Assembly: GCA_001887945.1 (NCBI GenBank)
Contig: LDOQ01000212.1
Location: forward strand, 213,428-277,427
DNA length: 64,000 nt
Direction: 5' to 3'
DNA from: Spraguea lophii
Taxonomy: Eukaryota; Microsporidia; Spragueidae
Made by a program: the position numbers and the translations under genes. Positions within the stretch are counted from its first letter, which is position 1. Each line of letters opens with the position of its first letter. Under the pieces are notes generated by a model, which had not been told where the DNA came from, did no database searches, and saw only the letters and a list, made by a program, of their open reading frames with translations. Below are positions 1 through 64,000 of this stretch, piece by piece.

Positions 1-999
1 AAATCTGTCAATGAATGATTTCAAATGTTCCCTTTCTTCATTTTGCTTTTTGATTTCTTTTGCACGTTCTTCTCTTCTTCTACTATATTGTTCTTTAAAG
101 TTTTTATAACCACCTTTATATTCTTCTATCTTCTTATTCTCTAAATGTAATATCTTATTAACCGTATTGTTTAAAAATTCTCTATCATGTGAAACAATTA
201 CTACATTTTTAATTTTTATTATTTCTCTTTCTAACCATGTAATGGATGGTATATCTAAAAAGTTTGTAGGTTCATCAAGAAGTAAAAGATTATAGTTTGT
301 AAGTAATGCCTTCGCTATATATACTTTTTTAATCCAACCTCCACTAAAATTCTTTATAGGCACTGTAATCATATCCTGAGTGAATCCTAATCCTCTCAAA
401 ATTCTGAATGCTTCTTCTCTATTATAATCTTTAATCAATTTTTCTTCTACGGTTTTTTTACTATTCAGTCTTATATCTTGGTTAAGTAAAACAACACCTC
501 TTACTCTTTTAGCAATTTCCTTTAATAATAATGATTTTCCTTTACCATTACTTCCAACAAGCCCATATCTACCATCAAACTTAAGATTGATATCTTTCAT
601 AAGAATTCTATTTTTAACTTCTATTCTAATATCTTCTACGCATATTAAACTGTCTTTTGTTTTTATACAATCACAGTTTTCTTCCTCACAATACATACAG
701 TTATGAAATGAACTACTGCTTTCTTCTAATACATAATCAGTAACTTTATCAATGGAGGATTTAATAACATTATTATTTTCTATTTTGCTTTCTTCCTTTC
801 CTTTTTTATTAAATTCCACAGGCTCGTATTTATTAATACGTACTTTAAGATTCGGAATCAATTCTTTATATGGAAATTCATTTATTTCGTCCTGAGAAGA
901 AAAAGGAAATTCTTTTATAACTGAAATATATTCATCAATTATTTCTTGATGTAATTTATTATGAGATTCCTCTTCATAAGAACCAACACCATTATTCAT
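1..999 (-). CDS. ABCF-family ATPase (GCN20/EF3-like), 3' end outside window
   Basis: The 333 visible codons start at 999 and run off the left edge, so the second ATPase half is missing. I translated this region by hand. An N-terminal extension of about 120 residues precedes the first ABC domain. That domain has Walker A GSNGKGKS (149-156), signature FSGGW (218-222), Walker B LLLLDEPTNFLD (about 238-249) and the switch histidine in SHDRE (271). A lysine/glutamate-rich linker follows, as in soluble ABCF proteins, which act on ribosomes or in translational control; there is no membrane domain. The extension carries a tight cysteine cluster (C101, C104, C109, C111), which I do not know from GCN20. 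A CCC box (TTTTACCCTC) lies directly before the ATG. Only 39 bases separate it from the upstream gene on the same strand. Assignment to GCN20 rather than another ABCF member is inference. Confidence 0.88.
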   Translation of the reverse strand, partial: MNNGVGSYEEESHNKLHQEIIDEYISVIKEFPFSSQDEINEFPYKELIPNLKVRINKYEPVEFNKKGKEESKIENNNVIKSSIDKVTDYVLEESSSSFHNCMYCEEENCDCIKTKDSLICVEDIRIEVKNRILMKDINLKFDGRYGLVGSNGKGKSLLLKEIAKRVRGVVLLNQDIRLNSKKTVEEKLIKDYNREEAFRILRGLGFTQDMITVPIKNFSGGWIKKVYIAKALLTNYNLLLLDEPTNFLDIPSITWLEREIIKIKNVVIVSHDREFLNNTVNKILHLENKKIEEYKGGYKNFKEQYSRRREERAKEIKKQNEEREHLKSFIDRF

Positions 1000-1038
1000 T
1001 GAGGGTAAAAAAGAGAAAAATTTTACATATAATATAAT

Positions 1039-1389
1039 TTATTTACCATTATTTATCTTACACTCAGAATAATGACTTAAAGCTTTATACACTGCATCCA
1101 TACAAAAATTCTTTTTATATATAAATATTTCTGCCTTATATAATAATAGAGGATTTTTCAAATGAAAATATAATACATCATTCAACAATAATATAAGATC
1201 GGGATGACCATCTAAATCTTCATTACTATCCATTTCATTTATTATTTCCACTCTATCAACAATACCATTGGTAAGTTCTTTTACACGTATAATATCCGTA
1301 TTAGATAATTTTGCTTTATTATTTACTATTAGAAAATATGAAGGTAATTTCTTTAATGTTTCAACTTTAAATTCTTCATTACGTGACAT
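1039..1389 (-). CDS. small conserved-looking protein of unknown function
   Basis: This 116-residue ORF has no domain that I recognise. It is mixed polar and hydrophobic, with no signal peptide and no convincing transmembrane segment. The C-terminal half (residues about 60-110) has regular leucine and aromatic spacing that suggests helices. The sequence AGCCCAG directly before the ATG fits the CCC start signal seen at other genes in this window, and this is the main evidence that the ORF is real. It lies head to tail with the ABCF gene with a 39-base gap. A shared promoter is unlikely, because the downstream gene has its own CCC box. Confidence 0.65.
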   Translation of the reverse strand: MSRNEEFKVETLKKLPSYFLIVNNKAKLSNTDIIRVKELTNGIVDRVEIINEMDSNEDLDGHPDLILLLNDVLYFHLKNPLLLYKAEIFIYKKNFCMDAVYKALSHYSECKINNGK

Positions 1390-1429
1390 CTGGGCTAAAT
1401 TTATTTGAATAAAAATACAACTTTTTTAA

Positions 1430-1563
1430 AATGAAATTTTTATTTATAGAAGTTTCTAGTCTGTTGTAGTTTATGAAGGTTCCTAAGCGCATTTAAACTT
1501 ATATTAACTGATTTTACTATAGATATTCATTAATCCTATTTTATTTTATGTTTAGAGAAAGGT
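1430..1563 (-). repeat. SINE-like repeat, 3' part (minus orientation)
   Basis: Read on the minus strand, this ends in CTTCTATAAATAAA and, before that, contains the conserved block GGATTAATGAATATCTATAG followed by an AGGAACC motif. The same order is found in the full copies at 56505-57081 and 63115-63562. The tRNA-like head is absent, so it is a 5'-truncated copy. The rest of the spacer up to 2268 is plain AT-rich DNA in which I see no gene. Confidence 0.75.
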
Positions 1564-2268
1564 AAAAATACAAAAAAAATTAAAGATGTTAAAATGATAA
1601 CATAAAAATTAATAGTTATTTCTAAATATTATAATTATTATTTACAAGCACATATATTATTTAGATTAAATAATCCTAATATCTATGAAATATAAATTTA
1701 TTAGTTATTGCTTATATTTAAAATCTTATACTTTTTAATATTTTTATTTCATTTAAAAAATATATCAAGATACAACAATAGAAATTAATAATGTTGGTAA
1801 TATTCTATGAACATAATTTATTTATAATATAAATATATTATCATTCTCATATATTTCATGGTTAATAATATTCCGATATTTGAAAATGTAAAATAATATT
1901 TTTGTCATTAGGTTATAAATTTTATGTCTACTAATTAATGGATATTCACTAGATCATATGTTTTGTGTTTAATAACTAATGAGTATATTTTTGTATCTAA
2001 TGAATATAATATGTTTATGTTATCCATCCAATAATTTTATTAAAATAATTTGTTATATTCTAAGTTCAAAAGAATAATAAATAATATTTTATGAATAAAT
2101 ATTTGATTAACACAAAGGAAAAGAAATTATAAATACATTTAAACAAAATGATTAAATGAACATATATCCTCATAATTTAATTTTAATAATAATAACACAA
2201 GGATTTTTATTTTATATTAAATTTTCTTTCAAAAATTTTTTTAATAATTTTTTTTTCTTAGGGCTTAA

Positions 2269-2592
2269 ATGCAATTATCAAGAGAAGATCAAGTAGCTAT
2301 CCGTAAATATTTATTCAGAGAGAGTATATGCTTAGTTAAAGACAAGGATAATGGTAACCATCCAGAGCTTAATATCAATAATAAGCAGGTTATGAAGTTT
2401 TTAAGAAGCTATGTTTCTAGAGGATTGGTTGAAAAGGTATTTGTATGGCAACATGCATATTTTTTATTAAAATCAGAAGGTGTTGATGTTTTGAGAGAAG
2501 AATTATATTTGGATGAAACAGAAGTTCCATTGACATACATGAGAGAGACATATGAAGCACCTAAGGCAGAGGTAGGAAAGGTACAAGAATAA
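2269..2592 (+). CDS. RPS10: 40S ribosomal protein S10 (eS10)
   Basis: This 107-residue protein matches the eS10 plectin/S10 domain: a winged-helix fold with an HPEL motif near residue 32, then VMKFLRSYVSRGLVEKVFVW and a region ending in ELYLDETEVPLT. Eukaryotic eS10 is usually about 105-165 residues, so this is the short form without the glycine-rich tail. It belongs to the head of the 40S subunit. No intron interrupts the reading frame, although ribosomal protein genes are the usual intron carriers in microsporidia. The start is preceded by GGGCTTAAATG, the GGG variant of the start signal. Confidence 0.95.
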   Translation: MQLSREDQVAIRKYLFRESICLVKDKDNGNHPELNINNKQVMKFLRSYVSRGLVEKVFVWQHAYFLLKSEGVDVLREELYLDETEVPLTYMRETYEAPKAEVGKVQE

Positions 2593-2723
2593 AAAATTTA
2601 TTGAGATTAAATTATTTCAAAAATAAAAATGTTTTGAAATAACTGTTTTTTTTAATTTTTTTAAAATAATTTTATGGATTTTTGAGAAAATATATAAAAA
2701 AATATGAAATAAAATTTTTATTT

Positions 2724-3581
2724 CTATGCTATTGTACAATTTTTATCAAAAATTTCTATGAATTGTGTTACGATTTTTGAAAATTCTATTATTTGCTCAT
2801 ATTGTATGCATTTCATAATATCTTTTCCTATAAAGACAGGTGTAAATACCACTGCTAAATTATAAGCTGACATTTTGTTACGAACTTTCATTTTAGCAGT
2901 AAATCCAAGAACTCTTAATATCGTTAAAAACAATGTGCTGGTTTCTTCATCCAAAAGCGATATGAGGCAACAGAGAAGAGTGTGAACATTTTCTTTTTTA
3001 TAATTGCTGTTAATAATCTTTAAAAATATTTCTTTTCCAAATAAACCGTTATGAGTATCTCTAATGTATGCTTTAACACCATTACATAACTCATATGCAT
3101 TATATTCCTTGAAATTCGGCTCTAGACCAACTTCGATATGTCGTGATATTTCTATCATTTTGATATGGACAACGGATTTTCTGAAAATTCCTTCTTTTTC
3201 AAGGCCTCGAGATAATACTAGATATTCTAATATATTATATATTACTTCAAGACTCTTTTTTCTATCTTCAATCGTAGGCTTTGCTTCTCTAAATGAATCT
3301 CTCATTGTTACGTGTTTAGATTGGTCTTTGGAAGAAAATAACGTCTTTATTTGTTTATCTGCTTCCTTTGCATTTATAAGGCCAATTCTTGTCTGACATG
3401 AATTATCAGTAGATTTTCTTGAAGGAGTATTATTTTCTTCGGCCTTCGTATCTATAATCGAACTTTCTTTCATAAAGGAGAACCCTGATGAAAGTTTTCT
3501 AGAAAAAAGGAGAACAAAAATATATCTCAATAAAATTGATAGATAATTGGATTTAAGGTTATCAAAAAAATAGAACAACAT
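2724..3581 (-). CDS. RhoGAP-domain protein
   Basis: The C-terminal two thirds form a Rho GTPase-activating domain. Residues 105-140 hold the first helices and the arginine-finger loop EGIFRKS (R134). Near residue 230 the conserved element NKMSAYNLAVVF is followed by TPVF, the usual helix that contacts Rho. It would switch Rho-type GTPases off and act in cortical or cytoskeletal control. The first 36 residues are hydrophobic and look like translated spacer. An alternative start at 3473 (M37) has a GGG motif about 12 bases upstream and gives a 249-residue protein; I think that start is at least as likely. The downstream end lies 131 bases from eS10, which is convergent. Confidence 0.85.
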   Translation of the reverse strand: MLFYFFDNLKSNYLSILLRYIFVLLFSRKLSSGFSFMKESSIIDTKAEENNTPSRKSTDNSCQTRIGLINAKEADKQIKTLFSSKDQSKHVTMRDSFREAKPTIEDRKKSLEVIYNILEYLVLSRGLEKEGIFRKSVVHIKMIEISRHIEVGLEPNFKEYNAYELCNGVKAYIRDTHNGLFGKEIFLKIINSNYKKENVHTLLCCLISLLDEETSTLFLTILRVLGFTAKMKVRNKMSAYNLAVVFTPVFIGKDIMKCIQYEQIIEFSKIVTQFIEIFDKNCTIA

Positions 3582-3626
3582 TTAATGGCATATAATCCAT
3601 CAATCAGGTTACAAAAAAAATTTATT

Positions 3627-3752
3627 ATGAAAATAAATTATCCTATAATATTATCACTTATTTTTGTTTTATACGAAAAAAAAAGATTGGATCATGATAA
3701 TATTTATTTAGTAGAAATATCTCCAGATAGCAATAAAAAACTGCTGAAATAA
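3627..3752 (+). CDS. possible 41-residue ORF with hydrophobic N-terminus
   Basis: A short open frame lies in the spacer between the divergent RhoGAP and acyltransferase genes. It starts MKINYPIILSLIFVLYEKK and continues with a charged tail, which would suit a small secreted or anchored peptide. There is no CCC box and no homologue that I know. It may be chance in AT-rich DNA. The rest of the spacer (3753-4144) shows nothing recognisable. Confidence 0.2.
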   Translation: MKINYPIILSLIFVLYEKKRLDHDNIYLVEISPDSNKKLLK

Positions 3753-4144
3753 GCAAAAAGTAGCTTCATTCACTCTACGTATTTATTTTATCGGATTTTT
3801 TTGTTGTCCACTTAAATTATTTTTCTCATTATAAAATAATTATGAAAAACCATAAATGGTAAATTAAAATGATTTCTTCGAAGGTTAACAAACAATAAAA
3901 ACTAACATATTATTTTTTTAGGGAATAAAAATAAATAATTCTTAAATAAAAAAATTATATATTAATGTTTTTCATGAAATAATAAAATATATTTTATGAC
4001 GTAAATTAAAAATTTTTGATGTTATATCAATAAATAATTATGTTGAATTAATTTCAAAAACAATTTATCAAATTATGTATTATTGATATTTATTGAAACA
4101 TGTATTAATGTTTGTTATAAAAAAAAGATATTTTATACTAACCC

Positions 4145-5017
4145 ATGATAATTATACTTTTGAAAAAATATTTATTATTCCTTTTAACCTTTATTATTGG
4201 ATCTACTTCGATATGTTTACCTGTCTTATGTCCAATTTTTAAAATTTTTACTCAAAGAGGTTGTATAACCTTTGTATCGATATATTCATATATTATATGG
4301 AACCTTTACAGTATAATATTTAATCTTACTTCACATATTGAATTTGAAGATATAGAAGAATTGGAAAAAATAGAAGATTATGACAACTGTATTTTATTAA
4401 GCAATCATGTTGCTGCTATAGATTTTTTAGTATTACATGAAATTGCAAAGAAGAAAAAAATGTTGAAGAATTTAAAATATGTGCTAAAAACTTCGCTTAT
4501 ATTTATACCGTTTATAGGTACAGGTATTTATTTCCTTAAATTTTGTTTTATAAGCAGGTCAATAAAAAAAGATAAAGAGAAACTTAAAAATTGGTGCAGG
4601 TTTATTCAACAGAACAAGATTCCGACATGGTTGGTAGTATATCCCGAAGGAACAAGATTTACAAAAGAAAAACAGAAAGCTTCAGAAACTTTTTGCAGAG
4701 AAAAAAATATAGAACCATTTACAAATGTTCTATACCCGAGAATAAAGGGTTTCGAAATCTTACAACCTAATTCAAAAAAATATTTAACGAAGATTGTTGA
4801 TGTTACATTACAATATTTCAATACTGATGAAACTAAAGAAATACCATCATTAGCAAAATTTTATTTACAACAACCCAAAGGATATTTTAAGGCAAAAATA
4901 AAAGTAACGAATGCTGAAGATATAAAAAACCCTGGTGAATTTTTAAAAGAAAGTTTCAAAATGAAAGGCGAAACGATTGAACGGTGGAAAAGAGAAATAA
5001 ACCACAAAGAAAATTAA
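4145..5017 (+). CDS. PlsC-type lysophospholipid acyltransferase
   Basis: This 290-residue glycerophospholipid acyltransferase has the catalytic HX4D motif NHVAAID (H88, D93), the block FIGTGIYF near 122 and the substrate-binding motif YPEGTR (164-169). These are motifs I to III of the LPLAT/AGPAT family. The N-terminus contains one or two hydrophobic segments (residues 1-60) expected to sit in the ER membrane. The likely reaction is acylation of a lysophosphatidic acid or another lysophospholipid. The family resemblance is closest to the LCLAT/AGPAT3-5-like eukaryotic group, but the substrate cannot be read from sequence. The start ATG directly follows CCC (CTAACCCATG), which settles the start. 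Confidence 0.92.
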   Translation: MIIILLKKYLLFLLTFIIGSTSICLPVLCPIFKIFTQRGCITFVSIYSYIIWNLYSIIFNLTSHIEFEDIEELEKIEDYDNCILLSNHVAAIDFLVLHEIAKKKKMLKNLKYVLKTSLIFIPFIGTGIYFLKFCFISRSIKKDKEKLKNWCRFIQQNKIPTWLVVYPEGTRFTKEKQKASETFCREKNIEPFTNVLYPRIKGFEILQPNSKKYLTKIVDVTLQYFNTDETKEIPSLAKFYLQQPKGYFKAKIKVTNAEDIKNPGEFLKESFKMKGETIERWKREINHKEN

Positions 5018-5499
5018 TTATAGATTAATAAATGCATTTAAATTTATTTTATATTTTATTCCTATAAAAATAGTATTTTATTAGATATTAGCTATACTAT
5101 TTTATTTTAAAAATGGGAATATGAAATGTATAATTTCTTCATTTTCTAGGTAATTATTTGTAATTAAAGAAATATGAATCAATTATATTTTAAAATGTAT
5201 ACTTAGATTCTAAAATTTTATTTAAAAAAAATATAAACAAATTTTCAAAGTGGTTTTAATACTTTTTAAATATCGAAATGTTTATTTTCTTTTTATTGTT
5301 TAAACAACATTTTAAAAATTTGTTAAGGTGAATCACAGATTTAAAACTTGTTATTCAATTCTTTCATTATCCGTTTCTTCTGGAATTGCTTTTTTATAAA
5401 GATAACCCTTCAACTTTAAAGGTATACGAACATCTTTGTTTTGTATTTAAAAAATGCAAAGTTCATTAACTTCTTCATATTCAAATAAATTATTCAAAT

Positions 5500-6538
5500 C
5501 TAAATCCTCACAAATTTATTAGTTAAATATTCTCTTAATTGATTATATAATGTTAAATCGTATTCTCCATTTATCAGATATCTGTTGATTTCATTTATTA
5601 TTGGTTGCAAAGTAAATTTATTAAAAAATTGTTCAATTATATATTTTTTATCATAAAGTACTGATATCATAAACATATCAGCAAATAAATTGACCAATTT
5701 TTTCGAATCCAAAATCCTCTTTTAATATACTTCTCCAGTTTAAAAATATCCCAATATCTCCCTTTTCATCTCTGCCACTAGTTATGTCTTTAAATATATC
5801 AAATTTAAGAGTTGAGAATATTTCTATTATCTCTTAATCGGCAGAATTATAATTATATCTTTATTTCAATAATAATGTTGCAATAAATATTTTTTTTTCT
5901 AGCCATTTATACAAGAAGCATTATATATAGTCGTATTGTGTTTAAGACATGATTGGTTTAAAAAGTACAGTAACTGTATTATCAACAATGTCTAATTTTT
6001 TTAGAAAATAGTTGGATCATAATTATAATAATAGATATTAAACGATTAGTAATTGAATTTCTTCTTTTATAATTGATAGATGAATCTTGAATTAATTCTG
6101 ATTTATCTTCATAATGATAGTATGTTTCTATTATTCACATTAAAAAGTTATTTTTTCTTCTTCTGTAAATGGATTTATTTTGTTAAAAATAATTTGTAAC
6201 ATATCTGCAACTTCTTTTCTTGTTTTTTTAGTTTATCCGTTTTAAAACGTTACTGTCGATTATCTTACAAAAAATGTATTTGGGTATATTAATATTATCG
6301 GAAAGATATACTTCATTTGCATTTATCAGGTAAAATAATTATCAACTGTACCGTATTTCTCTTACAATTATTTCTTTATCAACTTGATCGTTTTTTCATA
6401 CAATGTTTTTTGAAACCCACTAAATCGATTGGTACATTATATCGATTCTTTTACCGACTTATTTTTATCCAACATTTTCATATTATTAAATAGGACTTCC
6501 ATTAATTCGTCATGTTTACATTTTACAACACCATTCAT
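5500..6538 (-). pseudogene. decayed ORF of about 350-400 codons, family uncertain
   Basis: On the minus strand a reading begins at an ATG at 6538 and proceeds with coding-like amino-acid usage, but it is broken by several stops and frame changes (near 6440, 6350 and 6240). Fragments include a segment with PFTEEEKITF and, at 5712-5500, an open stretch of 70 codons with KKLVNLFADMFMISVLYDKK. The latter resembles the helical hairpins of HEAT/MIF4G proteins, but the similarity is weak. A short segment also recalls the FTNEEKTEF stretch of the ORF at 55794, so the two may belong to one lineage-specific helical family. I call it a pseudogene because no single frame can carry the whole. The flanks (5018-5499, 6539-6816) hold nothing else that I can support. 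Confidence 0.55.
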
Positions 6539-6816
6539 TGTGGTAAAAAAGTAATTTTAATATAATAACTAATTAAATTTTAATTATTTTGTTTTTTACC
6601 AAAATTTATGAAATGCCCTGTAAATATTGTATGATAATAAAAACATAAATAATTATCGACTATTAAAATAATTTATTATTGGATATTCATTATAATTTTT
6701 TGAAAAAAGCATATTTATGTTTTATCTGTTATTATTATTTTTAATTTCCATTAAAGCAAAAAAATTTTAATTGCTTATTATTATAATCCTACATTAAGTA
6801 ATATATTTTAATTCTA

Positions 6817-7857
6817 TTATTTATTTTTATATTTATCATAAGCTAATTCAGCAACACACTTTTCCCCTAATATTTTATAATTATCATAGCTTTTAATAAA
6901 TTCATGTGCTTCATCTTCATTTTTAAATTGAATAAAACAATATCCGAAATTTCTATCTTTTCTCTGATCAGATCTTAAATCTATATTTCTAATTTTATAA
7001 TCTTTTAATGTTTTTCTTATATCTTCTTTTGTAAGTTTTTTATTTATGTTAGAAAGGAATACTCTTGTATCACTTTCACCACCAACCTTTATTTCTTTTT
7101 TACGGAATACTTCTATCAATCGTTGATTGAAATATAATGGTTTTGAGAATATAATATTTTTCAGATCACAAAATTCTATTTTGCATATTCCAGTAAAAAA
7201 ATTATTTTTATTCTTGAACATTTTTATATTTGTAATTTTACCATATTTTTCAAAATATTCTTTTATTTCTTCTTTTGTTGTTTTATAAGATAAATTATAA
7301 ATATCCAAGTTTGTTGTATTTTCATTATTTTCACTGCTTTCCTCTATATCTCTAACTATTTTATCCTCTTTTTGCTTTTTAAATGTTTTTTCTTCCTTCT
7401 GGGTTTTATACGTTTTTTCTTTTTTCTTTTCGACTTCACTATCGCTACTAGAATCATATTCTATTCTATTCTTATTTTTATTCCCGTTTTTATATTTTAC
7501 ACTATTATTATTCTCTGTCTCATTCTTTTCCTTTTGTTTTTGTAAATATTTATCTTTTGGTAAACAATATGACATTTTTATTTTCTTATTGTTAAACTCC
7601 TCATTATTTCTTAATCTTTCATACATATCCTTATAATTTTTATACTGAACAAACACTGTACCTTTAAACTTATTGTCCAACAAATGTTTCCGTATCTCAC
7701 AATTTTTTCCAAAATATTTTTTTAAATCGATCTCGGTTGCATCTTGTGGTATATTTTTTGCAACTATTCTAAATTTCTTACATTCTTCCTCTTTAAATTC
7801 CACAAATTTCCTCTTCTTCTCAACATTCTCATTTTTCTTTTTTACTCTTTTTTGCAT
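6817..7857 (-). CDS. RNA-binding protein with three RRM domains
   Basis: The 346-residue protein holds three RNA recognition motifs: residues about 28-100, 182-255 and 260-343. RNP-1-like segments are visible (KGTVFVQYKNY in the first, FGYCFIQF in the third). A lysine/glutamate/asparagine-rich linker lies between RRM1 and RRM2 (about 105-175). The basic termini and this layout resemble nucleolar ribosome-biogenesis proteins such as Nop4 or Mrd1 in reduced form. That placement is inference; it could equally be another nuclear RNA-binding protein. The start is preceded by TATCC rather than a full CCC. Confidence 0.82.
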   Translation of the reverse strand: MQKRVKKKNENVEKKRKFVEFKEEECKKFRIVAKNIPQDATEIDLKKYFGKNCEIRKHLLDNKFKGTVFVQYKNYKDMYERLRNNEEFNNKKIKMSYCLPKDKYLQKQKEKNETENNNSVKYKNGNKNKNRIEYDSSSDSEVEKKKEKTYKTQKEEKTFKKQKEDKIVRDIEESSENNENTTNLDIYNLSYKTTKEEIKEYFEKYGKITNIKMFKNKNNFFTGICKIEFCDLKNIIFSKPLYFNQRLIEVFRKKEIKVGGESDTRVFLSNINKKLTKEDIRKTLKDYKIRNIDLRSDQRKDRNFGYCFIQFKNEDEAHEFIKSYDNYKILGEKCVAELAYDKYKNK

Positions 7858-8691
7858 GGATAAAAAATTTATAGTTCAATAAAAATATTTTTTTTCTTAA
7901 AAAATTTTATTTATTATTTATTTGAAATATGATAGAATTATGAAAATATAAGGTTATTTTATATATATAATTATATTATACCTTTATAATTCTGTTATAT
8001 TTCTATTACGTTTTTATTATACCTTTATAACTCTGTTATATTTTTATCACATTTCTATTATATTTATAATCCTGCTATATTTCTATATCTATTTCATTAA
8101 GTATGACTATAAGTAAATGTTTCTTTGCAATTATTCCTTACTTCATTATTCTTATAAATTTAATACGAAATGTTTTTTATGGTAAATTAGTTAAAATTTT
8201 TTAAATAGTTATTTAAAGATAATAAATACATTTATATCGATGGTATAAAATTTTTAGTTCTGGAAAATTATACTTTTAATTACAAAATTCTTTAAAAAGT
8301 AAATTAACTTTCTTATCTATTTACTCTAAAAATAAAGTTTAATTCATGGTTTTTTAATAAAAGATATAAGTTTAATTCATAGATTTTTAATAAAAAATGT
8401 AAGTTTATATTTTAATTTAAAAATAATATTTCATATTCTATTTTTAGTTTCTTTGTAAAAATAAAAAAAAATAGATTTTAAGAATTTGATGTTTTATTAA
8501 AAATTTAACCCAAATCTAATTCATTCTTTTTTAATTTGATTTTATTTGAAAAAAATGTATTTTATTTTTATGAAGAACATTATTAAATCAATCTTGTTGA
8601 CACCCGATTTTTTTTACAAAAACTTTTAGTATCAAAATAAATATTTTTTTTTGATAAAAGAAAGCTTATTTAGTAAATAATAGTTTAATTA
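7858..8691. repeat. spacer with a tandem repeat of about 40 bp (7975-8095) and a shorter duplication
   Basis: The phrase CCTTTATAA, then CTGTTATAT, recurs at 7981, 8022 and, degraded, at about 8061, so the period is about 40-41 bases over three units. A second direct duplication of about 37 bases (AAGTTTAATTCAT, then TTTTTAATAAAA) lies at 8335-8405. No gene is seen. A 41-base repeat of different sequence lies on the other side of the homeodomain gene. Confidence 0.7.
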
Positions 8692-9204
8692 ATGACCAAT
8701 AATCGACTAATGTCAATTTGCTTTTTTAAAGGAGAGACACTTAAATGTTCTCTTGAATCCCCTGTCATGGGTCGAAATTCGCCTTTTAAAGCAGTTAAAT
8801 TTATTGATTCTACACACGAGGTATTAAAGAGTTACCACAAACCAAAATCTAATAAAAGACCACGTACTAAACTTTCTGAAAACCAGATTTCAATATTAGA
8901 AGATTGTTTCAATCTTAATCATCATCCTAATACAGATCTCAAAGAATCTATAGCAATGAGAGTTGGTATACCAATGAAAAATGTACAAATATGGTTTCAG
9001 AACAGGAGAGCCAAAGATAAGAATATCAAAGAAAATGCAGAAATAAAAATGAAACAAGAACAGAATAGACCCTTATTTTATAAGCCAGGATATCCTAATA
9101 TCAGAAATATATCTTCTTCTAAAAATTATACGTCTTATAATTCTACGCCAGAATATGATTATTACCAACAAATGGGTAGAGATGGTTTTAATCGCTGGAA
9201 ATAA
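8692..9204 (+). CDS. homeodomain transcription factor
   Basis: Residues about 54-113 are a complete homeodomain. It has the basic N-terminal arm NKRPRTK, helix 1-2 spacing, and recognition helix KNVQIWFQNRRAKDK with WFQNRR at 101-106. It is therefore a sequence-specific DNA-binding protein of the small microsporidian HD family. The C-terminal 55 residues are polar and tyrosine-rich, without a known domain. The longest frame starts at 8692, but a CCCC box lies only five bases before an in-frame ATG at 8767 (M26). By analogy with other genes here, that may be the true start, giving 145 residues; the homeodomain is intact either way. Confidence 0.93.
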   Translation: MTNNRLMSICFFKGETLKCSLESPVMGRNSPFKAVKFIDSTHEVLKSYHKPKSNKRPRTKLSENQISILEDCFNLNHHPNTDLKESIAMRVGIPMKNVQIWFQNRRAKDKNIKENAEIKMKQEQNRPLFYKPGYPNIRNISSSKNYTSYNSTPEYDYYQQMGRDGFNRWK

Positions 9205-9444
9205 TTTAGAAGTAAAAATTTCTTAAAATAAATTTTATGAATACCATTTCCTGTTAAAATGAAAAAAAAAGTTGAATATCTTTTTATTTGTAATTTTATT
9301 TTTATTATCAAAATATTTTTTACGAATAATAAAATAATATTTAATTTTATTTTTTTAAATAACACTTTAATTATTTATTTAATTTTCTTCTTTATTTTAA
9401 ATATTAAATTGTCTCTAAAAAGATAAGTTAAACAAAAATATATC

Positions 9445-9545
9445 CATTTTTTTATTATTGATCACTAATTGATTTATTATTTAACGTTTTTTTTATTATT
9501 GATCACTAATTGATTTATTATTTAACGTTTTTTTTATTATTGATC
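9445..9545. repeat. 41-bp tandem repeat, about 2.4 copies
   Basis: The unit contains GATCACTAATTGATTTATTA followed by TTTAACG and a T-run. Copies are in register at offsets of exactly 41 bases (ATTATTGATC at 9454, 9495 and 9536). The third copy is cut short. The first two units are nearly identical, so the expansion is recent. The rest of spacer 9205-9854 is AT-rich with no gene visible. Confidence 0.85.
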
Positions 9546-9854
9546 TATTTTTTTATTAATTCAATAACCATATTACCACAAAAGTAAAACTTATAAACAT
9601 TTAAAACAACCCAACTAATATTTTTTTAAAACGTTTATCACTTTATATTTTTTAAACATAAGAAAATTTAGTTAAGATTCATTTATCAATTTATATTGAC
9701 GTCAAAATATACATTTTAATAAATATTATTATTTTCATTGTTCCATATTCTTTATTATGTTTTATCAATAAAAACAAATGGAATGGAAACTGTCTCCATT
9801 ATTATTTTGATAATCCAATAATTTCTTTTTAAAAAATAATTTCATATCAAAACA

Positions 9855-10133
9855 ATGGAGACGATTTTCATTCCAAGAGATCCTAGGAGTGATAATGTTA
9901 AATTCATAGAGAAAAGGCCTAAAATATTAGAACAAAGAATAACAGAGGATTTTTGGACAAAAATTATTGGATTTTTAAATGAATTTATAAAATATTCATA
10001 TATACGATCATTACGAAATAAAAAAATAAGAAAATATTTATACCGATTGAATAAGATTTTGTTAATTAAGAAGATTTTCATATGTGATCCATCTGTTAAT
10101 AATTTTTTAGAATTAAAAATTATTTTATATTAG
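9855..10133 (+). CDS. small ORF of unknown function
   Basis: This 92-codon frame starts METIFIPRDPRSDN and is rich in lysine, isoleucine and aromatic residues, with several basic patches in the middle. I recognise no family. It lacks a CCC box but is the only sizeable ORF in a 1.4 kb stretch, and its amino-acid usage resembles neighbouring proteins. It may be a real small gene, a decayed fragment or chance. A minus-strand ORF of similar size overlaps it and is less convincing. Confidence 0.35.
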   Translation: METIFIPRDPRSDNVKFIEKRPKILEQRITEDFWTKIIGFLNEFIKYSYIRSLRNKKIRKYLYRLNKILLIKKIFICDPSVNNFLELKIILY

Positions 10134-10209
10134 AAATTTCATAAAATATATTTCACTATCATATTTATTTTGAAACAGTTGATAAACAATAACTCTTTTG
10201 ATCTATAAT

Positions 10210-10345
10210 AAGAAACTTTTATTTATAGAAGTTTCCTAATAGATGTAACATAACATTTTCAGTATTTTTTTTATTTTGAAGTTATTTATTTTGTGTTGCA
10301 TTAGATAGTTTGATCATATCTTGTATTCTAAAATATTTTATTTTG
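10210..10345 (-). repeat. SINE-like repeat, diverged 3' fragment
   Basis: Minus-strand reading gives the conserved end AGGAAACTTCTATAAATAAA at the 10210-10236 side. A weaker block related to the internal ATAAGATGAGATTAATG element follows near 10320-10340. No tRNA-like head is present. Outside this fragment, the spacer 10134-10646 shows nothing recognisable. Confidence 0.6.
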
Positions 10346-10636
10346 AATGTGGCAAGTATTAAATCTTTGTTTTTGTGACAATCTTAGAATTTTCTATATT
10401 TATAATAATGACAAACTCAGTAATTACTACAAATTCTTTAAAAACAAAAAAAATATTATTATAATATGAAATAAGATGAAAATAATCATATAATAAATAA
10501 TTTATTATTTTTCCTCATCCCACAATACGTATACTAAAACATTTTTGTATTCAAATGAATTTGAACCATAACTTTTAAAAATATGAAACATTTAAATTAT
10601 AAACATAACTGATAACAAATATACAATGAAAAAACA

Positions 10637-10641
10637 CCCCC
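10637..10641 (+). promoter_or_regulatory. CCCCC start signal of the Ies6-like gene
   Basis: A run of five C lies five bases upstream of the ATG at 10647. The earlier in-frame ATG at 10626 lies before this box. At most other genes the C box precedes the start codon, so this site favours 10647 as the start. Confidence 0.6.
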
Positions 10642-10646
10642 AAAAA

Positions 10647-10976
10647 ATGGCTACAACAAAACAATATCCTTTTAAAAACAATAAAAAAACAAAAATAGGA
10701 ATAAAAAAATATAAAGGAATAAAACAAAATTTAAAGAAAATAACCGAAGAAGATCCAAACTTTTATTCCTTGATGAACAGAATTTCTATATATCCACCTG
10801 CTAAGGTGTGTGATATTACAGCATTACCTGCCAAATATACATGTCCAAGGACTAATTTAAATTATTATAATTTAGAGGTTTTTAGAGCCATTAGAGATAT
10901 GTCACCAGAACAGATAGCAAGTTTTCAGAAATTTAAAAATATTGGAAGAAAATTAGATCCATTTACAAAATATTAA
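10647..10976 (+). CDS. IES6: YL1-C domain protein, Ies6/INO80C-like chromatin-remodelling subunit
   Basis: The protein is 109 residues from the ATG after the CCCCC box; the frame could extend 7 residues upstream to 10626. A basic N-terminus of about 30 residues is followed by a YL1 C-terminal module: YPPAKVCDITALPAKYTC, then PRTNLNYYNLEVFRAIR and a short tail. The known module has the same C-D-I-T-G-L, Y-x-P-x-T and N-x-E-x-F/Y order. YPP before CDIT points to Ies6/INO80C rather than Swc2/YL1, which would be far longer. It would serve the INO80 nucleosome-remodelling complex with Arp5. In this copy the usual glycine of CDITGL is alanine. Confidence 0.85.
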   Translation: MATTKQYPFKNNKKTKIGIKKYKGIKQNLKKITEEDPNFYSLMNRISIYPPAKVCDITALPAKYTCPRTNLNYYNLEVFRAIRDMSPEQIASFQKFKNIGRKLDPFTKY

Positions 10977-11383
10977 AGTTTTATATAAAATAATAAAAAT
11001 TATTATTTTCAATTATATTTTATTATTAAAGAAAAATAGAAACCAATAGAAGTTGATTATAAATAGCGGGTTTTGATTTATAATATCTGTTCTACCAATC
11101 ATAAAAATGAAATGATGCAACATTTAAAATGAATATGAGGGTAATCTGTATTATTTCATAATTAACATCGAAAGAAATCTGAAACTGTTTTCTTAAAAAG
11201 CTTCTCATGATAAAAAATATTATTACATAATATAATTACAGTAACGAATTCAATCTCAAATAAAAACAATAATGAACAAAACGTAATTGAAGGTTATAAG
11301 AAAATATAAATGTATAATAAAAATAGAATATAAAAAATCAAATATAAAAAACATTCAATCGAATAAATATTAATTTTTAATTC
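10977..11383. other. intergenic, nothing recognised
   Basis: This 0.4 kb spacer lies between two convergent genes (Ies6-like and MCM5). It contains no ORF above background, no clear repeat and no RNA-like element that I can see. Confidence 0.6.
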
Positions 11384-13381
11384 TTATGGTAATCTTACTA
11401 CAATTCTTCCTTTGTCTTTATAAACCATTTGTTCTTTTTTCACCATATAATTAACAGCTCTACACACGCTCTCTCTATCGTATTCTTCTAAGTTAACGAC
11501 AATATTTTCTAAGCTTTTCCCACTACCTATTGGTACTATTTGTTTTATTTTTGTTGTAATTTCATTAAGATCTTTAAGAATATCGTTTCTTACCATTCCT
11601 TCTAAATAATATCCTTCTTTAACAGCACTCATAGTACTTAAAGTAAATAATCTAATAGCTTCTTCTACGTGGGTAGATGTACATTTTTCTTTAAGTTCCA
11701 TTTTTGCTAAACTTTCTGACATTCTGATTATAGCTTCTAATTGTCTAACTGTTACTGGTATGGTATTTTCTTTTAAAAGCTTGGTCGATTGTCTTACACT
11801 CTCTCTGGTATTAATGTAGAATTTAGATAATTTAATACGTGCATCTTCTGTAAGAGAAGGTTTGACTGTTTTTGCATATTTGATGTATCTTCTAAGTTCT
11901 TCCAAACCTTTAAATTCATCTTTGTTGTTAGTTATTGTTTCTTTATTACTGTTATCTTTTTCTTCAGTATTAGTATCTTTTTTTACTGATACACTTAAAA
12001 TATGTTTGGCTAATTGTAAATCTTGTTTTTTGTTACTTTCATCTTTTAATATGAAAATAAAATCAAATCTTGAAAGTATTGTAGCTCCAAATTCTATATT
12101 TTCCATTGGTGATTTAAAATCATCATATCTTCCAAACTTTGGATTGGCTGCAGCTAATATAGATGCACGTGTATTAAGAACTGTTGTAATTCCTGCTTTT
12201 GCTACAGAAATTGTTTGTTGTTCCATAGCTTCGTGAATAGCCACTCTATCACCTTCTTCCATTTTATCAAATTCATCTATACAACATATACCATTATCAC
12301 TTAGAACTAATGCTCCTCCTTCTAAATAGAAATCTCCATTTTTATCTTTTATTACACTGGCAGTAAGTCCAGCAGCAGAAGATCCTTTTCCACTGGTGTA
12401 TACAGATATTGGTGATATAAGATGAATAAATTTTAAAAGTTGGGATTTTGCTATTCCAGGATCTCCTAAAAGTAAAACATTTATATCTCCTCTAAGTGTA
12501 ATATCCTTTAGAACTCTTCTAGTTCCTCCAAATAACATACAAGCTAAAACCTTCTTTACTTCTTCATGACCAAATATAGATGGTGCTATCATTTTTACTA
12601 TCTTATCATAAATATTATTTTTTGAAAGCTCCATAAACCTTTCTTTTTCTTCATCTGTAAAATTTAATATATTTCTATTCTTCTCTTCTATACCTATCAC
12701 TCTTAAAAATTTGAAAGAAAATTTATCCAAATTTTTTACAGTAAAAATACCATAAAATGTTACACTCATTCCTGGAACTACTCTGTTAACAAATTGATTT
12801 TCCAATATTAAATCCAAATGTCTTGGTGTCTCTCCCACTGGTATATCTTCAAATTCTTCTTGTATTTTAACCTTCTGTGAATCCACTACTTGACTCCTTT
12901 CTGGTACAATAGTAAAAGGATCTATTCCACATTCACTCTTACAATTCCTTGGAATTATATCTGATAAAAATCCTTCTAAACAACTTTTACAACTGAGATA
13001 TACTTTTTTAGGTTTTGTAAATAAAGATGAAGCAGATACAACAATTCCCCGTATCTTAACCAATCTATTAATTTTAGAATTATCCAACTCTCTTATAGAA
13101 TTCACATTACATTCACTCCAAAGTTCAAAATCTTGATTGAAATTGTAAAATAATTCTAAACAATGCTCAGGCCTTAAAAGTATTTGATTATAAAAGTTTT
13201 CATCGTATGTGGCAATGTGATCTAGATTAATTCTTTTAGATTCTCTATATATAAATATATTATCTATACTAAAAGAGTTTATAAAATTAGAAAACGAAAG
13301 TATCAATTGATCGTCTGTCCATAATTTATCAGAAGAAAGTAAATCAGTAGAATATGTTTCTTTTCTATCTAACCATTCCAT
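11384..13381 (-). CDS. MCM5: MCM5 replicative helicase subunit
   Basis: The 665-residue protein is a full MCM. The N-terminal domain has a zinc ribbon with C131, C134, C147 and C151. The stretch RGIVVSASSL and the later PVGETPRHLDL (181-191) are MCM5-type signatures. The AAA+ core shows Walker A GDPGIAKS (306-313), the GSSAAGLTASV hairpin region, Walker B CIDEFDKM (DE at 369-370) and LSRFDF with the arginine finger. A polar insert (about residues 460-490) is low in complexity. The C-terminal winged-helix part is short. It is one of the six subunits of the MCM2-7 ring in origin licensing and fork unwinding. TTACCCC lies one base before the ATG, fixing the start. It is slightly shorter than yeast Mcm5 (775), as expected for this group. 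Confidence 0.96.
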   Translation of the reverse strand: MEWLDRKETYSTDLLSSDKLWTDDQLILSFSNFINSFSIDNIFIYRESKRINLDHIATYDENFYNQILLRPEHCLELFYNFNQDFELWSECNVNSIRELDNSKINRLVKIRGIVVSASSLFTKPKKVYLSCKSCLEGFLSDIIPRNCKSECGIDPFTIVPERSQVVDSQKVKIQEEFEDIPVGETPRHLDLILENQFVNRVVPGMSVTFYGIFTVKNLDKFSFKFLRVIGIEEKNRNILNFTDEEKERFMELSKNNIYDKIVKMIAPSIFGHEEVKKVLACMLFGGTRRVLKDITLRGDINVLLLGDPGIAKSQLLKFIHLISPISVYTSGKGSSAAGLTASVIKDKNGDFYLEGGALVLSDNGICCIDEFDKMEEGDRVAIHEAMEQQTISVAKAGITTVLNTRASILAAANPKFGRYDDFKSPMENIEFGATILSRFDFIFILKDESNKKQDLQLAKHILSVSVKKDTNTEEKDNSNKETITNNKDEFKGLEELRRYIKYAKTVKPSLTEDARIKLSKFYINTRESVRQSTKLLKENTIPVTVRQLEAIIRMSESLAKMELKEKCTSTHVEEAIRLFTLSTMSAVKEGYYLEGMVRNDILKDLNEITTKIKQIVPIGSGKSLENIVVNLEEYDRESVCRAVNYMVKKEQMVYKDKGRIVVRLP

Positions 13382-13568
13382 AGGGGTAATAATAAAAATT
13401 CGGAAATGAAAATATTATGACCAGATTACTCAAATAATTTCTTAATATTCAAAATTCTCAACTAACCTATAATATTATCTCGTGTATAAATAAGCATTGA
13501 TGTTTCGCTTTCTTTTATTCTCATTTTCTTCAATATTATAAAATTTTCATAAATTTAGAAATAAATGT

Positions 13569-13790
13569 TTGTTTCTTAAATTATGCAATATGGAAGAAAA
13601 AGAAGTGATTGTTATGAATATGACTAAAATAATAGAAGAGATAGAAGAAGGTGATAAAAAAGTAATGGAAATACTTGATATAGTAAAAACAGAAAAGGAA
13701 AAACTAGAAGAAGAATCTTCGAATCTTAAAAATATAAGAAATGAGAAATATAGAAGAATATATGAAATATTGTATAATTCTAAAGAATAA
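13569..13790 (+). CDS. small coiled-coil ORF, unknown
   Basis: This 73-codon frame is rich in glutamate and lysine, with heptad-like spacing from residue 17 to 65, suggesting a single coiled coil. Inner ATGs at residues 8, 16 and 18 are possible starts. No CCC box is present. It lies divergently 188 bases from MCM5. Small subunits of kinetochore or prefoldin-type complexes look like this, but nothing in the sequence identifies one. Confidence 0.4.
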   Translation: MFLKLCNMEEKEVIVMNMTKIIEEIEEGDKKVMEILDIVKTEKEKLEEESSNLKNIRNEKYRRIYEILYNSKE

Positions 13791-14013
13791 AATAAAATAT
13801 TTGTTATGTAGTGAAATTTTAAGAAAAGAAACAGAATTACATAACATAAAAGTGATTGAGGAGTATAAATAAAAGAATATTTTTAAACAAAAATTAAATA
13901 AATCATATATTATCACTTAATGGTTTTTTTGAAATACGATAAATCATTAAAAAAAAGTATTTTTTATTGATAAATTCAAATGATTCTGTAATTTCTTCAG
14001 ATAAAAATTTTCA

Positions 14014-14673
14014 TTACATTTTTTTTTGTTTCGAAGATCGTTTTTTAAAATGAATACGATTAACAAAAATACAAAGATATTCACAAATTATTAATCCTAT
14101 CATTGTAAGTGTTGTTGCCAATAACATTCTGAATAAAGACGTTATTTTCTTGAGTAATGGATATGCCCATATATTATTTCTAGATGCTAAATAATGCGCC
14201 CATAACATATATGATGTTGAATATACGAATGCAAAGGTTTTTTGCTTAATATTTATTTTAAGAGGGATAATGCAGATTTCAAAAATCAACACTATAAAAG
14301 GAAGAATATGTTGTATTATATCGGTGTATATTTTATCAATCATTTCTTTTTTAGAGAGAACATCACTGTATAAAAGATCTTGTTTAAAAATATATAAAGG
14401 CCAAAACGTTACTGTTACTATAGTTTCTGCTGTAAATGCTACTACAAGACATATTTCATAAACTGATTTCAATTTTTTATGCTTTGTTATTCTACTTATT
14501 ATTCCAGTTGACAACGCTATTATGGTCATTCCTAAACTGAATACAGTAAAATACATAGATCTTCCACCAAAAATACTACTAAAATATGTTTTAAAATGTT
14601 TTGACAGATTATAACCTAAAATATCATGAACAAATAATGATATACAAATTATACGTATTATTTCAGTAAACAT
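14014..14673 (-). CDS. AIG1/FAR-17a family membrane hydrolase
   Basis: This multi-pass protein matches the AIG1/ADTRP family, whose members are threonine hydrolases of fatty-acid esters of hydroxy fatty acids. The order of signatures fits: GGRSMYFTVF (candidate catalytic threonine), VTFWPLYIF, DIIQHILPFIV (candidate catalytic histidine), and SYMLWAHYLASRNNIWAYP near the end. About six hydrophobic segments are visible, so an ER or other internal membrane is likely. The open frame reaches back to 14724, but CCCC touches the ATG at 14673, as at other genes here, so I take that start (219 residues). Lipid recycling from the host is a plausible role but is inference. Confidence 0.85.
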   Translation of the reverse strand: MFTEIIRIICISLFVHDILGYNLSKHFKTYFSSIFGGRSMYFTVFSLGMTIIALSTGIISRITKHKKLKSVYEICLVVAFTAETIVTVTFWPLYIFKQDLLYSDVLSKKEMIDKIYTDIIQHILPFIVLIFEICIIPLKINIKQKTFAFVYSTSYMLWAHYLASRNNIWAYPLLKKITSLFRMLLATTLTMIGLIICEYLCIFVNRIHFKKRSSKQKKM

Positions 14674-14677
14674 GGGG
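14674..14677 (-). promoter_or_regulatory. CCCC start signal of the AIG1-like gene
   Basis: On the minus strand ACAACCCC abuts the ATG at 14673. The same ACAACCCCATG arrangement precedes the ZPR1-like gene at 17772. This is why the 17 upstream in-frame codons are excluded. Confidence 0.65.
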
Positions 14678-14889
14678 TTGTGTGCCATTGTTTTTTTGTT
14701 TACAAAATTTGACTTATTTTCCATTTTTGACAGATATAAAATAATATTGTGGAAATCCTTTTTTTTGCTTCTGGAGGAATGAATTTTAATATAAATTATA
14801 TTTTAAAAATCACATTCTCATATATAAAATTTTAATTAATTAATAAAATTATTAAATCCAACCCCATAATACAATATTTTTTCTTTTGA

Positions 14890-15350
14890 TAATAAATATT
14901 GATTGGCGATTCGATCAACACTATGTAAATAAGGAGATTAGAATGTTATTGACTGGATGAGAAACAAGAAATATAATATTCACAAAACATAACTTTTGGG
15001 AATATAAAGTAAGATGAGATTAATGCATATATATAGCGAAATTAGTTTTTCTGAGGATATTACATGATTTAAACCCCCCAAGACCTTAAATCGTAATTAG
15101 ACACGACGAAAAAAATGTTTTTGGTATAATTGAAATGTAAATACTAGGAATTCCTAAAAAACTAAGAGAGACGGTAATGTGCATCATATGAAAAATGCTA
15201 ATATTCTAGAATATAAAATAAACAATAAAATCAATGTATATATGTATCGAAACCAGTTAATACAAGTTTAAATATGTTTTATGAACCAGAGGTGATAAAT
15301 TAAGATAGACCGTAATCGACCAGGAAACCTCTATAAATAAAAGTTTTATT
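14890..15350 (+). repeat. SINE-like repeats: one internal fragment and one 3'-complete copy
   Basis: The first fragment (about 14890-15050) holds ATTGATTGGCGATTCGATCA and AAGATGAGATTAATGCATAT, both counterparts of the body of the 56505 copy. A second, separate copy (about 15180-15350) contains AAAATCAATGTATATATG, then CCAGTTAATACAAG and ATGTTTTATGAACC, and ends with CTCTATAAATAAAAGTTTTATT, the family's 3' end. This accounts for most of spacer 14725-15505. Confidence 0.75.
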
Positions 15351-15505
15351 AGAAAAATTGAAATTCAAAACTACATTATTTTATAGTTTTAAAGTATTAG
15401 ATATAATTAACGTATATTTATCATAAATTCTTTAATGAGCAAAGAGTTGTTTTGTGACCCATATACTATATCAGAACATATAATTACCGAATACGATAAA
15501 AATAA

Positions 15506-16573
15506 TTAGTTTGTTTCAAATACCGATGAATTGATATTTTTAATATCATCTGTGATTATTCCAGATAATCCATATTTTATAAACTTTTTTATCCACTTTT
15601 TAGAATTACATTTATCGCCATAAGCAAAAATTATAATATCATTCATTTTTTCTATTTCAGTTGTTATTAAATTAGAATCTAAAATAAGTCCATGAAACCC
15701 CATATTCTTAACAAAGTTATATGCAGATTGTAAGTTAATTTGTATAATATCTTTGTAATTAAGCGATTCAAACAATAAAAACAAAGGATACCCACTATTC
15801 CTTAGAAGCACTAAAATATCCGGATCAAAAGAAGTGAAAAATATTTTTCTATTGTAAGATTGACAGATTTCAATTATATATGATAGAAATTCTGTTGGTG
15901 AAATATTCGTTTTATGTTTAGAATCATATTTTATCTCTATGTTAAAGCCAATATCAGCAGGAACTTTTTTAAATACATCCTCTAAAGTACAAATATTTTT
16001 CATTTTTTCTTTTATTTCAAAGAAATTTAATTCATTCACAGGAATCCCGTTGAAATTAAAATCATGGTATATCACTAGTATCTTATCTTTTGTTAATTGT
16101 ACATCAAATTCTATCCAATCGACATTAAGTTTATGTGCATTATTGAAGCTATCAATTGTATTTTCTGTTATATCTGCAAATATATTATTTTTCTTATTGT
16201 AATTATCGGCACCAGATCCTCTGTGTCCAATAATTATAGGATGTTTAAAATATTCTTTATAAAAATCCTTATTTTGCAATGTTTTAGAAACAAACAAAAC
16301 CTTATTTATATTTTTTTGTGTATTTCTATCTGTGAATGTTACTTCAATGTTGCCTTTTTCATATAATTCTTTTGCAATATATTTTTTAGATTCATAAGAA
16401 ATATTCTCCACTGTTAAAATAAAACGTAATTCTGTGTTTCTATCTATAGCTGTTATAAAGAAGATATCTTTGTGTATGTCCATAGTATATTTTTTATTGT
16501 TTGTTTTTATTAAAATTTTAAATGAAAATTCTTGTTCCATGTTTATCAATCTTAGATATAAATCAAATACCAT
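15506..16573 (-). CDS. glycerophosphodiester phosphodiesterase (GDE1/GPCPD1-like)
   Basis: The 355-residue protein has a GDPD TIM-barrel from about residue 112. IIGHRGSG carries H117 and R118, WIEFDVQL carries the metal-binding E155 and D157, and VIYHDFNF carries H170 and D171. The C-terminus ends in GLSGIITDD, a typical closing strand. The N-terminal 105 residues look like a small beta domain in the position of the starch-binding/C2-like domain of GPCPD1 and Gde1, so an intracellular glycerophosphocholine phosphodiesterase is the best fit. It would yield glycerol-3-phosphate and choline. CATCCCA directly before the ATG supports the start; an inner ATG (M12) is possible. Confidence 0.9.
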   Translation of the reverse strand: MVFDLYLRLINMEQEFSFKILIKTNNKKYTMDIHKDIFFITAIDRNTELRFILTVENISYESKKYIAKELYEKGNIEVTFTDRNTQKNINKVLFVSKTLQNKDFYKEYFKHPIIIGHRGSGADNYNKKNNIFADITENTIDSFNNAHKLNVDWIEFDVQLTKDKILVIYHDFNFNGIPVNELNFFEIKEKMKNICTLEDVFKKVPADIGFNIEIKYDSKHKTNISPTEFLSYIIEICQSYNRKIFFTSFDPDILVLLRNSGYPLFLLFESLNYKDIIQINLQSAYNFVKNMGFHGLILDSNLITTEIEKMNDIIIFAYGDKCNSKKWIKKFIKYGLSGIITDDIKNINSSVFETN

Positions 16574-16939
16574 TGGGATGAGTTAAAAATATTTTTTTTG
16601 GAAAATATAAATTAAATTTAAAGGATTTATTTGTATTTTATACAGGATTTTTAAATGAGATACTACTGGAGTGTGCGCAATATGACTAAAATTTTTTTGT
16701 TTTTTGATATTAATGTTATATTGAAAATATACTTAAATTATATAATTACAACCAATATACTAAATAATTATTATATAATGAATATAACAATAACAAATGC
16801 GTTTAAGAGTGTTATTAAAACTAGGGATCAATGAAATAGATAATTTTCAAAATAATAATTATCTAGAGAATAAGTTGTTAAAAGATTTAAACGAAAATAA
16901 ATAAAATTTAATACTTCTTTTGTGGGAAACAAGAAATTA

Positions 16940-17000
16940 CGAACCATAAGACTAAATGAGATCAATGAATATTTGTAGTAAAACCAATAATATAGTATAC
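16940..17000 (+). repeat. SINE-like repeat, short internal fragment
   Basis: CATAAGACTAAATGAGATCA followed by ATGAATATTTGTAGTAAAACC corresponds to the conserved GCATAAAATAAGATGAGATT block and the ATGCATATATGTAGC block of the family. No head or tail is visible. The rest of spacer 16574-17064 has no recognisable feature. Confidence 0.55.
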
Positions 17001-17064
17001 AATGATTAAAAAGTAAATAATTGTAAATAAATAAAAATTTAAAAGAGATACTTTAACCTATTTT

Positions 17065-17772
17065 TTATTTTGTCCAAGTATGCTTTACTTTAGGATCGTT
17101 AAATTCAGAAAGGTTATCTAACTCCATACCTGATAATCTTTTACTAACTGGGCAAATTCTAGAAAATCCACTTTTATCTTCTATTATAATATCTACCACA
17201 CCGTTATGGAGTACTTCTTTCAAAATTGCAACAGCTGTTTCTGCATCACCTTTAGATTTTATGGAAGATGAAGATACTGAGCTAGAAAATGATGATGAGC
17301 TAGATTTATTTTTATCTGAGGTAGAAGTAGATTCAGAATCTTTAAGACTTATAGTTGAACCATTCCATTCAACATCCCAACAAACAGAAAGATCTTCTAT
17401 TGCATGTATAACAAGATGTTCAACACAACAAGAAAAATCATTCATACTTTGACATTCATAGAAAAAGGATCCTTTTTCTATTCTCATCTTTGAATTTTGA
17501 AAAATAGTAACAAACCTATCCAAATCCGATTTTGAATCAAAATCACAGCTAATAATAACGCCACCATTTTCATTTTTCTCATATATTGGAATCAATACAG
17601 AATCTCTAATCATACAAGGATCGCATATTATCGTTGAAAGAATAGCTGATTGTTCCCCAGGAACATCAACACGTAAAGTCTTCATATAAATAGTTCCTTC
17701 ACAACTTGAACATTGCATCTCAGCAGTTTGTGGTTGATTTATTGGTCGTAATTTACTGTAGTCGATAGCCAT
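17065..17772 (-). CDS. ZPR1: ZPR1-type zinc-finger protein, single-module
   Basis: The finger is C-x2-C-x25-C-x2-C (CSSC at 21-24, CDPC at about 50-53), exactly the ZPR1 spacing. It is followed by a beta domain with RFVTIFQNSKMRIEKG and an alpha-helical hairpin, as in ZPR1 modules. ZPR1 normally has two finger-plus-domain modules (about 450 residues); here only one module fits in 235 residues. A serine-rich stretch (about 155-172) splits the protein, and the tail FNDPKVKHTWTK is conserved-looking. ZPR1 binds nascent eEF1A and helps it fold; whether this short form does the same is inference. ACAACCCC abuts the ATG. Confidence 0.75.
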   Translation of the reverse strand: MAIDYSKLRPINQPQTAEMQCSSCEGTIYMKTLRVDVPGEQSAILSTIICDPCMIRDSVLIPIYEKNENGGVIISCDFDSKSDLDRFVTIFQNSKMRIEKGSFFYECQSMNDFSCCVEHLVIHAIEDLSVCWDVEWNGSTISLKDSESTSTSDKNKSSSSSFSSSVSSSSIKSKGDAETAVAILKEVLHNGVVDIIIEDKSGFSRICPVSKRLSGMELDNLSEFNDPKVKHTWTK

Positions 17773-18596
17773 GGGGTTGTATTTTATTCAGCTTAAATAG
17801 AAACCAATCTCCTTTTAAATTTTATATATTTGACATAATATGCAATCAATTTCTAAAAAATCCTTTTTTTGAAAAAAAGTGGAAAATATATTTTTGCATT
17901 TTATAGAAAAATAATATTTTTTTATTCATATTCTTTTATTTATATTTTTTTATTTATATTTATTCTATAAAAAAGTTTAAATAATAAATTCAATAAAATA
18001 TAAACATCTCATATCAAAATAAGATTACAAATTTCAAGATAACATTTTATTATATCATATTATATTTTGATTCTATATTATAATTATCTATATGTTCAAC
18101 ATTGATATTTGTTAGAAAGAATAATATCGAAATAACTATTATTAACTAAAATATATTTATATATTTCTTATATACTCTATTTATTATATTGATTATATTT
18201 ATTATATCTCTTGTTTACTATATTTATATTATTCATATTTATAATAATTATTTAATAAGATATTTATAGGATATGAATCTGTTCAGCTAAGCTTTTTAAT
18301 AATGACGAATAAGTAATAGAAGATAATACAGAAATTATTAAAAAATTTATCTGAATAAGTATCATGGTGTATTATTTTAAAAATCTTGTATTACTTTTTT
18401 AATTGATTAAAGTATTTTTTATTGTTGTTCTAGAACAATATTTTTTATTATATTTACATTTTGGTAATTTTTTAAATAGATTTTTATTGTATTACTAAAA
18501 AAAGATACAGTAATATTTTTTAAAAAAGGATATATAATTTTATTTGTAAAGGAGTATAATAGAAAATGTAATAAAAAAATTTATATTAAAGTGTTT
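17773..18596. other. intergenic, low-complexity AT-rich, nothing recognised
   Basis: The 0.8 kb spacer is dominated by TTTATATTT-like runs (17930-18250). TGTTCTAGAACA, a small palindrome, lies near 18425. A faint similarity to the minus-strand SINE body near 18395-18440 is too weak to call. No ORF. Confidence 0.5.
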
Positions 18597-20480
18597 TTAT
18601 TCAAAAAAATACTCTAATTCTTTCTTCATCTCATTCATCTTACCACATAAATCCTTAAATTCTTCTAAACTCATAGTTGTATTTTTTAAATTTCTAATTG
18701 TAACTGTTTTATTTTCTTTCTCTTTATTTCCTATTACCATTATGATATTATATCCCATGTTTGATGCTTTTAATACTTTTTTATTGACTGAAGAATTATC
18801 ATCTAAAATTTTTATTTTGTATGATGGTAGCTCTTGTTTAATTTCTTCAGCATAATCATTTACGCCAATAGAAATAATGATTATTTGGCGAGGTGAGAGC
18901 CAGAAAGGTAAAACTTTGCCATATGATTCTATAATTATGGCCATCATACGTTCGAGACTACCTAAAATGGCTCTGTGTACCATTACGGGTGTAGCATGTT
19001 TTCCTTCTTCATCTCTGTATTTCAATCCAAAACGTTGAGGAAGTTGGAAATCTAATTGTACTGTAGCACATTGAATTTTACGGTGTAAAGCATCTTTAAG
19101 AATAATATCAATTTTTGGACCATAAAAAGCACCATCTCCTTCGTTAATTTTATAATTATGTCCAGATGCCGTAATAGCTTTCTTTAAGTTTTCTTCTGCA
19201 TCATCCCATTCTTCGATTTCTCCTAAAAATTTCTCTGGTCTAGTACTTAGTAATAATTCAAAAGTAAAATTAAATACGGAATAAACAGTTTCAACGAAGT
19301 CAAGGCATCCTTTTACTTCATCAAATATTTGATCCCTTCGACAGAATATATGAGCATCATCTTGTTGAAATCTTCTAACTCTCGTTAATCCAGATAATGT
19401 ACCACTGAGTTCATTTCTGTGTAAAACACCAAAATCTGCAATTCTCCAAGGGAGTTCTCTGTATGATCTATCTGTGTGAGAAAACATAACACAATGACCA
19501 GGACAGTTCATAGGTTTAAGCGCTGATTCCTGTCCATCAACATTCAAAACAAACATATTTTCCTTATAATTTTGTAAATGACCGGATATCTCCCATAACT
19601 TCGTTGAATACAAATTGGGTGTTATGACTTCTTCATAACCTCTTTTTAAATATTCTGTTCTCAAGAATTCCATTAATTTATTGTAAATATGTGCACCATC
19701 AGGTAAAAAGAAACAAGATCCAGGCGCTAAATCATTGAAAAAGAACATATTTTGAGCTACTCCTAATTTTCTGTGATCTCTTTTCTTCGCCTCTTCTTTA
19801 AATGTCAGATATTCTTTCATTTGCTTTTTATTTGGAAAGGATATTGCTCTTATTCTCTGTAATGAATCGTTTTCTGAATCACCTAAAAAATAAGAACCAC
19901 CGTGATTTATTATTTTGAAAACTTTGATCAATTTTGAATTTGAAATATGTGGGCCTAAACAAAAATCAACAAAAGAACCTACTGTATAAATACTACTTTC
20001 TTTCTCAACACCCTTTTCTATATAATATGTTTTATATTTATTGTTTTTATATCTTTCTAACAATTGTTCTTTTGATTCTACTGCCTTTGAAAAGTTTTCT
20101 GCTCTCTTTATGATTTCAAGTGCTTTTTTCTCAATAGCAGAATAATCATCTTCTGAAATTTTTTTATCTATGAGAAAATCATAATAAAACCCTTCTTCGA
20201 TAGGTGGTCCATTACTTAATTTTGCATCTGGATATAATTCCATTAGAGCATAACCCAAAATATGTGCAGAGGAATGCCAAAATACCTTTTTTCCTTCATC
20301 ATCTTCAAATGTCAAAAACTCTATTTTATTCCCAGCTTTTAATGGTGTGTTAAGATCAGACAATACATTGTCTATCTTACATACTATTATATCTTTAAGA
20401 TTAAGTTTTTTGATAATATGATATGCTCTTTCATCTTCATTAAATTCTACTTCATTTCCGTTGACATAAACTATATTCAT
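18597..20480 (-). CDS. THRS: threonyl-tRNA synthetase
   Basis: This 627-residue class II synthetase has the full domain order: TGS (about 1-60), the editing-type domain with HSSAHILG (HxxxH) and FCLGPHI, the catalytic core, and a C-terminal anticodon-binding domain. The three zinc ligands of ThrRS are visible in MNCPGHC (Cys), QQDDAHIF (His) and PVMVHRA (His). Motif 2 is around RNELSGTLSGLTRVRRF and motif 3 around GSLERM. It lacks the long N-terminal extension of animal cytosolic enzymes. CCC abuts the ATG (AACCCATG). It ends only 117 bases past a T-rich stretch with no other gene. Confidence 0.97.
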   Translation of the reverse strand: MNIVYVNGNEVEFNEDERAYHIIKKLNLKDIIVCKIDNVLSDLNTPLKAGNKIEFLTFEDDEGKKVFWHSSAHILGYALMELYPDAKLSNGPPIEEGFYYDFLIDKKISEDDYSAIEKKALEIIKRAENFSKAVESKEQLLERYKNNKYKTYYIEKGVEKESSIYTVGSFVDFCLGPHISNSKLIKVFKIINHGGSYFLGDSENDSLQRIRAISFPNKKQMKEYLTFKEEAKKRDHRKLGVAQNMFFFNDLAPGSCFFLPDGAHIYNKLMEFLRTEYLKRGYEEVITPNLYSTKLWEISGHLQNYKENMFVLNVDGQESALKPMNCPGHCVMFSHTDRSYRELPWRIADFGVLHRNELSGTLSGLTRVRRFQQDDAHIFCRRDQIFDEVKGCLDFVETVYSVFNFTFELLLSTRPEKFLGEIEEWDDAEENLKKAITASGHNYKINEGDGAFYGPKIDIILKDALHRKIQCATVQLDFQLPQRFGLKYRDEEGKHATPVMVHRAILGSLERMMAIIIESYGKVLPFWLSPRQIIIISIGVNDYAEEIKQELPSYKIKILDDNSSVNKKVLKASNMGYNIIMVIGNKEKENKTVTIRNLKNTTMSLEEFKDLCGKMNEMKKELEYFFE

Positions 20481-20745
20481 GGGTTATTTATTTTTTTGTG
20501 AAAAAATTAAATCAATATGTAATACAATACGAACAATTTTTTCATCAAAAAGAAAAAACCTTAAATATTTTATGAAAAAAATACAAATATGCTTATATTA
20601 TTTTATATTATTTAGTATTCCATCCATTCTATAATTTTATATGATTTTCAACTGTTTGTTTCTTCGCTTTATCAAAATAAATAATTAGTTTGTATATAAA
20701 AACAATCAAACAACTACTATAAATATTTTTTATATTGTCTACCAT

Positions 20746-22647
20746 ATGTTAACAACATTGATTCATATAATGATGACTTTCTTAAGTGATTATAATAATT
20801 GTAATAACATAAAATACAATAACGATGAGCCTAATACGAGTCAAATACATTCTATTGACAATATAGAAGTAAAAGAAAAATATAACAAACAACCTGAAGA
20901 CAATCATATAAAAGCAGAAAGAAATAATACACAATGTGCAGAAGAAATAGATTATAAAAAGATATATTATGAATATTTATCCAAAAGATTAGATATAGCA
21001 AATCCAGATGACCTAAAAAATCTATGTTTATGTATTAAAATGAGAAAAACGATTAGAAATGTTCGACATAATTTGGAAACGGTATTCACAAGTTATAAAC
21101 ATAACTTTTATTCTAATATAACAATAATTAGAGATACATTAAAAACGGTATTGATAAATACATCGAATTTCGTAGTTGATAGTTTAAACAAAATAAAAAG
21201 AAACAAATTTTCTAGAATGATAAGAGCTCGGAAGAACCGCAAAAGAGTCGAAATTGTAATAAAACAAGTTATTCATGTTTATTATATGGGGGTGAATAAT
21301 GAAATAGAAAATACGTGTAGCCGATGCATAGAAAAGCGATATGTAAACAATCTTAAAAGGTATTATACAAAAAGAATAGTAAACAAGTTTCATATAATAA
21401 AAATCATAAAAAGTAAATCAACGGATGAAAATTTAGTCGAAAATATTTGTAAATATTTGGGTGGAAAATTCTGTAGAAATGGAAAAATATATAGAAGTAT
21501 AATGAATAATGATATACAAATGAATCAACACAATAACTGTTGTGAAATACAAACAATAAGGATGTGTGATTTCAATAAAAAAAGTATAATAAATATGAAT
21601 CAGAGTGATAAGCAATTAAACAAAAATAGTGAAATATTAACCGAAGATAGAGAGAATATTAATACAGAAAATAGTGACAAAAGCTCAAAAATCAAAAACA
21701 AAGAAAAACTTGTAGAAAATAATAATTTAACTAATCATTTAAAATCATTATTCTCAAATACAATAAAATTAATAGCGTATTTGGTAACACCGGTATTAGA
21801 AGATATAGAAGAAAGTTTTATTCTTTTTCGCGAAGATGTAACGTATTGTCGGGACCAATTCTGGAAACAGATTGAAAAATATGATGAATACCAAAAACTG
21901 CCAAATCCTCTGCTGGAAACGTTAAAAAAGAATACAAATGATCTACAGACAAGTATAGCAAATATACCATCCTCGATATCTGCACTAAAAAATAAGCTCT
22001 TTATAAAAATATACTCCATAAAAAGCCTGCTCTATGAAGAAATTATAGAAACAATTAAAACAGTAAAATGCGTACTCCATTATATTAATTATCATTTTTA
22101 CATTATACCAAAAAAGATTCTAACAAATGTGATATATCATAGTTTTAATATTTGTAAAGAATCTTCATACCATAGTATAAAATGTATTGTAAATATATTT
22201 AGAGGTGCATATTATATCATGAAAAAATATACTTATAACATATGTGTTTTAACCATCCCAAAATATTATTATTTATTAATTGATTATTTTATCTCAAGGT
22301 ATATGAACCTTTGCACAACAATAAATGCTTTCAAACAAGTAAATGAAAATACAAAAATAATTATATGTTTAGGTAATTATACGGCAGTGTTGAAAAAATT
22401 GAGTATGGAATTAGATAATATTAAAGAACAAACAACGGTATTCATTACTGGATATTGGATAGAAACTAAAAGTGATGTATTATTATTTTATATGATAAAG
22501 ATATTACATGATGTGATTAATAGGATATTATATTTATCTGAGGTGTTTATTTATAACTTTAATGACGGTGGTAATGGATATGTTCTGCTTTTATATGCAT
22601 TTACTAGCGCTGTAGATTGTGGCTTTCTGCTTGATAGGTTTCTTTAA
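20746..22647 (+). CDS. large basic lineage-specific protein, unknown
   Basis: This 633-residue protein has no domain that I recognise. The N-terminus is mildly hydrophobic (MLTTLIHIMMTFL), possibly a weak signal or anchor, followed by an asparagine-rich stretch. Two helical, lysine/tyrosine-rich regions (about 75-240 and 335-600) are separated by a polar asparagine/lysine linker (about 245-330). Several CxxC-like cysteines are scattered (e.g. CSRC near 191). No CCC box precedes the ATG. Length, intact frame and position beside two other lineage-specific genes suggest a real fast-evolving gene, perhaps host-facing. Function unknown. Confidence 0.65.
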   Translation: MLTTLIHIMMTFLSDYNNCNNIKYNNDEPNTSQIHSIDNIEVKEKYNKQPEDNHIKAERNNTQCAEEIDYKKIYYEYLSKRLDIANPDDLKNLCLCIKMRKTIRNVRHNLETVFTSYKHNFYSNITIIRDTLKTVLINTSNFVVDSLNKIKRNKFSRMIRARKNRKRVEIVIKQVIHVYYMGVNNEIENTCSRCIEKRYVNNLKRYYTKRIVNKFHIIKIIKSKSTDENLVENICKYLGGKFCRNGKIYRSIMNNDIQMNQHNNCCEIQTIRMCDFNKKSIINMNQSDKQLNKNSEILTEDRENINTENSDKSSKIKNKEKLVENNNLTNHLKSLFSNTIKLIAYLVTPVLEDIEESFILFREDVTYCRDQFWKQIEKYDEYQKLPNPLLETLKKNTNDLQTSIANIPSSISALKNKLFIKIYSIKSLLYEEIIETIKTVKCVLHYINYHFYIIPKKILTNVIYHSFNICKESSYHSIKCIVNIFRGAYYIMKKYTYNICVLTIPKYYYLLIDYFISRYMNLCTTINAFKQVNENTKIIICLGNYTAVLKKLSMELDNIKEQTTVFITGYWIETKSDVLLFYMIKILHDVINRILYLSEVFIYNFNDGGNGYVLLLYAFTSAVDCGFLLDRFL

Positions 22648-22686
22648 ATGAATGGTATCTGAAAAAAAAATAAACGTTAAAGTTTA

Positions 22687-22970
22687 TTATTTGTAGATTT
22701 TATAATGTTTTTTTAATTCTTTATTTGTATTTTCTAAATTATTGGGTTTTACAATTTTTGATAATATAAGGAAACTCGGCGAAAAATTATAAAGTATAAT
22801 GTCTTTTTCGTCAAAGGACAATCCAAGAAATCGAAGATATGTATAAATAATTTTATTTTCATCAAAAAATGAATACTTTTAAAATTGGTTTATAATTTGT
22901 TTTGTAAAAGTTTGTCAAAAAATTTGTGATTTATTTGAGGATATTCTTCTTAAAACCAAAATGGAACTAA
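22687..22970 (-). pseudogene. 3' remnant of a decayed gene
   Basis: On the minus strand about 60 codons are open and protein-like, ending at a TAA at 22687: FFDENKIIYTYLRFLGLSF, then DEKDIILYNFSPSFLILSKI. Upstream the frame shifts and meets two stops. The pattern recalls the last helices of a RhoGAP domain (compare the AYNLAVVFTP element of the gene at 2724), but the match is weak. The remainder of spacer 22971-23893 holds no gene that I can see. Confidence 0.4.
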
Positions 22971-23893
22971 AATAACAATGAGTTAAATTTTCTCGTAAAT
23001 ATCAATATTTGATCTTCTTTTATAATTGCATAATACCGTATACTGCATGGAGTTAATATTTAAAAATTCAATATAATCTTAACAACAACAAATTATCTGC
23101 TTAAAACGGTAAAAGATTTTTTTAAAATATTAAGATTTAATATTTAAATCAACATAATGTTTATATTTTTATTTATTATGTCAAAAAAGTATATTCGTAA
23201 TATTTTTTTATTTAAATATTATATATTTGAAAACAGATAAAATAATTATAATTGCAAGCGATATATAAACAGAAGTGTTTTGGAGTGTAAATGAATAGAA
23301 TTATTTATGTTTAAAAAGTATTAATTTTGACATATTATTGGGAAATATAAACAAAATAATTTATATTATTAGATATTACACATACAACAATAATGTTTGA
23401 TGCTATACGAGAGAATGTAATAAAACATAACCGTTAATTATCATAAAATTTAATTGGGATGTGGGTTTTATTTTTAAGAATATATTTTTTATTACCATAA
23501 ATGGAAATAAAAAGTGTAAAATATCACAGAATGTTTAAATAATTAAAATATCAATGATCCATCTTTTCAATTTAAAAGAAAACAAATATTTAAATTTTAT
23601 GAATTCTTCGAATGTTTTTTTAAATAATACTTTATCAACTATATCCAAAATAATTTTAATTGGTATAGAAATTATATTAAACGTCAAGTATTTATTTTAT
23701 ATAAAAGTTTAATTGATATATTAGAGTTTTTAAATGTCATGTTTTAATATTTATAAACATAGTTATAAACATAAGCATATAGAATTACAAATTTCATTGT
23801 CGAAATTTATATATTTTAATTTATTTCTTAAGAAATATCTATCATTTCTGTCAAACTGGAAAAGCTTTTAAAAAAAAGAGAAATATTTATTTC

Positions 23894-26452
23894 ATGTTTT
23901 ATTTTATCATTTGTGCACTTTGCGTGAAACTAAGTAAAAGAGAATATTTACAATGGTGGGTTTTGACCGATCAAAGTTATTTTGTTTTGAATCAAACTAA
24001 TCCGTATTTTTATCAATTATTATTAACCGATTGTTGGTTTGAAATAAATGGAGAAAATAAAGAATTGAATTTTCAGCTTAAAAATTATAAGCATAAACTT
24101 CCTCAAATCATAAATTTATGTACAATGATAGAAACTTTGAATATTACAAACAGCGGGTTAAAGAGGATTGATATGTATTTTTTTGTTTTTAGAGAGAATT
24201 TAAGACATTTAAATCTGTCGTGCAATCTTTTAGAAATTATTCCAGATGAAATATTTTGCCTTAAATTTTTAAAAACTTTAGATTTATCAAAAAATAAACT
24301 TACAGAATTGCCTAAAATGATAGGAAGATTGATAGAACTCGAATCTTTAAATCTTAAAGGAAACAAAATAATACAAATTTCCGAAAATCTAGCAAACTTA
24401 AAAAACCTCATTTTTTTAAATTTGTCTGAAAATGAAAGTCTATTTGAATCAACCGATTGGTACAGAACATTATTAAAACATGAGGAATTGTTTAAAATTT
24501 TGAATAAATCCAATCTTATATCTATAGGGTTGGATAATACGGGATTGTATTACATACCTAAATTATATGTTTCATCCACATTAGAACTAATCAGTTTAGA
24601 TAATAATCATTTAATTTTTTTGAATGAAAATTTTAAAAAATTTCTCTCTCTGAAAAAAATAAATTTAGGATATAATAACTTTGGATCTTTTCCTGATGTT
24701 TTATTTGAATTGCCATTATTAAACTATATAGGTATTGAGAACAACAACATAACAGGTAACATCGTCTTGAAAAAAGAATATTTTAAAAGTTTATTTCAAC
24801 TGAATCTTGGTCATAATTACATTAAAAAATTAATAATTCCATCGGACTCATTATCACAGATAAATTATTTATATCTACATAACAATGAAATAACAGAAAT
24901 TGACAATAATTTTTTTAATCTAAGAAATCTAAAATATTTGGATATTCGTAAAAATTGTATCAACAATATTTCGTTAAAAGAAATAACACGGGATACAAGT
25001 TTAGAAATACCTATAGAAGTCAATAGAATAGAAATAATAAAAGAGCTATTTTTAGTAAAAAATCTTACATATCTTTCTGTTGTATGTAAATCAGCATCTG
25101 AAAAATCCGAAGAAATTAATTTATTTGAAAACCTTGATGTAAAAAATAATTTAAAAACATTATTACTTGAATCGTGTTTTCTTACTGAGATACCACGTGG
25201 ATTATCTAAAATTCATACAATTCAAAATATTTTTTTGCGAAATAATACAATATCATATTTTAATGCTTTTTTTATAAATTTAAACGATCTTATAACATTG
25301 GATTTAAGTAACAATAGATTAGATACAATAGATGGAAATATATTCATACATCCTTCATTAAGATATTTAAATCTAAATAATAATATGATTAACTGTCTTC
25401 CTAAAGAAATAAATTATAAAAAACACCATCTTATAATATCATTAAAGAATAATAATATATCTTTATATGGCGGTACTAACTGTTTGGGATTATTTGATAT
25501 ATCATATAAAGTAATAGAAAAAATAGAAGTTGATTTACACGAAAATTATACATTTAATTATAATGCGAAGGAATTTTATAAATACATGTTTAATAATCCA
25601 TTCGGTTGGAATTTAGATAAAATTAAAACCATAATACCAACTAAACCTAAAAAACATTCTCTGAATGGGGAGTTTGTTTTAAAAATTTGGGAAGAGAACA
25701 TTATGAAAAATATTAAAGAAAACGATACAAATACAGAAATAACAGAATATCTTAAAAATTTATACGGAATTGAATCTAAAATGACGTATATAGTAAAACA
25801 TTTAGATAAAGAGAAAAAGGATACATTAAAGGATTTTATCGAGGAGATATTTTTAATCTTATACAGAAATATGAATGAGAATTCGAATATGATAAGCTCC
25901 ACGATTTTATCTTTAACACCGGGAATATTTGAATGTTATGATGCTCAATATGAACATTTAAAAAGAGCATATTATGCAATAAAACAAAAAGAAGATAATT
26001 TTGATATTATATTTTATATTAATGAAATGATAGGAGAAATCAAGAATGAGGTATTAAGTAAAATAACAACATCTAACGAATTATTTCAAAACGTACATAT
26101 TTTATCTTATTGGAGAAATGAGTTAGCCGATGAATTAGGGTTTCAAAAAAGCAATACAATATATGGGACACTTACAAATAATACATGTTTAAATTGTAAA
26201 GAATATATATTATATCATTTCTTTAAAGAATTTGATGCTTATGAAACCGTTAAAAAATTACATCAAAAAATTAATAGTAAAGGAAAGTTTATTACATTGG
26301 CATCTAAATTTATATTTAACAAAATCGACGATGAAAAAAAAATTGGTATTTATCTTAAGTATAATAATCTTGACGATATGGATTTTTCTGAAATAAAATT
26401 GTCCGGAGTAGCCCTTATTTTATGTTGTTTCAATTATACTTATATCCAATAA
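23894..26452 (+). CDS. secreted leucine-rich-repeat protein with possible NEL-like C-terminal domain
   Basis: The 852-residue protein starts with a hydrophobic signal-like segment (MFYFIICALCVKLSKRE). About fifteen or more leucine-rich repeats fill residues 75-520, many of the LxxLxLxxNxLxxLP type. From about 555 on there is an alpha-helical region without repeats. It contains FVLKIWEENI, then SLTPGIFECYD with C681 and D683, a FDIIFYINEM segment, and WRNELADELGF before the end. This order loosely follows the bacterial NEL ubiquitin-ligase domain, whose catalytic cysteine lies in a CxD motif; this is my eye-alignment only. A secreted, host-directed LRR effector is likely. No CCC box precedes the start. 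Confidence 0.8.
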   Translation: MFYFIICALCVKLSKREYLQWWVLTDQSYFVLNQTNPYFYQLLLTDCWFEINGENKELNFQLKNYKHKLPQIINLCTMIETLNITNSGLKRIDMYFFVFRENLRHLNLSCNLLEIIPDEIFCLKFLKTLDLSKNKLTELPKMIGRLIELESLNLKGNKIIQISENLANLKNLIFLNLSENESLFESTDWYRTLLKHEELFKILNKSNLISIGLDNTGLYYIPKLYVSSTLELISLDNNHLIFLNENFKKFLSLKKINLGYNNFGSFPDVLFELPLLNYIGIENNNITGNIVLKKEYFKSLFQLNLGHNYIKKLIIPSDSLSQINYLYLHNNEITEIDNNFFNLRNLKYLDIRKNCINNISLKEITRDTSLEIPIEVNRIEIIKELFLVKNLTYLSVVCKSASEKSEEINLFENLDVKNNLKTLLLESCFLTEIPRGLSKIHTIQNIFLRNNTISYFNAFFINLNDLITLDLSNNRLDTIDGNIFIHPSLRYLNLNNNMINCLPKEINYKKHHLIISLKNNNISLYGGTNCLGLFDISYKVIEKIEVDLHENYTFNYNAKEFYKYMFNNPFGWNLDKIKTIIPTKPKKHSLNGEFVLKIWEENIMKNIKENDTNTEITEYLKNLYGIESKMTYIVKHLDKEKKDTLKDFIEEIFLILYRNMNENSNMISSTILSLTPGIFECYDAQYEHLKRAYYAIKQKEDNFDIIFYINEMIGEIKNEVLSKITTSNELFQNVHILSYWRNELADELGFQKSNTIYGTLTNNTCLNCKEYILYHFFKEFDAYETVKKLHQKINSKGKFITLASKFIFNKIDDEKKIGIYLKYNNLDDMDFSEIKLSGVALILCCFNYTYIQ

Positions 26453-27695
26453 AGCTTTTCGTTTTTTATGTTATTGTTTTATAATATATTTTTTATATTT
26501 TGATGAAACTTTTAGATTATAAAATTAATACAAAACAACTTCTTTAAAAGACTCGCATAATCTGCAATACATTTTCAAAAAAGATTCGGTATATTGAATT
26601 GTTTATATAAAAGTTATTTTTTGTAACTTCAAATAGAATATATCAAATATTTATAAATTATTGTTCCAATTTCGTTTTTGAATACTGACAACAATATTAA
26701 AAAAATACCATAATTATGAATAGACAACAATTATACTCTACGAATTTTCACATGTAATATTATTTAATGCTCGTAATGCTTAAACTTGTTAAAAAATCTT
26801 TTAATTATAGAAAACGCAAAAAAGATAAATGGATATGGCAGTTTCTAAACAAAATAACGGATATATATAAAAGTGTTTTAATGGAAGTATAATAAACAAC
26901 CCATTTCGATACAAAAAGGTTCTATTTCTTTCAATATTAAAATAAGTTTAACAAAAATTACATAAATTATATAAATGGATATAAAAAAAAGATATTGAAA
27001 AAGAGATTAGTGTGTTTCAATAAATAGGACATTATATATTTCTAATAGCCAAATAAAGAAAATTAAAATCAACAGTAAAAATAAATGGGTTAAAGTAGAC
27101 GAAAATTCGGTTTAGAGAAGAAAATACAATGTTATAAATGGATAGTAACAACCATATGTGTTGTTTATATCTTAGAAAAGAACATCAATAATATATTATT
27201 TAGAGTTACTAAACCAGGTAATTCTAGTTTTTTATTAATTATTATTAAAAAGCATATAAAAATCAAATCAGCAATTGTAATGATTGTTAGAAAGTATAAA
27301 AACCTCAAGTTGTTAAAAGCTCCGATGTAAAAATTCTATTTTAAAAAATCCAAATAGTTACTGTCTAAAGGTTTTATTGTTTTTTTAAATGTTAAAATGT
27401 GTTATAAAATAAGAAAACTTTGTAAAAAGTTCTATAATATAAATTTATATAATATGATTTGTCTAATCTTTATTATTCTATACTTACAATAAAATAATAT
27501 AAAAACTAAAATAATTTTTTTAATGATAATCATTATTATGATCATTTTTTTTATATAAGAATTTTTATTTTCTTTTATTTCTTGCTATAACTTTTATTAA
27601 TATTGGTAATATCATTACAAATATTATTTTATAGTATACACCCAGCTAAATAAAGTTTTTTAAGTTTTTACTACATATCTGTCTGTTTCTTATTT
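26453..27695. other. intergenic, 1.2 kb, nothing recognised
   Basis: No ORF above background and no copy of the SINE-like family that I can align. The phrase AAAGTGTTTTAATGGAAGTA near 26873 recalls AGAAGTGTTTTGGAGTGTAA near 23272, upstream of the LRR gene, but the match is short. The stretch 27480-27650 is nearly pure A/T. Confidence 0.4.
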
Positions 27696-29249
27696 TTAAA
27701 CCTTAATATGTTGTTCATATTTATCACTCCATACTGTATCATATTCATTTAAATGCTTTAATCCTTTACATTCTTCAAATATTGAATTTCCTGTATCTAT
27801 GTTTTTATTATTATAACAATCATTTCCACAGTCGTTTACATATGTGTGTAGCTTATTAAAATTTTTTACTTGAGAATTACTTGTTGTTTGATAATCATCT
27901 GAAGAAAATGAATCAAAGTTAGAATCCTGGTTATATTGTGTAGCCATTTGCAATTTATTATCTGCTGTTTTTTTACCTGGAAAGTTATCTCCTTGTATTT
28001 TAGAATCGTTTACATATGTGTGTAACATATTAAAATTTTCTATTTGAGAATTACTTGTTGTTTGATAATCATCTGACGAAAATGAATCAAAGTTAGAATC
28101 GTCGTTATATTGTATAGCCATTTGTAATTTATTATCTGTTATTTTTTCGTTTGGGGAGTTATATCCTTGTATCTTAGAATCGTTTAAATTGACAGTCTTA
28201 TGTTTTTTATATGTCTTTTTTGTAAAGTTTACTGTTGCATCATCTTCTTGTTTAATAGCATCCTGCAATTTAGAAATTATTTTGTCCCGCATCCTCGTAG
28301 CTCTTTTATTAATCTTTTGCTTTATGTTAGTGTACGCAGATTGTATTAAGTCTTTACCTTCTGAAATAGAATCAACAGCCTTTCTTTTAAATACCTTAAA
28401 CATTTTATTACTTTTTACGGTATTTCTAGCTTTTTGAACTTTCGATCTAAAAAAATTTAATCCTTCTTGGAAATTAAAGCTTTGGGAAGATTCAAAGGTT
28501 TCCGTTGTATTTTCTTTTTTAGTATTATTGGATATAGCATGTTTTTCATTTGAAACATCACATCTTCCAATAGGTTTATAGTAACTTTTTTCTCTTGGTA
28601 AATAATTAAAAATCATATTATCACAATGAAAGGGTTTTGCTTTCTTTCGAAGTACGTTATATGGTTCGATATTAGAGAAACTATCAGTGTCATTTTTATC
28701 TGAAACGCTTGGACGAGCCAATTTATCAAATTTATTAGTAATGTCACTAGTAATATTTTCGTGTTGAGATGTGCATTTATTAAAAACACCATCCTGCGAT
28801 TTACAATCCTTTTCTTTATCGATATGTTTATTATTTGTACCATAATTATTAATATGTGGATGTATTATATCATCCTTGGTTAGTTTTTTCCTGTTACCTT
28901 CCATATCTAAATGTCCATTTTTTCTGATTTTTTTATTCTGCCCATTTTTATCGATTACTTTTTTATCGTTATTTCGCCTATTAACCTGAATCCCAACAAC
29001 ACTTTTCCATTTAAAAAGTTTTGAATTATATAAATCTTCATTTACATACTTATTTTTATTTTGTATTCTATTTACTGAACCTTGTGCATTACACATTTTA
29101 TTATATTGATGTGGATTATTAGAAACATTTTTTTCTTTATCAGATCCAGATTCTGTATTACCTGCAGATGTTTTTGTAAAATATAAAAAGATACTTAGAC
29201 CAAAGAATCCTAGAACAGCAGCTAAAAATTTCATCTTATTTCTTTCCAT
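27696..29249 (-). CDS. membrane-anchored or secreted repeat protein, unknown
   Basis: The N-terminus (MKFLAAVLGFFGLSIFLYF, after MERNK) is a signal peptide or signal anchor. The remaining 490 residues are polar, rich in asparagine, lysine and serine, with no known domain. Residues about 355-470 contain two nearly identical 58-residue repeats (each with DSNFDSFSSDDYQTTSNSQ), encoded by a perfect-register 174-base duplication. A basic helical stretch precedes the repeats (about 265-330). A short cysteine-containing tail follows. There is no CCC box. Such architecture is common in fast-evolving exported proteins of microsporidia; function is unknown. Confidence 0.75.
   Translation of the reverse strand: MERNKMKFLAAVLGFFGLSIFLYFTKTSAGNTESGSDKEKNVSNNPHQYNKMCNAQGSVNRIQNKNKYVNEDLYNSKLFKWKSVVGIQVNRRNNDKKVIDKNGQNKKIRKNGHLDMEGNRKKLTKDDIIHPHINNYGTNNKHIDKEKDCKSQDGVFNKCTSQHENITSDITNKFDKLARPSVSDKNDTDSFSNIEPYNVLRKKAKPFHCDNMIFNYLPREKSYYKPIGRCDVSNEKHAISNNTKKENTTETFESSQSFNFQEGLNFFRSKVQKARNTVKSNKMFKVFKRKAVDSISEGKDLIQSAYTNIKQKINKRATRMRDKIISKLQDAIKQEDDATVNFTKKTYKKHKTVNLNDSKIQGYNSPNEKITDNKLQMAIQYNDDSNFDSFSSDDYQTTSNSQIENFNMLHTYVNDSKIQGDNFPGKKTADNKLQMATQYNQDSNFDSFSSDDYQTTSNSQVKNFNKLHTYVNDCGNDCYNNKNIDTGNSIFEECKGLKHLNEYDTVWSDKYEQHIKV
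27833..28180 (-). repeat. in-frame 174-bp tandem duplication inside the repeat protein
   Basis: CGTTTACATATGTGTGTA occurs at 27833 and again at 28007, exactly 174 bases apart. The two units differ at few positions over their length, so the duplication is young or kept uniform by recombination. It encodes 58 amino acids per unit and keeps the frame. Confidence 0.9.
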
Positions 29250-29523
29250 TTTTTAAGTATTTATATTTTTATTTAAAGATTTGACATTATAAAATGATAC
29301 AACTACAAAAGGAAAACCTTAAATTAAAATTAATAACTGGTTTACAATAAATAAATTGGAAATATTTTTTAATAATATTATTATCATAAAATTTAATATT
29401 TCTCATTTCAACTCCTATTACAAATCATCAATAAATGACAACATATGAAATTACTAAAAAGGAAATGAAATAAATTACGTAAAAAGACACCATAAATTTA
29501 GAATTAGATTTATTATCAAATTA

Positions 29524-30981
29524 TCACTTGAAACTTAATTCATATAACACAATTTCTCCTGTGGTTGTTCCTGATATAATAAAAATAGTATTAAAAACAT
29601 ATAACACCTCTATGGCCGATATGCTTTTTTGTTGAATTTTTATAGCCGTATTAAGTTCTCCACAGAACAATATTTCTTCATAACAACCAACTAATATATT
29701 ATCTTCATTTAACGTAGAACAGCAATATACCCTGTCTCTAAACTTTAAGTCCTTGGTCTTATTTAATTTAGAATCAAATGTCACAATTGAATTTTTAAGC
29801 ACAACTATGAAATTACCATGGCTTTCTTTCATTAAAAGTGGACTCTCTTTAATCAGCTGTTTTAACATTATTCGCTTTTCGAAATCAAATACAAATAACA
29901 TGGATCTATCAGCTACAAGGAAAAGATCTTCGAACAAGGGGATAATATATTTCACTTCGTCTTGCATTTTAGCACTCGTGACAAAATTTCCATCGTGTGT
30001 AAATTTTGACATTTCATAATCTATATCAACGGCATATACAAAATCTTTGTCAAGGGCAAGCGCAGTTACTGTGTTATTAAGCATTATGTTTGCGAGTAAT
30101 TTTACACTTAAGCTTCCTGTTTGATCTCTAAATAATGAAAACACTTTAACCTCTTTTTCATGAGAAAATGTTGCAAAGATAGCTTTTCCATTTGTTTCTA
30201 CAATCTTAATGTCTTTTATAATGGTTTGATGAGGTTCAAATGTAATATCAGTCCTCATGGTTTTCAAATCAATTATATGCAAGACTCTTTCTGTTGTTGA
30301 GAAAATAATTGCTTTGAATTCTCTACATCCTACAATATTTGTAATTTTGGTTGATGGAAAATTAAATTCTTTTATTTCTTTTACTCTGGGTATTGGTCTT
30401 TCTTCTCTTCTTTTTATCTCTTGGTTTTCGTATACCTCTTTATATGTATCAGTTTCAAAAGAACTTACATTTTGCTCCATACTTTGTCTATCATAATATT
30501 GTTTTTTTGTTTCTTTGGCATAATAATCATTATATTCTTCTGGTATTTGAGGGAAACCTTTAGGCTCTTCTTCATTTCTTTTCATCATTTCATGTTGATA
30601 TCTCATTTGATCAGAATAATAATTTTGTGGTATTTTTTCTTGCTGTTGATAATGATCTCTTCGATATTTATCATCCGCTCTCCTATGTTGTAATCTCCCT
30701 TTGTATCTTCTTTTTTCATTCAATATTTTCATCATAATTGCCTCAAGATTTGCCAAACTTCCTCTATCAACTAGACTACCACTACGTATATTAGATAGTT
30801 CGTTAAAAACATTAAACCATTCTTCTAATAAAGAAGATTTTCCTGTATCTGGATAATCCGTAATACCTACTTCCATTCGAAAACTATCTGCACTTCTAAC
30901 ATATCTATTTTTTGTCAAGTATTCATGTATGAGAATGTCAATCAATTTTGAATTCTTATTTGTTTCGTCATAAGTAACCAT
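29524..30981 (-). CDS. LisH/LUFS-domain protein with WD40-like C-terminus (Leunig/Flo8-type corepressor)
   Basis: Residues 12-70 read LIDILIHEYLTKNRYVRSAD, then SFRMEV and LLEEWFNVFNELSNIRSG. This is a LisH motif extended into a LUFS-like domain, as in Leunig, Flo8 and SSBP proteins. The middle (about 75-205) is glutamine, arginine and tyrosine-rich and disordered. Residues 210-485 have the beta-strand periodicity of a divergent seven-bladed propeller without clear WD pairs. A transcriptional corepressor is the best guess. Another LisH-propeller protein, for example of the Lis1 or TAF5 type, is possible but fits the LUFS part less well. GGG precedes the ATG (ATGAGGGTATGG). Confidence 0.72.
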   Translation of the reverse strand: MVTYDETNKNSKLIDILIHEYLTKNRYVRSADSFRMEVGITDYPDTGKSSLLEEWFNVFNELSNIRSGSLVDRGSLANLEAIMMKILNEKRRYKGRLQHRRADDKYRRDHYQQQEKIPQNYYSDQMRYQHEMMKRNEEEPKGFPQIPEEYNDYYAKETKKQYYDRQSMEQNVSSFETDTYKEVYENQEIKRREERPIPRVKEIKEFNFPSTKITNIVGCREFKAIIFSTTERVLHIIDLKTMRTDITFEPHQTIIKDIKIVETNGKAIFATFSHEKEVKVFSLFRDQTGSLSVKLLANIMLNNTVTALALDKDFVYAVDIDYEMSKFTHDGNFVTSAKMQDEVKYIIPLFEDLFLVADRSMLFVFDFEKRIMLKQLIKESPLLMKESHGNFIVVLKNSIVTFDSKLNKTKDLKFRDRVYCCSTLNEDNILVGCYEEILFCGELNTAIKIQQKSISAIEVLYVFNTIFIISGTTTGEIVLYELSFK

Positions 30982-31435
30982 ACCCTCATAAAAATAATAA
31001 ATTAAAAACCGTGTTATTTTGTAAAAATAGGAAAAGATTAACTTCCCAAATAAGACTAAATATAAAAATTAATTTTGTTGCAATTCAGCAAATAAGTTTT
31101 AGAGTGGAATATAGAAGATCTTAAATTATTATTGCGATTATTAAAAATTTTAAGATATTTGATAGTATTCAAATGCATTATCATATGTAAATAATTTTTT
31201 ATTTTTTTGTTTTGATTTAAAATTTGACATATTTTTTTCGTTTATTTTCATTTTTACGTATAATTTGTTATAAAATAAAAATATTAAAAATATAAGACAT
31301 TAAAGAACTTATTAGGATATTTTATTATATTTTTTTAATATGATGTTTCAGTTGTTTTGTTGTTATCATTTTATCATTTTATCATTAATTTTGTTACAGT
31401 ATTAAAAATATTTGTATTGGAAATTTATTAGTAAT
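30982..31435. other. divergent promoter spacer, nothing recognised
   Basis: AT-rich spacer between two divergent genes. A small direct repeat (ATCATTTT, ATCATTTTATCATTAA) lies at 31368-31387. No ORF and no RNA-like element that I can support. Confidence 0.5.
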
Positions 31436-32692
31436 ATGGATAGTTACTTTGTATTATGTTTTCTATCTCTTTTTATATTGGTATTTGGATTGGTTAGTAA
31501 TTTTGTGAAGGAAAGATTGTTTATTTCAGAGCCTATTGTGTCTATTCTCTTTGGAATGTTTTTGGGAGAAAATGGAATTGATTTGGACGTAAAACATTTT
31601 GCAACAAAGTATACTTTATACACTTTTGCAAAGGTAGTATTGTGCATACAAACTATGACTGCTGCAATGTCGTTACCACATGGATATGTAATGAGAAATA
31701 TAAAATCTTTGGTGGTTTTAATATTTTTTGTTGCTATGTTGAAATATATTATATCATTCACAATTGTATATATATTTACTGGATTTGATGTTAAAATTTC
31801 TTTTGCGATAGCTGCATGTCTTACACCAACTGATCCTATTCTTTCTAGTTCTATTGTGAAAAGTAAATTTGCAGATGAGAATGTACCTGTAAGATTAAGA
31901 CATCTTTTATCTGCTGAAAGTGGATTGAATGATGGTATAGGATTAGCATTGTTATTCTTCCCGTTTATATTTCAAGGTAATATATTGTTAAATATCAAAA
32001 CATACGTATTCCATATTCTTATTTACAAATGTATTTTTGCTGCTATTTTAGGAATTTTAATAGGATATATTTCCAGAAAGGCATTGAAATATTGTTATTC
32101 CAATGATTTGGTAGGTATAGAATCATTTTTAATTTATGGAATAGCTCTAACATTCTTTGTTCTTGGTTTGATGGAAGTTTTAGGTATCAGTGAACTTATA
32201 GGAATATTTTTTACAGGAACATTATTTGCATATGATGAATGGTTTGTATTAGAAACAAGAGAATCAAGATTGCAAGAGGTCACTGATACACTTTTCAGTT
32301 CTTCTTTTTTTGTATTCTTCGGAGCGAACATTAATTTTTCAAAAATATCATTACGATATCTTATATCCGCTATTTTAATTTTATTACTCAGAAGAATTAT
32401 TCCAATTCTCCTATTTTATAAATTAATTCCTCAAATACACAATAAAAAAGAAGCATTATTTATAGGATGGTTTGGACCTATAGGAGTAGGTGCACTTTTC
32501 TATTCTCTATTTATAGATAGAATACACAATACGAATACTATAGATTATGTATCTGTTATAGTATTAACCAGTACTATAGCACATGGACTAACAATACCAT
32601 TGATCAAACTAAGTTACAAACACGATCGCACATTCTTTCATAATAATATACCAACAAGAATTTACACTGTGAGTAATGATAGTGGAATATAA
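31436..32692 (+). CDS. Na+/H+ antiporter, fungal Nha1/Sod2-like (CPA1)
   Basis: This 418-residue polytopic membrane protein has about twelve hydrophobic segments and the conserved ion-binding region. CLTPTDPILSSSIV and, in the next helix, LSAESGLNDGIGL hold the paired aspartates of fungal plasma-membrane Nha1/Sod2 antiporters. GWFGPIGVGALFY near the C-terminus is also typical. The long cytoplasmic tail of yeast Nha1 is missing. It likely exchanges sodium or potassium for protons. An in-frame TTG lies 24 bases upstream, but the first ATG is at 31436. No strong CCC box is seen. Confidence 0.92.
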   Translation: MDSYFVLCFLSLFILVFGLVSNFVKERLFISEPIVSILFGMFLGENGIDLDVKHFATKYTLYTFAKVVLCIQTMTAAMSLPHGYVMRNIKSLVVLIFFVAMLKYIISFTIVYIFTGFDVKISFAIAACLTPTDPILSSSIVKSKFADENVPVRLRHLLSAESGLNDGIGLALLFFPFIFQGNILLNIKTYVFHILIYKCIFAAILGILIGYISRKALKYCYSNDLVGIESFLIYGIALTFFVLGLMEVLGISELIGIFFTGTLFAYDEWFVLETRESRLQEVTDTLFSSSFFVFFGANINFSKISLRYLISAILILLLRRIIPILLFYKLIPQIHNKKEALFIGWFGPIGVGALFYSLFIDRIHNTNTIDYVSVIVLTSTIAHGLTIPLIKLSYKHDRTFFHNNIPTRIYTVSNDSGI

Positions 32693-32739
32693 AATTATAA
32701 TAGAAACAATAAAATATATATTTTAAAAATTTTATCCTT

Positions 32740-32868
32740 ATGAATTTAGAGAAACAGAATATCACAGAACTTATAAGAAAATTAAAAGAATTGGTAAAAT
32801 ATGAAGAAGAAAAAGAAGAATGGTCGCAAAATTCAAAAGCATATTTAAAGAAATACGGTCATCTGTAA
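32740..32868 (+). CDS. 42-residue helical mini-protein
   Basis: An ATG 47 bases after the antiporter stop opens a frame of 42 codons. The peptide begins MNLEKQNITELIRKLKELV and continues with a glutamate/lysine helix, a tryptophan and AYLKKYGHL. It is a near-perfect amphipathic helix with heptad leucines, and codon use matches real genes. TTTATCCTT directly before the ATG resembles the start context of the RPA43-like gene (CATCCTTATG). Very small coiled-coil subunits (DASH, MOZART-like) have this form, but I cannot identify it. Confidence 0.5.
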   Translation: MNLEKQNITELIRKLKELVKYEEEKEEWSQNSKAYLKKYGHL

Positions 32869-33870
32869 AAATAATTTAAAATAAAATATTGTATTTTTTA
32901 TATTTCAATATAATTTATATTTCTTTCTTAGAATAATTGTTCTAATAGTAATATTTTAAAATGGTTGTGTAATCTAATATAATAAAAAACACATCTAACT
33001 TAGAAATAAATAATAATTATTACTATTATATCATAATAAATATTGTTATTAAAGGAAACAATATAAATAATTATTTTCTATACTTTTAAAAGAGAACACT
33101 GATTAAAAATATTGTAAATATAAATTTTTATTCTGTAATATATCTCCAAATGATAAAAAATTTATATATCAAGAAAAGCAATATAATCTCCTACATTGAA
33201 TAAGTATTATACCAGAAGAATTATTATCAAACCTCTTTATTAACTAAAGTTCATTCATCATTTGAATATGAAAATTTAATACTTTAGTTTAACATTCGGG
33301 AAGATAAAGAACCTTAAGGATACTCAAATAGATACTTAATAAATATAAGCTAACGTGTTTCAACAAATAAAATTCAAAATTAAATTGAGATGCATCTATT
33401 CATTTACTTTCTCTTCGGTGAAAATTTAATTAAAATCGTTTTTTTGTTTTGTCTTTGAAGAATAAACAACTAGTTCTGGAACAAATATCTTTCTCTATGG
33501 AATATGTTAAATAACCAATCAACCCTATAATTAACCGTTCTAAAAAATTTAATTTGATTATTTTGTTATTTGTTTTTATTTATTGAATAATTTTTCTTAC
33601 TAAATAATATCTTCGTGATTAAAAACATTATAAACGCAGTATTTTACGAATACTTTTTTGTTATTATAAGAATTTTACCAAATAGAATATAATTTTTTGT
33701 ATAATATTTATCAAATAAATTATATGGCCTATTTCTATGTTTTAGTTAACTATGTTTATCATTATATGTTATTTTCTATACACCTTAATATCATATTTTT
33801 CTTATCAAAACCCCTTTTATCTTTTTTTTTATTTAAACAAATTGCAAACAAAGACTTTTTTTTATTTTTT
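32869..33870. other. intergenic, 1.0 kb, nothing recognised
   Basis: AT-rich DNA upstream of TBP. The in-frame extension of TBP from 33752 is a translation of this spacer and begins with hydrophobic filler. The phrase TCTTTCTCTATGGAATATG near 33488 opens no long frame. No repeat-family copy is evident. Confidence 0.5.
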
Positions 33871-33873
33871 TAA

Positions 33874-33876
33874 CCC
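33874..33876 (+). promoter_or_regulatory. CCC start signal of TBP
   Basis: TTAACCCTTC lies 10 bases before the ATG at 33887 and downstream of the earlier in-frame ATG at 33752. It therefore supports the shorter, family-like TBP. Confidence 0.6.
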
Positions 33877-33886
33877 TTCAATTCTT

Positions 33887-34495
33887 ATGGATACACCAAG
33901 TTTATCGTATGAAAGAAACACGCCAAACAGTACAAATACAGATGTTACATCTTCAGGAATAGTGCCAATCATACAGAATGTAGTAGCAACAGTAAATCTC
34001 GGTTGTAAATTGGATCTGAAAGCTATAGCACTGAGAGCTCGTAACGCAGAATATAATCCTAAAAGATTTGCAGCAGTTGTTATGCGTATTAAAGATCCAA
34101 AAACAACCGCTTTAATTTTTGCATCTGGAAAGATGGTTGTTACTGGAGCACGAAGCGAAGAATCTTCAAAAAAAGCTTCACAAAAATATTCTAGAATTAT
34201 ACAAAAATTGGGATTTGATGCTCGCTTTTCAGAATTTAAAATACAAAATATCGTTAGTAGTTGTGATGCAAAATTTAATGTAAGATTGGAAGGATTGGCA
34301 TTTTCACATTCCAATTACTGCTCATACGAACCAGAGCTTTTTCCTGGTTTAATATATCGAATGGTTAAACCCAAAATTGTTCTTCTTATTTTTGTTTCTG
34401 GGAAGGTAGTTCTTACGGGAGCTAAACTCAGAGATGAAATTTACCAGGCTTTTGATAATATCTATCCTGTCCTTACACAGCATAGAAAGTTGTAA
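33887..34495 (+). CDS. TBP: TATA-box-binding protein
   Basis: From M at 33887 the protein has 202 residues, the usual size of microsporidian TBP. A short variable N-terminus (about 25 residues) leads into the saddle. The two repeats are visible: [19 protein letters not shown] to [14 protein letters not shown], and [17 protein letters not shown] to [17 protein letters not shown]. Each holds the G-K-M/V-V-x-T-G-A strand. Intercalating phenylalanines are at the expected places ([23 protein letters not shown]). It binds promoters for all three RNA polymerases. Confidence 0.97.
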
Positions 34496-34590
34496 GCTAT
34501 TTATAATAAAAGATCTTCAATACGTTATTTTTATTTTTTAAAATTATTTTTATAATAAAATTTATTTTCCTGTACGCTTCCGAACATTTT

Positions 34591-34983
34591 TTAATTGCAT
34601 ACTTTAATACTTGGAAGAGCATTACTCCTTTGATCAATTTCTACGATTTTCATTATGCTATTTCTCTCAGCATCAAAATATATTGGATATATTCCTAAAA
34701 ACATTTCATCTTTAATTTCTATAGAATCTCCTTCTTTTATACACAAAATATAAAATTCTACTAAACACGTAACTATAGGTAATGCATCTCCCATCTTCAA
34801 TTTGAAATTTTTATCAAATCCCAATATATTATAATACAAAATAAATCCCTGGCTTTTAAAAGAATATCTTAATAAAAACTTCTGTAAATATTCATCCAAT
34901 CCACATTCAATGTCTTTTAAATATTTGGGAGATATTTTTATTTTTACTTCTGCTTCAAAAGATTTAAAAATATATTTGGACAT
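34591..34983 (-). CDS. RNA polymerase subunit of the RPA43/Rpb7 type
   Basis: From M at 34983 the protein has 130 residues. The first 90 match the N-terminal tip domain shared by RPA43, Rpb7 and Rpc25: FEAEVKIKISPKYL, then GLDEYLQKFLLRYS and GFILYYNILGFD. The gap before the LKMGDALPIVTCLVEFYILC part suits Pol I RPA43 best. It would pair with an RPA14/Rpb4-like partner and form the stalk. The open frame continues to 35115, but those 44 codons translate a minisatellite, and CATCCTT lies just before the ATG at 34983. The C-terminal OB part is very short. RPA43 versus Rpc25 is not fully certain. Confidence 0.7.
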   Translation of the reverse strand: MSKYIFKSFEAEVKIKISPKYLKDIECGLDEYLQKFLLRYSFKSQGFILYYNILGFDKNFKLKMGDALPIVTCLVEFYILCIKEGDSIEIKDEMFLGIYPIYFDAERNSIMKIVEIDQRSNALPSIKVCN

Positions 34984-35029
34984 AAGGATGAAAAAAATAT
35001 TAAACTTGTAATAAAACTTAAAAATGAAA

Positions 35030-35180
35030 ATAATACAAAAACAATAGTTTTTAAATGTGGATATAATACAAAAATAATAGTTTTCAAACGTGGATATAAT
35101 AAATATAATATTCAAATAACAATATTAAATCTATAATGAAGTTATAATACAAAAATAATACAAAAATAATAGTTTTTAAA
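35030..35180. repeat. AT-rich minisatellite, 33-bp unit
   Basis: TAATACAAAAA-CAATAGTTTT and a GTGGATA end recur at 35031 and 35064, with a further partial unit near 35143-35180. It lies just upstream of the RPA43-like start. The spacer to 35519 has no other feature. Confidence 0.75.
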
Positions 35181-35519
35181 AGGAATAATGTAAATTTCTT
35201 TTATAATTAAAGAAAGAAATAAAATTATCTGGGACCAAGAATGAAAACAATAAAGAATATAAATAAAATATTATCTTTCTCTAATAACCATTCTTATATA
35301 ACACTTATAATTAAAATCTAATTAAAAAAATACAATTATTAGGTATAATAATACAAATATTTTATTTGTATAATTAATTAAATTAAAAAGATTATAATCT
35401 AAGATAAAATACTTTATATCTTTTATTGAAATATTGATTTCTTAGAATAAAAATCCTTTTGATCATAATTTGTTTATTTAATTTCTACAAACAAATAATT
35501 ATAAATATTTTTATGCCCT

Positions 35520-37829
35520 ATGGAACAGAGTTTAAGTATTTTACCAAACATTGAAACAATTCTTATGGGAGATGAATATGAACATGGTTTGGAGTGGATA
35601 TTAAACAATGTTGATATTGCTGGTGCACATATAAATGTAGAAACTTTAGAAGCTTTACCTAAATCTGATACTGTTTATAAGTGTTTGTCGCAAATATATT
35701 TTCAGCGGAAAATTTATCAGAAATCTATTGAGAATGCATTGAATTGTAATTTTAGGATGGAAGATGATTTTTATAGTAAATCTATCCATTTTCATATGAT
35801 AGAAAGATATCTGAATGGTGATGATAATCCTAAGCTGGTTGATTATGTGGAAAAGTTATCAAAGGATATTTTTTCTGTTGGATTTTTAATAGATTCTGGT
35901 CAATTTGATCTTTTACAACAAACTCTTGGGCCAATGGAATTTTTGGGTGTATTAGAATATTTGGATAAGAAGAAAGGATATGAATTATTATTAAAATATG
36001 ATATTGTAATGGATAAAAAGTTTGTTAGAACATATGGTGATGCTTTGATATTTTCAGGTCAAATAGATAAGATAGAACATCTTTTGAATGAATTGGAACT
36101 TAATCTGGCATATGATTTATGTTTTTATTTATCAGAAACACATGGTTCAATAGCCAAGGGAATATTTACAAAAAATGAGAATTTCAACAAAATCCTAACA
36201 GGTACTTTTAAATCAGAAATATTACTTAAAAAATTAATAGAAAATACCACTGGAGATTATGTTTATTTACAGCAGTTTGCGAAGGCTGGTGGAAAAGGAA
36301 CATTATCTAATCTTTGTTTACCTCTTGCAAATACTATTATGCATATCGGTTCAACAAATGACACATTTATGAGAACAAATGTTGAATTTTTTACACAAAA
36401 TAGAGGATGGTTGAAATTTATATCTCATGCACTAATAGGTGGTATTCATTATTCTAATGAAAAAATAATGGATGTACTTGAGAACTTTTTCCCGACTGAG
36501 AAAGATTCTAGTAATGGTGGTGCTCTTTTTGCATTAGGTTTGGCTAAAGCAAGTACTGATACAAAAGAATTCATATCTTTTTTGTATAATTACTTAGATG
36601 TAGAAAGTGATGTAGATCCTGAAGTTACATATGGAGCAATCTTGGGATTAGGATCATTACTTATGGAAAGCAATAATAAAAAAGTTGTAAAAGATTTATT
36701 AGAGATTCTAGAAACAAATGATGGTTTATTAGGAGAAGGTGCTGCATTGGCAATAGGTCAAATACAATTAGGATCACACGATCACGATACATTAGAAAGT
36801 TTCCACAACATTTTGTTAAATACAGAAAAAGAAAGATTAGCAAGATCTATAGCTATCGGAAATGCATTGATATCACTTCAAAAAGAAGATGCTAGCGCCG
36901 TAGTACTTTTACCAGATTCATCCGAAAATGTTAGATATTATGGTATTCTCTCTCTTGGTGCATCATTTGCTGGCACTGGAAATACAGAAATTCTTTCTGA
37001 TCTTTTAAAAGCAATAGATGACAGTAATAACGAAATAAAAAGAATTGCAGTTATAGCCGTAGGATTAGTATGTGCAAATGATCAAGATATGTTATTGGAT
37101 CTATTAGAACCACTTTCTTTAAGTTATTCTCCTTTTGTTAAATCCGCTGTTGCTTTAGTACTTGGTTTTTTCTTCTGTGCAACAGGAAATAAAAAAGTAA
37201 TAAACATCGTAGAAGTATTAATGCACGATGAACACTTTTTAGTACAACAGAGTGCATATATAGGAATGGGATTCTTATTAATGCAAATGAATAGTAAATT
37301 GATACCAAATTACAAAAGAATAGTAGATGAGATTAATAACAAAGTAGTTCACAAACACGGAGAAACATGCAGTAGATTAGGTGCATTTATTGGAAGATCA
37401 TTAATTGAGAGTGCTAATGGTAATGTTATTTTCAGTACAAAAAATATGTGTGGTAAATTGGATAAGAACAGATTAGGAGCATTTATATTATTCTCTCATT
37501 ATTGGTATTGGTATCCATTACTTCCTTATATAATCCTTCTTTGTAAACCTACATTTTTAATGTTATTAGATAAAAATCTTGAAGAGATAAAAGATTCTGT
37601 AATATTCCCTGGTGCAGAAAATAACTATGAACTTACAAAAATCGGATTACCCGAAATAAAAAAGAAAAGAAAATATGTTAAAAGATTGAAAACAGAAATA
37701 GAAAATGAGAAAGAAAAGATTTGTGAAGAATCCTTCCAATCAGAAGGTGAATATGCAAAAAATAATGGATTGATGAAAGAGAAAGAAAGAATAGATGGTG
37801 GATATGATAGTTATTTTTATTTTTTATAA
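35520..37829 (+). CDS. RPN2: 26S proteasome regulatory subunit Rpn2 (PSMD1)
   Basis: This 769-residue protein begins with the helical N-domain of Rpn2 (NIETILMGDEYEHGLEWIL and a tetratricopeptide-like region). The PC-repeat toroid follows, with motifs such as YGAILGLGSLL, GEGAALAIGQI, YGILSLGASFAG, KRIAVIAVGLV and SAVALVLGFFF. The C-terminal block SHYWYWYPLLPYIILLCKPT and then LDKNLEEI is specific for Rpn2 rather than Rpn1. A charged tail of about 60 residues follows, ending near the site that in Rpn2 binds Rpn13. It scaffolds the base of the 19S particle. It is shorter than yeast Rpn2 (945). TGCCCT touches the ATG. Confidence 0.95.
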   Translation: MEQSLSILPNIETILMGDEYEHGLEWILNNVDIAGAHINVETLEALPKSDTVYKCLSQIYFQRKIYQKSIENALNCNFRMEDDFYSKSIHFHMIERYLNGDDNPKLVDYVEKLSKDIFSVGFLIDSGQFDLLQQTLGPMEFLGVLEYLDKKKGYELLLKYDIVMDKKFVRTYGDALIFSGQIDKIEHLLNELELNLAYDLCFYLSETHGSIAKGIFTKNENFNKILTGTFKSEILLKKLIENTTGDYVYLQQFAKAGGKGTLSNLCLPLANTIMHIGSTNDTFMRTNVEFFTQNRGWLKFISHALIGGIHYSNEKIMDVLENFFPTEKDSSNGGALFALGLAKASTDTKEFISFLYNYLDVESDVDPEVTYGAILGLGSLLMESNNKKVVKDLLEILETNDGLLGEGAALAIGQIQLGSHDHDTLESFHNILLNTEKERLARSIAIGNALISLQKEDASAVVLLPDSSENVRYYGILSLGASFAGTGNTEILSDLLKAIDDSNNEIKRIAVIAVGLVCANDQDMLLDLLEPLSLSYSPFVKSAVALVLGFFFCATGNKKVINIVEVLMHDEHFLVQQSAYIGMGFLLMQMNSKLIPNYKRIVDEINNKVVHKHGETCSRLGAFIGRSLIESANGNVIFSTKNMCGKLDKNRLGAFILFSHYWYWYPLLPYIILLCKPTFLMLLDKNLEEIKDSVIFPGAENNYELTKIGLPEIKKKRKYVKRLKTEIENEKEKICEESFQSEGEYAKNNGLMKEKERIDGGYDSYFYFL

Positions 37830-38043
37830 TAAAAAGTTAAAATTACCTAAATATTTTTTTAAACAAAAATTTAATATATTTTTTACTTTATTATACTTCA
37901 TATTATAATTCATTGATATTATACTTCTTATTATAATTCATTTATATTATATCTATTGTTATTATTACACTGTTATTACAATTTTTAATTTTTTTATTAT
38001 ATTTAATTCATTATTGTATTTAAATTGAAAAAATAAAATTACC

Positions 38044-40092
38044 ATGGGCGAACCATTTATTCCGAAACAAGCATACAAACACAACTTTGCTCACGAAGAC
38101 ATAGTTCTTAAAGAAAATCATGCAGATAAACCATTCTGGGTAAACTACGATGGTATTATAATCTTAGAAACGTTTTCTCCATATTTTAAACAGGCCACAG
38201 ATTTTTTAATTGCTATAGCAGAACCTGTAAGTAGACCAGCATATATTCATGAATATAAAATAAATGCATATTCTCTTTATGCTGCTGCATCTGTTGGTCT
38301 AACCACAGATGATATCATAAATACATTGGATAGATTTTCTAAGAATAATATTCCACGGAGTATTGAATCATTCATAAAAATGTGTACATTATCTTATGGT
38401 AAAATAAAGTTGATATTAAAAAATAATAGATATTATATTGAGGCTGTGAATTTTGAATCTTTAAGTGCTTTGTTGAAAGATAAAATAATTAATGAATGTA
38501 GGATATCTACAAATGATAGTTCAGATGAAGAAGAGACGGAAATAAATTTTGAAATAGATCCTAATAAATTGGAAATATTGAAGAAAAGATGTATAGAGAT
38601 AGATTATCCTTTAATAGAAGAATATGATTTTAAAAATGATTATAAAATAATTAAAGATGGAGAGTGGGTACAGAAACCGAATAATATACAATTAGATCTT
38701 AAGCCTCTTGTGAGCATAAGAACATATCAAGAAATATCTTTGAATAAAATGTTTGGTAATGGTAGAGCTAGAAGTGGTATAATAGTTCTTCCTTGTGGTG
38801 CTGGTAAAACATTGGTAGGTATTACTGCAATTTGTACAATAAAAAAATCTACATTAATTTTATGCACATCCGGTGTATCTGTAGAACAGTGGAGAGAACA
38901 ACTTATTCATTTTACAACAATAAAACCAGAGGTTATTAATAGATTTACTTCTGATAGGAAAGAAACCAGTTTTCATAGCGATGGAATTTATTATGATGGA
39001 AGAATATTGATTACCACGTATACTATGTTAGCATACACAGGTAAAAGATCTTCTGAAGCTCAAAAAATTATGAATTATATAAAAAATGTAGAATGGGGTC
39101 TATTAATATTCGATGAAGTACATGTTGTTCCAGCTATGATGTTTAGAAAGGTCATATCTTTAGTTAATCATCATTGTAAACTGGGATTAACTGCTACACT
39201 TTTAAGAGAGGATGATAAAATAGAAGATTTGAATTTTCTTATTGGCCCAAAGCTCTATGAAGCTGATTGGCAACATTTAAGTAAAAATGGACATATAGCA
39301 AATGTAGAATGTATTGAAGTATGGTGTAAAATGAGTGCGGAATTTTATAGAGAATATTTAAACAAGAAAAGAAAAGTATTATCAATATTAAATCCGAACA
39401 AATTTCAAGCATGCGAATATCTAATAAATTTACATGAAAAAAGAGGTGACAAAATTATTGTATTCAGTGATAATGTATTTGCCTTAAAAACATATGCATA
39501 TAGATTGAATAAACCATTTATTTATGGTCCTACAGGACAATCTGAAAGAATGAGAATATTAAAGCAATTTAGAAACAATCCAAATATCAACACCATTCTT
39601 CTTTCAAAAGTAGGAGATACGAGTATAGATATTCCAGAAGCTACGTGTATTATACAAATAAGTTCTCATTTTGGAAGTAGAAGACAAGAAGCACAAAGAT
39701 TAGGAAGAATCCTTAGAGCAAAAAGAAGAAACGATCCTGGATTTAAAGTTCATTTTTATACTTTGGTGAGTAAAGATACAGATGAAATGTTTTATTCAAA
39801 TAAAAGACAACAATTTTTAATAGATCAAGGATATTCATTTAAGATTCTTACAGATATACCAGAGATATACAAAAATGAAAATAGAACTTTAAAGAATAAA
39901 TTAGAACAGAAAGAATTATTAGCAACTATTCTTCTATCGGCAGAAATTGATTTGGAATCAGAGGAATCAGAAGAAGAACAAATATATTGTAAAGGAACAT
40001 TAAGAGATATTACAGGTGTAGGAGATGTAGCTTACATGGAAAAAAAGAAAACGAGGAGACATACATTATTTAAAAAGTTTGAAAAAAAATAA
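38044..40092 (+). CDS. SSL2: TFIIH helicase XPB/Ssl2/Rad25
   Basis: The 682-residue SF2 helicase has the XPB N-terminal damage-recognition region, then Walker [12 protein letters not shown] (near residue 250), the RED motif after [10 protein letters not shown], and the DEVH box in [11 protein letters not shown] (near 355). A helicase C domain follows with [15 protein letters not shown] and [13 protein letters not shown]. It is the promoter-opening translocase of TFIIH and a nucleotide-excision repair factor. It is shorter than yeast Ssl2 (843) mainly at the N-terminus. TTACCATGG gives a weak C-box context. Confidence 0.97.
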
Positions 40093-40887
40093 ATGAGATA
40101 TTATTTTTCTTTTCTATTATTATTTTTTTTACCGGAAGAGAGGAAAATTTTTCATCTGCTTATCACCAAGATTTTATAACTACCACTCTCTATTTTATTA
40201 TTCAGTATTTAATATGTTCAATATTTTTTTTAATATCACTTTAATCATTACCAACGCATTTTTAGTTGCAATAGATAATAATCCGAAAGTGTTGATTCCT
40301 TAAATATGTTCGAACGTATTTAAAGAAATTCATATACTAAATACTTTTAATAAGCATTATTTTAATTATAAAAGAACATACTATTTTTATTTAAATATCT
40401 TTAATAATAGTTTTAAGATTATTTATTCTCTTATTGAAACAAAAAAAGTAGTGGTATAAAAAAAAGTAAAAATAAGAAATGTTATTTTTAGAAAAGAAAA
40501 AAGATATGATTTCAAGAATAAAGATGTTAAATAAAAATACTACAAGAAGAAGAAAAAACTATTCACCGGGTCCGTCTATTACTAAGATTTTGAATATAAA
40601 GTTTTAGTAGAAATATCATCACATAATAAGGAAGCATAGGAAAATTACCCTGCACTTTTAAATGAAAATGCTATCTATAGTAGTTTTCTAATTCAATATA
40701 TTTATTGTGGTCTATAAGCTTGGCTCCCTAAAATTTTTTATCTCTTATTTTCTGGTATTCAATATTCTATAATAATTTTTCATTATAAATTATCTTAAAA
40801 TTCTACATTCAATTAAATAATTTTATTTCATAAAAATTCTTTTCTTTAAAAAAATGAATAAATTTTTTTTTAATTTTTACCCTACAG
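40093..40887. other. intergenic, 0.8 kb, nothing firm
   Basis: The segment 40545-40600 (CACCGGGTCCGTCTATTACT and flanks) is richer in G/C than its surroundings, and a CCC box lies at 40648 (ATTACCCTGC) followed by an ATG that opens only nine codons. It may be a gene relic or an RNA, but I see no structure that would support either. Confidence 0.35.
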
Positions 40888-41520
40888 ATGAATTTCTATT
40901 CAAGAGAAAAAATAGTACCAATTTTATCTAAGATGGTTGAAGAAGCTAAGAAGAAGTCTGAAACTATTGAAGTACAGATGAGTTTAAAAGGTTATGATTT
41001 TAAGAAGGATGTGAGATTTGATAGTAATGTAGTCCTCCCACATCAAATAAAAAGATATGAGAACATCACAGTAATAGGTGATAGTAACTTAAAACCTATA
41101 GCAGAAGAAGCAAAAGTTCCATTTGTGTTATTTTCAGATATTGAAGGAAATAGTAAGGAGAGACAAAAAATCAAAAAGAAATTAGCCATGAAAAGTGATT
41201 CATATATTTCTACTGCAGGTTTCAACAAATATTTCGAAATGAAATATTTTAATAAAAAGAGAAAACCAGTATTGTTATTGAAGAATATTGCAGAATTTAA
41301 TAATTTCTATGATGAGGTAAAAAGAACAGTTAAATTTAAACTGAGAAAAACAGGTGATATATCATTTACCATTGGACATTTAGAAATGGAGCAAGAAGAG
41401 GTCTATCAGAATTTGGTTGTTGGATTAAACCATCTAAATTTCATATTAAAAAAAGGACTAAAGAGCTTGGGAACAGTATTTATTAAGAGTACACAAGGTA
41501 AACCAACAAGAATACTTTAA
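40888..41520 (+). CDS. RPL10A: 60S ribosomal protein L10a (uL1)
   Basis: This 210-residue protein aligns across uL1: an N-terminal FETIEVQ-like strand (SETIEVQMSLKGYD), the middle KKKLAMKSDSYISTAGF region with a reduced second domain, and a C-terminal part ending KSLGTVFIKSTQGKPTRIL. Typical eukaryotic L10a has 214-217 residues. It forms the L1 stalk at the E site. The frame is intact, with no intron. TTACCCTACAG lies immediately upstream of the ATG. The pseudo-GTPase-like insertions of bacterial L1 are absent, as usual. Confidence 0.95.
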   Translation: MNFYSREKIVPILSKMVEEAKKKSETIEVQMSLKGYDFKKDVRFDSNVVLPHQIKRYENITVIGDSNLKPIAEEAKVPFVLFSDIEGNSKERQKIKKKLAMKSDSYISTAGFNKYFEMKYFNKKRKPVLLLKNIAEFNNFYDEVKRTVKFKLRKTGDISFTIGHLEMEQEEVYQNLVVGLNHLNFILKKGLKSLGTVFIKSTQGKPTRIL

Positions 41521-42141
41521 AATAAAAATTTTTAAAGTAAAAATATTTTTTATTATGGATATTCTATTTTGTGTGATATACGGTATGTTAAATTATAATA
41601 TTTTGTTGACTGTAAAAATATTATACTCTCGTTGAATTATTGATAGGTAACTTTTAAAAAATTTCTTTAACAAATTTGTAGCACTAAAAAATTTTATTTA
41701 GAATTTAATCCTTTAAGTATCTTCATAATAGAAAGTGGTTGTTGAAATATACATGTTTTTTCTTCTTTAAATGTGTAATAATACAATTTTTTATTCTCTA
41801 TCAACAAAATATGTAATCGTTCATCTATCTATTATTATAGTTTCATCTATGTGTTAATATTTATAATAATTTAATATTTAAATATTTAATACTGTATTCA
41901 TTGGATGTTATTAATATCATTTATTTCTTTCTAATATATTTTCTTAAAAAAATACATATAATTAGGAGCAGAGAAATGAAATAAGAAAAAATGATAGTTA
42001 TTTTTTGTTAAGTAAGTTTTTATTTAAATTTTATTGTATGTTTTTATTTTATTTTATTTATTTTGTTTTTTTAATCTTTTTATTGAATAAGTGTAAATGT
42101 TTTTTTAAAAAAATAAGGAACAAAAAAATGTTTATACTTGT

Positions 42142-43200
42142 TTAATAGTTAATATGACCATTTCTTGTTTTTATCGGTTTTGATATTCGTATTTCCATAG
42201 ATAAAATTAATTTTTCAGATGTAAACACGTTGGTATTCCGGACCAACCTTCCATTACAAATATAATTAAAGAGTTTATAGTTTCGAAGTGTTTTCTCCAA
42301 TCTTTTGTTTTATCAATCCCAAATATTTTCTATTATGTTTGAATCTGGTAATTAGATAGTCATTCTATAACATTTACGCTTTGCTTCTTTGAAATAATTA
42401 CGTACGAGTTTACTTACATGTTTGAGATCATTATTTTATTGTATCTAAAGGATTTATCCTCATTTTATCAACGCTAACTGTAGATTATTTAATAGTATGC
42501 TGGTATAATATGCACTATCCATGTTTTTATATAAAAAATAAAAATTATTTACGTCTTTCTATAAGATACATTATTAAGCTATGATTTTCTTAAAACCAAA
42601 CTTTTTCGTTTGATTCATTCGTCCGAGATCTTTAATATTCTGCAAATACTATATATTCCTGTGTAATTAAAAAAAGAGTAATGTATTATTAGTAAAAATG
42701 ATATAATTCCAAAATTTATAACTTTAATAATACCATTTTTTTGTAACATTAAATTTTTTCGTCCTGTGGGAATATAATAAAAAAAAGGTTTATTGGCTTC
42801 AATATTTTTATCCCGTTTTTATTCAATAAACATCTTATGATTCTTACTTCAAAATGTTTTACACTTATATTGAACACATTTCCTTCAATTTTTGATTCAG
42901 ACATAATTTGATTTTTTTATTCGTAAAAAATCGTTCTCATTTAAAATATTTTCCATACCATTTCCAATTTTTAGAAATATTCTTATTATCACCATCTTTT
43001 TTTACGTAACTTATTGCAATAACCTCTCAATACCGGATTATTTTCTTATAATTTTGTATGTAAAACCTAATTTTTTTAATTGAAAAATTCTTCTAATTGT
43101 TATTGTGCTAATATATTTATTCATAGCAATATATTTCTTCAAACATAAAAATCTTTTGCATGGAAAATTCTCGTTTATATTGTTTTCTAAAAAACAAAAT
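42142..43200 (-). pseudogene. decayed Tc1-like transposase
   Basis: Translation of the minus strand across three frames gives the parts of a Tc1/mariner transposase in order. IKKIRFYIQNYKKIIRY is the end of the HTH part; WKWYGKYF and FFTNKKIKLCLNQK are the region of the first catalytic aspartate. TGRKNLMLQKNGII, NDLKHVSKLVRNYFKEAKR (second aspartate, D-x-KHTS), LPDSNIIENIWD (third acidic residue) and the ending IKTRNGHINY before a TAA at 42142 complete the order. Many stops and frameshifts show that it is inactive. No terminal inverted repeats are clear. The flanks 41521-42141 and 43200-43693 hold no gene. Confidence 0.75.
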
Positions 43201-43300
43201 AGAATAATAACATATAAAATAATTAAGATATACTGTTTTGCTTTGTTAATACAATAATATAAGAGAAATTTTTATTTCATTTTTGGTTCTAACTATATAG

Positions 43301-43407
43301 TGAAAATAACTCACTATTTTCATTTTAAATATTATTTTTAACCTTTTTCATAATATAGTAAAATACGAGTTTCTAATCAACTGATACCTGTAATTACATC
43401 AGTTGAT
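43301..43407. repeat. two perfect short inverted repeats beside the dead transposon
   Basis: TGAAAATA (43301-43308) pairs with TATTTTCA (43315-43322) across six bases. ATCAACTGAT (43376-43385) pairs with ATCAGTTGAT (43398-43407) across twelve bases. Both could form small hairpins or be binding sites. They lie between the transposase relic and the gene at 43694. Confidence 0.6.
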
Positions 43408-43693
43408 CACTTCTTAATTGTAGTAATTGGCATTTCAGAGTGTTCAACTAAATTGAACCACTTAACTTATCTTTCTATTTTATCGATTTTTATTTTTTAC
43501 GTTCTTTACAATCTTAATTGTGAAATTAATATATGAATTAATAGATTGTTTGATATTACATTTTGAAAACATTTCAATCTCCTGTCTATCTTTTGAGATA
43601 TTTCATATTTTTACACAATAATTAAATAATATTATTTCTGATAAATATTGTAGTAATATATTTATATTATTTTATACGTTATAATATGTCATC

Positions 43694-44905
43694 ATGTCTT
43701 TTTTTGAAAATCTACTTGACATCCTTTACATTTCAAAACTATTATGTTTATATCCTATGCATTTAGTTTCTGTTACATTTATTATTTTAAAAAACAATGT
43801 TTCGACAACTGTATATTCAACAGAAATCGAAGAATATAACAATAATAATATTGTTCAACGATTATATGATAATCCTATTGTATCCCGAATAAAAGATAAA
43901 AATAAGTTTCATAAAGAAGGTACCTGTTTTATTACAAGAAATGGTATAATAGCGTTAAAGGATTATTCATCAGAAAGTAAAATATTCAATTTAGTACATT
44001 ATAATTCTATGAAACATTATAAACCAAAAAAACGTAATGTACGAAATAAAAACACGGTAGAAAAAAAACTAAAAACATTTTATAACAATGAATATTCCAA
44101 TGATATGTATTTAGATTATTTCTATGATTATTTTTCTAGTATTTCTATTTTAAAAAATTGTAATCTTATCAAATTAATTGATATAATGGATTTTCAAGTG
44201 ATTATGAATTTGAAATATTCTATACAATATTTTATCGGTTTAAAAACACAGGAAGATAAATTTAGTTGTGGATATAAATATAATATTAAATGTTTATATA
44301 TTTATAGCAAAGAAAGAGATATGTATAATATTTTTATATCAGAATCTGAATTAATATTGGCAACTCTGAAAACTAAAAAGAAGGAGAATATTCATATGTC
44401 CAGTGATATGTGTTTTGTGTTTTACGATAAATTAAAAGAAATGGGCAATCTTTTATTAGAATATGATAATCTTGTTGTAAAATTCTTAAAATATAAAATT
44501 AATAATTTTTTGAGTATAAAAGAAGATATGAGTACTTTTGAACAGATAGAAAAATTTAAAAGATTTCAAAAAAATGATTTTTTAATACACAAATCATATT
44601 CACCGTTTATAAAATTGTTTTTATATCTTTTTTATTTTGAAAATAGAATTATTTATAATAAAACAGTAATAAAAGTTATAGAATTAGAAAGGGAGAAATT
44701 GAATGTTAGTCTTTATACATTAACAGATTTAAAAAATCTAAATAAAAACATAAGGAAAATTATATGTGAAATGAGCATTGAAAGATGGATGAATTATGAA
44801 ATATACAATGAATATTTTTTTGAAGACGAAAAAAATTTTGTATTAGAGAAAGATAGATTGAAGAAAATGTCTTTGGATGCACAGGAAAAATACAATGAAC
44901 TATGA
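43694..44905 (+). CDS. lineage-specific protein with signal-like N-terminus
   Basis: This 403-residue ORF begins with a hydrophobic stretch (residues about 6-36, e.g. LLCLYPMHLVSVTFIIL) that could be a signal anchor. The rest is lysine, tyrosine and phenylalanine-rich and probably alpha-helical (e.g. the EQIEKFKRFQKNDFLIH region). I recognise no family. An alternative in-frame ATG lies nine bases upstream at 43685. No CCC box is present, as for the other lineage-specific genes here. Confidence 0.6.
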   Translation: MSFFENLLDILYISKLLCLYPMHLVSVTFIILKNNVSTTVYSTEIEEYNNNNIVQRLYDNPIVSRIKDKNKFHKEGTCFITRNGIIALKDYSSESKIFNLVHYNSMKHYKPKKRNVRNKNTVEKKLKTFYNNEYSNDMYLDYFYDYFSSISILKNCNLIKLIDIMDFQVIMNLKYSIQYFIGLKTQEDKFSCGYKYNIKCLYIYSKERDMYNIFISESELILATLKTKKKENIHMSSDMCFVFYDKLKEMGNLLLEYDNLVVKFLKYKINNFLSIKEDMSTFEQIEKFKRFQKNDFLIHKSYSPFIKLFLYLFYFENRIIYNKTVIKVIELEREKLNVSLYTLTDLKNLNKNIRKIICEMSIERWMNYEIYNEYFFEDEKNFVLEKDRLKKMSLDAQEKYNEL

Positions 44906-45383
44906 TTGTTATAAAAATAGATTATAAATGTTTAATAAAACTTTTAATCTAGTAAATATTTTATTTTAACCGAATAAAGATGATATGGCTTTTAATCATA
45001 TAATAACTAGCTTTACCATATTCATATATTAATGTAATATAATCTTATTATCATATATCATATAATTAGTAATGTTTTGATAAGAATAATGTATATTAAT
45101 TTAACTCTTCTTATCTTGAAAAAATATTATCATCTATTTTACAAACATTAATAAAGTTTTAATGGTTATTTGTATGTATGATATATTCATCAGTTTAAAT
45201 ATAATAATTTATTATTAATTATGATTTTAAATTTAATTTCTATGAAAGATTAATTAATAGAATTTTATTAATTATTTATAGAAAAATAAATGCTAAGAGA
45301 CCTTTGATTCTTTATATTTTTTTATTTTGTAATAAATCGTAATAAAAAAAATATTTTTATAAAATATTATATTACACCCTTAA
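44906..45383. other. intergenic, nothing recognised
   Basis: AT-rich spacer of 0.48 kb. It contains only short A/T runs and no ORF or repeat-family copy that I can align. The CCC box at 45375-45377 belongs to the next gene. Confidence 0.55.
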
Positions 45384-45647
45384 ATGAAGATAAATAACAA
45401 GAAAGAATCAATAAATCGTTTAGAAAAAGATATTGCTTATTATAAAAAAGAAATATTAGAATGTGAACAAAAAATAAAAGAATTGGAACCTACAGATAAA
45501 GATTATGAATATAAAATAAAAAATTATAAAAATATAATTGATGAAACAATAAAAACTATAAAAGTGGTAGAAGCACAAATTAAAATGTATCAGAATGAAA
45601 TAAATGAAATGGAAAATGATAAAGAAGATTTACTTGAATACAATTAA
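45384..45647 (+). CDS. RBL2: tubulin-folding cofactor A (TBCA/Rbl2)
   Basis: This 87-residue all-helical protein matches TBCA: RLEKDIAYYKKEILECEQKI, then KELEPTDKDYEYKIKNYKNI, IDETIKTIKVVEAQI and a last acidic helix. Cofactor A has 90-110 residues in other eukaryotes and forms a three-helix bundle that holds beta-tubulin. The spacing of the R-L, Y-x-KE and Y-x-I-K positions fits the family. ACACCCTTAA stands directly before the ATG. A generic coiled coil is the alternative. Confidence 0.75.
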   Translation: MKINNKKESINRLEKDIAYYKKEILECEQKIKELEPTDKDYEYKIKNYKNIIDETIKTIKVVEAQIKMYQNEINEMENDKEDLLEYN

Positions 45648-45969
45648 ATAAAATTAAAATTATATGTATTTATATTTTATTGTTAAGTTATTGTGATTGT
45701 TTTTATTTATAATTTTTATTTATACATTTTATTCAAAATATCATTCGTGTATTTATTTTAAATAAATATCTTTCATTTGTTTAGAAATGATAAATTTTAA
45801 TTTTCAAATATCAAATAAAATATATTTTCATGTGAAACTACAAACAATAGTTATTTAGAAACGAATAATCTTTTATTATCAAATATATTTTTATGTAAAA
45901 CTGTTAGTGATAAATTTATATTTTGTTTCAGATCAATGTAAATTTAAAATATTTATTTGTTAGTATTAT
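45648..45969. other. intergenic, nothing recognised
   Basis: The 0.32 kb spacer holds a loosely repeated phrase (ATCAAATATATTTTTATGT-like at about 45808-45835 and 45878-45900). No gene. Confidence 0.5.
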
Positions 45970-47682
45970 ATGGAGAGATTCGTTATACCAAGAAAAATAA
46001 GTGCTAATATTGAATATTTCCATTGTTCTTCTAAAAAATTGATTATTTCTGCTAAGAATAAAATATGGATTATAAGTTTAAATGGTAAAATATATTCAGA
46101 AATATCAATAATTGAAAAGATTTTAGAAATAAAGACGTATAAATCTTATGTAATAATAAAAATGGAGAGTGGATATTATTATTTCATATTAGGTGATAAA
46201 ACTATAACAAAAATAGATTTGGAAATAAAACAAATAATCGTTAAAAAGCATATATATTTTCTTTGGAATAATAATATTTATAGAACAAGTAGTTTAAAAA
46301 ATATTCATAATTCTGAATTGGTAGAAACATTTAAATATCCTATATTAGGTTTTACTATATTGGAAAATTATTTTATTTATTTTTTAAAAGATAAAGTTAT
46401 TATCTCTAAAGATGATATTTCTGAAGAAATTAGTTGTTTGGCAGGTATAGAAATTATTTCTGTATCTGAATATTTACATTGGATGATTATAGAAACGGAT
46501 AAACATTTAATAATATATTCTTTATATAAAGATCCAATAGCAATACAAAAGCCTGAAATATATTATGGTGTTGTAAGAGGTAAATATATCTTATATATTT
46601 TATCTGATAATATAAATATACATTCTATGATTTCTGGAAATAAAATATCTTCTCTGAAACTTACAGCATTTTCTGGAAGTTATGATGATGTAACCGATAC
46701 TCTGTGGTTATATTCAACAATATTTTATGAAATACGATTAAAATTTACAGAAATAATATACAATGAATTGATAAAATATAAACTTTATAAATCAGCTGTA
46801 AATATATACTCTGAAAGAACATATTATGATTATGCTTTACATCTTTTTGAAATTCATGAAAGAAAAAAAGCAATATATTTTTTAGGTTTAAGTAAAAGAA
46901 AAATCGAATTTGATTATAAAGAAGTATTAAATACATTAGAATATAAAAAACAAGAATATTTAATAAAATCCAACGTAAATGTATTTCTTACACTCGATGA
47001 GCTTATAGAATTATTAACAATAAATTTAAAGGCTACAAAAAGAAATTATGATTTTCTATCATTTGTATTATACAGATTAAATAGACATAAAAAACTTAAA
47101 AAAATATTTGAATTTTGCCATACAAATAAATTAGATATAAAATTTATAAAAAGAAAAAAATTCCAAGTAAATAATACCACAGAAAAAATATTTTTTTATT
47201 ATTGGAATTATTTTAATATCAACAACAAAATATTATATTATTTTAACAATGAAAGATACGATGAATGTTGGAAAGCATTAAATTTATATAAAAAAGAAAT
47301 TAAAGACATAAACTCTTTATTAAGAACAATAATTAATATTCTAACTAAAAAAGAATCCAAAGAAATGGTTAAATATTTTTATTATTATCTCAAAGAAGAA
47401 ATTTTATATTTTATAGTAGAATATCAATTAATAACAAATTTAAAATATTATTTAGAAATTACAGAAGATATTTCATATAATACACAAGCTATATTTAAAG
47501 CTATAAAAATGTCTAATCATGAAATATTTGAAGAAATATATTATTTTATATTAAAATATAAAAATGAAAATGATCTTAAATATGAATTAATTACAAAAAC
47601 AATAGAAATATTATATACAGAGAAGAAACAATATAATACTGAATTTATATTAACTAACAAAGAAAATATTATTTTAAAATAA
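45970..47682 (+). CDS. beta-propeller plus alpha-solenoid trafficking protein, Vps18/Pep3-like
   Basis: The 570-residue protein splits into an N-terminal beta-strand region (about 1-260), consistent with a propeller, and an alpha-helical solenoid (270-550). At the junction DTLWLYSTIFYEIRLK leads to SAVNIYSERTYYDYALHLFEI and then NVFLTLDELIELLTINL. The order recalls Vps18/Pep3 of the HOPS/CORVET tethering complexes (propeller, then the YA-x-S-F-E-E clathrin-like repeats). No C-terminal RING finger is present, although Vps18 normally has one. A nucleoporin or another class C Vps protein is possible. No CCC box. Confidence 0.5.
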   Translation: MERFVIPRKISANIEYFHCSSKKLIISAKNKIWIISLNGKIYSEISIIEKILEIKTYKSYVIIKMESGYYYFILGDKTITKIDLEIKQIIVKKHIYFLWNNNIYRTSSLKNIHNSELVETFKYPILGFTILENYFIYFLKDKVIISKDDISEEISCLAGIEIISVSEYLHWMIIETDKHLIIYSLYKDPIAIQKPEIYYGVVRGKYILYILSDNINIHSMISGNKISSLKLTAFSGSYDDVTDTLWLYSTIFYEIRLKFTEIIYNELIKYKLYKSAVNIYSERTYYDYALHLFEIHERKKAIYFLGLSKRKIEFDYKEVLNTLEYKKQEYLIKSNVNVFLTLDELIELLTINLKATKRNYDFLSFVLYRLNRHKKLKKIFEFCHTNKLDIKFIKRKKFQVNNTTEKIFFYYWNYFNINNKILYYFNNERYDECWKALNLYKKEIKDINSLLRTIINILTKKESKEMVKYFYYYLKEEILYFIVEYQLITNLKYYLEITEDISYNTQAIFKAIKMSNHEIFEEIYYFILKYKNENDLKYELITKTIEILYTEKKQYNTEFILTNKENIILK

Positions 47683-48632
47683 ATCTTTAATATAAGCATA
47701 CAATATATTTTTATTTTTATATTTAATATATATTCTTTATTTAGATTGTTGTGATTATATATTCTTTTATTTAGATTATTATTACTGTATATACTTAGAA
47801 TATAATAATATGTTAGTGTTATTATATTTATATTATAGTTTTTTTATCTTTAAATTTATTATTTTCTTTTATTAAAACATTTATTCATAGAAGTTTTCTA
47901 AGCTTCTATGTTCCATCATTGTTGGCAATTTTTAATTTGTTAAATTTATATGACTTGTATTTACATAATATTTACATAATATTATAATAATTGTATTAAT
48001 CTTGTATTACCTTATATTCTAGAACAATAATATTTGTATATAATAATAAGTGAATAAGAACTTATTTCCTATAAAGGAAAATAAAAAAGAAAAAAATTAA
48101 TAATATAGAAAAAGTACCGTATTTTAATTAAATTGTCTTAAAAAAGGAAAACAAAAAAGACAGATCGTTTCATAATTTTATTTAAATTAAATAATAAATT
48201 TTTAATTAAATTAATTAAATAAATATTATGGAAATGAAATCTTCTTGAGTCAATAATGAAAATAATAAAGAATATAAATAAAATATTATTTTATATTATT
48301 TTTATAATTAAATTTGTTATTTAATTATTTTATATAACTTTTTAAAAAAAAGTTATAAAGTCGTAAACTGCAATAAGCTAAAAACATCTATAAATAAAAG
48401 TTTCATTAAAAAAGAAATTATAAGACCGTAAACTGTATCAAATTAAGAAACTTCTATAAATAAAAGTTCCATTGAAAAAAAGTTATAATTATTTTTAGTA
48501 TTTTTAATATTAATATGTGTATAAAATAACTTTTAAACCATAATACACGAATATAAAAATATATTACATTTAATACCTTCCTATTTATTTTCCTAACAAA
48601 CAAAAAATTTATATTTGCATATACCCCTTTAA
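47683..48632. repeat. spacer with a minus-strand SINE-like copy and two tandem 3' tails
   Basis: At 47873-48040 the minus strand reads GTTCTAGAATATAAGGTAAT through AAGATTAATAC to a tail CTTCTATGAATAAA, a 5'-truncated copy. At 48360-48473 the plus strand carries two tandem 3' ends: ATCTATAAATAAAAGTTTCA, then CTTCTATAAATAAAAGTTCC, each preceded by GTAAACTG. The CCCC box at 48623-48626 belongs to Ste24. Confidence 0.75.
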
Positions 48633-49892
48633 ATGTTTTACACGATAGCTATGATCGGTATTATTCTAGAAAATGTATGGAATATATATTTACTTACAAG
48701 ACAAAGAAGAAAACTTCTATCATCTGAATACAAAGGTTTTGTAGCCAATAATTTTTCTGAAAAAGATTTTAAAACAATGAAAGCTTACAATACTGATAAT
48801 ATCAACTATAGTATGTTCTCACGTACATTTAGTTTTATTATTACTATGATAATGGTAGGTTTGAATTTATATCCTATCCTTTATTCTATTATTACATCTA
48901 AACTTTATAATCTATCAGATATAAATCAGCAGGTAATATTTATGTTAGCTTTATTACAATTATCAAATATCATTGATATTCCATTTTCTGTTTATAAAAC
49001 ATTTTATTTAGAAGAAAAATACGGATTTAATAAGACAACGGTAAAAACCTTTGTTTTTGATCTTTTAAAAAATACTGTGTTATCAATAATGGTATTATAT
49101 CCTTTTCTTATGATAACATTAAAAATTATAAATGTTATGAATGCAGGATTTTGGCTGTATTTATTCTTATTTACATTTGGATTTACAGTCTTATTGATAA
49201 TACTCTATCCTATATTCATTCAACCGGTATTTAATAAATTTACACCTATGGAAGATAGTGATCTTAAATCACGAATAGAAAAATTAGGAAGTTCTCAAGG
49301 ATTTAATGCAAAAAAGATATTAATAATGGACGGTAGCAGTAGATCTTCACATTCGAATGCATATTTTATAGGATTATTCAATGAACGAAGAATAGTTATT
49401 TACGATACACTCTTAAAACAAACAGATGAAGATTCTCTATTGGGTATATTAGCACATGAGCTAGGACATTGGAAACTAGGACATACATGGAGACAATTGG
49501 CTATAAACGGTATGCTTCAACTAACATTAATCTACTTTTTAGATTTCTGCATATTTAATGCGAATTTTATTTCTTCGTTTATAAAAGGAGAAGCGCCATT
49601 GATTCTAAAAATAATTTATTTTCAGATTTTCTTTAATGCATTTTCTCCTATTCTCAATGTGATGATGAATTTTATTATAAGATACGGAGAATATGAAGCT
49701 GATGGATATGCAGTAAAATTAGGATATGGAGATAGTCTTATAAAAGGATTGATATCACTTTACAAAGAAAACAAAGCTAATACGTGTCCAGATGAGTTAT
49801 ATTCTATTTATCATCATTCGCATCCAACATTGCTTGAAAGAATAGAATATGTTAAGAAACAAGAAAGTGAATTAAAAAAGAAAGAAGAATAA
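48633..49892 (+). CDS. STE24: CAAX prenyl protease 1 (Ste24)
   Basis: The 419-residue polytopic metalloprotease has the zinc motif HELGH (275-279) and the third ligand glutamate in EYEAD (353-357). YLEEKYGFNKTTVKTF near 125-140 is a Ste24 signature. About seven hydrophobic helices are visible. It cleaves the last three residues of farnesylated CAAX proteins and also works as an ER quality-control protease. Length equals the family norm (about 430-475), minus an N-terminal part. ATACCCCTTTAA precedes the ATG. Confidence 0.96.
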   Translation: MFYTIAMIGIILENVWNIYLLTRQRRKLLSSEYKGFVANNFSEKDFKTMKAYNTDNINYSMFSRTFSFIITMIMVGLNLYPILYSIITSKLYNLSDINQQVIFMLALLQLSNIIDIPFSVYKTFYLEEKYGFNKTTVKTFVFDLLKNTVLSIMVLYPFLMITLKIINVMNAGFWLYLFLFTFGFTVLLIILYPIFIQPVFNKFTPMEDSDLKSRIEKLGSSQGFNAKKILIMDGSSRSSHSNAYFIGLFNERRIVIYDTLLKQTDEDSLLGILAHELGHWKLGHTWRQLAINGMLQLTLIYFLDFCIFNANFISSFIKGEAPLILKIIYFQIFFNAFSPILNVMMNFIIRYGEYEADGYAVKLGYGDSLIKGLISLYKENKANTCPDELYSIYHHSHPTLLERIEYVKKQESELKKKEE

Positions 49893-50131
49893 AAGAAAGT
49901 TAATTAAAAAATGAATAAAAGAAAGTGAATTAAAGTTTATTCTTTGTGATATTTTTTTAATATAATAGTAATTAGTAAGGTAATAGTAATTAAAATAATA
50001 GTATTTTAATAATAATAATATTTTATATATAACAATTATCACCACACCTTCTATATTCTTCATTCTATATAATCTTCATTATTTATTTATAATTTAATTT
50101 ATATTATGCAATATAATTTGTTTACCCTTCA

Positions 50132-50986
50132 ATGTTATTTCTCCTAATATTCTCTATATTACAAATACCATTAAAAATATTTTGTATCCCACTTAACAAT
50201 ATCCCCATACTTACTACAAAAAATATATACACAACAGATACATATTTAATATACATATATTATGAAAAAGAAGATTTTATATGTCCTTGGTGTAAATTCT
50301 TAAACAAAAGATTAGAAGAATATACATTTCCAATAAAGAAATTAAATTTTGTAAATAATCCGATATTAGGTACAAGGTTTCTTAATTATATGTTTCCACA
50401 GCTTATATTAAAGGCAGAGAATAGTTTTTATAGTTTTAAAATACATGAATATAATAAACTACACAATATAATGATAGCATATAATAATTATAAAAATGGT
50501 GTGGGTGATGAGAGAGTGGAGGATAAGAGTGATGTAAGAGATAAGAGTAATAAGAATGGTAAGAGTAGTAGGAATGATAATAATGATAAGGGTAATAAGA
50601 GCAGTAATATTAATGATGTAAATAACAATAATAATAATACAGATGTAAATAATACAACCAACAGTAACAATATTACTAACAACAACAACACAACCAACAA
50701 CAACACCACTACCACTAACAAAACTACCACTATTAATAATAATCATATAAGAAATCTATTACATAAAAATAACATAAAAGAATTATATTTTAAACCTACT
50801 AATATATTTGTTAAGAATATATCATATATATTTTATTTCTATAATTTCTATTTAGAAAGAATAGGAATATATATTAGAAGAATACCACCTATATTATTAT
50901 CTTTTATATTAGGAATGATATTCTTATATCTTTTAGTTTCTATAATAGATGTATTTAAAAATGATATAAAAGATAAAGATGATTAA
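50132..50986 (+). CDS. ER-type thioredoxin-like membrane protein with Asn/Thr-rich insert
   Basis: An N-terminal signal peptide (MLFLLIFSILQIPLKIFCI) leads to a thioredoxin-like half-domain with the active-site motif FICPWCKFL (CPWC, near 51-54). A stretch of about 90 residues (about 128-205) is almost only N, T, D, K and S. The C-terminus has a transmembrane helix (ILLSFILGMIFLYLLVSII) and a lysine-rich tail. The layout is that of a membrane-bound PDI-like oxidoreductase (TMX/Eps1 type) of the secretory pathway. The thioredoxin fold looks incomplete, so activity is uncertain. TTTACCCTTCA stands before the ATG. Confidence 0.7.
   Translation: MLFLLIFSILQIPLKIFCIPLNNIPILTTKNIYTTDTYLIYIYYEKEDFICPWCKFLNKRLEEYTFPIKKLNFVNNPILGTRFLNYMFPQLILKAENSFYSFKIHEYNKLHNIMIAYNNYKNGVGDERVEDKSDVRDKSNKNGKSSRNDNNDKGNKSSNINDVNNNNNNTDVNNTTNSNNITNNNNTTNNNTTTTNKTTTINNNHIRNLLHKNNIKELYFKPTNIFVKNISYIFYFYNFYLERIGIYIRRIPPILLSFILGMIFLYLLVSIIDVFKNDIKDKDD
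50510..50750. repeat. low-complexity AAY/ACN triplet region inside the thioredoxin-like gene
   Basis: The DNA is a run of AAT, AAC, ACA, ACC and GAT triplets, giving asparagine and threonine stretches. The opposite strand is open in two frames for this reason only. Length variation between isolates is likely. Confidence 0.85.
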
Positions 50987-51182
50987 TTGTTTTATTATAA
51001 TTTTATTATTTTATAATTTTATGATGATAATATGGATAATTATTTTATGATGATAGTAGATGAATTTTAGTAAAGAAAGATAATTATCTATACTGAATAA
51101 TAGATAATAAATAATTATAACAATTATTATAATGTTAATAGATAAATAATAAAATATAAATAAAATATCTATCATTTATTTT

Positions 51183-52349
51183 TTATTTGAAAAAATCTTC
51201 TATATTCTTTAATAATTCTTCTTTGTTTATTTTATTTATTATTGCTTCTTCTATTATTCTTTTATATATTTTATTTCCTTTTATTCCTTTAAGTAAATTA
51301 AATATAGGAAATATATTTATTCTTGTTATTGTATTTATATCTTTAAAATATTCTTTTATTATTTTATATTTATATTCTAATGTAATTTTATTGACATTAT
51401 TTAATATAGTTATATCGTTGTTATTATGATGGTTTGATGTAATTTTATTATTGTTATGATGGCTTAATGTATCTTTATTATTTTCCTTGATATTACCTTC
51501 ATTATTACCACTATCTTCATAATGATCTAATGTAGATCCATTATTATCATTATTATATCTTATCTCATCTTTATCATCGTTATATCCTATCTCATTTTTA
51601 TCATCATCTATATTATCATAATGTTCTAACTTAGTATGTTGTATTATCTTATGAAATACGAATGGATCTTTTATTGCTTCTCTTCCTATCATTATGCCAT
51701 CCAAATTATTACAATGTGTAAAATCTGTTATACCACCATTTAAAATAATTGTTAGATGTTTAAAATCTTCTTTTAATTTATACACTCGTTCATAATTGAG
51801 TGGTGGTATTGTTCTATTCTGTGCCGGTGAAAGACCTTTTAACCAACATTTTCTTGCATGAATATGAAATTCTGTAGTTTTTGTTTCTGTAATAATTCTA
51901 TGTATAAAATTATAAATAAAAATATAATCATCTTGATTATCCACTCCTATACGACATTTTATTGACATAATGATATTAGTATCCATATATACTTTATTAA
52001 GTATATTTATTACCAAATCTACATCTTTCATAAGCACTGCACCAAAACACCCACTCTGCACTCTAGATGATGGACAACCGCAATTTAAATTAAAATTTCT
52101 AAATTTACTATTATCTATTATACGTTGTATTGCAGATGATATATTTATTGGATTAGATCCACCTATCTGTATTACTGTATTATCATCATATTCACCAAAT
52201 CTGTCGATATAATTATCATTATGTAAAATATATTCTGCAACTATCATTTCTGAATATAATGTAACTTCGTCGCATGTAAGACGTATAAACTTGCGAAATT
52301 GCGGTGTAGTGACATCAAGCATAGGTGCGAGGAAAAGACGTTTACCCAT
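51183..52349 (-). CDS. tRNA-dihydrouridine synthase of the DusA type
   Basis: The 388-residue flavoenzyme matches DusA. PMLDVTTPQFRKF and LYSEMIVAEYIL are the FMN loop; LNCGCPSSRVQSGCFGAVLM carries the catalytic Cys at 92. MSIKCRIGVD, HARKCWLKGLSPAQNR (164-179) and IPPLNYERVYKL are DusA signatures, as are NGGI and IMIGREAIKDPF. DusA reduces uridine 20/20a in the D loop of bacterial tRNAs; fungal Dus1-4 lack the HARKxWLKGLSP block, so a transfer origin is possible. A polar D/N-rich insert fills about 236-325. No CCC box is present upstream. The core is complete. Confidence 0.92.
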   Translation of the reverse strand: MGKRLFLAPMLDVTTPQFRKFIRLTCDEVTLYSEMIVAEYILHNDNYIDRFGEYDDNTVIQIGGSNPINISSAIQRIIDNSKFRNFNLNCGCPSSRVQSGCFGAVLMKDVDLVINILNKVYMDTNIIMSIKCRIGVDNQDDYIFIYNFIHRIITETKTTEFHIHARKCWLKGLSPAQNRTIPPLNYERVYKLKEDFKHLTIILNGGITDFTHCNNLDGIMIGREAIKDPFVFHKIIQHTKLEHYDNIDDDKNEIGYNDDKDEIRYNNDNNGSTLDHYEDSGNNEGNIKENNKDTLSHHNNNKITSNHHNNNDITILNNVNKITLEYKYKIIKEYFKDINTITRINIFPIFNLLKGIKGNKIYKRIIEEAIINKINKEELLKNIEDFFK

Positions 52350-52726
52350 AAAAATAATTTACTATTTTTTTATAAAAATAAATTATATCGAATAAGAATA
52401 TTTGATATAGAGAAAAGAGTTATAAAGAAAAGAGTTATAGGAGACAGTATAATGATTATGATATAAAAAGAAGAATAGTAAAGATAATGATAAATAATAT
52501 TTATGATATAGAATAAATACATGATAAATTATAACTGAATAATCATATCTATTTATTTATCATCTAAATTATCATATAAATTTATTTATCGTTATATTTA
52601 TTATAATCGTGTATCATTTACATGATCATACAATAGAATATATTTTTAATGATAATTTATCTCCAATCGTGATACTTAAATTTTCAAGGACACAAAAATT
52701 ATATAATTAATTTTTTTTATTTACCC

Positions 52727-53404
52727 ATGGCTAATACTTACAATTTCCGTGATGAAATATACAAGATAGTTTTGGTAGGTGATGGTGGTACAGGAAAAAC
52801 AACATTTGTACAACGTGTTAAATCCGGTTGTTTTATTCGTGAATACATTGCTACTATTGGTGCAGAAGTTTCAAAGATAGAATTTTATACAAACGATGGT
52901 AGAAGAATAATATTTGATGTATGGGATACTGCAGGACAGGAAGTAAATGCTGTTTTAAATGATGTTTATTATTTAGAAGCTAAAGGTGCAATAATAATGT
53001 TTGATGTTACATCAAGAATCACACATAAAAATGTTAACAATTGGTTGGCAAGATTAAATGCAATAACTACGGGAGAACATGAAAAAATACCAATTATTTT
53101 ATGTGGAAATAAAGTAGATATAAAAGACAGGAAGGTTAAATATGCTAATATTATAGGAACATTACCACAGGATATTTATAAATATGTGGATATCTCTGCT
53201 AAGAGCAATTATAACTTTGAATTGCCATTCTTATTTTTAGCAAGAAAATTAACAGGAAACCCACATCTCGAATTTATATCTAATTTGAATTTAATGCCAG
53301 CAGAAGTACAGATCACACCAGAACATATGCAGCAGTTGATGGAAGAGGAGAGAGATGCAATGACAAAAGCACAGCAGATGGAATTACCAGACGACGATTT
53401 CTAA
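52727..53404 (+). CDS. GSP1: Ran GTPase (Gsp1)
   Basis: The 225-residue G protein has P-loop GDGGTGKT (18-25), switch I REYIATIGAEVSKIEF, DTAGQE (67-72), NKVD (128-131) and SAKS. The C-terminal switch region and the acidic end PDDDF (cf. DEDDDL) identify Ran, the only Ras-like GTPase with this tail and no CAAX box. Switch II differs from the canonical EKFGGLRDGYYIQ: it reads EVNAVLNDVYYLEA. Ran drives nuclear transport and spindle formation. TTACCC abuts the ATG. The insert KVKYANIIGTLPQ replaces part of the usual KAKSIVFHRKKNLQ region. Confidence 0.95.
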   Translation: MANTYNFRDEIYKIVLVGDGGTGKTTFVQRVKSGCFIREYIATIGAEVSKIEFYTNDGRRIIFDVWDTAGQEVNAVLNDVYYLEAKGAIIMFDVTSRITHKNVNNWLARLNAITTGEHEKIPIILCGNKVDIKDRKVKYANIIGTLPQDIYKYVDISAKSNYNFELPFLFLARKLTGNPHLEFISNLNLMPAEVQITPEHMQQLMEEERDAMTKAQQMELPDDDF

Positions 53405-53709
53405 TTAAAAGAGTATGATGAAAGATTTTTATATTCTATATTTTATTTTAATATTTATATTTTGTGATAAAAGTTATAAGTATTTTATTTTATTTATAAA
53501 GAAATATTTTTTATGAACAAAAAATTATAAGTATTGATTTGTAGGTATAATATATAAATAATGTATAAATAATAAAATATCGATAAAAATAAGTATATTA
53601 GTATCTATTTAATAATACTAATAATAATAATAATATCTTTATTCAATTATAAATAAATATTTTGATTTTTATAAAATATTTTTTTGCTTATAAATATTTT
53701 TTTATTTTA

Positions 53710-53713
53710 CCCC
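53710..53713 (+). promoter_or_regulatory. CCCC initiation-type box before the snRNA candidate
   Basis: TTTTACCCCTTAA is the same phrase that stands before protein starts in this window (e.g. TTACCC at Ran, ATACCCC at Ste24, ACACCC at TBCA), yet no ATG follows within 40 bases. Its position one base before the predicted RNA 5' end suggests that the box sets the transcription start. Confidence 0.55.
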
Positions 53714-53714
53714 T

Positions 53715-53864
53715 TAACTTACCTTGTGAAGAAGAACCATTATATATGGAGTATCTTCAGATATGTTGTTTCGCCTTGTATTTTTGCGTTCCTCAACAAA
53801 TCTTGACTACATTGTAGATCATTCACTGAATTTTTTGTATTGAGAAGATTTTTATCTTCTTTTT
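53715..53864 (+). ncRNA. candidate U1 spliceosomal snRNA
   Basis: Reading from 53715, bases 3-10 are ACUUACCU, the 5' splice-site recognition sequence of U1. Stem-loop 1 pairs GAAGA (53731-35) with UCUUC (53754-58) and CCAU with AUGG. Stem-loop 2 pairs AGAU (53759-62) with AUCU (53800-03), UGUUG with CAACA, and CGC with GCG; its loop CUUGUAUUUUU resembles the U1A-binding AUUGCAC loop. Stem-loop 3 is UGACUAC/GUAG-A-UCA (53804-53821). An Sm site AAUUUUUUG (53829-37) and a 7-bp terminal hairpin (53843-60) followed by T's complete it. The canonical loop of stem-loop 1 (U1-70K site) is absent. A U5-like reading of GCCUUGUAU (53773-53781) is the main alternative. I found the structure by eye; it is not model-tested. 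Confidence 0.6.
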
Positions 53865-55793
53865 AATATAAAATAAAACTCAATGATGAAAAAAGCGTTT
53901 GTCTTACAATTGAAGAAAACAAAAGCTACCGATTATATTTCTGAGAGTAAAAAAATAATTTAAATAAAAATATATATATTTGATAATAATCCTTTAAACA
54001 TTTCTTATAATTTAACTATAATTATTTTTGTTTGTAATAATTTTAAATACTATTCATATTTTATATTTTTTAATTAAAGAATACGGTAGAAATAATTAGG
54101 TTTTATTATTTTTTTAGTTAAAAAAAGCAGTAGAAATAATTGGTTCTGATTTTAAGTAAGAAGGAATATTAGATATAAAGAATATAAATGTTGAGTAGAT
54201 TTATCATCAAATGATGGTTAAAAAAGAAATATATTAAAGTATAACATATTCTTTTTTATTTTATATTACATACATAACATAGATCAATAATTCACAAAAC
54301 CTTGTAATGTATTTGTATAATTAACTCTGTTATGTATATGTATTAATCTCACCTTGTCTTATATTCTAAGTTATTAAGAATTATATATTGTATAATCATC
54401 ATTATTTAGGTTTTGATAAAATTTTAATTTGCTTCTTCGCGTAGTATTAATATGGATTTTATAACCATACCAGACATCATTGTTTTGATTTAACAGTGTG
54501 ATATTTACATAAAATATATCAAATTACTTTACTGAACTTTCATTTACTCAACTCATCTCTAGTATCTTGTTTTAAAATATAGATATAACATTTTAATATT
54601 TCAGTTTTGACATTTACTATCTCATAATTACTGAACCAACATAAAATCAAAAATATTAATTTTATTTAATGAAAATATGATTATCCTTTAACCATACAAT
54701 TTATTTCATAATATAATATTTTATGATATTTTTTTAACATTTATTTTATTTCTATAACGTTACAATATTTATATATATGATTTCTTTTATAAAATTATTA
54801 TATAGAAGTATTACCATTTATTAAAACTTTTTTAAAGGAAACTGAAAAATAAATAAAATTATTTTTTTTAATAAAAGATAATATAAATTACTTTAAAGTT
54901 ATTGTACAAAAAAAATATCAACCAGATTTTACAACAGTTGTTGAGAACTATGATACCTAGGTTCTTTTAATAAATAAACAATAAGATGACTTTGAAAATA
55001 AGATTGTAAATGTAATAAAACGAGAGTTGATTGAAAATTGTTTATTTAGAAGGTTATAACATTATGTAAAAAATAATTATAAATAAAGATAAATATTATC
55101 CTATATTTAAAATTGTGTTACAAATAATTTTAATGTTTATTTTATTTCATAGAATTTTAAAGATGTCAAAATATGAAAGTTTCGACATAAAGAAAATAAA
55201 GTTATTTATAAATAAATTAAAATAAATACAAACTATAAGTAATATTAATTGTAATAAAATATAAATAGTAAAATTAATAGTAATAAAAAGTCATTAACCT
55301 ATATTTTATAATTGTTTGATGTTTTAAAATATGTTTTACTTTGAATTAAAGATTTAAATTTTATTTTTAGTAAATTGTAAATTTTCCTAAAATGTTTCAA
55401 ATGAATTTTCAGGTAACACGTAAAAATATCTATTTAAAATTTATCATTTCGTATGTTATGCATATAATCAATATATATAAAAATTTTATACATAAATTTC
55501 CCTAAATGAAAAAATATTATATTTCAAGGAAAATTTATATTAGAATTTTAATTTAATGGAATCATTCATATTCGAATTTTAATTTAGTGTTTTTAATTTA
55601 ATGGATCATTTAATTAAACAAAAAATATTTATTCAATATATCTATATAACACAGTAAAATATAAAAATATTACAAATATTATATTTTTATGCCTTTCTAA
55701 GATATTTCTAATTTTTCACCCCAAATTGGAATTATTAAAGAAAAAGGAGGGAAATCTCCTTTATATATTAAATATTGTGATTTATGCAAAAAT
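53865..55793. other. intergenic, about 1.9 kb, with one repeat copy, otherwise nothing
   Basis: A duplication (GGTAGAAATAATTAGGTT near 54085 and GCAGTAGAAATAATTGGTT near 54130) is followed by a minus-strand SINE-like copy at 54290-54490 (listed separately). From 54500 to 55793 the DNA is AT-rich without gene or RNA evidence that I can support. Confidence 0.5.
54290..54490 (-). repeat. SINE-like repeat, body (minus orientation)
   Basis: On the minus strand, CCATATTAATACTACGCGAA is followed by AACTTAGAATATAAGACAAG and GTGAGATTAATACATATACA. These are the same three blocks, in the same order, as in the body of the 56505 copy. Neither head nor 3' tail is present. Confidence 0.7.
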
Positions 55794-56318
55794 ATGGCTC
55801 TTACATTTAAAAAGATCGGTGAAACAGTATACAAAATGGATAGTACGTATGATGCAAATTTCGGAGATTGGATACGAAATGAAGAGAATTCCAGAATCAT
55901 TGGACATCATTTATCACAATATGTTGATGAATATTCAGTTGATGATATCATTTTAGTATTAAAGTGGATTGTCAAAGATTGGACACTCAGATCCATAATA
56001 TTATTATCACGAAAAATGATTATTGAAGATCTGATGATAAATAAAGATAAAAAAAAGATTTTAAAAAGAATAGACATAATAAAAGGATTGGTAGAAACAT
56101 GGAATTCTATATTTATCTCTGAATTTATTATTTCTGTTATTAAAACATTTACTAACGAAGAAAAAACAGAATTTATAAAAGTGTTACTCAGTACCTTTGA
56201 AATAAATAAAAGAAAAGATATTCTATACCAAATAAAACCCAAGGTAGATAGTGATATAAAATTAGATATCAATGAAAAGATAACTGTAAAATGTAGTTCA
56301 TCAGAAAACAACATATAA
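55794..56318 (+). CDS. unknown helical ORF, possibly 5'-truncated
   Basis: The 174-residue frame looks alpha-helical, with LVLKWIVKDWTLRSIILLSRK-like (about 50-70) and FIISVIKTFTNEEKTEFIK segments. Upstream of the ATG the frame stays open for about 31 codons (through a YCDLCKN stretch) back to a stop at 55701, and an ATGCCTTTC lies just before that stop. A former, longer start may have been lost by one mutation. There is no CCC box. A weak resemblance to the relic at 5500-6538 (PFTEEEK) suggests a lineage-specific family. Real gene versus early decay cannot be decided here. Confidence 0.45.
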   Translation: MALTFKKIGETVYKMDSTYDANFGDWIRNEENSRIIGHHLSQYVDEYSVDDIILVLKWIVKDWTLRSIILLSRKMIIEDLMINKDKKKILKRIDIIKGLVETWNSIFISEFIISVIKTFTNEEKTEFIKVLLSTFEINKRKDILYQIKPKVDSDIKLDINEKITVKCSSSENNI

Positions 56319-56504
56319 ATTATTATTGTAGAATAGTGTAACAAAGATATATATAAAATAAAAATCTCCTTTAAAATAATATATGGTATTATCTGTTCTA
56401 TTTATTTGTTATCATAACAAATAAATGTATTTTTAAAATATATGATTATTATAGAAATTTAGTATACGATTGTTTATTAGATAAAGGATTATTGTGTAGT
56501 TTTA

Positions 56505-57081
56505 AATTATTTCAACCGCTTAATACAGTTATCGTGGAGTAGTAACCAAATCACAAGCCAAACTGGTCCAAATCCCTCATTCAGAAGAATCATCAAAAAA
56601 CAAAGTAAAATATAAATGAAATAAGCATGGTACCTGATTGGTTTAGTGGTCGTTTGTGGTAACCAAATCTCAAATCTAGCGAGTTCGAATCTCTCACTTA
56701 GGATAATTTTCAAATATAAAAAAGTATGCATGATAAGTTTAATTGATGAATGTTTGATAGTATAACTTTAACCATTTTTTGTATAATAATATGGCTGCTA
56801 GATTAAAATAATGTTTAATTACTGTAGTTATAATTCTTTATATTGATTTGGGATTCAGTTAATATTATATCAAGAAGGCTAGGTTAGCATTTCATTAAAT
56901 CGGAGTGACAACTCATATTATACACAAAATTCCAATACTCCGAGCATAAAATAAGATAAGATTAATGTATATCTGTAATGAAACCAATTGGTACAAATTT
57001 AGACATGTTTTAGGAACCAAAAATTATATATCACTATAAGCTGTAACCAATCAGAAAATTTCTATAAATAAAAGTTTCATT
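56505..57081 (+). repeat. full-length SINE-like element with two tRNA-like heads
   Basis: Two tandem related heads (about 56515-56605 and 56632-56703) both contain GTAACCAAATC followed by a B-box-like segment and CTCA(C/T)T. A body of about 300 bases follows, with TTGATTTGGGATTCAGTTAA, GCATAAAATAAGATAAGATT, AATGTATATCTG, CCAATTGGTACAAA and ATGTTTTAGGAACC. It ends in TTTCTATAAATAAAAGTTTC. At least nine other loci in this window share parts of this order on either strand. No ORF is encoded. It fills most of spacer 56319-57507. Confidence 0.8.
56632..56703 (+). other. tRNA-like head with Pol III A and B boxes
   Basis: TGGTTTAGTGG (56639-56649) fits the A-box consensus TRGYNNARNNG at every fixed position. 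AGTTCGAATCT (56682-56692) fits the B box except at its ends; the 43-base spacing is that of a tRNA. CCUGA/UUAGG forms an acceptor-like stem, GUUUG/CAAAU an anticodon-like stem with the seven-base loop UGGUAAC, and GCGAG/CUCUC a T stem with one mismatch. The D arm is short and position 33 is not U, so this is a tRNA relic and not a working tRNA gene. Confidence 0.7.
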
Positions 57082-57504
57082 GAAAATATTTATAATTTAA
57101 ATATTATTATATTTAAAATAAATTGTTTATTTATTATTCAACTGTTATTATATTTTTATAATATAAAGAAAGTTATAATACATAAAATTTAAAATACTTA
57201 ATTGAGAAATAATTTATTTCATAAGAAGATTAAAAAAAGGAGAATGGAAATAATTGAAAAAATGTTTTAAAATTTATTAGAATATATTATAAAAAATATT
57301 TACTATAAGTTAAATAAATATATTTTTTTATTGTAAATAAAATATCTTCAAATAAAAATATACGTTATTTTTATTATACATTTATTTAATGTAATGGTTA
57401 TATATTTTACTTTATTGTTTATTGTATGTTTTTTTAAAAATTATAAATTTATCAAATGATATTTAATTTCTTCTATTATAAATATGTTTCCCCTTTCTTT
57501 TAAA

Positions 57505-57507
57505 CCC
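57505..57507 (+). promoter_or_regulatory. CCC start signal of the RabGAP gene
   Basis: TTAAACCC abuts the ATG at 57508. The in-frame ATG at 57484 lies before the box, so the box favours the shorter protein. That upstream codon is followed by its own CCCC at 57490-57493, inside the frame. Confidence 0.6.
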
Positions 57508-58917
57508 ATGGATTATTCTCTTGAGGAATATTTTTATCAAAAAACTCTTACAATATCATCTATTCTTAATAAAAAAGTATTATGTATAACAGAATTAAAA
57601 AAATGTGCATGGGGTGGGATTCCCAAGTGTTTACGTCCATTATGTTGGAGAATCATGATAGAAGGTATAGGAGAAAATAAAGTTAGTAGGATGGAAGAGT
57701 TTAAAAATAGGAAAGAAAAATATTATAATGGATTGAAATATAATTTGAGAGGAGATTACCATTTAAACGAAGATGAGCGTATAAAATATAATTTGAATGG
57801 TTGTGGTGATATAAAGTTTTTATGTATTTTGGAAGATAGAATAAATAATGAAATAATGAAATGTAGGATGGAAAATAAGGATTTAATGGATATAATAAAT
57901 AATTTTTATAATATAGTAAAAGAAGAAATAGAAAAAGATTGTAATTTTAATGTGTTTAAAGAAGAAATAAAAATAGGGTTTTTAAACAGTAATAAAGAAA
58001 TAAAAGAGAAAGAAAAAAATAATGTTAAAGTAAAACCAATAGAAAAAAAATATGTTGAAAATAATGTTAAAATAGAACCAATAGAAAAAATGGATATCGA
58101 TATGAAAAATAGGTTGATTTATAGAATAAAAAAATTTATAAATATAATTTATAAAAATCTTATACGGTTGGATGAAATATTTAATGGGGAAGAAATACAA
58201 GAAGAAGATTATAAATTATTTTTTCTGGATAAAAAAATATTCCATCAAATATTCATTGATATTAGAAGAATAGGCAAAGAATTCAGAGTAAAAAATAATA
58301 AAAATTTAGATTTTATTTATTTAGAGATATTAACAGCTGTTGCTCAGAATAAACCATTGGTAGGATATGTTCAAGGAATGGCTGATTTACTTGTACCTTT
58401 TATAGATGTATTTTATGGTCAAGAAGAAATAATATACTGTGGAATTAGCAGTACATTTTATTGTTATTCAAAAATAATAGAAAAAATACAAGATAATTAT
58501 ATTGGCCAACAGCAAGGTATTTACCATTTGGTCTACAAATTGGAGAAACTGATAAAAGTTTTAGATCCATCATTATATTGTCATCTGGAGAATGAAGGAG
58601 TAAAAACACATATGTTTTCTTTTAGATGGTTTAATTGTATATTTGCTAGAGAATTTATTCTTGATGATCAGTTGATGATATTAGACACTTTATTATCCAA
58701 TAAAGATTTTAAGGATTTTTTATTACATTTCGCTTTTTCTTTGCTTTCGAATTTTAAAGAAAAAATAAATGAAGGGGATTTTAGTGATATAATAATTTTG
58801 TTACAAAATATAAAAGAAAGGAAATGGAAACATAGTGAATTATTAGTCCTTTTTAGTAAAGCATATATCAATCAAGAGATATTTTATGGAACAAAAATAG
58901 AATTGTATTATAAATAA
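57508..58917 (+). CDS. Gyp1/TBC1D22-like RabGAP
   Basis: From M at 57508 the protein has 469 residues. It holds a TBC domain: WGGIPKCLRPLCWRIM near the start, the arginine-finger motif IFIDIRR (IxxDxxR) and the glutamine finger in GYVQGMADLLVPF (YVQG). EKIQDNYIGQQQGIYHLV and MFSFRWFNCIFAREF follow, in the order found in TBC1D22 and Gyp1. A lysine/glutamate-rich insert of about 120 residues (about 110-225) interrupts the first part of the domain. The enzyme accelerates GTP hydrolysis by a Rab GTPase; in yeast Gyp1 acts on Ypt1 at the Golgi. Both catalytic fingers are present. Confidence 0.9.
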   Translation: MDYSLEEYFYQKTLTISSILNKKVLCITELKKCAWGGIPKCLRPLCWRIMIEGIGENKVSRMEEFKNRKEKYYNGLKYNLRGDYHLNEDERIKYNLNGCGDIKFLCILEDRINNEIMKCRMENKDLMDIINNFYNIVKEEIEKDCNFNVFKEEIKIGFLNSNKEIKEKEKNNVKVKPIEKKYVENNVKIEPIEKMDIDMKNRLIYRIKKFINIIYKNLIRLDEIFNGEEIQEEDYKLFFLDKKIFHQIFIDIRRIGKEFRVKNNKNLDFIYLEILTAVAQNKPLVGYVQGMADLLVPFIDVFYGQEEIIYCGISSTFYCYSKIIEKIQDNYIGQQQGIYHLVYKLEKLIKVLDPSLYCHLENEGVKTHMFSFRWFNCIFAREFILDDQLMILDTLLSNKDFKDFLLHFAFSLLSNFKEKINEGDFSDIIILLQNIKERKWKHSELLVLFSKAYINQEIFYGTKIELYYK

Positions 58918-59187
58918 AACTGTAAAAATATTTTATGTATTTTCTTTTTTCGTTTGATATCTTTGCTTTAAATTTTATTTATCAGTGTTTTATCATCTTT
59001 TTTAAAAAAATTATATAAGAAATTTTCTTTATCACTCGTTTATTTGATTTTATTATAAATTTATTTGTTTAAATAATTATTGTTTCATTTATGTTATATT
59101 CAATTGGCTTCTTTCCCCTTTATAATCTCATATGTTTCATCTTCTCTAAAAACAAAATAATATTTTTAAAAATTTTATATCCCCATT

Positions 59188-59646
59188 ATGATGAACACAA
59201 AATTAAATAAAGCTGTACGTGTTGGTGGTATGCGTCGCAGGAGACCCAACTATGGATCACTCACTGATAGAGAACGTAAATTGGATTGTAAGAAAAAAAT
59301 AACATCTTTGTTTAAAGGAAAAATTCAGAATGTGGATAAGGTAGATGCATGCTCATTTGAATATGAGGATAAAATAAGTATATTTGAAAATCCAGAATTT
59401 AAGGTAATGTTTGATCATCTTAAGAATCCATTTGCTTACTATTTTTCTTGTGAACCTAAAGATATTATGACCAAGAATCCTGATATACCTGATAATTTTG
59501 AAGAAGAAGTTGCAAAATTAAACACAAAGGGTTTGGAACAAGATGGTAACGATGCAAATGAAGAAAAAGAAAAAAATGAAGAAGAAAAGGTTGGGAAGAC
59601 TGATGTAGAAGAGAAAGTTGAAAATATTTCGGATGAAGTTGATTAA
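59188..59646 (+). CDS. EGD1: nascent polypeptide-associated complex beta subunit (BTF3/EGD1-like)
   Basis: The 152-residue protein begins with the ribosome-binding motif of NAC-beta in altered form: KLNKAVRVGGMRRRRPN, compared with the family R-I-G-G-K-G-T-x-R-R-K. A NAC domain follows with IFENPEF, then NPFAYYFSC (family: F-x-N-P, then N-T-F-x-I/V). A long acidic, lysine/glutamate-rich tail (about 105-152) ends the protein. NAC sits at the ribosome exit tunnel and shields nascent chains. TCCCCATT stands before two successive ATGs, either of which could start. Confidence 0.75.
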   Translation: MMNTKLNKAVRVGGMRRRRPNYGSLTDRERKLDCKKKITSLFKGKIQNVDKVDACSFEYEDKISIFENPEFKVMFDHLKNPFAYYFSCEPKDIMTKNPDIPDNFEEEVAKLNTKGLEQDGNDANEEKEKNEEEKVGKTDVEEKVENISDEVD

Positions 59647-60828
59647 ATTAAAAATAAATTAATGTTATACTTTGATTTTTGATGATTTCACCAAATTGAA
59701 AGTAAAGAAATATTATTTTTGAATTTTAATATTTAAATTGTTAAAATTTATATTTTAACCAATCAGCTGTGTATATTTTATTTTATAAACTATTTTGTTG
59801 GTAATTATTTTCATTCTTCTTCTTTTCTAATACAATCTACCAGCAGATATTCTTTAAAATTACTTTATCTTGTCATTATTACCATTATAAAATTTTTTAA
59901 ATAACACTTTAATTATTAGTAAAATATTCTCGGTTACGGTAATTATGATTTAGCATTGTTGATAAAATTCTCCTTCTTCTCAGATTGAAAACAAAAAAAA
60001 ATACTGTTGGTTATTTAAGCCACGAATAGCTTATGCTAATTGGTACCGTTACATATATGCATTAATCTCATCTTACATATATTACAGAATGTTGTATTCT
60101 AAGTACAATGCAATTATCATTCTATCAATCTTAACGAGAACCTTATCTCATTTTTGATATGCATTATTAAGTCATTAACCAATATATAAATTACAATTAC
60201 AGCAGATAATCACTATTTTAATTAAGTATTGGTGTTGTAGTATAAGATATGGTTAAGCTCCATTATTGATCTTATATCTCAGGTCAATAATGGGTAATAA
60301 CCACAAAACCCTAATAATAAATGTGTAAAGAAATTTATCCACCTCTATTAAAAAATAAAATAGTTTTAAAAAGTATTCTCTTATAAATATTTATTCGAAA
60401 GAATTATTGGATGATTATTTAAGTTATTTCCTTTATTTAAAAAATACTTTTTTCATTTTTTATGTTTTCCTATATTTCGTTTATTTTTATATTTTCTTTC
60501 TCTTCAATTCTTAGAAGCTCTACAAAATAATATTTTAAATAAAATTTTTTATTATGTATAAATATTTATAGCATAGAGAATGTAATGAACAATAGCTATG
60601 ATTATAAGTAAAGTAAAATATTTAAATTAAAAAATATATTGAGAAATAATAATTTAAATATTTATAAACAATAACAAATACGAACAAATAGTAGATAAAA
60701 GTTTTAATTATAATTATTTTAAGGATTATTGGTATTTTGAATTCAAATTAATTAACCTTATTAAATAGATAGAATATTCTCGGTAAAATTAAAATTTTAA
60801 AAGTTAAAAAATATTTTTTACCCAAGAA
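59647..60828. repeat. spacer with a minus-strand SINE-like copy (60015-60280)
   Basis: On the minus strand from 60280 down to 60015 the family's blocks occur in order: AATTAAAATAGTGATTATCT, ATATTGGTTAATGACTTAAT, TTAGAATACAACATTCTGTA, AAGATGAGATTAATGCATAT and GGTACCAATTAG. The 3' end is cut off. The 59.7-60.0 and 60.3-60.8 kb parts hold no gene. Confidence 0.7.
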
Positions 60829-61812
60829 ATGAAAATAACATATTCACATTCACATGAAGATATTTTATTTGCAATTGAATATCTCAATCTTCCTATAGAA
60901 TATGTTTGGGGATCTAATTCTATTGAACTAAAAATCGAAGATAAAATTGTTAAAGGAGAAAAGGAAGTTCTTAGAGAAATATTGGAAATATGTAAGTGTG
61001 ATCCACATGATTTAACACTTTTGAATGAAAATATTATTAGTGATATTATAAAAATTAGATCTGGTGATGTTAGAAAATATTTACAAAAGTTATTGGAAAT
61101 TAAGGGGAAAACGAATATTGTTAATGAGCCATCAAATATAGCTTTAAATCATTATATCAATGGAGAAAATATTACATTAGCAGATTTAGTTTTATTTGCA
61201 CGCGTGTACAAATCCATAAAAGAAGGTATAAATTTAGGAGAAAAAGAGATAGAATGGTTTAATATTTTTCAAACTGAATTGAAAAAGAAAATGGATATTG
61301 AAGAAATATCAGATTTGGATTTTGATATCTTAGATATACGTGTGGGAACAATAAAAAGTGTAATAGATCATCCTGATGCAGATTCTTTATATGTTGAGAC
61401 TGTCGAATCGTATAAAGAATTGCAGATAATCAGTGGTGTGAAGAATATGATATCTAAAGACGATTTTATAGGTAAAAAATGTTTATTCTTAGTGAATTTA
61501 AAGCCTAAAAAGTTAAGAGGAATAAAATCAGAAGGAATGATTCTAGTAGCAAAAGGAGGAGAAGAAGCAGAAATTATATCAGCGCCTGATGGATGCGCTG
61601 ATGGTGACAAAATAATCGTTGAAGGGGGTTTTAAAAAAGTGGTTAAACATTTTACTGCTCCACAGAAAGTAGATTCGAAAAAGAGTAAAATTTATGAAGA
61701 AGTCATGAGTAATTTGAAATTTAAAAATGGTATTTTGATATTTAAAGATAAACCATTGGTGTGTAATGGTCAATACATAACAAGTAAAATAAAAGAAGGA
61801 ATAGTCAGTTGA
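60829..61812 (+). CDS. ARC1: Arc1/AIMP1-like tRNA-binding cofactor (EMAPII domain)
   Basis: The 327-residue protein has a GST-like N-terminal half; INGENITLADLVLFARVY near 110-127 is the usual GST C-terminal helix signature. The C-terminal half is an OB-fold tRNA-binding domain: FDILDIRVGTIKSVIDHPDA, LYVETVE, ISGVKNMI, then NLKPKKLRGIKSEGMILVA. This is the layout of Arc1p, which brings tRNA to methionyl- and glutamyl-tRNA synthetases, and of the EMAPII family. It is shorter than yeast Arc1 (376), because the lysine-rich middle is almost gone. TTTACCCAAGA lies just before the ATG. Confidence 0.93.
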   Translation: MKITYSHSHEDILFAIEYLNLPIEYVWGSNSIELKIEDKIVKGEKEVLREILEICKCDPHDLTLLNENIISDIIKIRSGDVRKYLQKLLEIKGKTNIVNEPSNIALNHYINGENITLADLVLFARVYKSIKEGINLGEKEIEWFNIFQTELKKKMDIEEISDLDFDILDIRVGTIKSVIDHPDADSLYVETVESYKELQIISGVKNMISKDDFIGKKCLFLVNLKPKKLRGIKSEGMILVAKGGEEAEIISAPDGCADGDKIIVEGGFKKVVKHFTAPQKVDSKKSKIYEEVMSNLKFKNGILIFKDKPLVCNGQYITSKIKEGIVS

Positions 61813-62066
61813 TTAAAAGTTTGTTAGAAAATTTCTTTTTTTAAAATTTACAAAGATATTTGTATTATTTTTTTATTAGATTTTTAATGAAGAAAAAAAG
61901 ATATTTAAGTCAATTCAAATAATGTTTAAGATGAGAAAATTTTATATATAATAAAACACTGGTTCATTTCTATGTGTTTGACTTTTAATATTATTTATAT
62001 GCCTTATAATATATGTCGCTTTGTTTTAATTATTATTTTACAAAAATTCATATGAATTTGATAATA

Positions 62067-62086
62067 TATACAGGGTAATTCAGAAA
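62067..62086 (+). mobile_element. possible left terminal repeat of a mariner-like element
   Basis: TATACAGGGTAATTCAGAAA stands 135 bases before the transposase relic. A TA followed by CAGGGT is a common mariner-type end. No inverted match was found to the right, where a SINE-like copy begins at about 63115 and may have replaced it. Confidence 0.35.
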
Positions 62087-62219
62087 TAAAAATAAAAATT
62101 ATTTTAAAATAAAATATATTTGTTTTAATAAATTACGTTTATGTAAAGCTTTTTTGATATACAGATTTTTAAAAAACCTTAAAATATGCTTATTTCAAAT
62201 ATTATATTTTGATCATAAT

Positions 62220-63040
62220 GGTTATACAAAGGAAAGCGAATATTGTTGTAACAGAAGATTTCCTTGTGTAAGTAAAGCGTATAAGAACAGGACTCCTACA
62301 TAGTTTACGAGGATAACCGATCTTAACCGAAACTTTATTTATAAACTTTTAAGGCATATTAATAAAAATCCCTCTACAACTCCTGAAAATTATCGTTGTA
62401 AAAAAGGTAGAAAACTAAAGAATAAGAAGGTTGAGTTGTTACAATTTGAGAAATCCTTAATGGGGATAACTCTTTAACTCGAATCACCGCATTAGAATAA
62501 TACATAACAAGTATTGGCTATGTATCACAGTTTATTATACATATAACTGTTCGGGTTAGTGACATCCCTACAAAAAGATTGGAAAGAAGTGTTTTCTGTA
62601 ATCCCTTAGAATGATCATAAAAAATAAATTATTGGATATTGCTTTATTTCCTGGGGTATAGACAAAACAGTCTTATTTTTTAGATGAATGTGGGTTAGCT
62701 TTATATAAGCAATTCACATAAGTATAATCCAATAAATATACCATTCGTTACTTATGTTGTATTTGGAATGGGTCAACCCGTCTCGATATGTGCAATTTTT
62801 TTGTTGGTTAATATAGTGTATCATAAGTTTTGGTATGATGCATATAATGTGAAACACTTTAAAATGTTCATTAACGAAATGTACGATAAAAATGTATTCA
62901 ATAAAATATAATTTTAATATTGGATAATGTTAGATTTCATGAAACTAACGAAATATTAGATTGCTTAATAAAAAAAAGATATCCATTTACTCCCCGAATC
63001 AAACTTTATATAGAGTATCTTTAGTTGTCTTAAAAATTAG
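62220..63040 (+). pseudogene. decayed mariner/IS630-type transposase
   Basis: Plus-strand translation in alternating frames gives parts of a DDE transposase. FLDECGLALYKQF marks the first catalytic aspartate region. GMGQPVSICAIF and FKMFINEMYDKN lie in the middle, and ILDNVRFHETNEILDCLI carries the second aspartate (lDN-x2-H-x2). YPFTPRIKLYIEYL stands where the third acidic residue is expected (family: P-x-L-N-x-I-E). Many stops and frame changes show that it is dead. It differs from the Tc1-like relic at 42142 in its LDN motif, so two families once were active. Confidence 0.7.
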
Positions 63041-63114
63041 GTATCAAATAAAAGATCAGAAGCAAATAGAATAAATATTTTAGAAATAATAAACAACAGT
63101 TAATTTAATATCGT

Positions 63115-63562
63115 AAAATGACAACCAAATTTTAAGGCTAATGCTTTTGACTCCATCATCTAAAAGAATTTTCAAAAAAGAATAAAAGATAGAAAAGACG
63201 AAAAAAAAAGATTGTTGAGTGAGTGAAGGTTTGGTGACATGGTATTAGTTGTGTCTTGCATGACGTTCCTATTACTAGATTAAAGTAGTGTTAGCTAGTG
63301 TCATTGTAATCTTTGTATTGATTTGTGACTCGGCCAATAATATGCCAAGAAAAAAATTGGGAATCTTTAGAAGGATGGGTGGAGGCGTTGGTGTGTACAA
63401 TATACAAAATTTTCACATTCGAAAGCATAACATAAAACGATATTAATGCATATATGTAGCAAACCCAGTTGGTACAAATATAAATATGCCTTGGGAGCTA
63501 AAGGTTATAGACAATAATAAATTATAAATAGCCAGGAAACTTCGATGAATAAAAGTTTCATT
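63115..63562 (+). repeat. SINE-like element, nearly full length
   Basis: A degraded head (GACAACCAAATTTTAAGGCT and a weak B-box region) is followed by the family's body: TTGATTTGTGACTCGGCCAA, GCATAACATAAAACGATATT, AATGCATATATGTAGC, CAGTTGGTACAAAT and ATATGCCTTGGGAGC. The end is CTTCGATGAATAAAAGTTTC. It adjoins the dead mariner relic and may have inserted into it. Confidence 0.75.
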
Positions 63563-63617
63563 AATAAAAATATCATATAATTAAATATAAATATTTTATA
63601 TATAAAACTTTTAAAAT

Positions 63618-64000
63618 TTAATTTTGATCATCTCTAAGCAATCCGTGTCTTCTATAATATGCAGTGAGGTTCGCTTCATTATCTAATGGATACTCACTTG
63701 GTAATGGTGGTGGTAAAGGGCTGCTATCACTATCAAAAATACTATCTTCATCATCAAAATTTATATCAGCTACATCGAAATCGCTCTCTTCAACGGGGCC
63801 ACTACTATCATCATCTATATTGAAATCTTCGTCATCATCACTAGATTCTTTTTCCTCAGGTTGATTCCTTGTCCTCCTTCTATTCCTCCACCAACTTATA
63901 AACCTATAAACACAATGAATAATAAAAGATATAACAAGAGTAACAAAACCCCCGATACATATAACATAAGTTACAAACGCGTGGCGTTCTTCTGCTTTCT
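63618..64000 (-). CDS. single-pass membrane protein with acidic tail, 5' end outside window
   Basis: The visible 126 C-terminal codons (stop at 63618) contain a transmembrane helix (FVTYVICIGGFVTLVISFII, then HCVYRF). A basic stretch (WWRNRRRTRNQ) follows, which marks the cytoplasmic side. Then comes a strongly acidic tail with many DDD, SS and DED runs, a PLPPPLP segment, and the end YYRRHGLLRDDQN. No start is visible. It is probably a type I membrane protein; the outside part is not in the window. The PLPPPLP segment could bind an SH3-like or WW partner. Function unknown. No C-box information is available. Confidence 0.8.
   Translation of the reverse strand, partial: KAEERHAFVTYVICIGGFVTLVISFIIHCVYRFISWWRNRRRTRNQPEEKESSDDDEDFNIDDDSSGPVEESDFDVADINFDDEDSIFDSDSSPLPPPLPSEYPLDNEANLTAYYRRHGLLRDDQN

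Follow-up and report, generated by a model that had tools for sequence, protein, structure and literature searches.

A very probable U1 snRNA gene in the microsporidian Spraguea lophii, preceded by a TTTACCC(C) box common to its spliceosomal RNA genes

Positions 53715 to about 53862 on the forward strand of the window, the whole 64,000-nucleotide stretch of DNA analysed here, constitute with high probability the one gene for U1 snRNA in Spraguea lophii. U1 is the small RNA that marks intron starts, and S. lophii is a microsporidian parasite of fish. The gene and its parts are as follows.

53705..53713, + strand: TTTTACCCC box directly upstream of U1, of the TTTACCC(C) type common to U1, U2, U4, U5 and U6.
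53715..53864, + strand: very probable U1 snRNA of about 148-150 nt, its exact ends inferred (cmscan match to RF00003 over 53715-53862, and fold).
53717..53724, + strand: ACUUACCU, predicted to pair with 5' splice sites, within an 11-nt single-stranded 5' end (sequence and fold).
53726..53730, + strand: 5' strand of helix H, GUGAA (fold).
53731..53758, + strand: stem-loop 1, with a UAUAU loop replacing the U1-70K loop (fold and Rfam alignment).
53759..53803, + strand: stem-loop 2, with a CUUGUAUUUUU loop where the U1A loop (AUUGCAC) belongs (fold and Rfam alignment).
53804..53821, + strand: stem-loop 3 (fold).
53822..53826, + strand: 3' strand of helix H, UUCAC (fold).
53829..53837, + strand: Sm site AAUUUUUUG, AATTTTTTG in DNA (sequence, Rfam alignment and genome pattern).
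53842..53861, + strand: stem-loop 4, of 8 bp with a UUUU loop (fold).

A preliminary description of this DNA had reported a CCCC box at the 5' end of the locus and, arranged as in U1, a 5' motif, three stem-loops, an Sm site and a terminal hairpin. The box is present at 53710-53713, and the layout is reproduced by the sequence together with the minimum-energy fold. ACTTACCT occupies 53717-53724, which would be bases 3-10 of an RNA starting at 53715. Numbered from that base, the fold leaves bases 1-11 unpaired, pairs 12-16 with 108-112 as helix H, forms stem-loops at 17-44, 45-89 and 90-107, keeps the Sm site free and closes with an 8-bp hairpin at 128-147. Fold and Rfam alignment together predict a four-way junction in which helix H encloses stem-loops 1-3, and in the Rfam U1 model helix H likewise begins at position 12. 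The GC fraction of the candidate is 0.30, against 0.10 across the 300 bases preceding the box, and no ATG-started ORF of at least 80 aa overlaps it.

Scanned alone, as 161 bases, the candidate aligns with positions 1-166 of the 166 in the RF00003 model with a score of 26.8 bits (E 2e-5 across 4227 families), and the runner-up family reaches E 2.1 in the same scan. The score is far under the Rfam gathering cut-off of 69.5 bits, which is a curation threshold and no biological feature. If E-values scale linearly, arithmetic converts E 2e-5 to about 1.5e-4 for U1 alone genome-wide. The match is visible in the 161-nt scan only: it is unlisted at E 10 in a 2.2-kb Rfam scan around the locus, a whole-genome U1 model search scored 23 candidates with none at E 10, and a gathering-threshold Rfam scan of the window gave no matches. 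Pre-filters and thresholds are probably what caused the wider scans to miss it, and the locus illustrates how whole-genome Rfam scans can overlook a probable U1. Neither of two controls of the same length, another AACTTACC site from the window and the U5 gene itself, matched the U1 model at E 10. Beyond this genome, one scan each of the genome_contigs and viral_contigs collections for the box-U1-Sm pattern returned no microsporidian match. The sole match in genome_contigs comes from a Nitrosopumilus MAG (L083:5328-5450) and is probably due to chance; viral_contigs gave none.

Seven introns of 24-30 nt, backed by reading frame, were obtained from pattern searches and frame checks, and Pfam identifies their spliced products as SEC61-alpha/SecY, L37e, S17e, S27e, L5e, S24e and L37ae. 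They came from a start-codon pattern and a TAATTT pattern; GUAAGU and the UAAUUU...YAG end were thus fixed by the search, and position +7 was free. That position is U in six of the seven (L5 being the exception), compared with 38 of 118 background GTAAGT sites, a set drawn from overlapping loci that includes some of the seven introns. Eight of the full set of 10 pattern matches have U at +7; three of the 10 (L063, L064 and L069, with U, G and U at +7) were dropped for want of reading-frame support. At base 2 the candidate carries A in place of the consensus U, so that a U at intron position +7 would pair with it. Six of the seven sites are calculated to bind the candidate 5' end more stably than that of human U1, with a margin of just 0.3 kcal/mol for SEC61, and L5 binds it less stably. 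A TAAC-branch intron pattern gave 106 matches, and of the 30 retrieved as loci, none of the 29 read on both strands combined a box, an ATG and a frame across the site. In a four-RRM gene of the poly(A)-binding type, the published intron is not evident in the fetched 5' end.

In the S. lophii genome paper, six of its eight introns were found to be retained in transcripts, including those of S17, S24 and L5, and the paper's gene count places S27 among them as well (PMC3749934). Substrates for U1 therefore exist, but several, at least three of the seven introns among them, seem to be rarely spliced. The genes carrying the Sec61-alpha, L37e and L37ae introns (L065, L066 and L072) are unnamed in the splicing section of that paper, as far as its text was available (PMC3749934).

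The other spliceosomal RNAs each have their own locus elsewhere in the genome. U2 (67.2 bits), U5 (44 bits) and U6 (67.6 bits) score above their cut-offs, and U4 (38 bits) falls below its cut-off of 46. All five snRNA genes, U1 included, carry TTTACCC(C) at, or no more than six bases from, the 5' end as Rfam aligns it. Besides the box directly upstream of U1, TTTTTTACCCC overlaps the Rfam start of U2 by two bases, TTTTTTACCC stands directly before the 5' end of U4, TTTTACCC six bases before that of U5 and TTTACCCC one base before that of U6. Because all five are boxed, the box tracks RNA 5' ends, which supports the earlier proposal that it marks transcription initiation and not translation starts only.

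Two further observations concern these RNAs themselves. Loop I, the most conserved part of U5, reads GAUUUUUCC in the S. lophii gene (G000:C28:27483-27594), three changes away from the Rfam consensus GCCUUUUAC. At the 3' end of U6 (G000:C39), GCCAUGAC and GUCAUGGC can pair into a hairpin with UUUU after it; a 3'-end hairpin of that kind is unusual for U6.

TTTACCC occurs eight times in 128 kb, the window counted on both strands. TTTTACCC is not over-represented in the window (four occurrences against 2.7 expected), and of the four, three closely precede an ATG and the fourth precedes the candidate. Among the 28 first ATGs of ORFs of at least 150 aa, 11 have WCCC within the 18 bases upstream, as against 55 of 2254 ATGs overall, and the box is missing from the one tRNA gene found in the sequence examined. 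The short CCC signal with which U1 starts recurs at the other spliceosomal RNAs and at a sizeable share of the protein genes. RACE data from Encephalitozoon cuniculi describe 5'UTRs of less than 7 nt and a CCC-like motif just upstream of mRNA 5' ends (PMC2803860), so that CCC as an initiation mark was already known for mRNAs. For snRNA genes we found no printed statement of a CCC box in the literature covered, a range outside which Belkorchia 2017, whose title mentions transcription, falls.

Downstream of the genes, an AAATAAA motif occurs within about 35 bases after U1 (window 53865-53880), U2, U5 and U6. It is perhaps a shared 3'-end signal resembling the mRNA poly(A) signal, in DNA that is AT-rich. 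About 15 bases after U1, at 53878-53949 (+), lies a box C/D snoRNA candidate with a C box (AUGAUGA), a D box (CUGA), an ACUC/GAGU end stem and a C'-like UGAAGA; it scores under all Rfam cut-offs. No CCCC box accompanies this candidate, so it may be processed from a joint U1-snoRNA transcript.

Individual elements of the locus are not rare, and one may ask whether chance placed them side by side in AT-rich DNA. AACTTACC has two occurrences in the window where 1.4 are expected, the counts for TTTTACCC (four found, 2.7 expected) are equally ordinary, and U1-like folds arise in about 1-2% of sequences. Dinucleotide shuffling of the 105-base core reproduced the U1 architecture by minimum energy in 119 of 5000 cases, 11 of them at the observed energy or lower, and 33 of 2556 105-mers tiled from the window have it as well. 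The fold of 53715-53864 has an energy of -29.7 kcal/mol (z -2.37, with 2 of 200 shuffles as good); with the terminal hairpin removed (53715-53828), z is -1.59 and 12 of 200 shuffles are as good, so the predicted junction by itself is nothing exceptional in stability. Chance is nevertheless a most improbable explanation. The full-length U1 model match at E 2e-5 speaks against it, as do the GC peak adjoining a flank of 10% GC and an initiator box common to the candidate and four undisputed snRNA genes. The pattern is also unique in the genome: ACTTACCT-N(90-120)-AATTTTTTG matches once in 5.27 Mb, at the candidate, and its reversed control does not match at all. Of the 108 ACTTAC sites examined, two show the U1 architecture, namely the candidate (-22.1 kcal/mol) and one that is far weaker (-9.8 kcal/mol).

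A different identity would be that of U5 or another Sm-class RNA, since the Sm site AAUUUUUUG looks like that of U5 and CGCCUUGUAU is similar to loop I of U5. The preliminary description had proposed comparing the locus with the Rfam U1 and U5 models: U1 matched end to end, and the U5 model finds no match on the candidate at E 10. A separate U5 gene, above cut-off and aligned over the entire U5 model, lies at G000:C28:27483-27594, and the GCCUUGUAU stretch of the candidate is part of stem-loop 2 and does not cap a long stem I. On the absent U5 match and the U5 gene at another locus we reject U5 identity, and the whole alternative, U5 or an Sm-class RNA other than U1, is most improbable. The low U1 score, and an assembly of 73 contigs that may be incomplete, would also suit a dead or silent U1 copy with the working gene in unassembled sequence. 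We consider this very unlikely: the locus retains its 5' end, the four stems, the Sm site and the box, the 5' end fits the splice sites, and no second U1 copy was found in the assembly. The full-length Rfam match, the separate U5 gene, the genome-unique pattern and the complementarity to the organism's own 5' splice sites together uphold the U1 identity first suggested from the sequence.

Proteins that could accompany this U1 are encoded as well. One is a zf-U1 protein (43.3 bits) that shows 100% identity to a protein annotated in Spraguea lophii 42_110 as "U1 small nuclear ribonucleoprotein". This identity assigns the genome to S. lophii and not to Nosema or Vairimorpha, the relatives suggested in the preliminary description. 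In the PDB, the zf-U1 protein matches ZMAT5 (E 0.00034) slightly better than U1-C (E 0.0013). For a 138-aa protein from contig C11, the PDB gives 49 matches at E 0.01; the 31 at ranks 2-32 carry the name U1A or U2B'', and the top-ranked one is an RRM protein without a specific name. By sequence resemblance, the C11 protein is a candidate U1A/U2B'' homologue and the zf-U1 protein a candidate U1-C-like protein.

The U1-70K loop that is usual, though not universal, in stem-loop 1 is GAUCANGAAG. In the candidate that loop reads UAUAU, bearing out the earlier remark that the U1-70K loop is missing. The U1A loop, which U1 RNAs do not universally have either, is only partly kept, with CUUGUAU in stem-loop 2 at the model positions of AUUGCAC. 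An RRM search gave 27 matches in about 18 ORFs, and no U1-70K was seen in the 13 that were read (12 fetched stretches and one window ORF, some possibly without their 5' ends). The U1-70K N-terminal domain is absent from the eight of these 13 that were scanned by Pfam. U1-70K has likely been lost; we grade the loss no higher because five RRM ORFs (at C25, C72:118936, C6, C1:166009 and C8) fell outside the reading.

These observations suggest how the particle may be built and act. Transcription of U1 would start one or two bases past the TTTTACCCC initiator, and the single-stranded 5' end UUAACUUACCUU would recognise 5' splice sites by pairing with GGUAAGUU. An Sm ring may bind AAUUUUUUG, U1-C and a U1A/U2B''-type protein would probably complete the particle, and the contact of U1-70K on stem-loop 1 would be lost. 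Taken together, U1, the U1-C-like and U1A/U2B''-like candidates and the fitting introns argue that U1 is still the starting point for the reduced spliceosome of microsporidia.

The box may have a wider meaning. One TTTACCC(C) initiator could serve protein genes and the five spliceosomal RNA genes, U6 too, merging the mRNA, snRNA and U6 promoter classes, with U1 having co-evolved with its few introns (base 2 A with +7 U) while losing the U1-70K arm. We put this combined proposal forward tentatively, and it could quite well be wrong. In practice, the box offers a simple handle for the 5' ends of non-coding RNAs in the S. lophii genome, and its presence at U6 makes a change of U6 promoter class a testable question.

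The preliminary description had also held that microsporidian U1 has been hard to find. As of 2013, according to Grisdale 2013, E. cuniculi U1 was unidentified, and the authors considered whether splicing might proceed with an incomplete U1 complex (PMC3629993). It has since been annotated: a later paper, on MicroAnnot, reports annotation by synteny-driven BLASTN almost 15 years after the genome, citing Belkorchia 2017 (PMC10815200). We found no S. lophii U1 in print within a partial coverage of the literature, and Belkorchia 2017 may well list one; the S. lophii genome paper does not use "snRNA" anywhere in its main text (PMC3749934). A microsporidian U1 as such is already known, and S. lophii adds one with a reduced stem-loop 1.

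The S. lophii RNA resembles the Rfam RF00003 U1 in that ACUUACCU spans bases 3-10 and helix H begins at base 12, and in its three stem-loops, Sm site and stem-loop 4. It differs in its length (about 148 nt against 166 model positions), in the absence of the U1-70K loop, in a changed U1A loop and in having A for U at base 2. With the E. cuniculi U1 it has in common that both are microsporidian U1 RNAs (PMC10815200). In its CCC signal it matches the C run described for microsporidia in PMC2803860, with the difference that in S. lophii the run stands at all five snRNA 5' ends, where a start codon is absent. Its reduced stem-loop 1 is comparable to that of the Guillardia theta nucleomorph U1, which is likewise reduced, carries ACUUAC fitting GUAAGU introns and has no apparent U1-70K site (PMC6461891). 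The two RNAs part ways at two other landmarks: the nucleomorph U1 lacks stem-loop 4 and retains a recognisable U1A site, whereas the S. lophii U1 retains stem-loop 4 and has an altered U1A site (PMC6461891).
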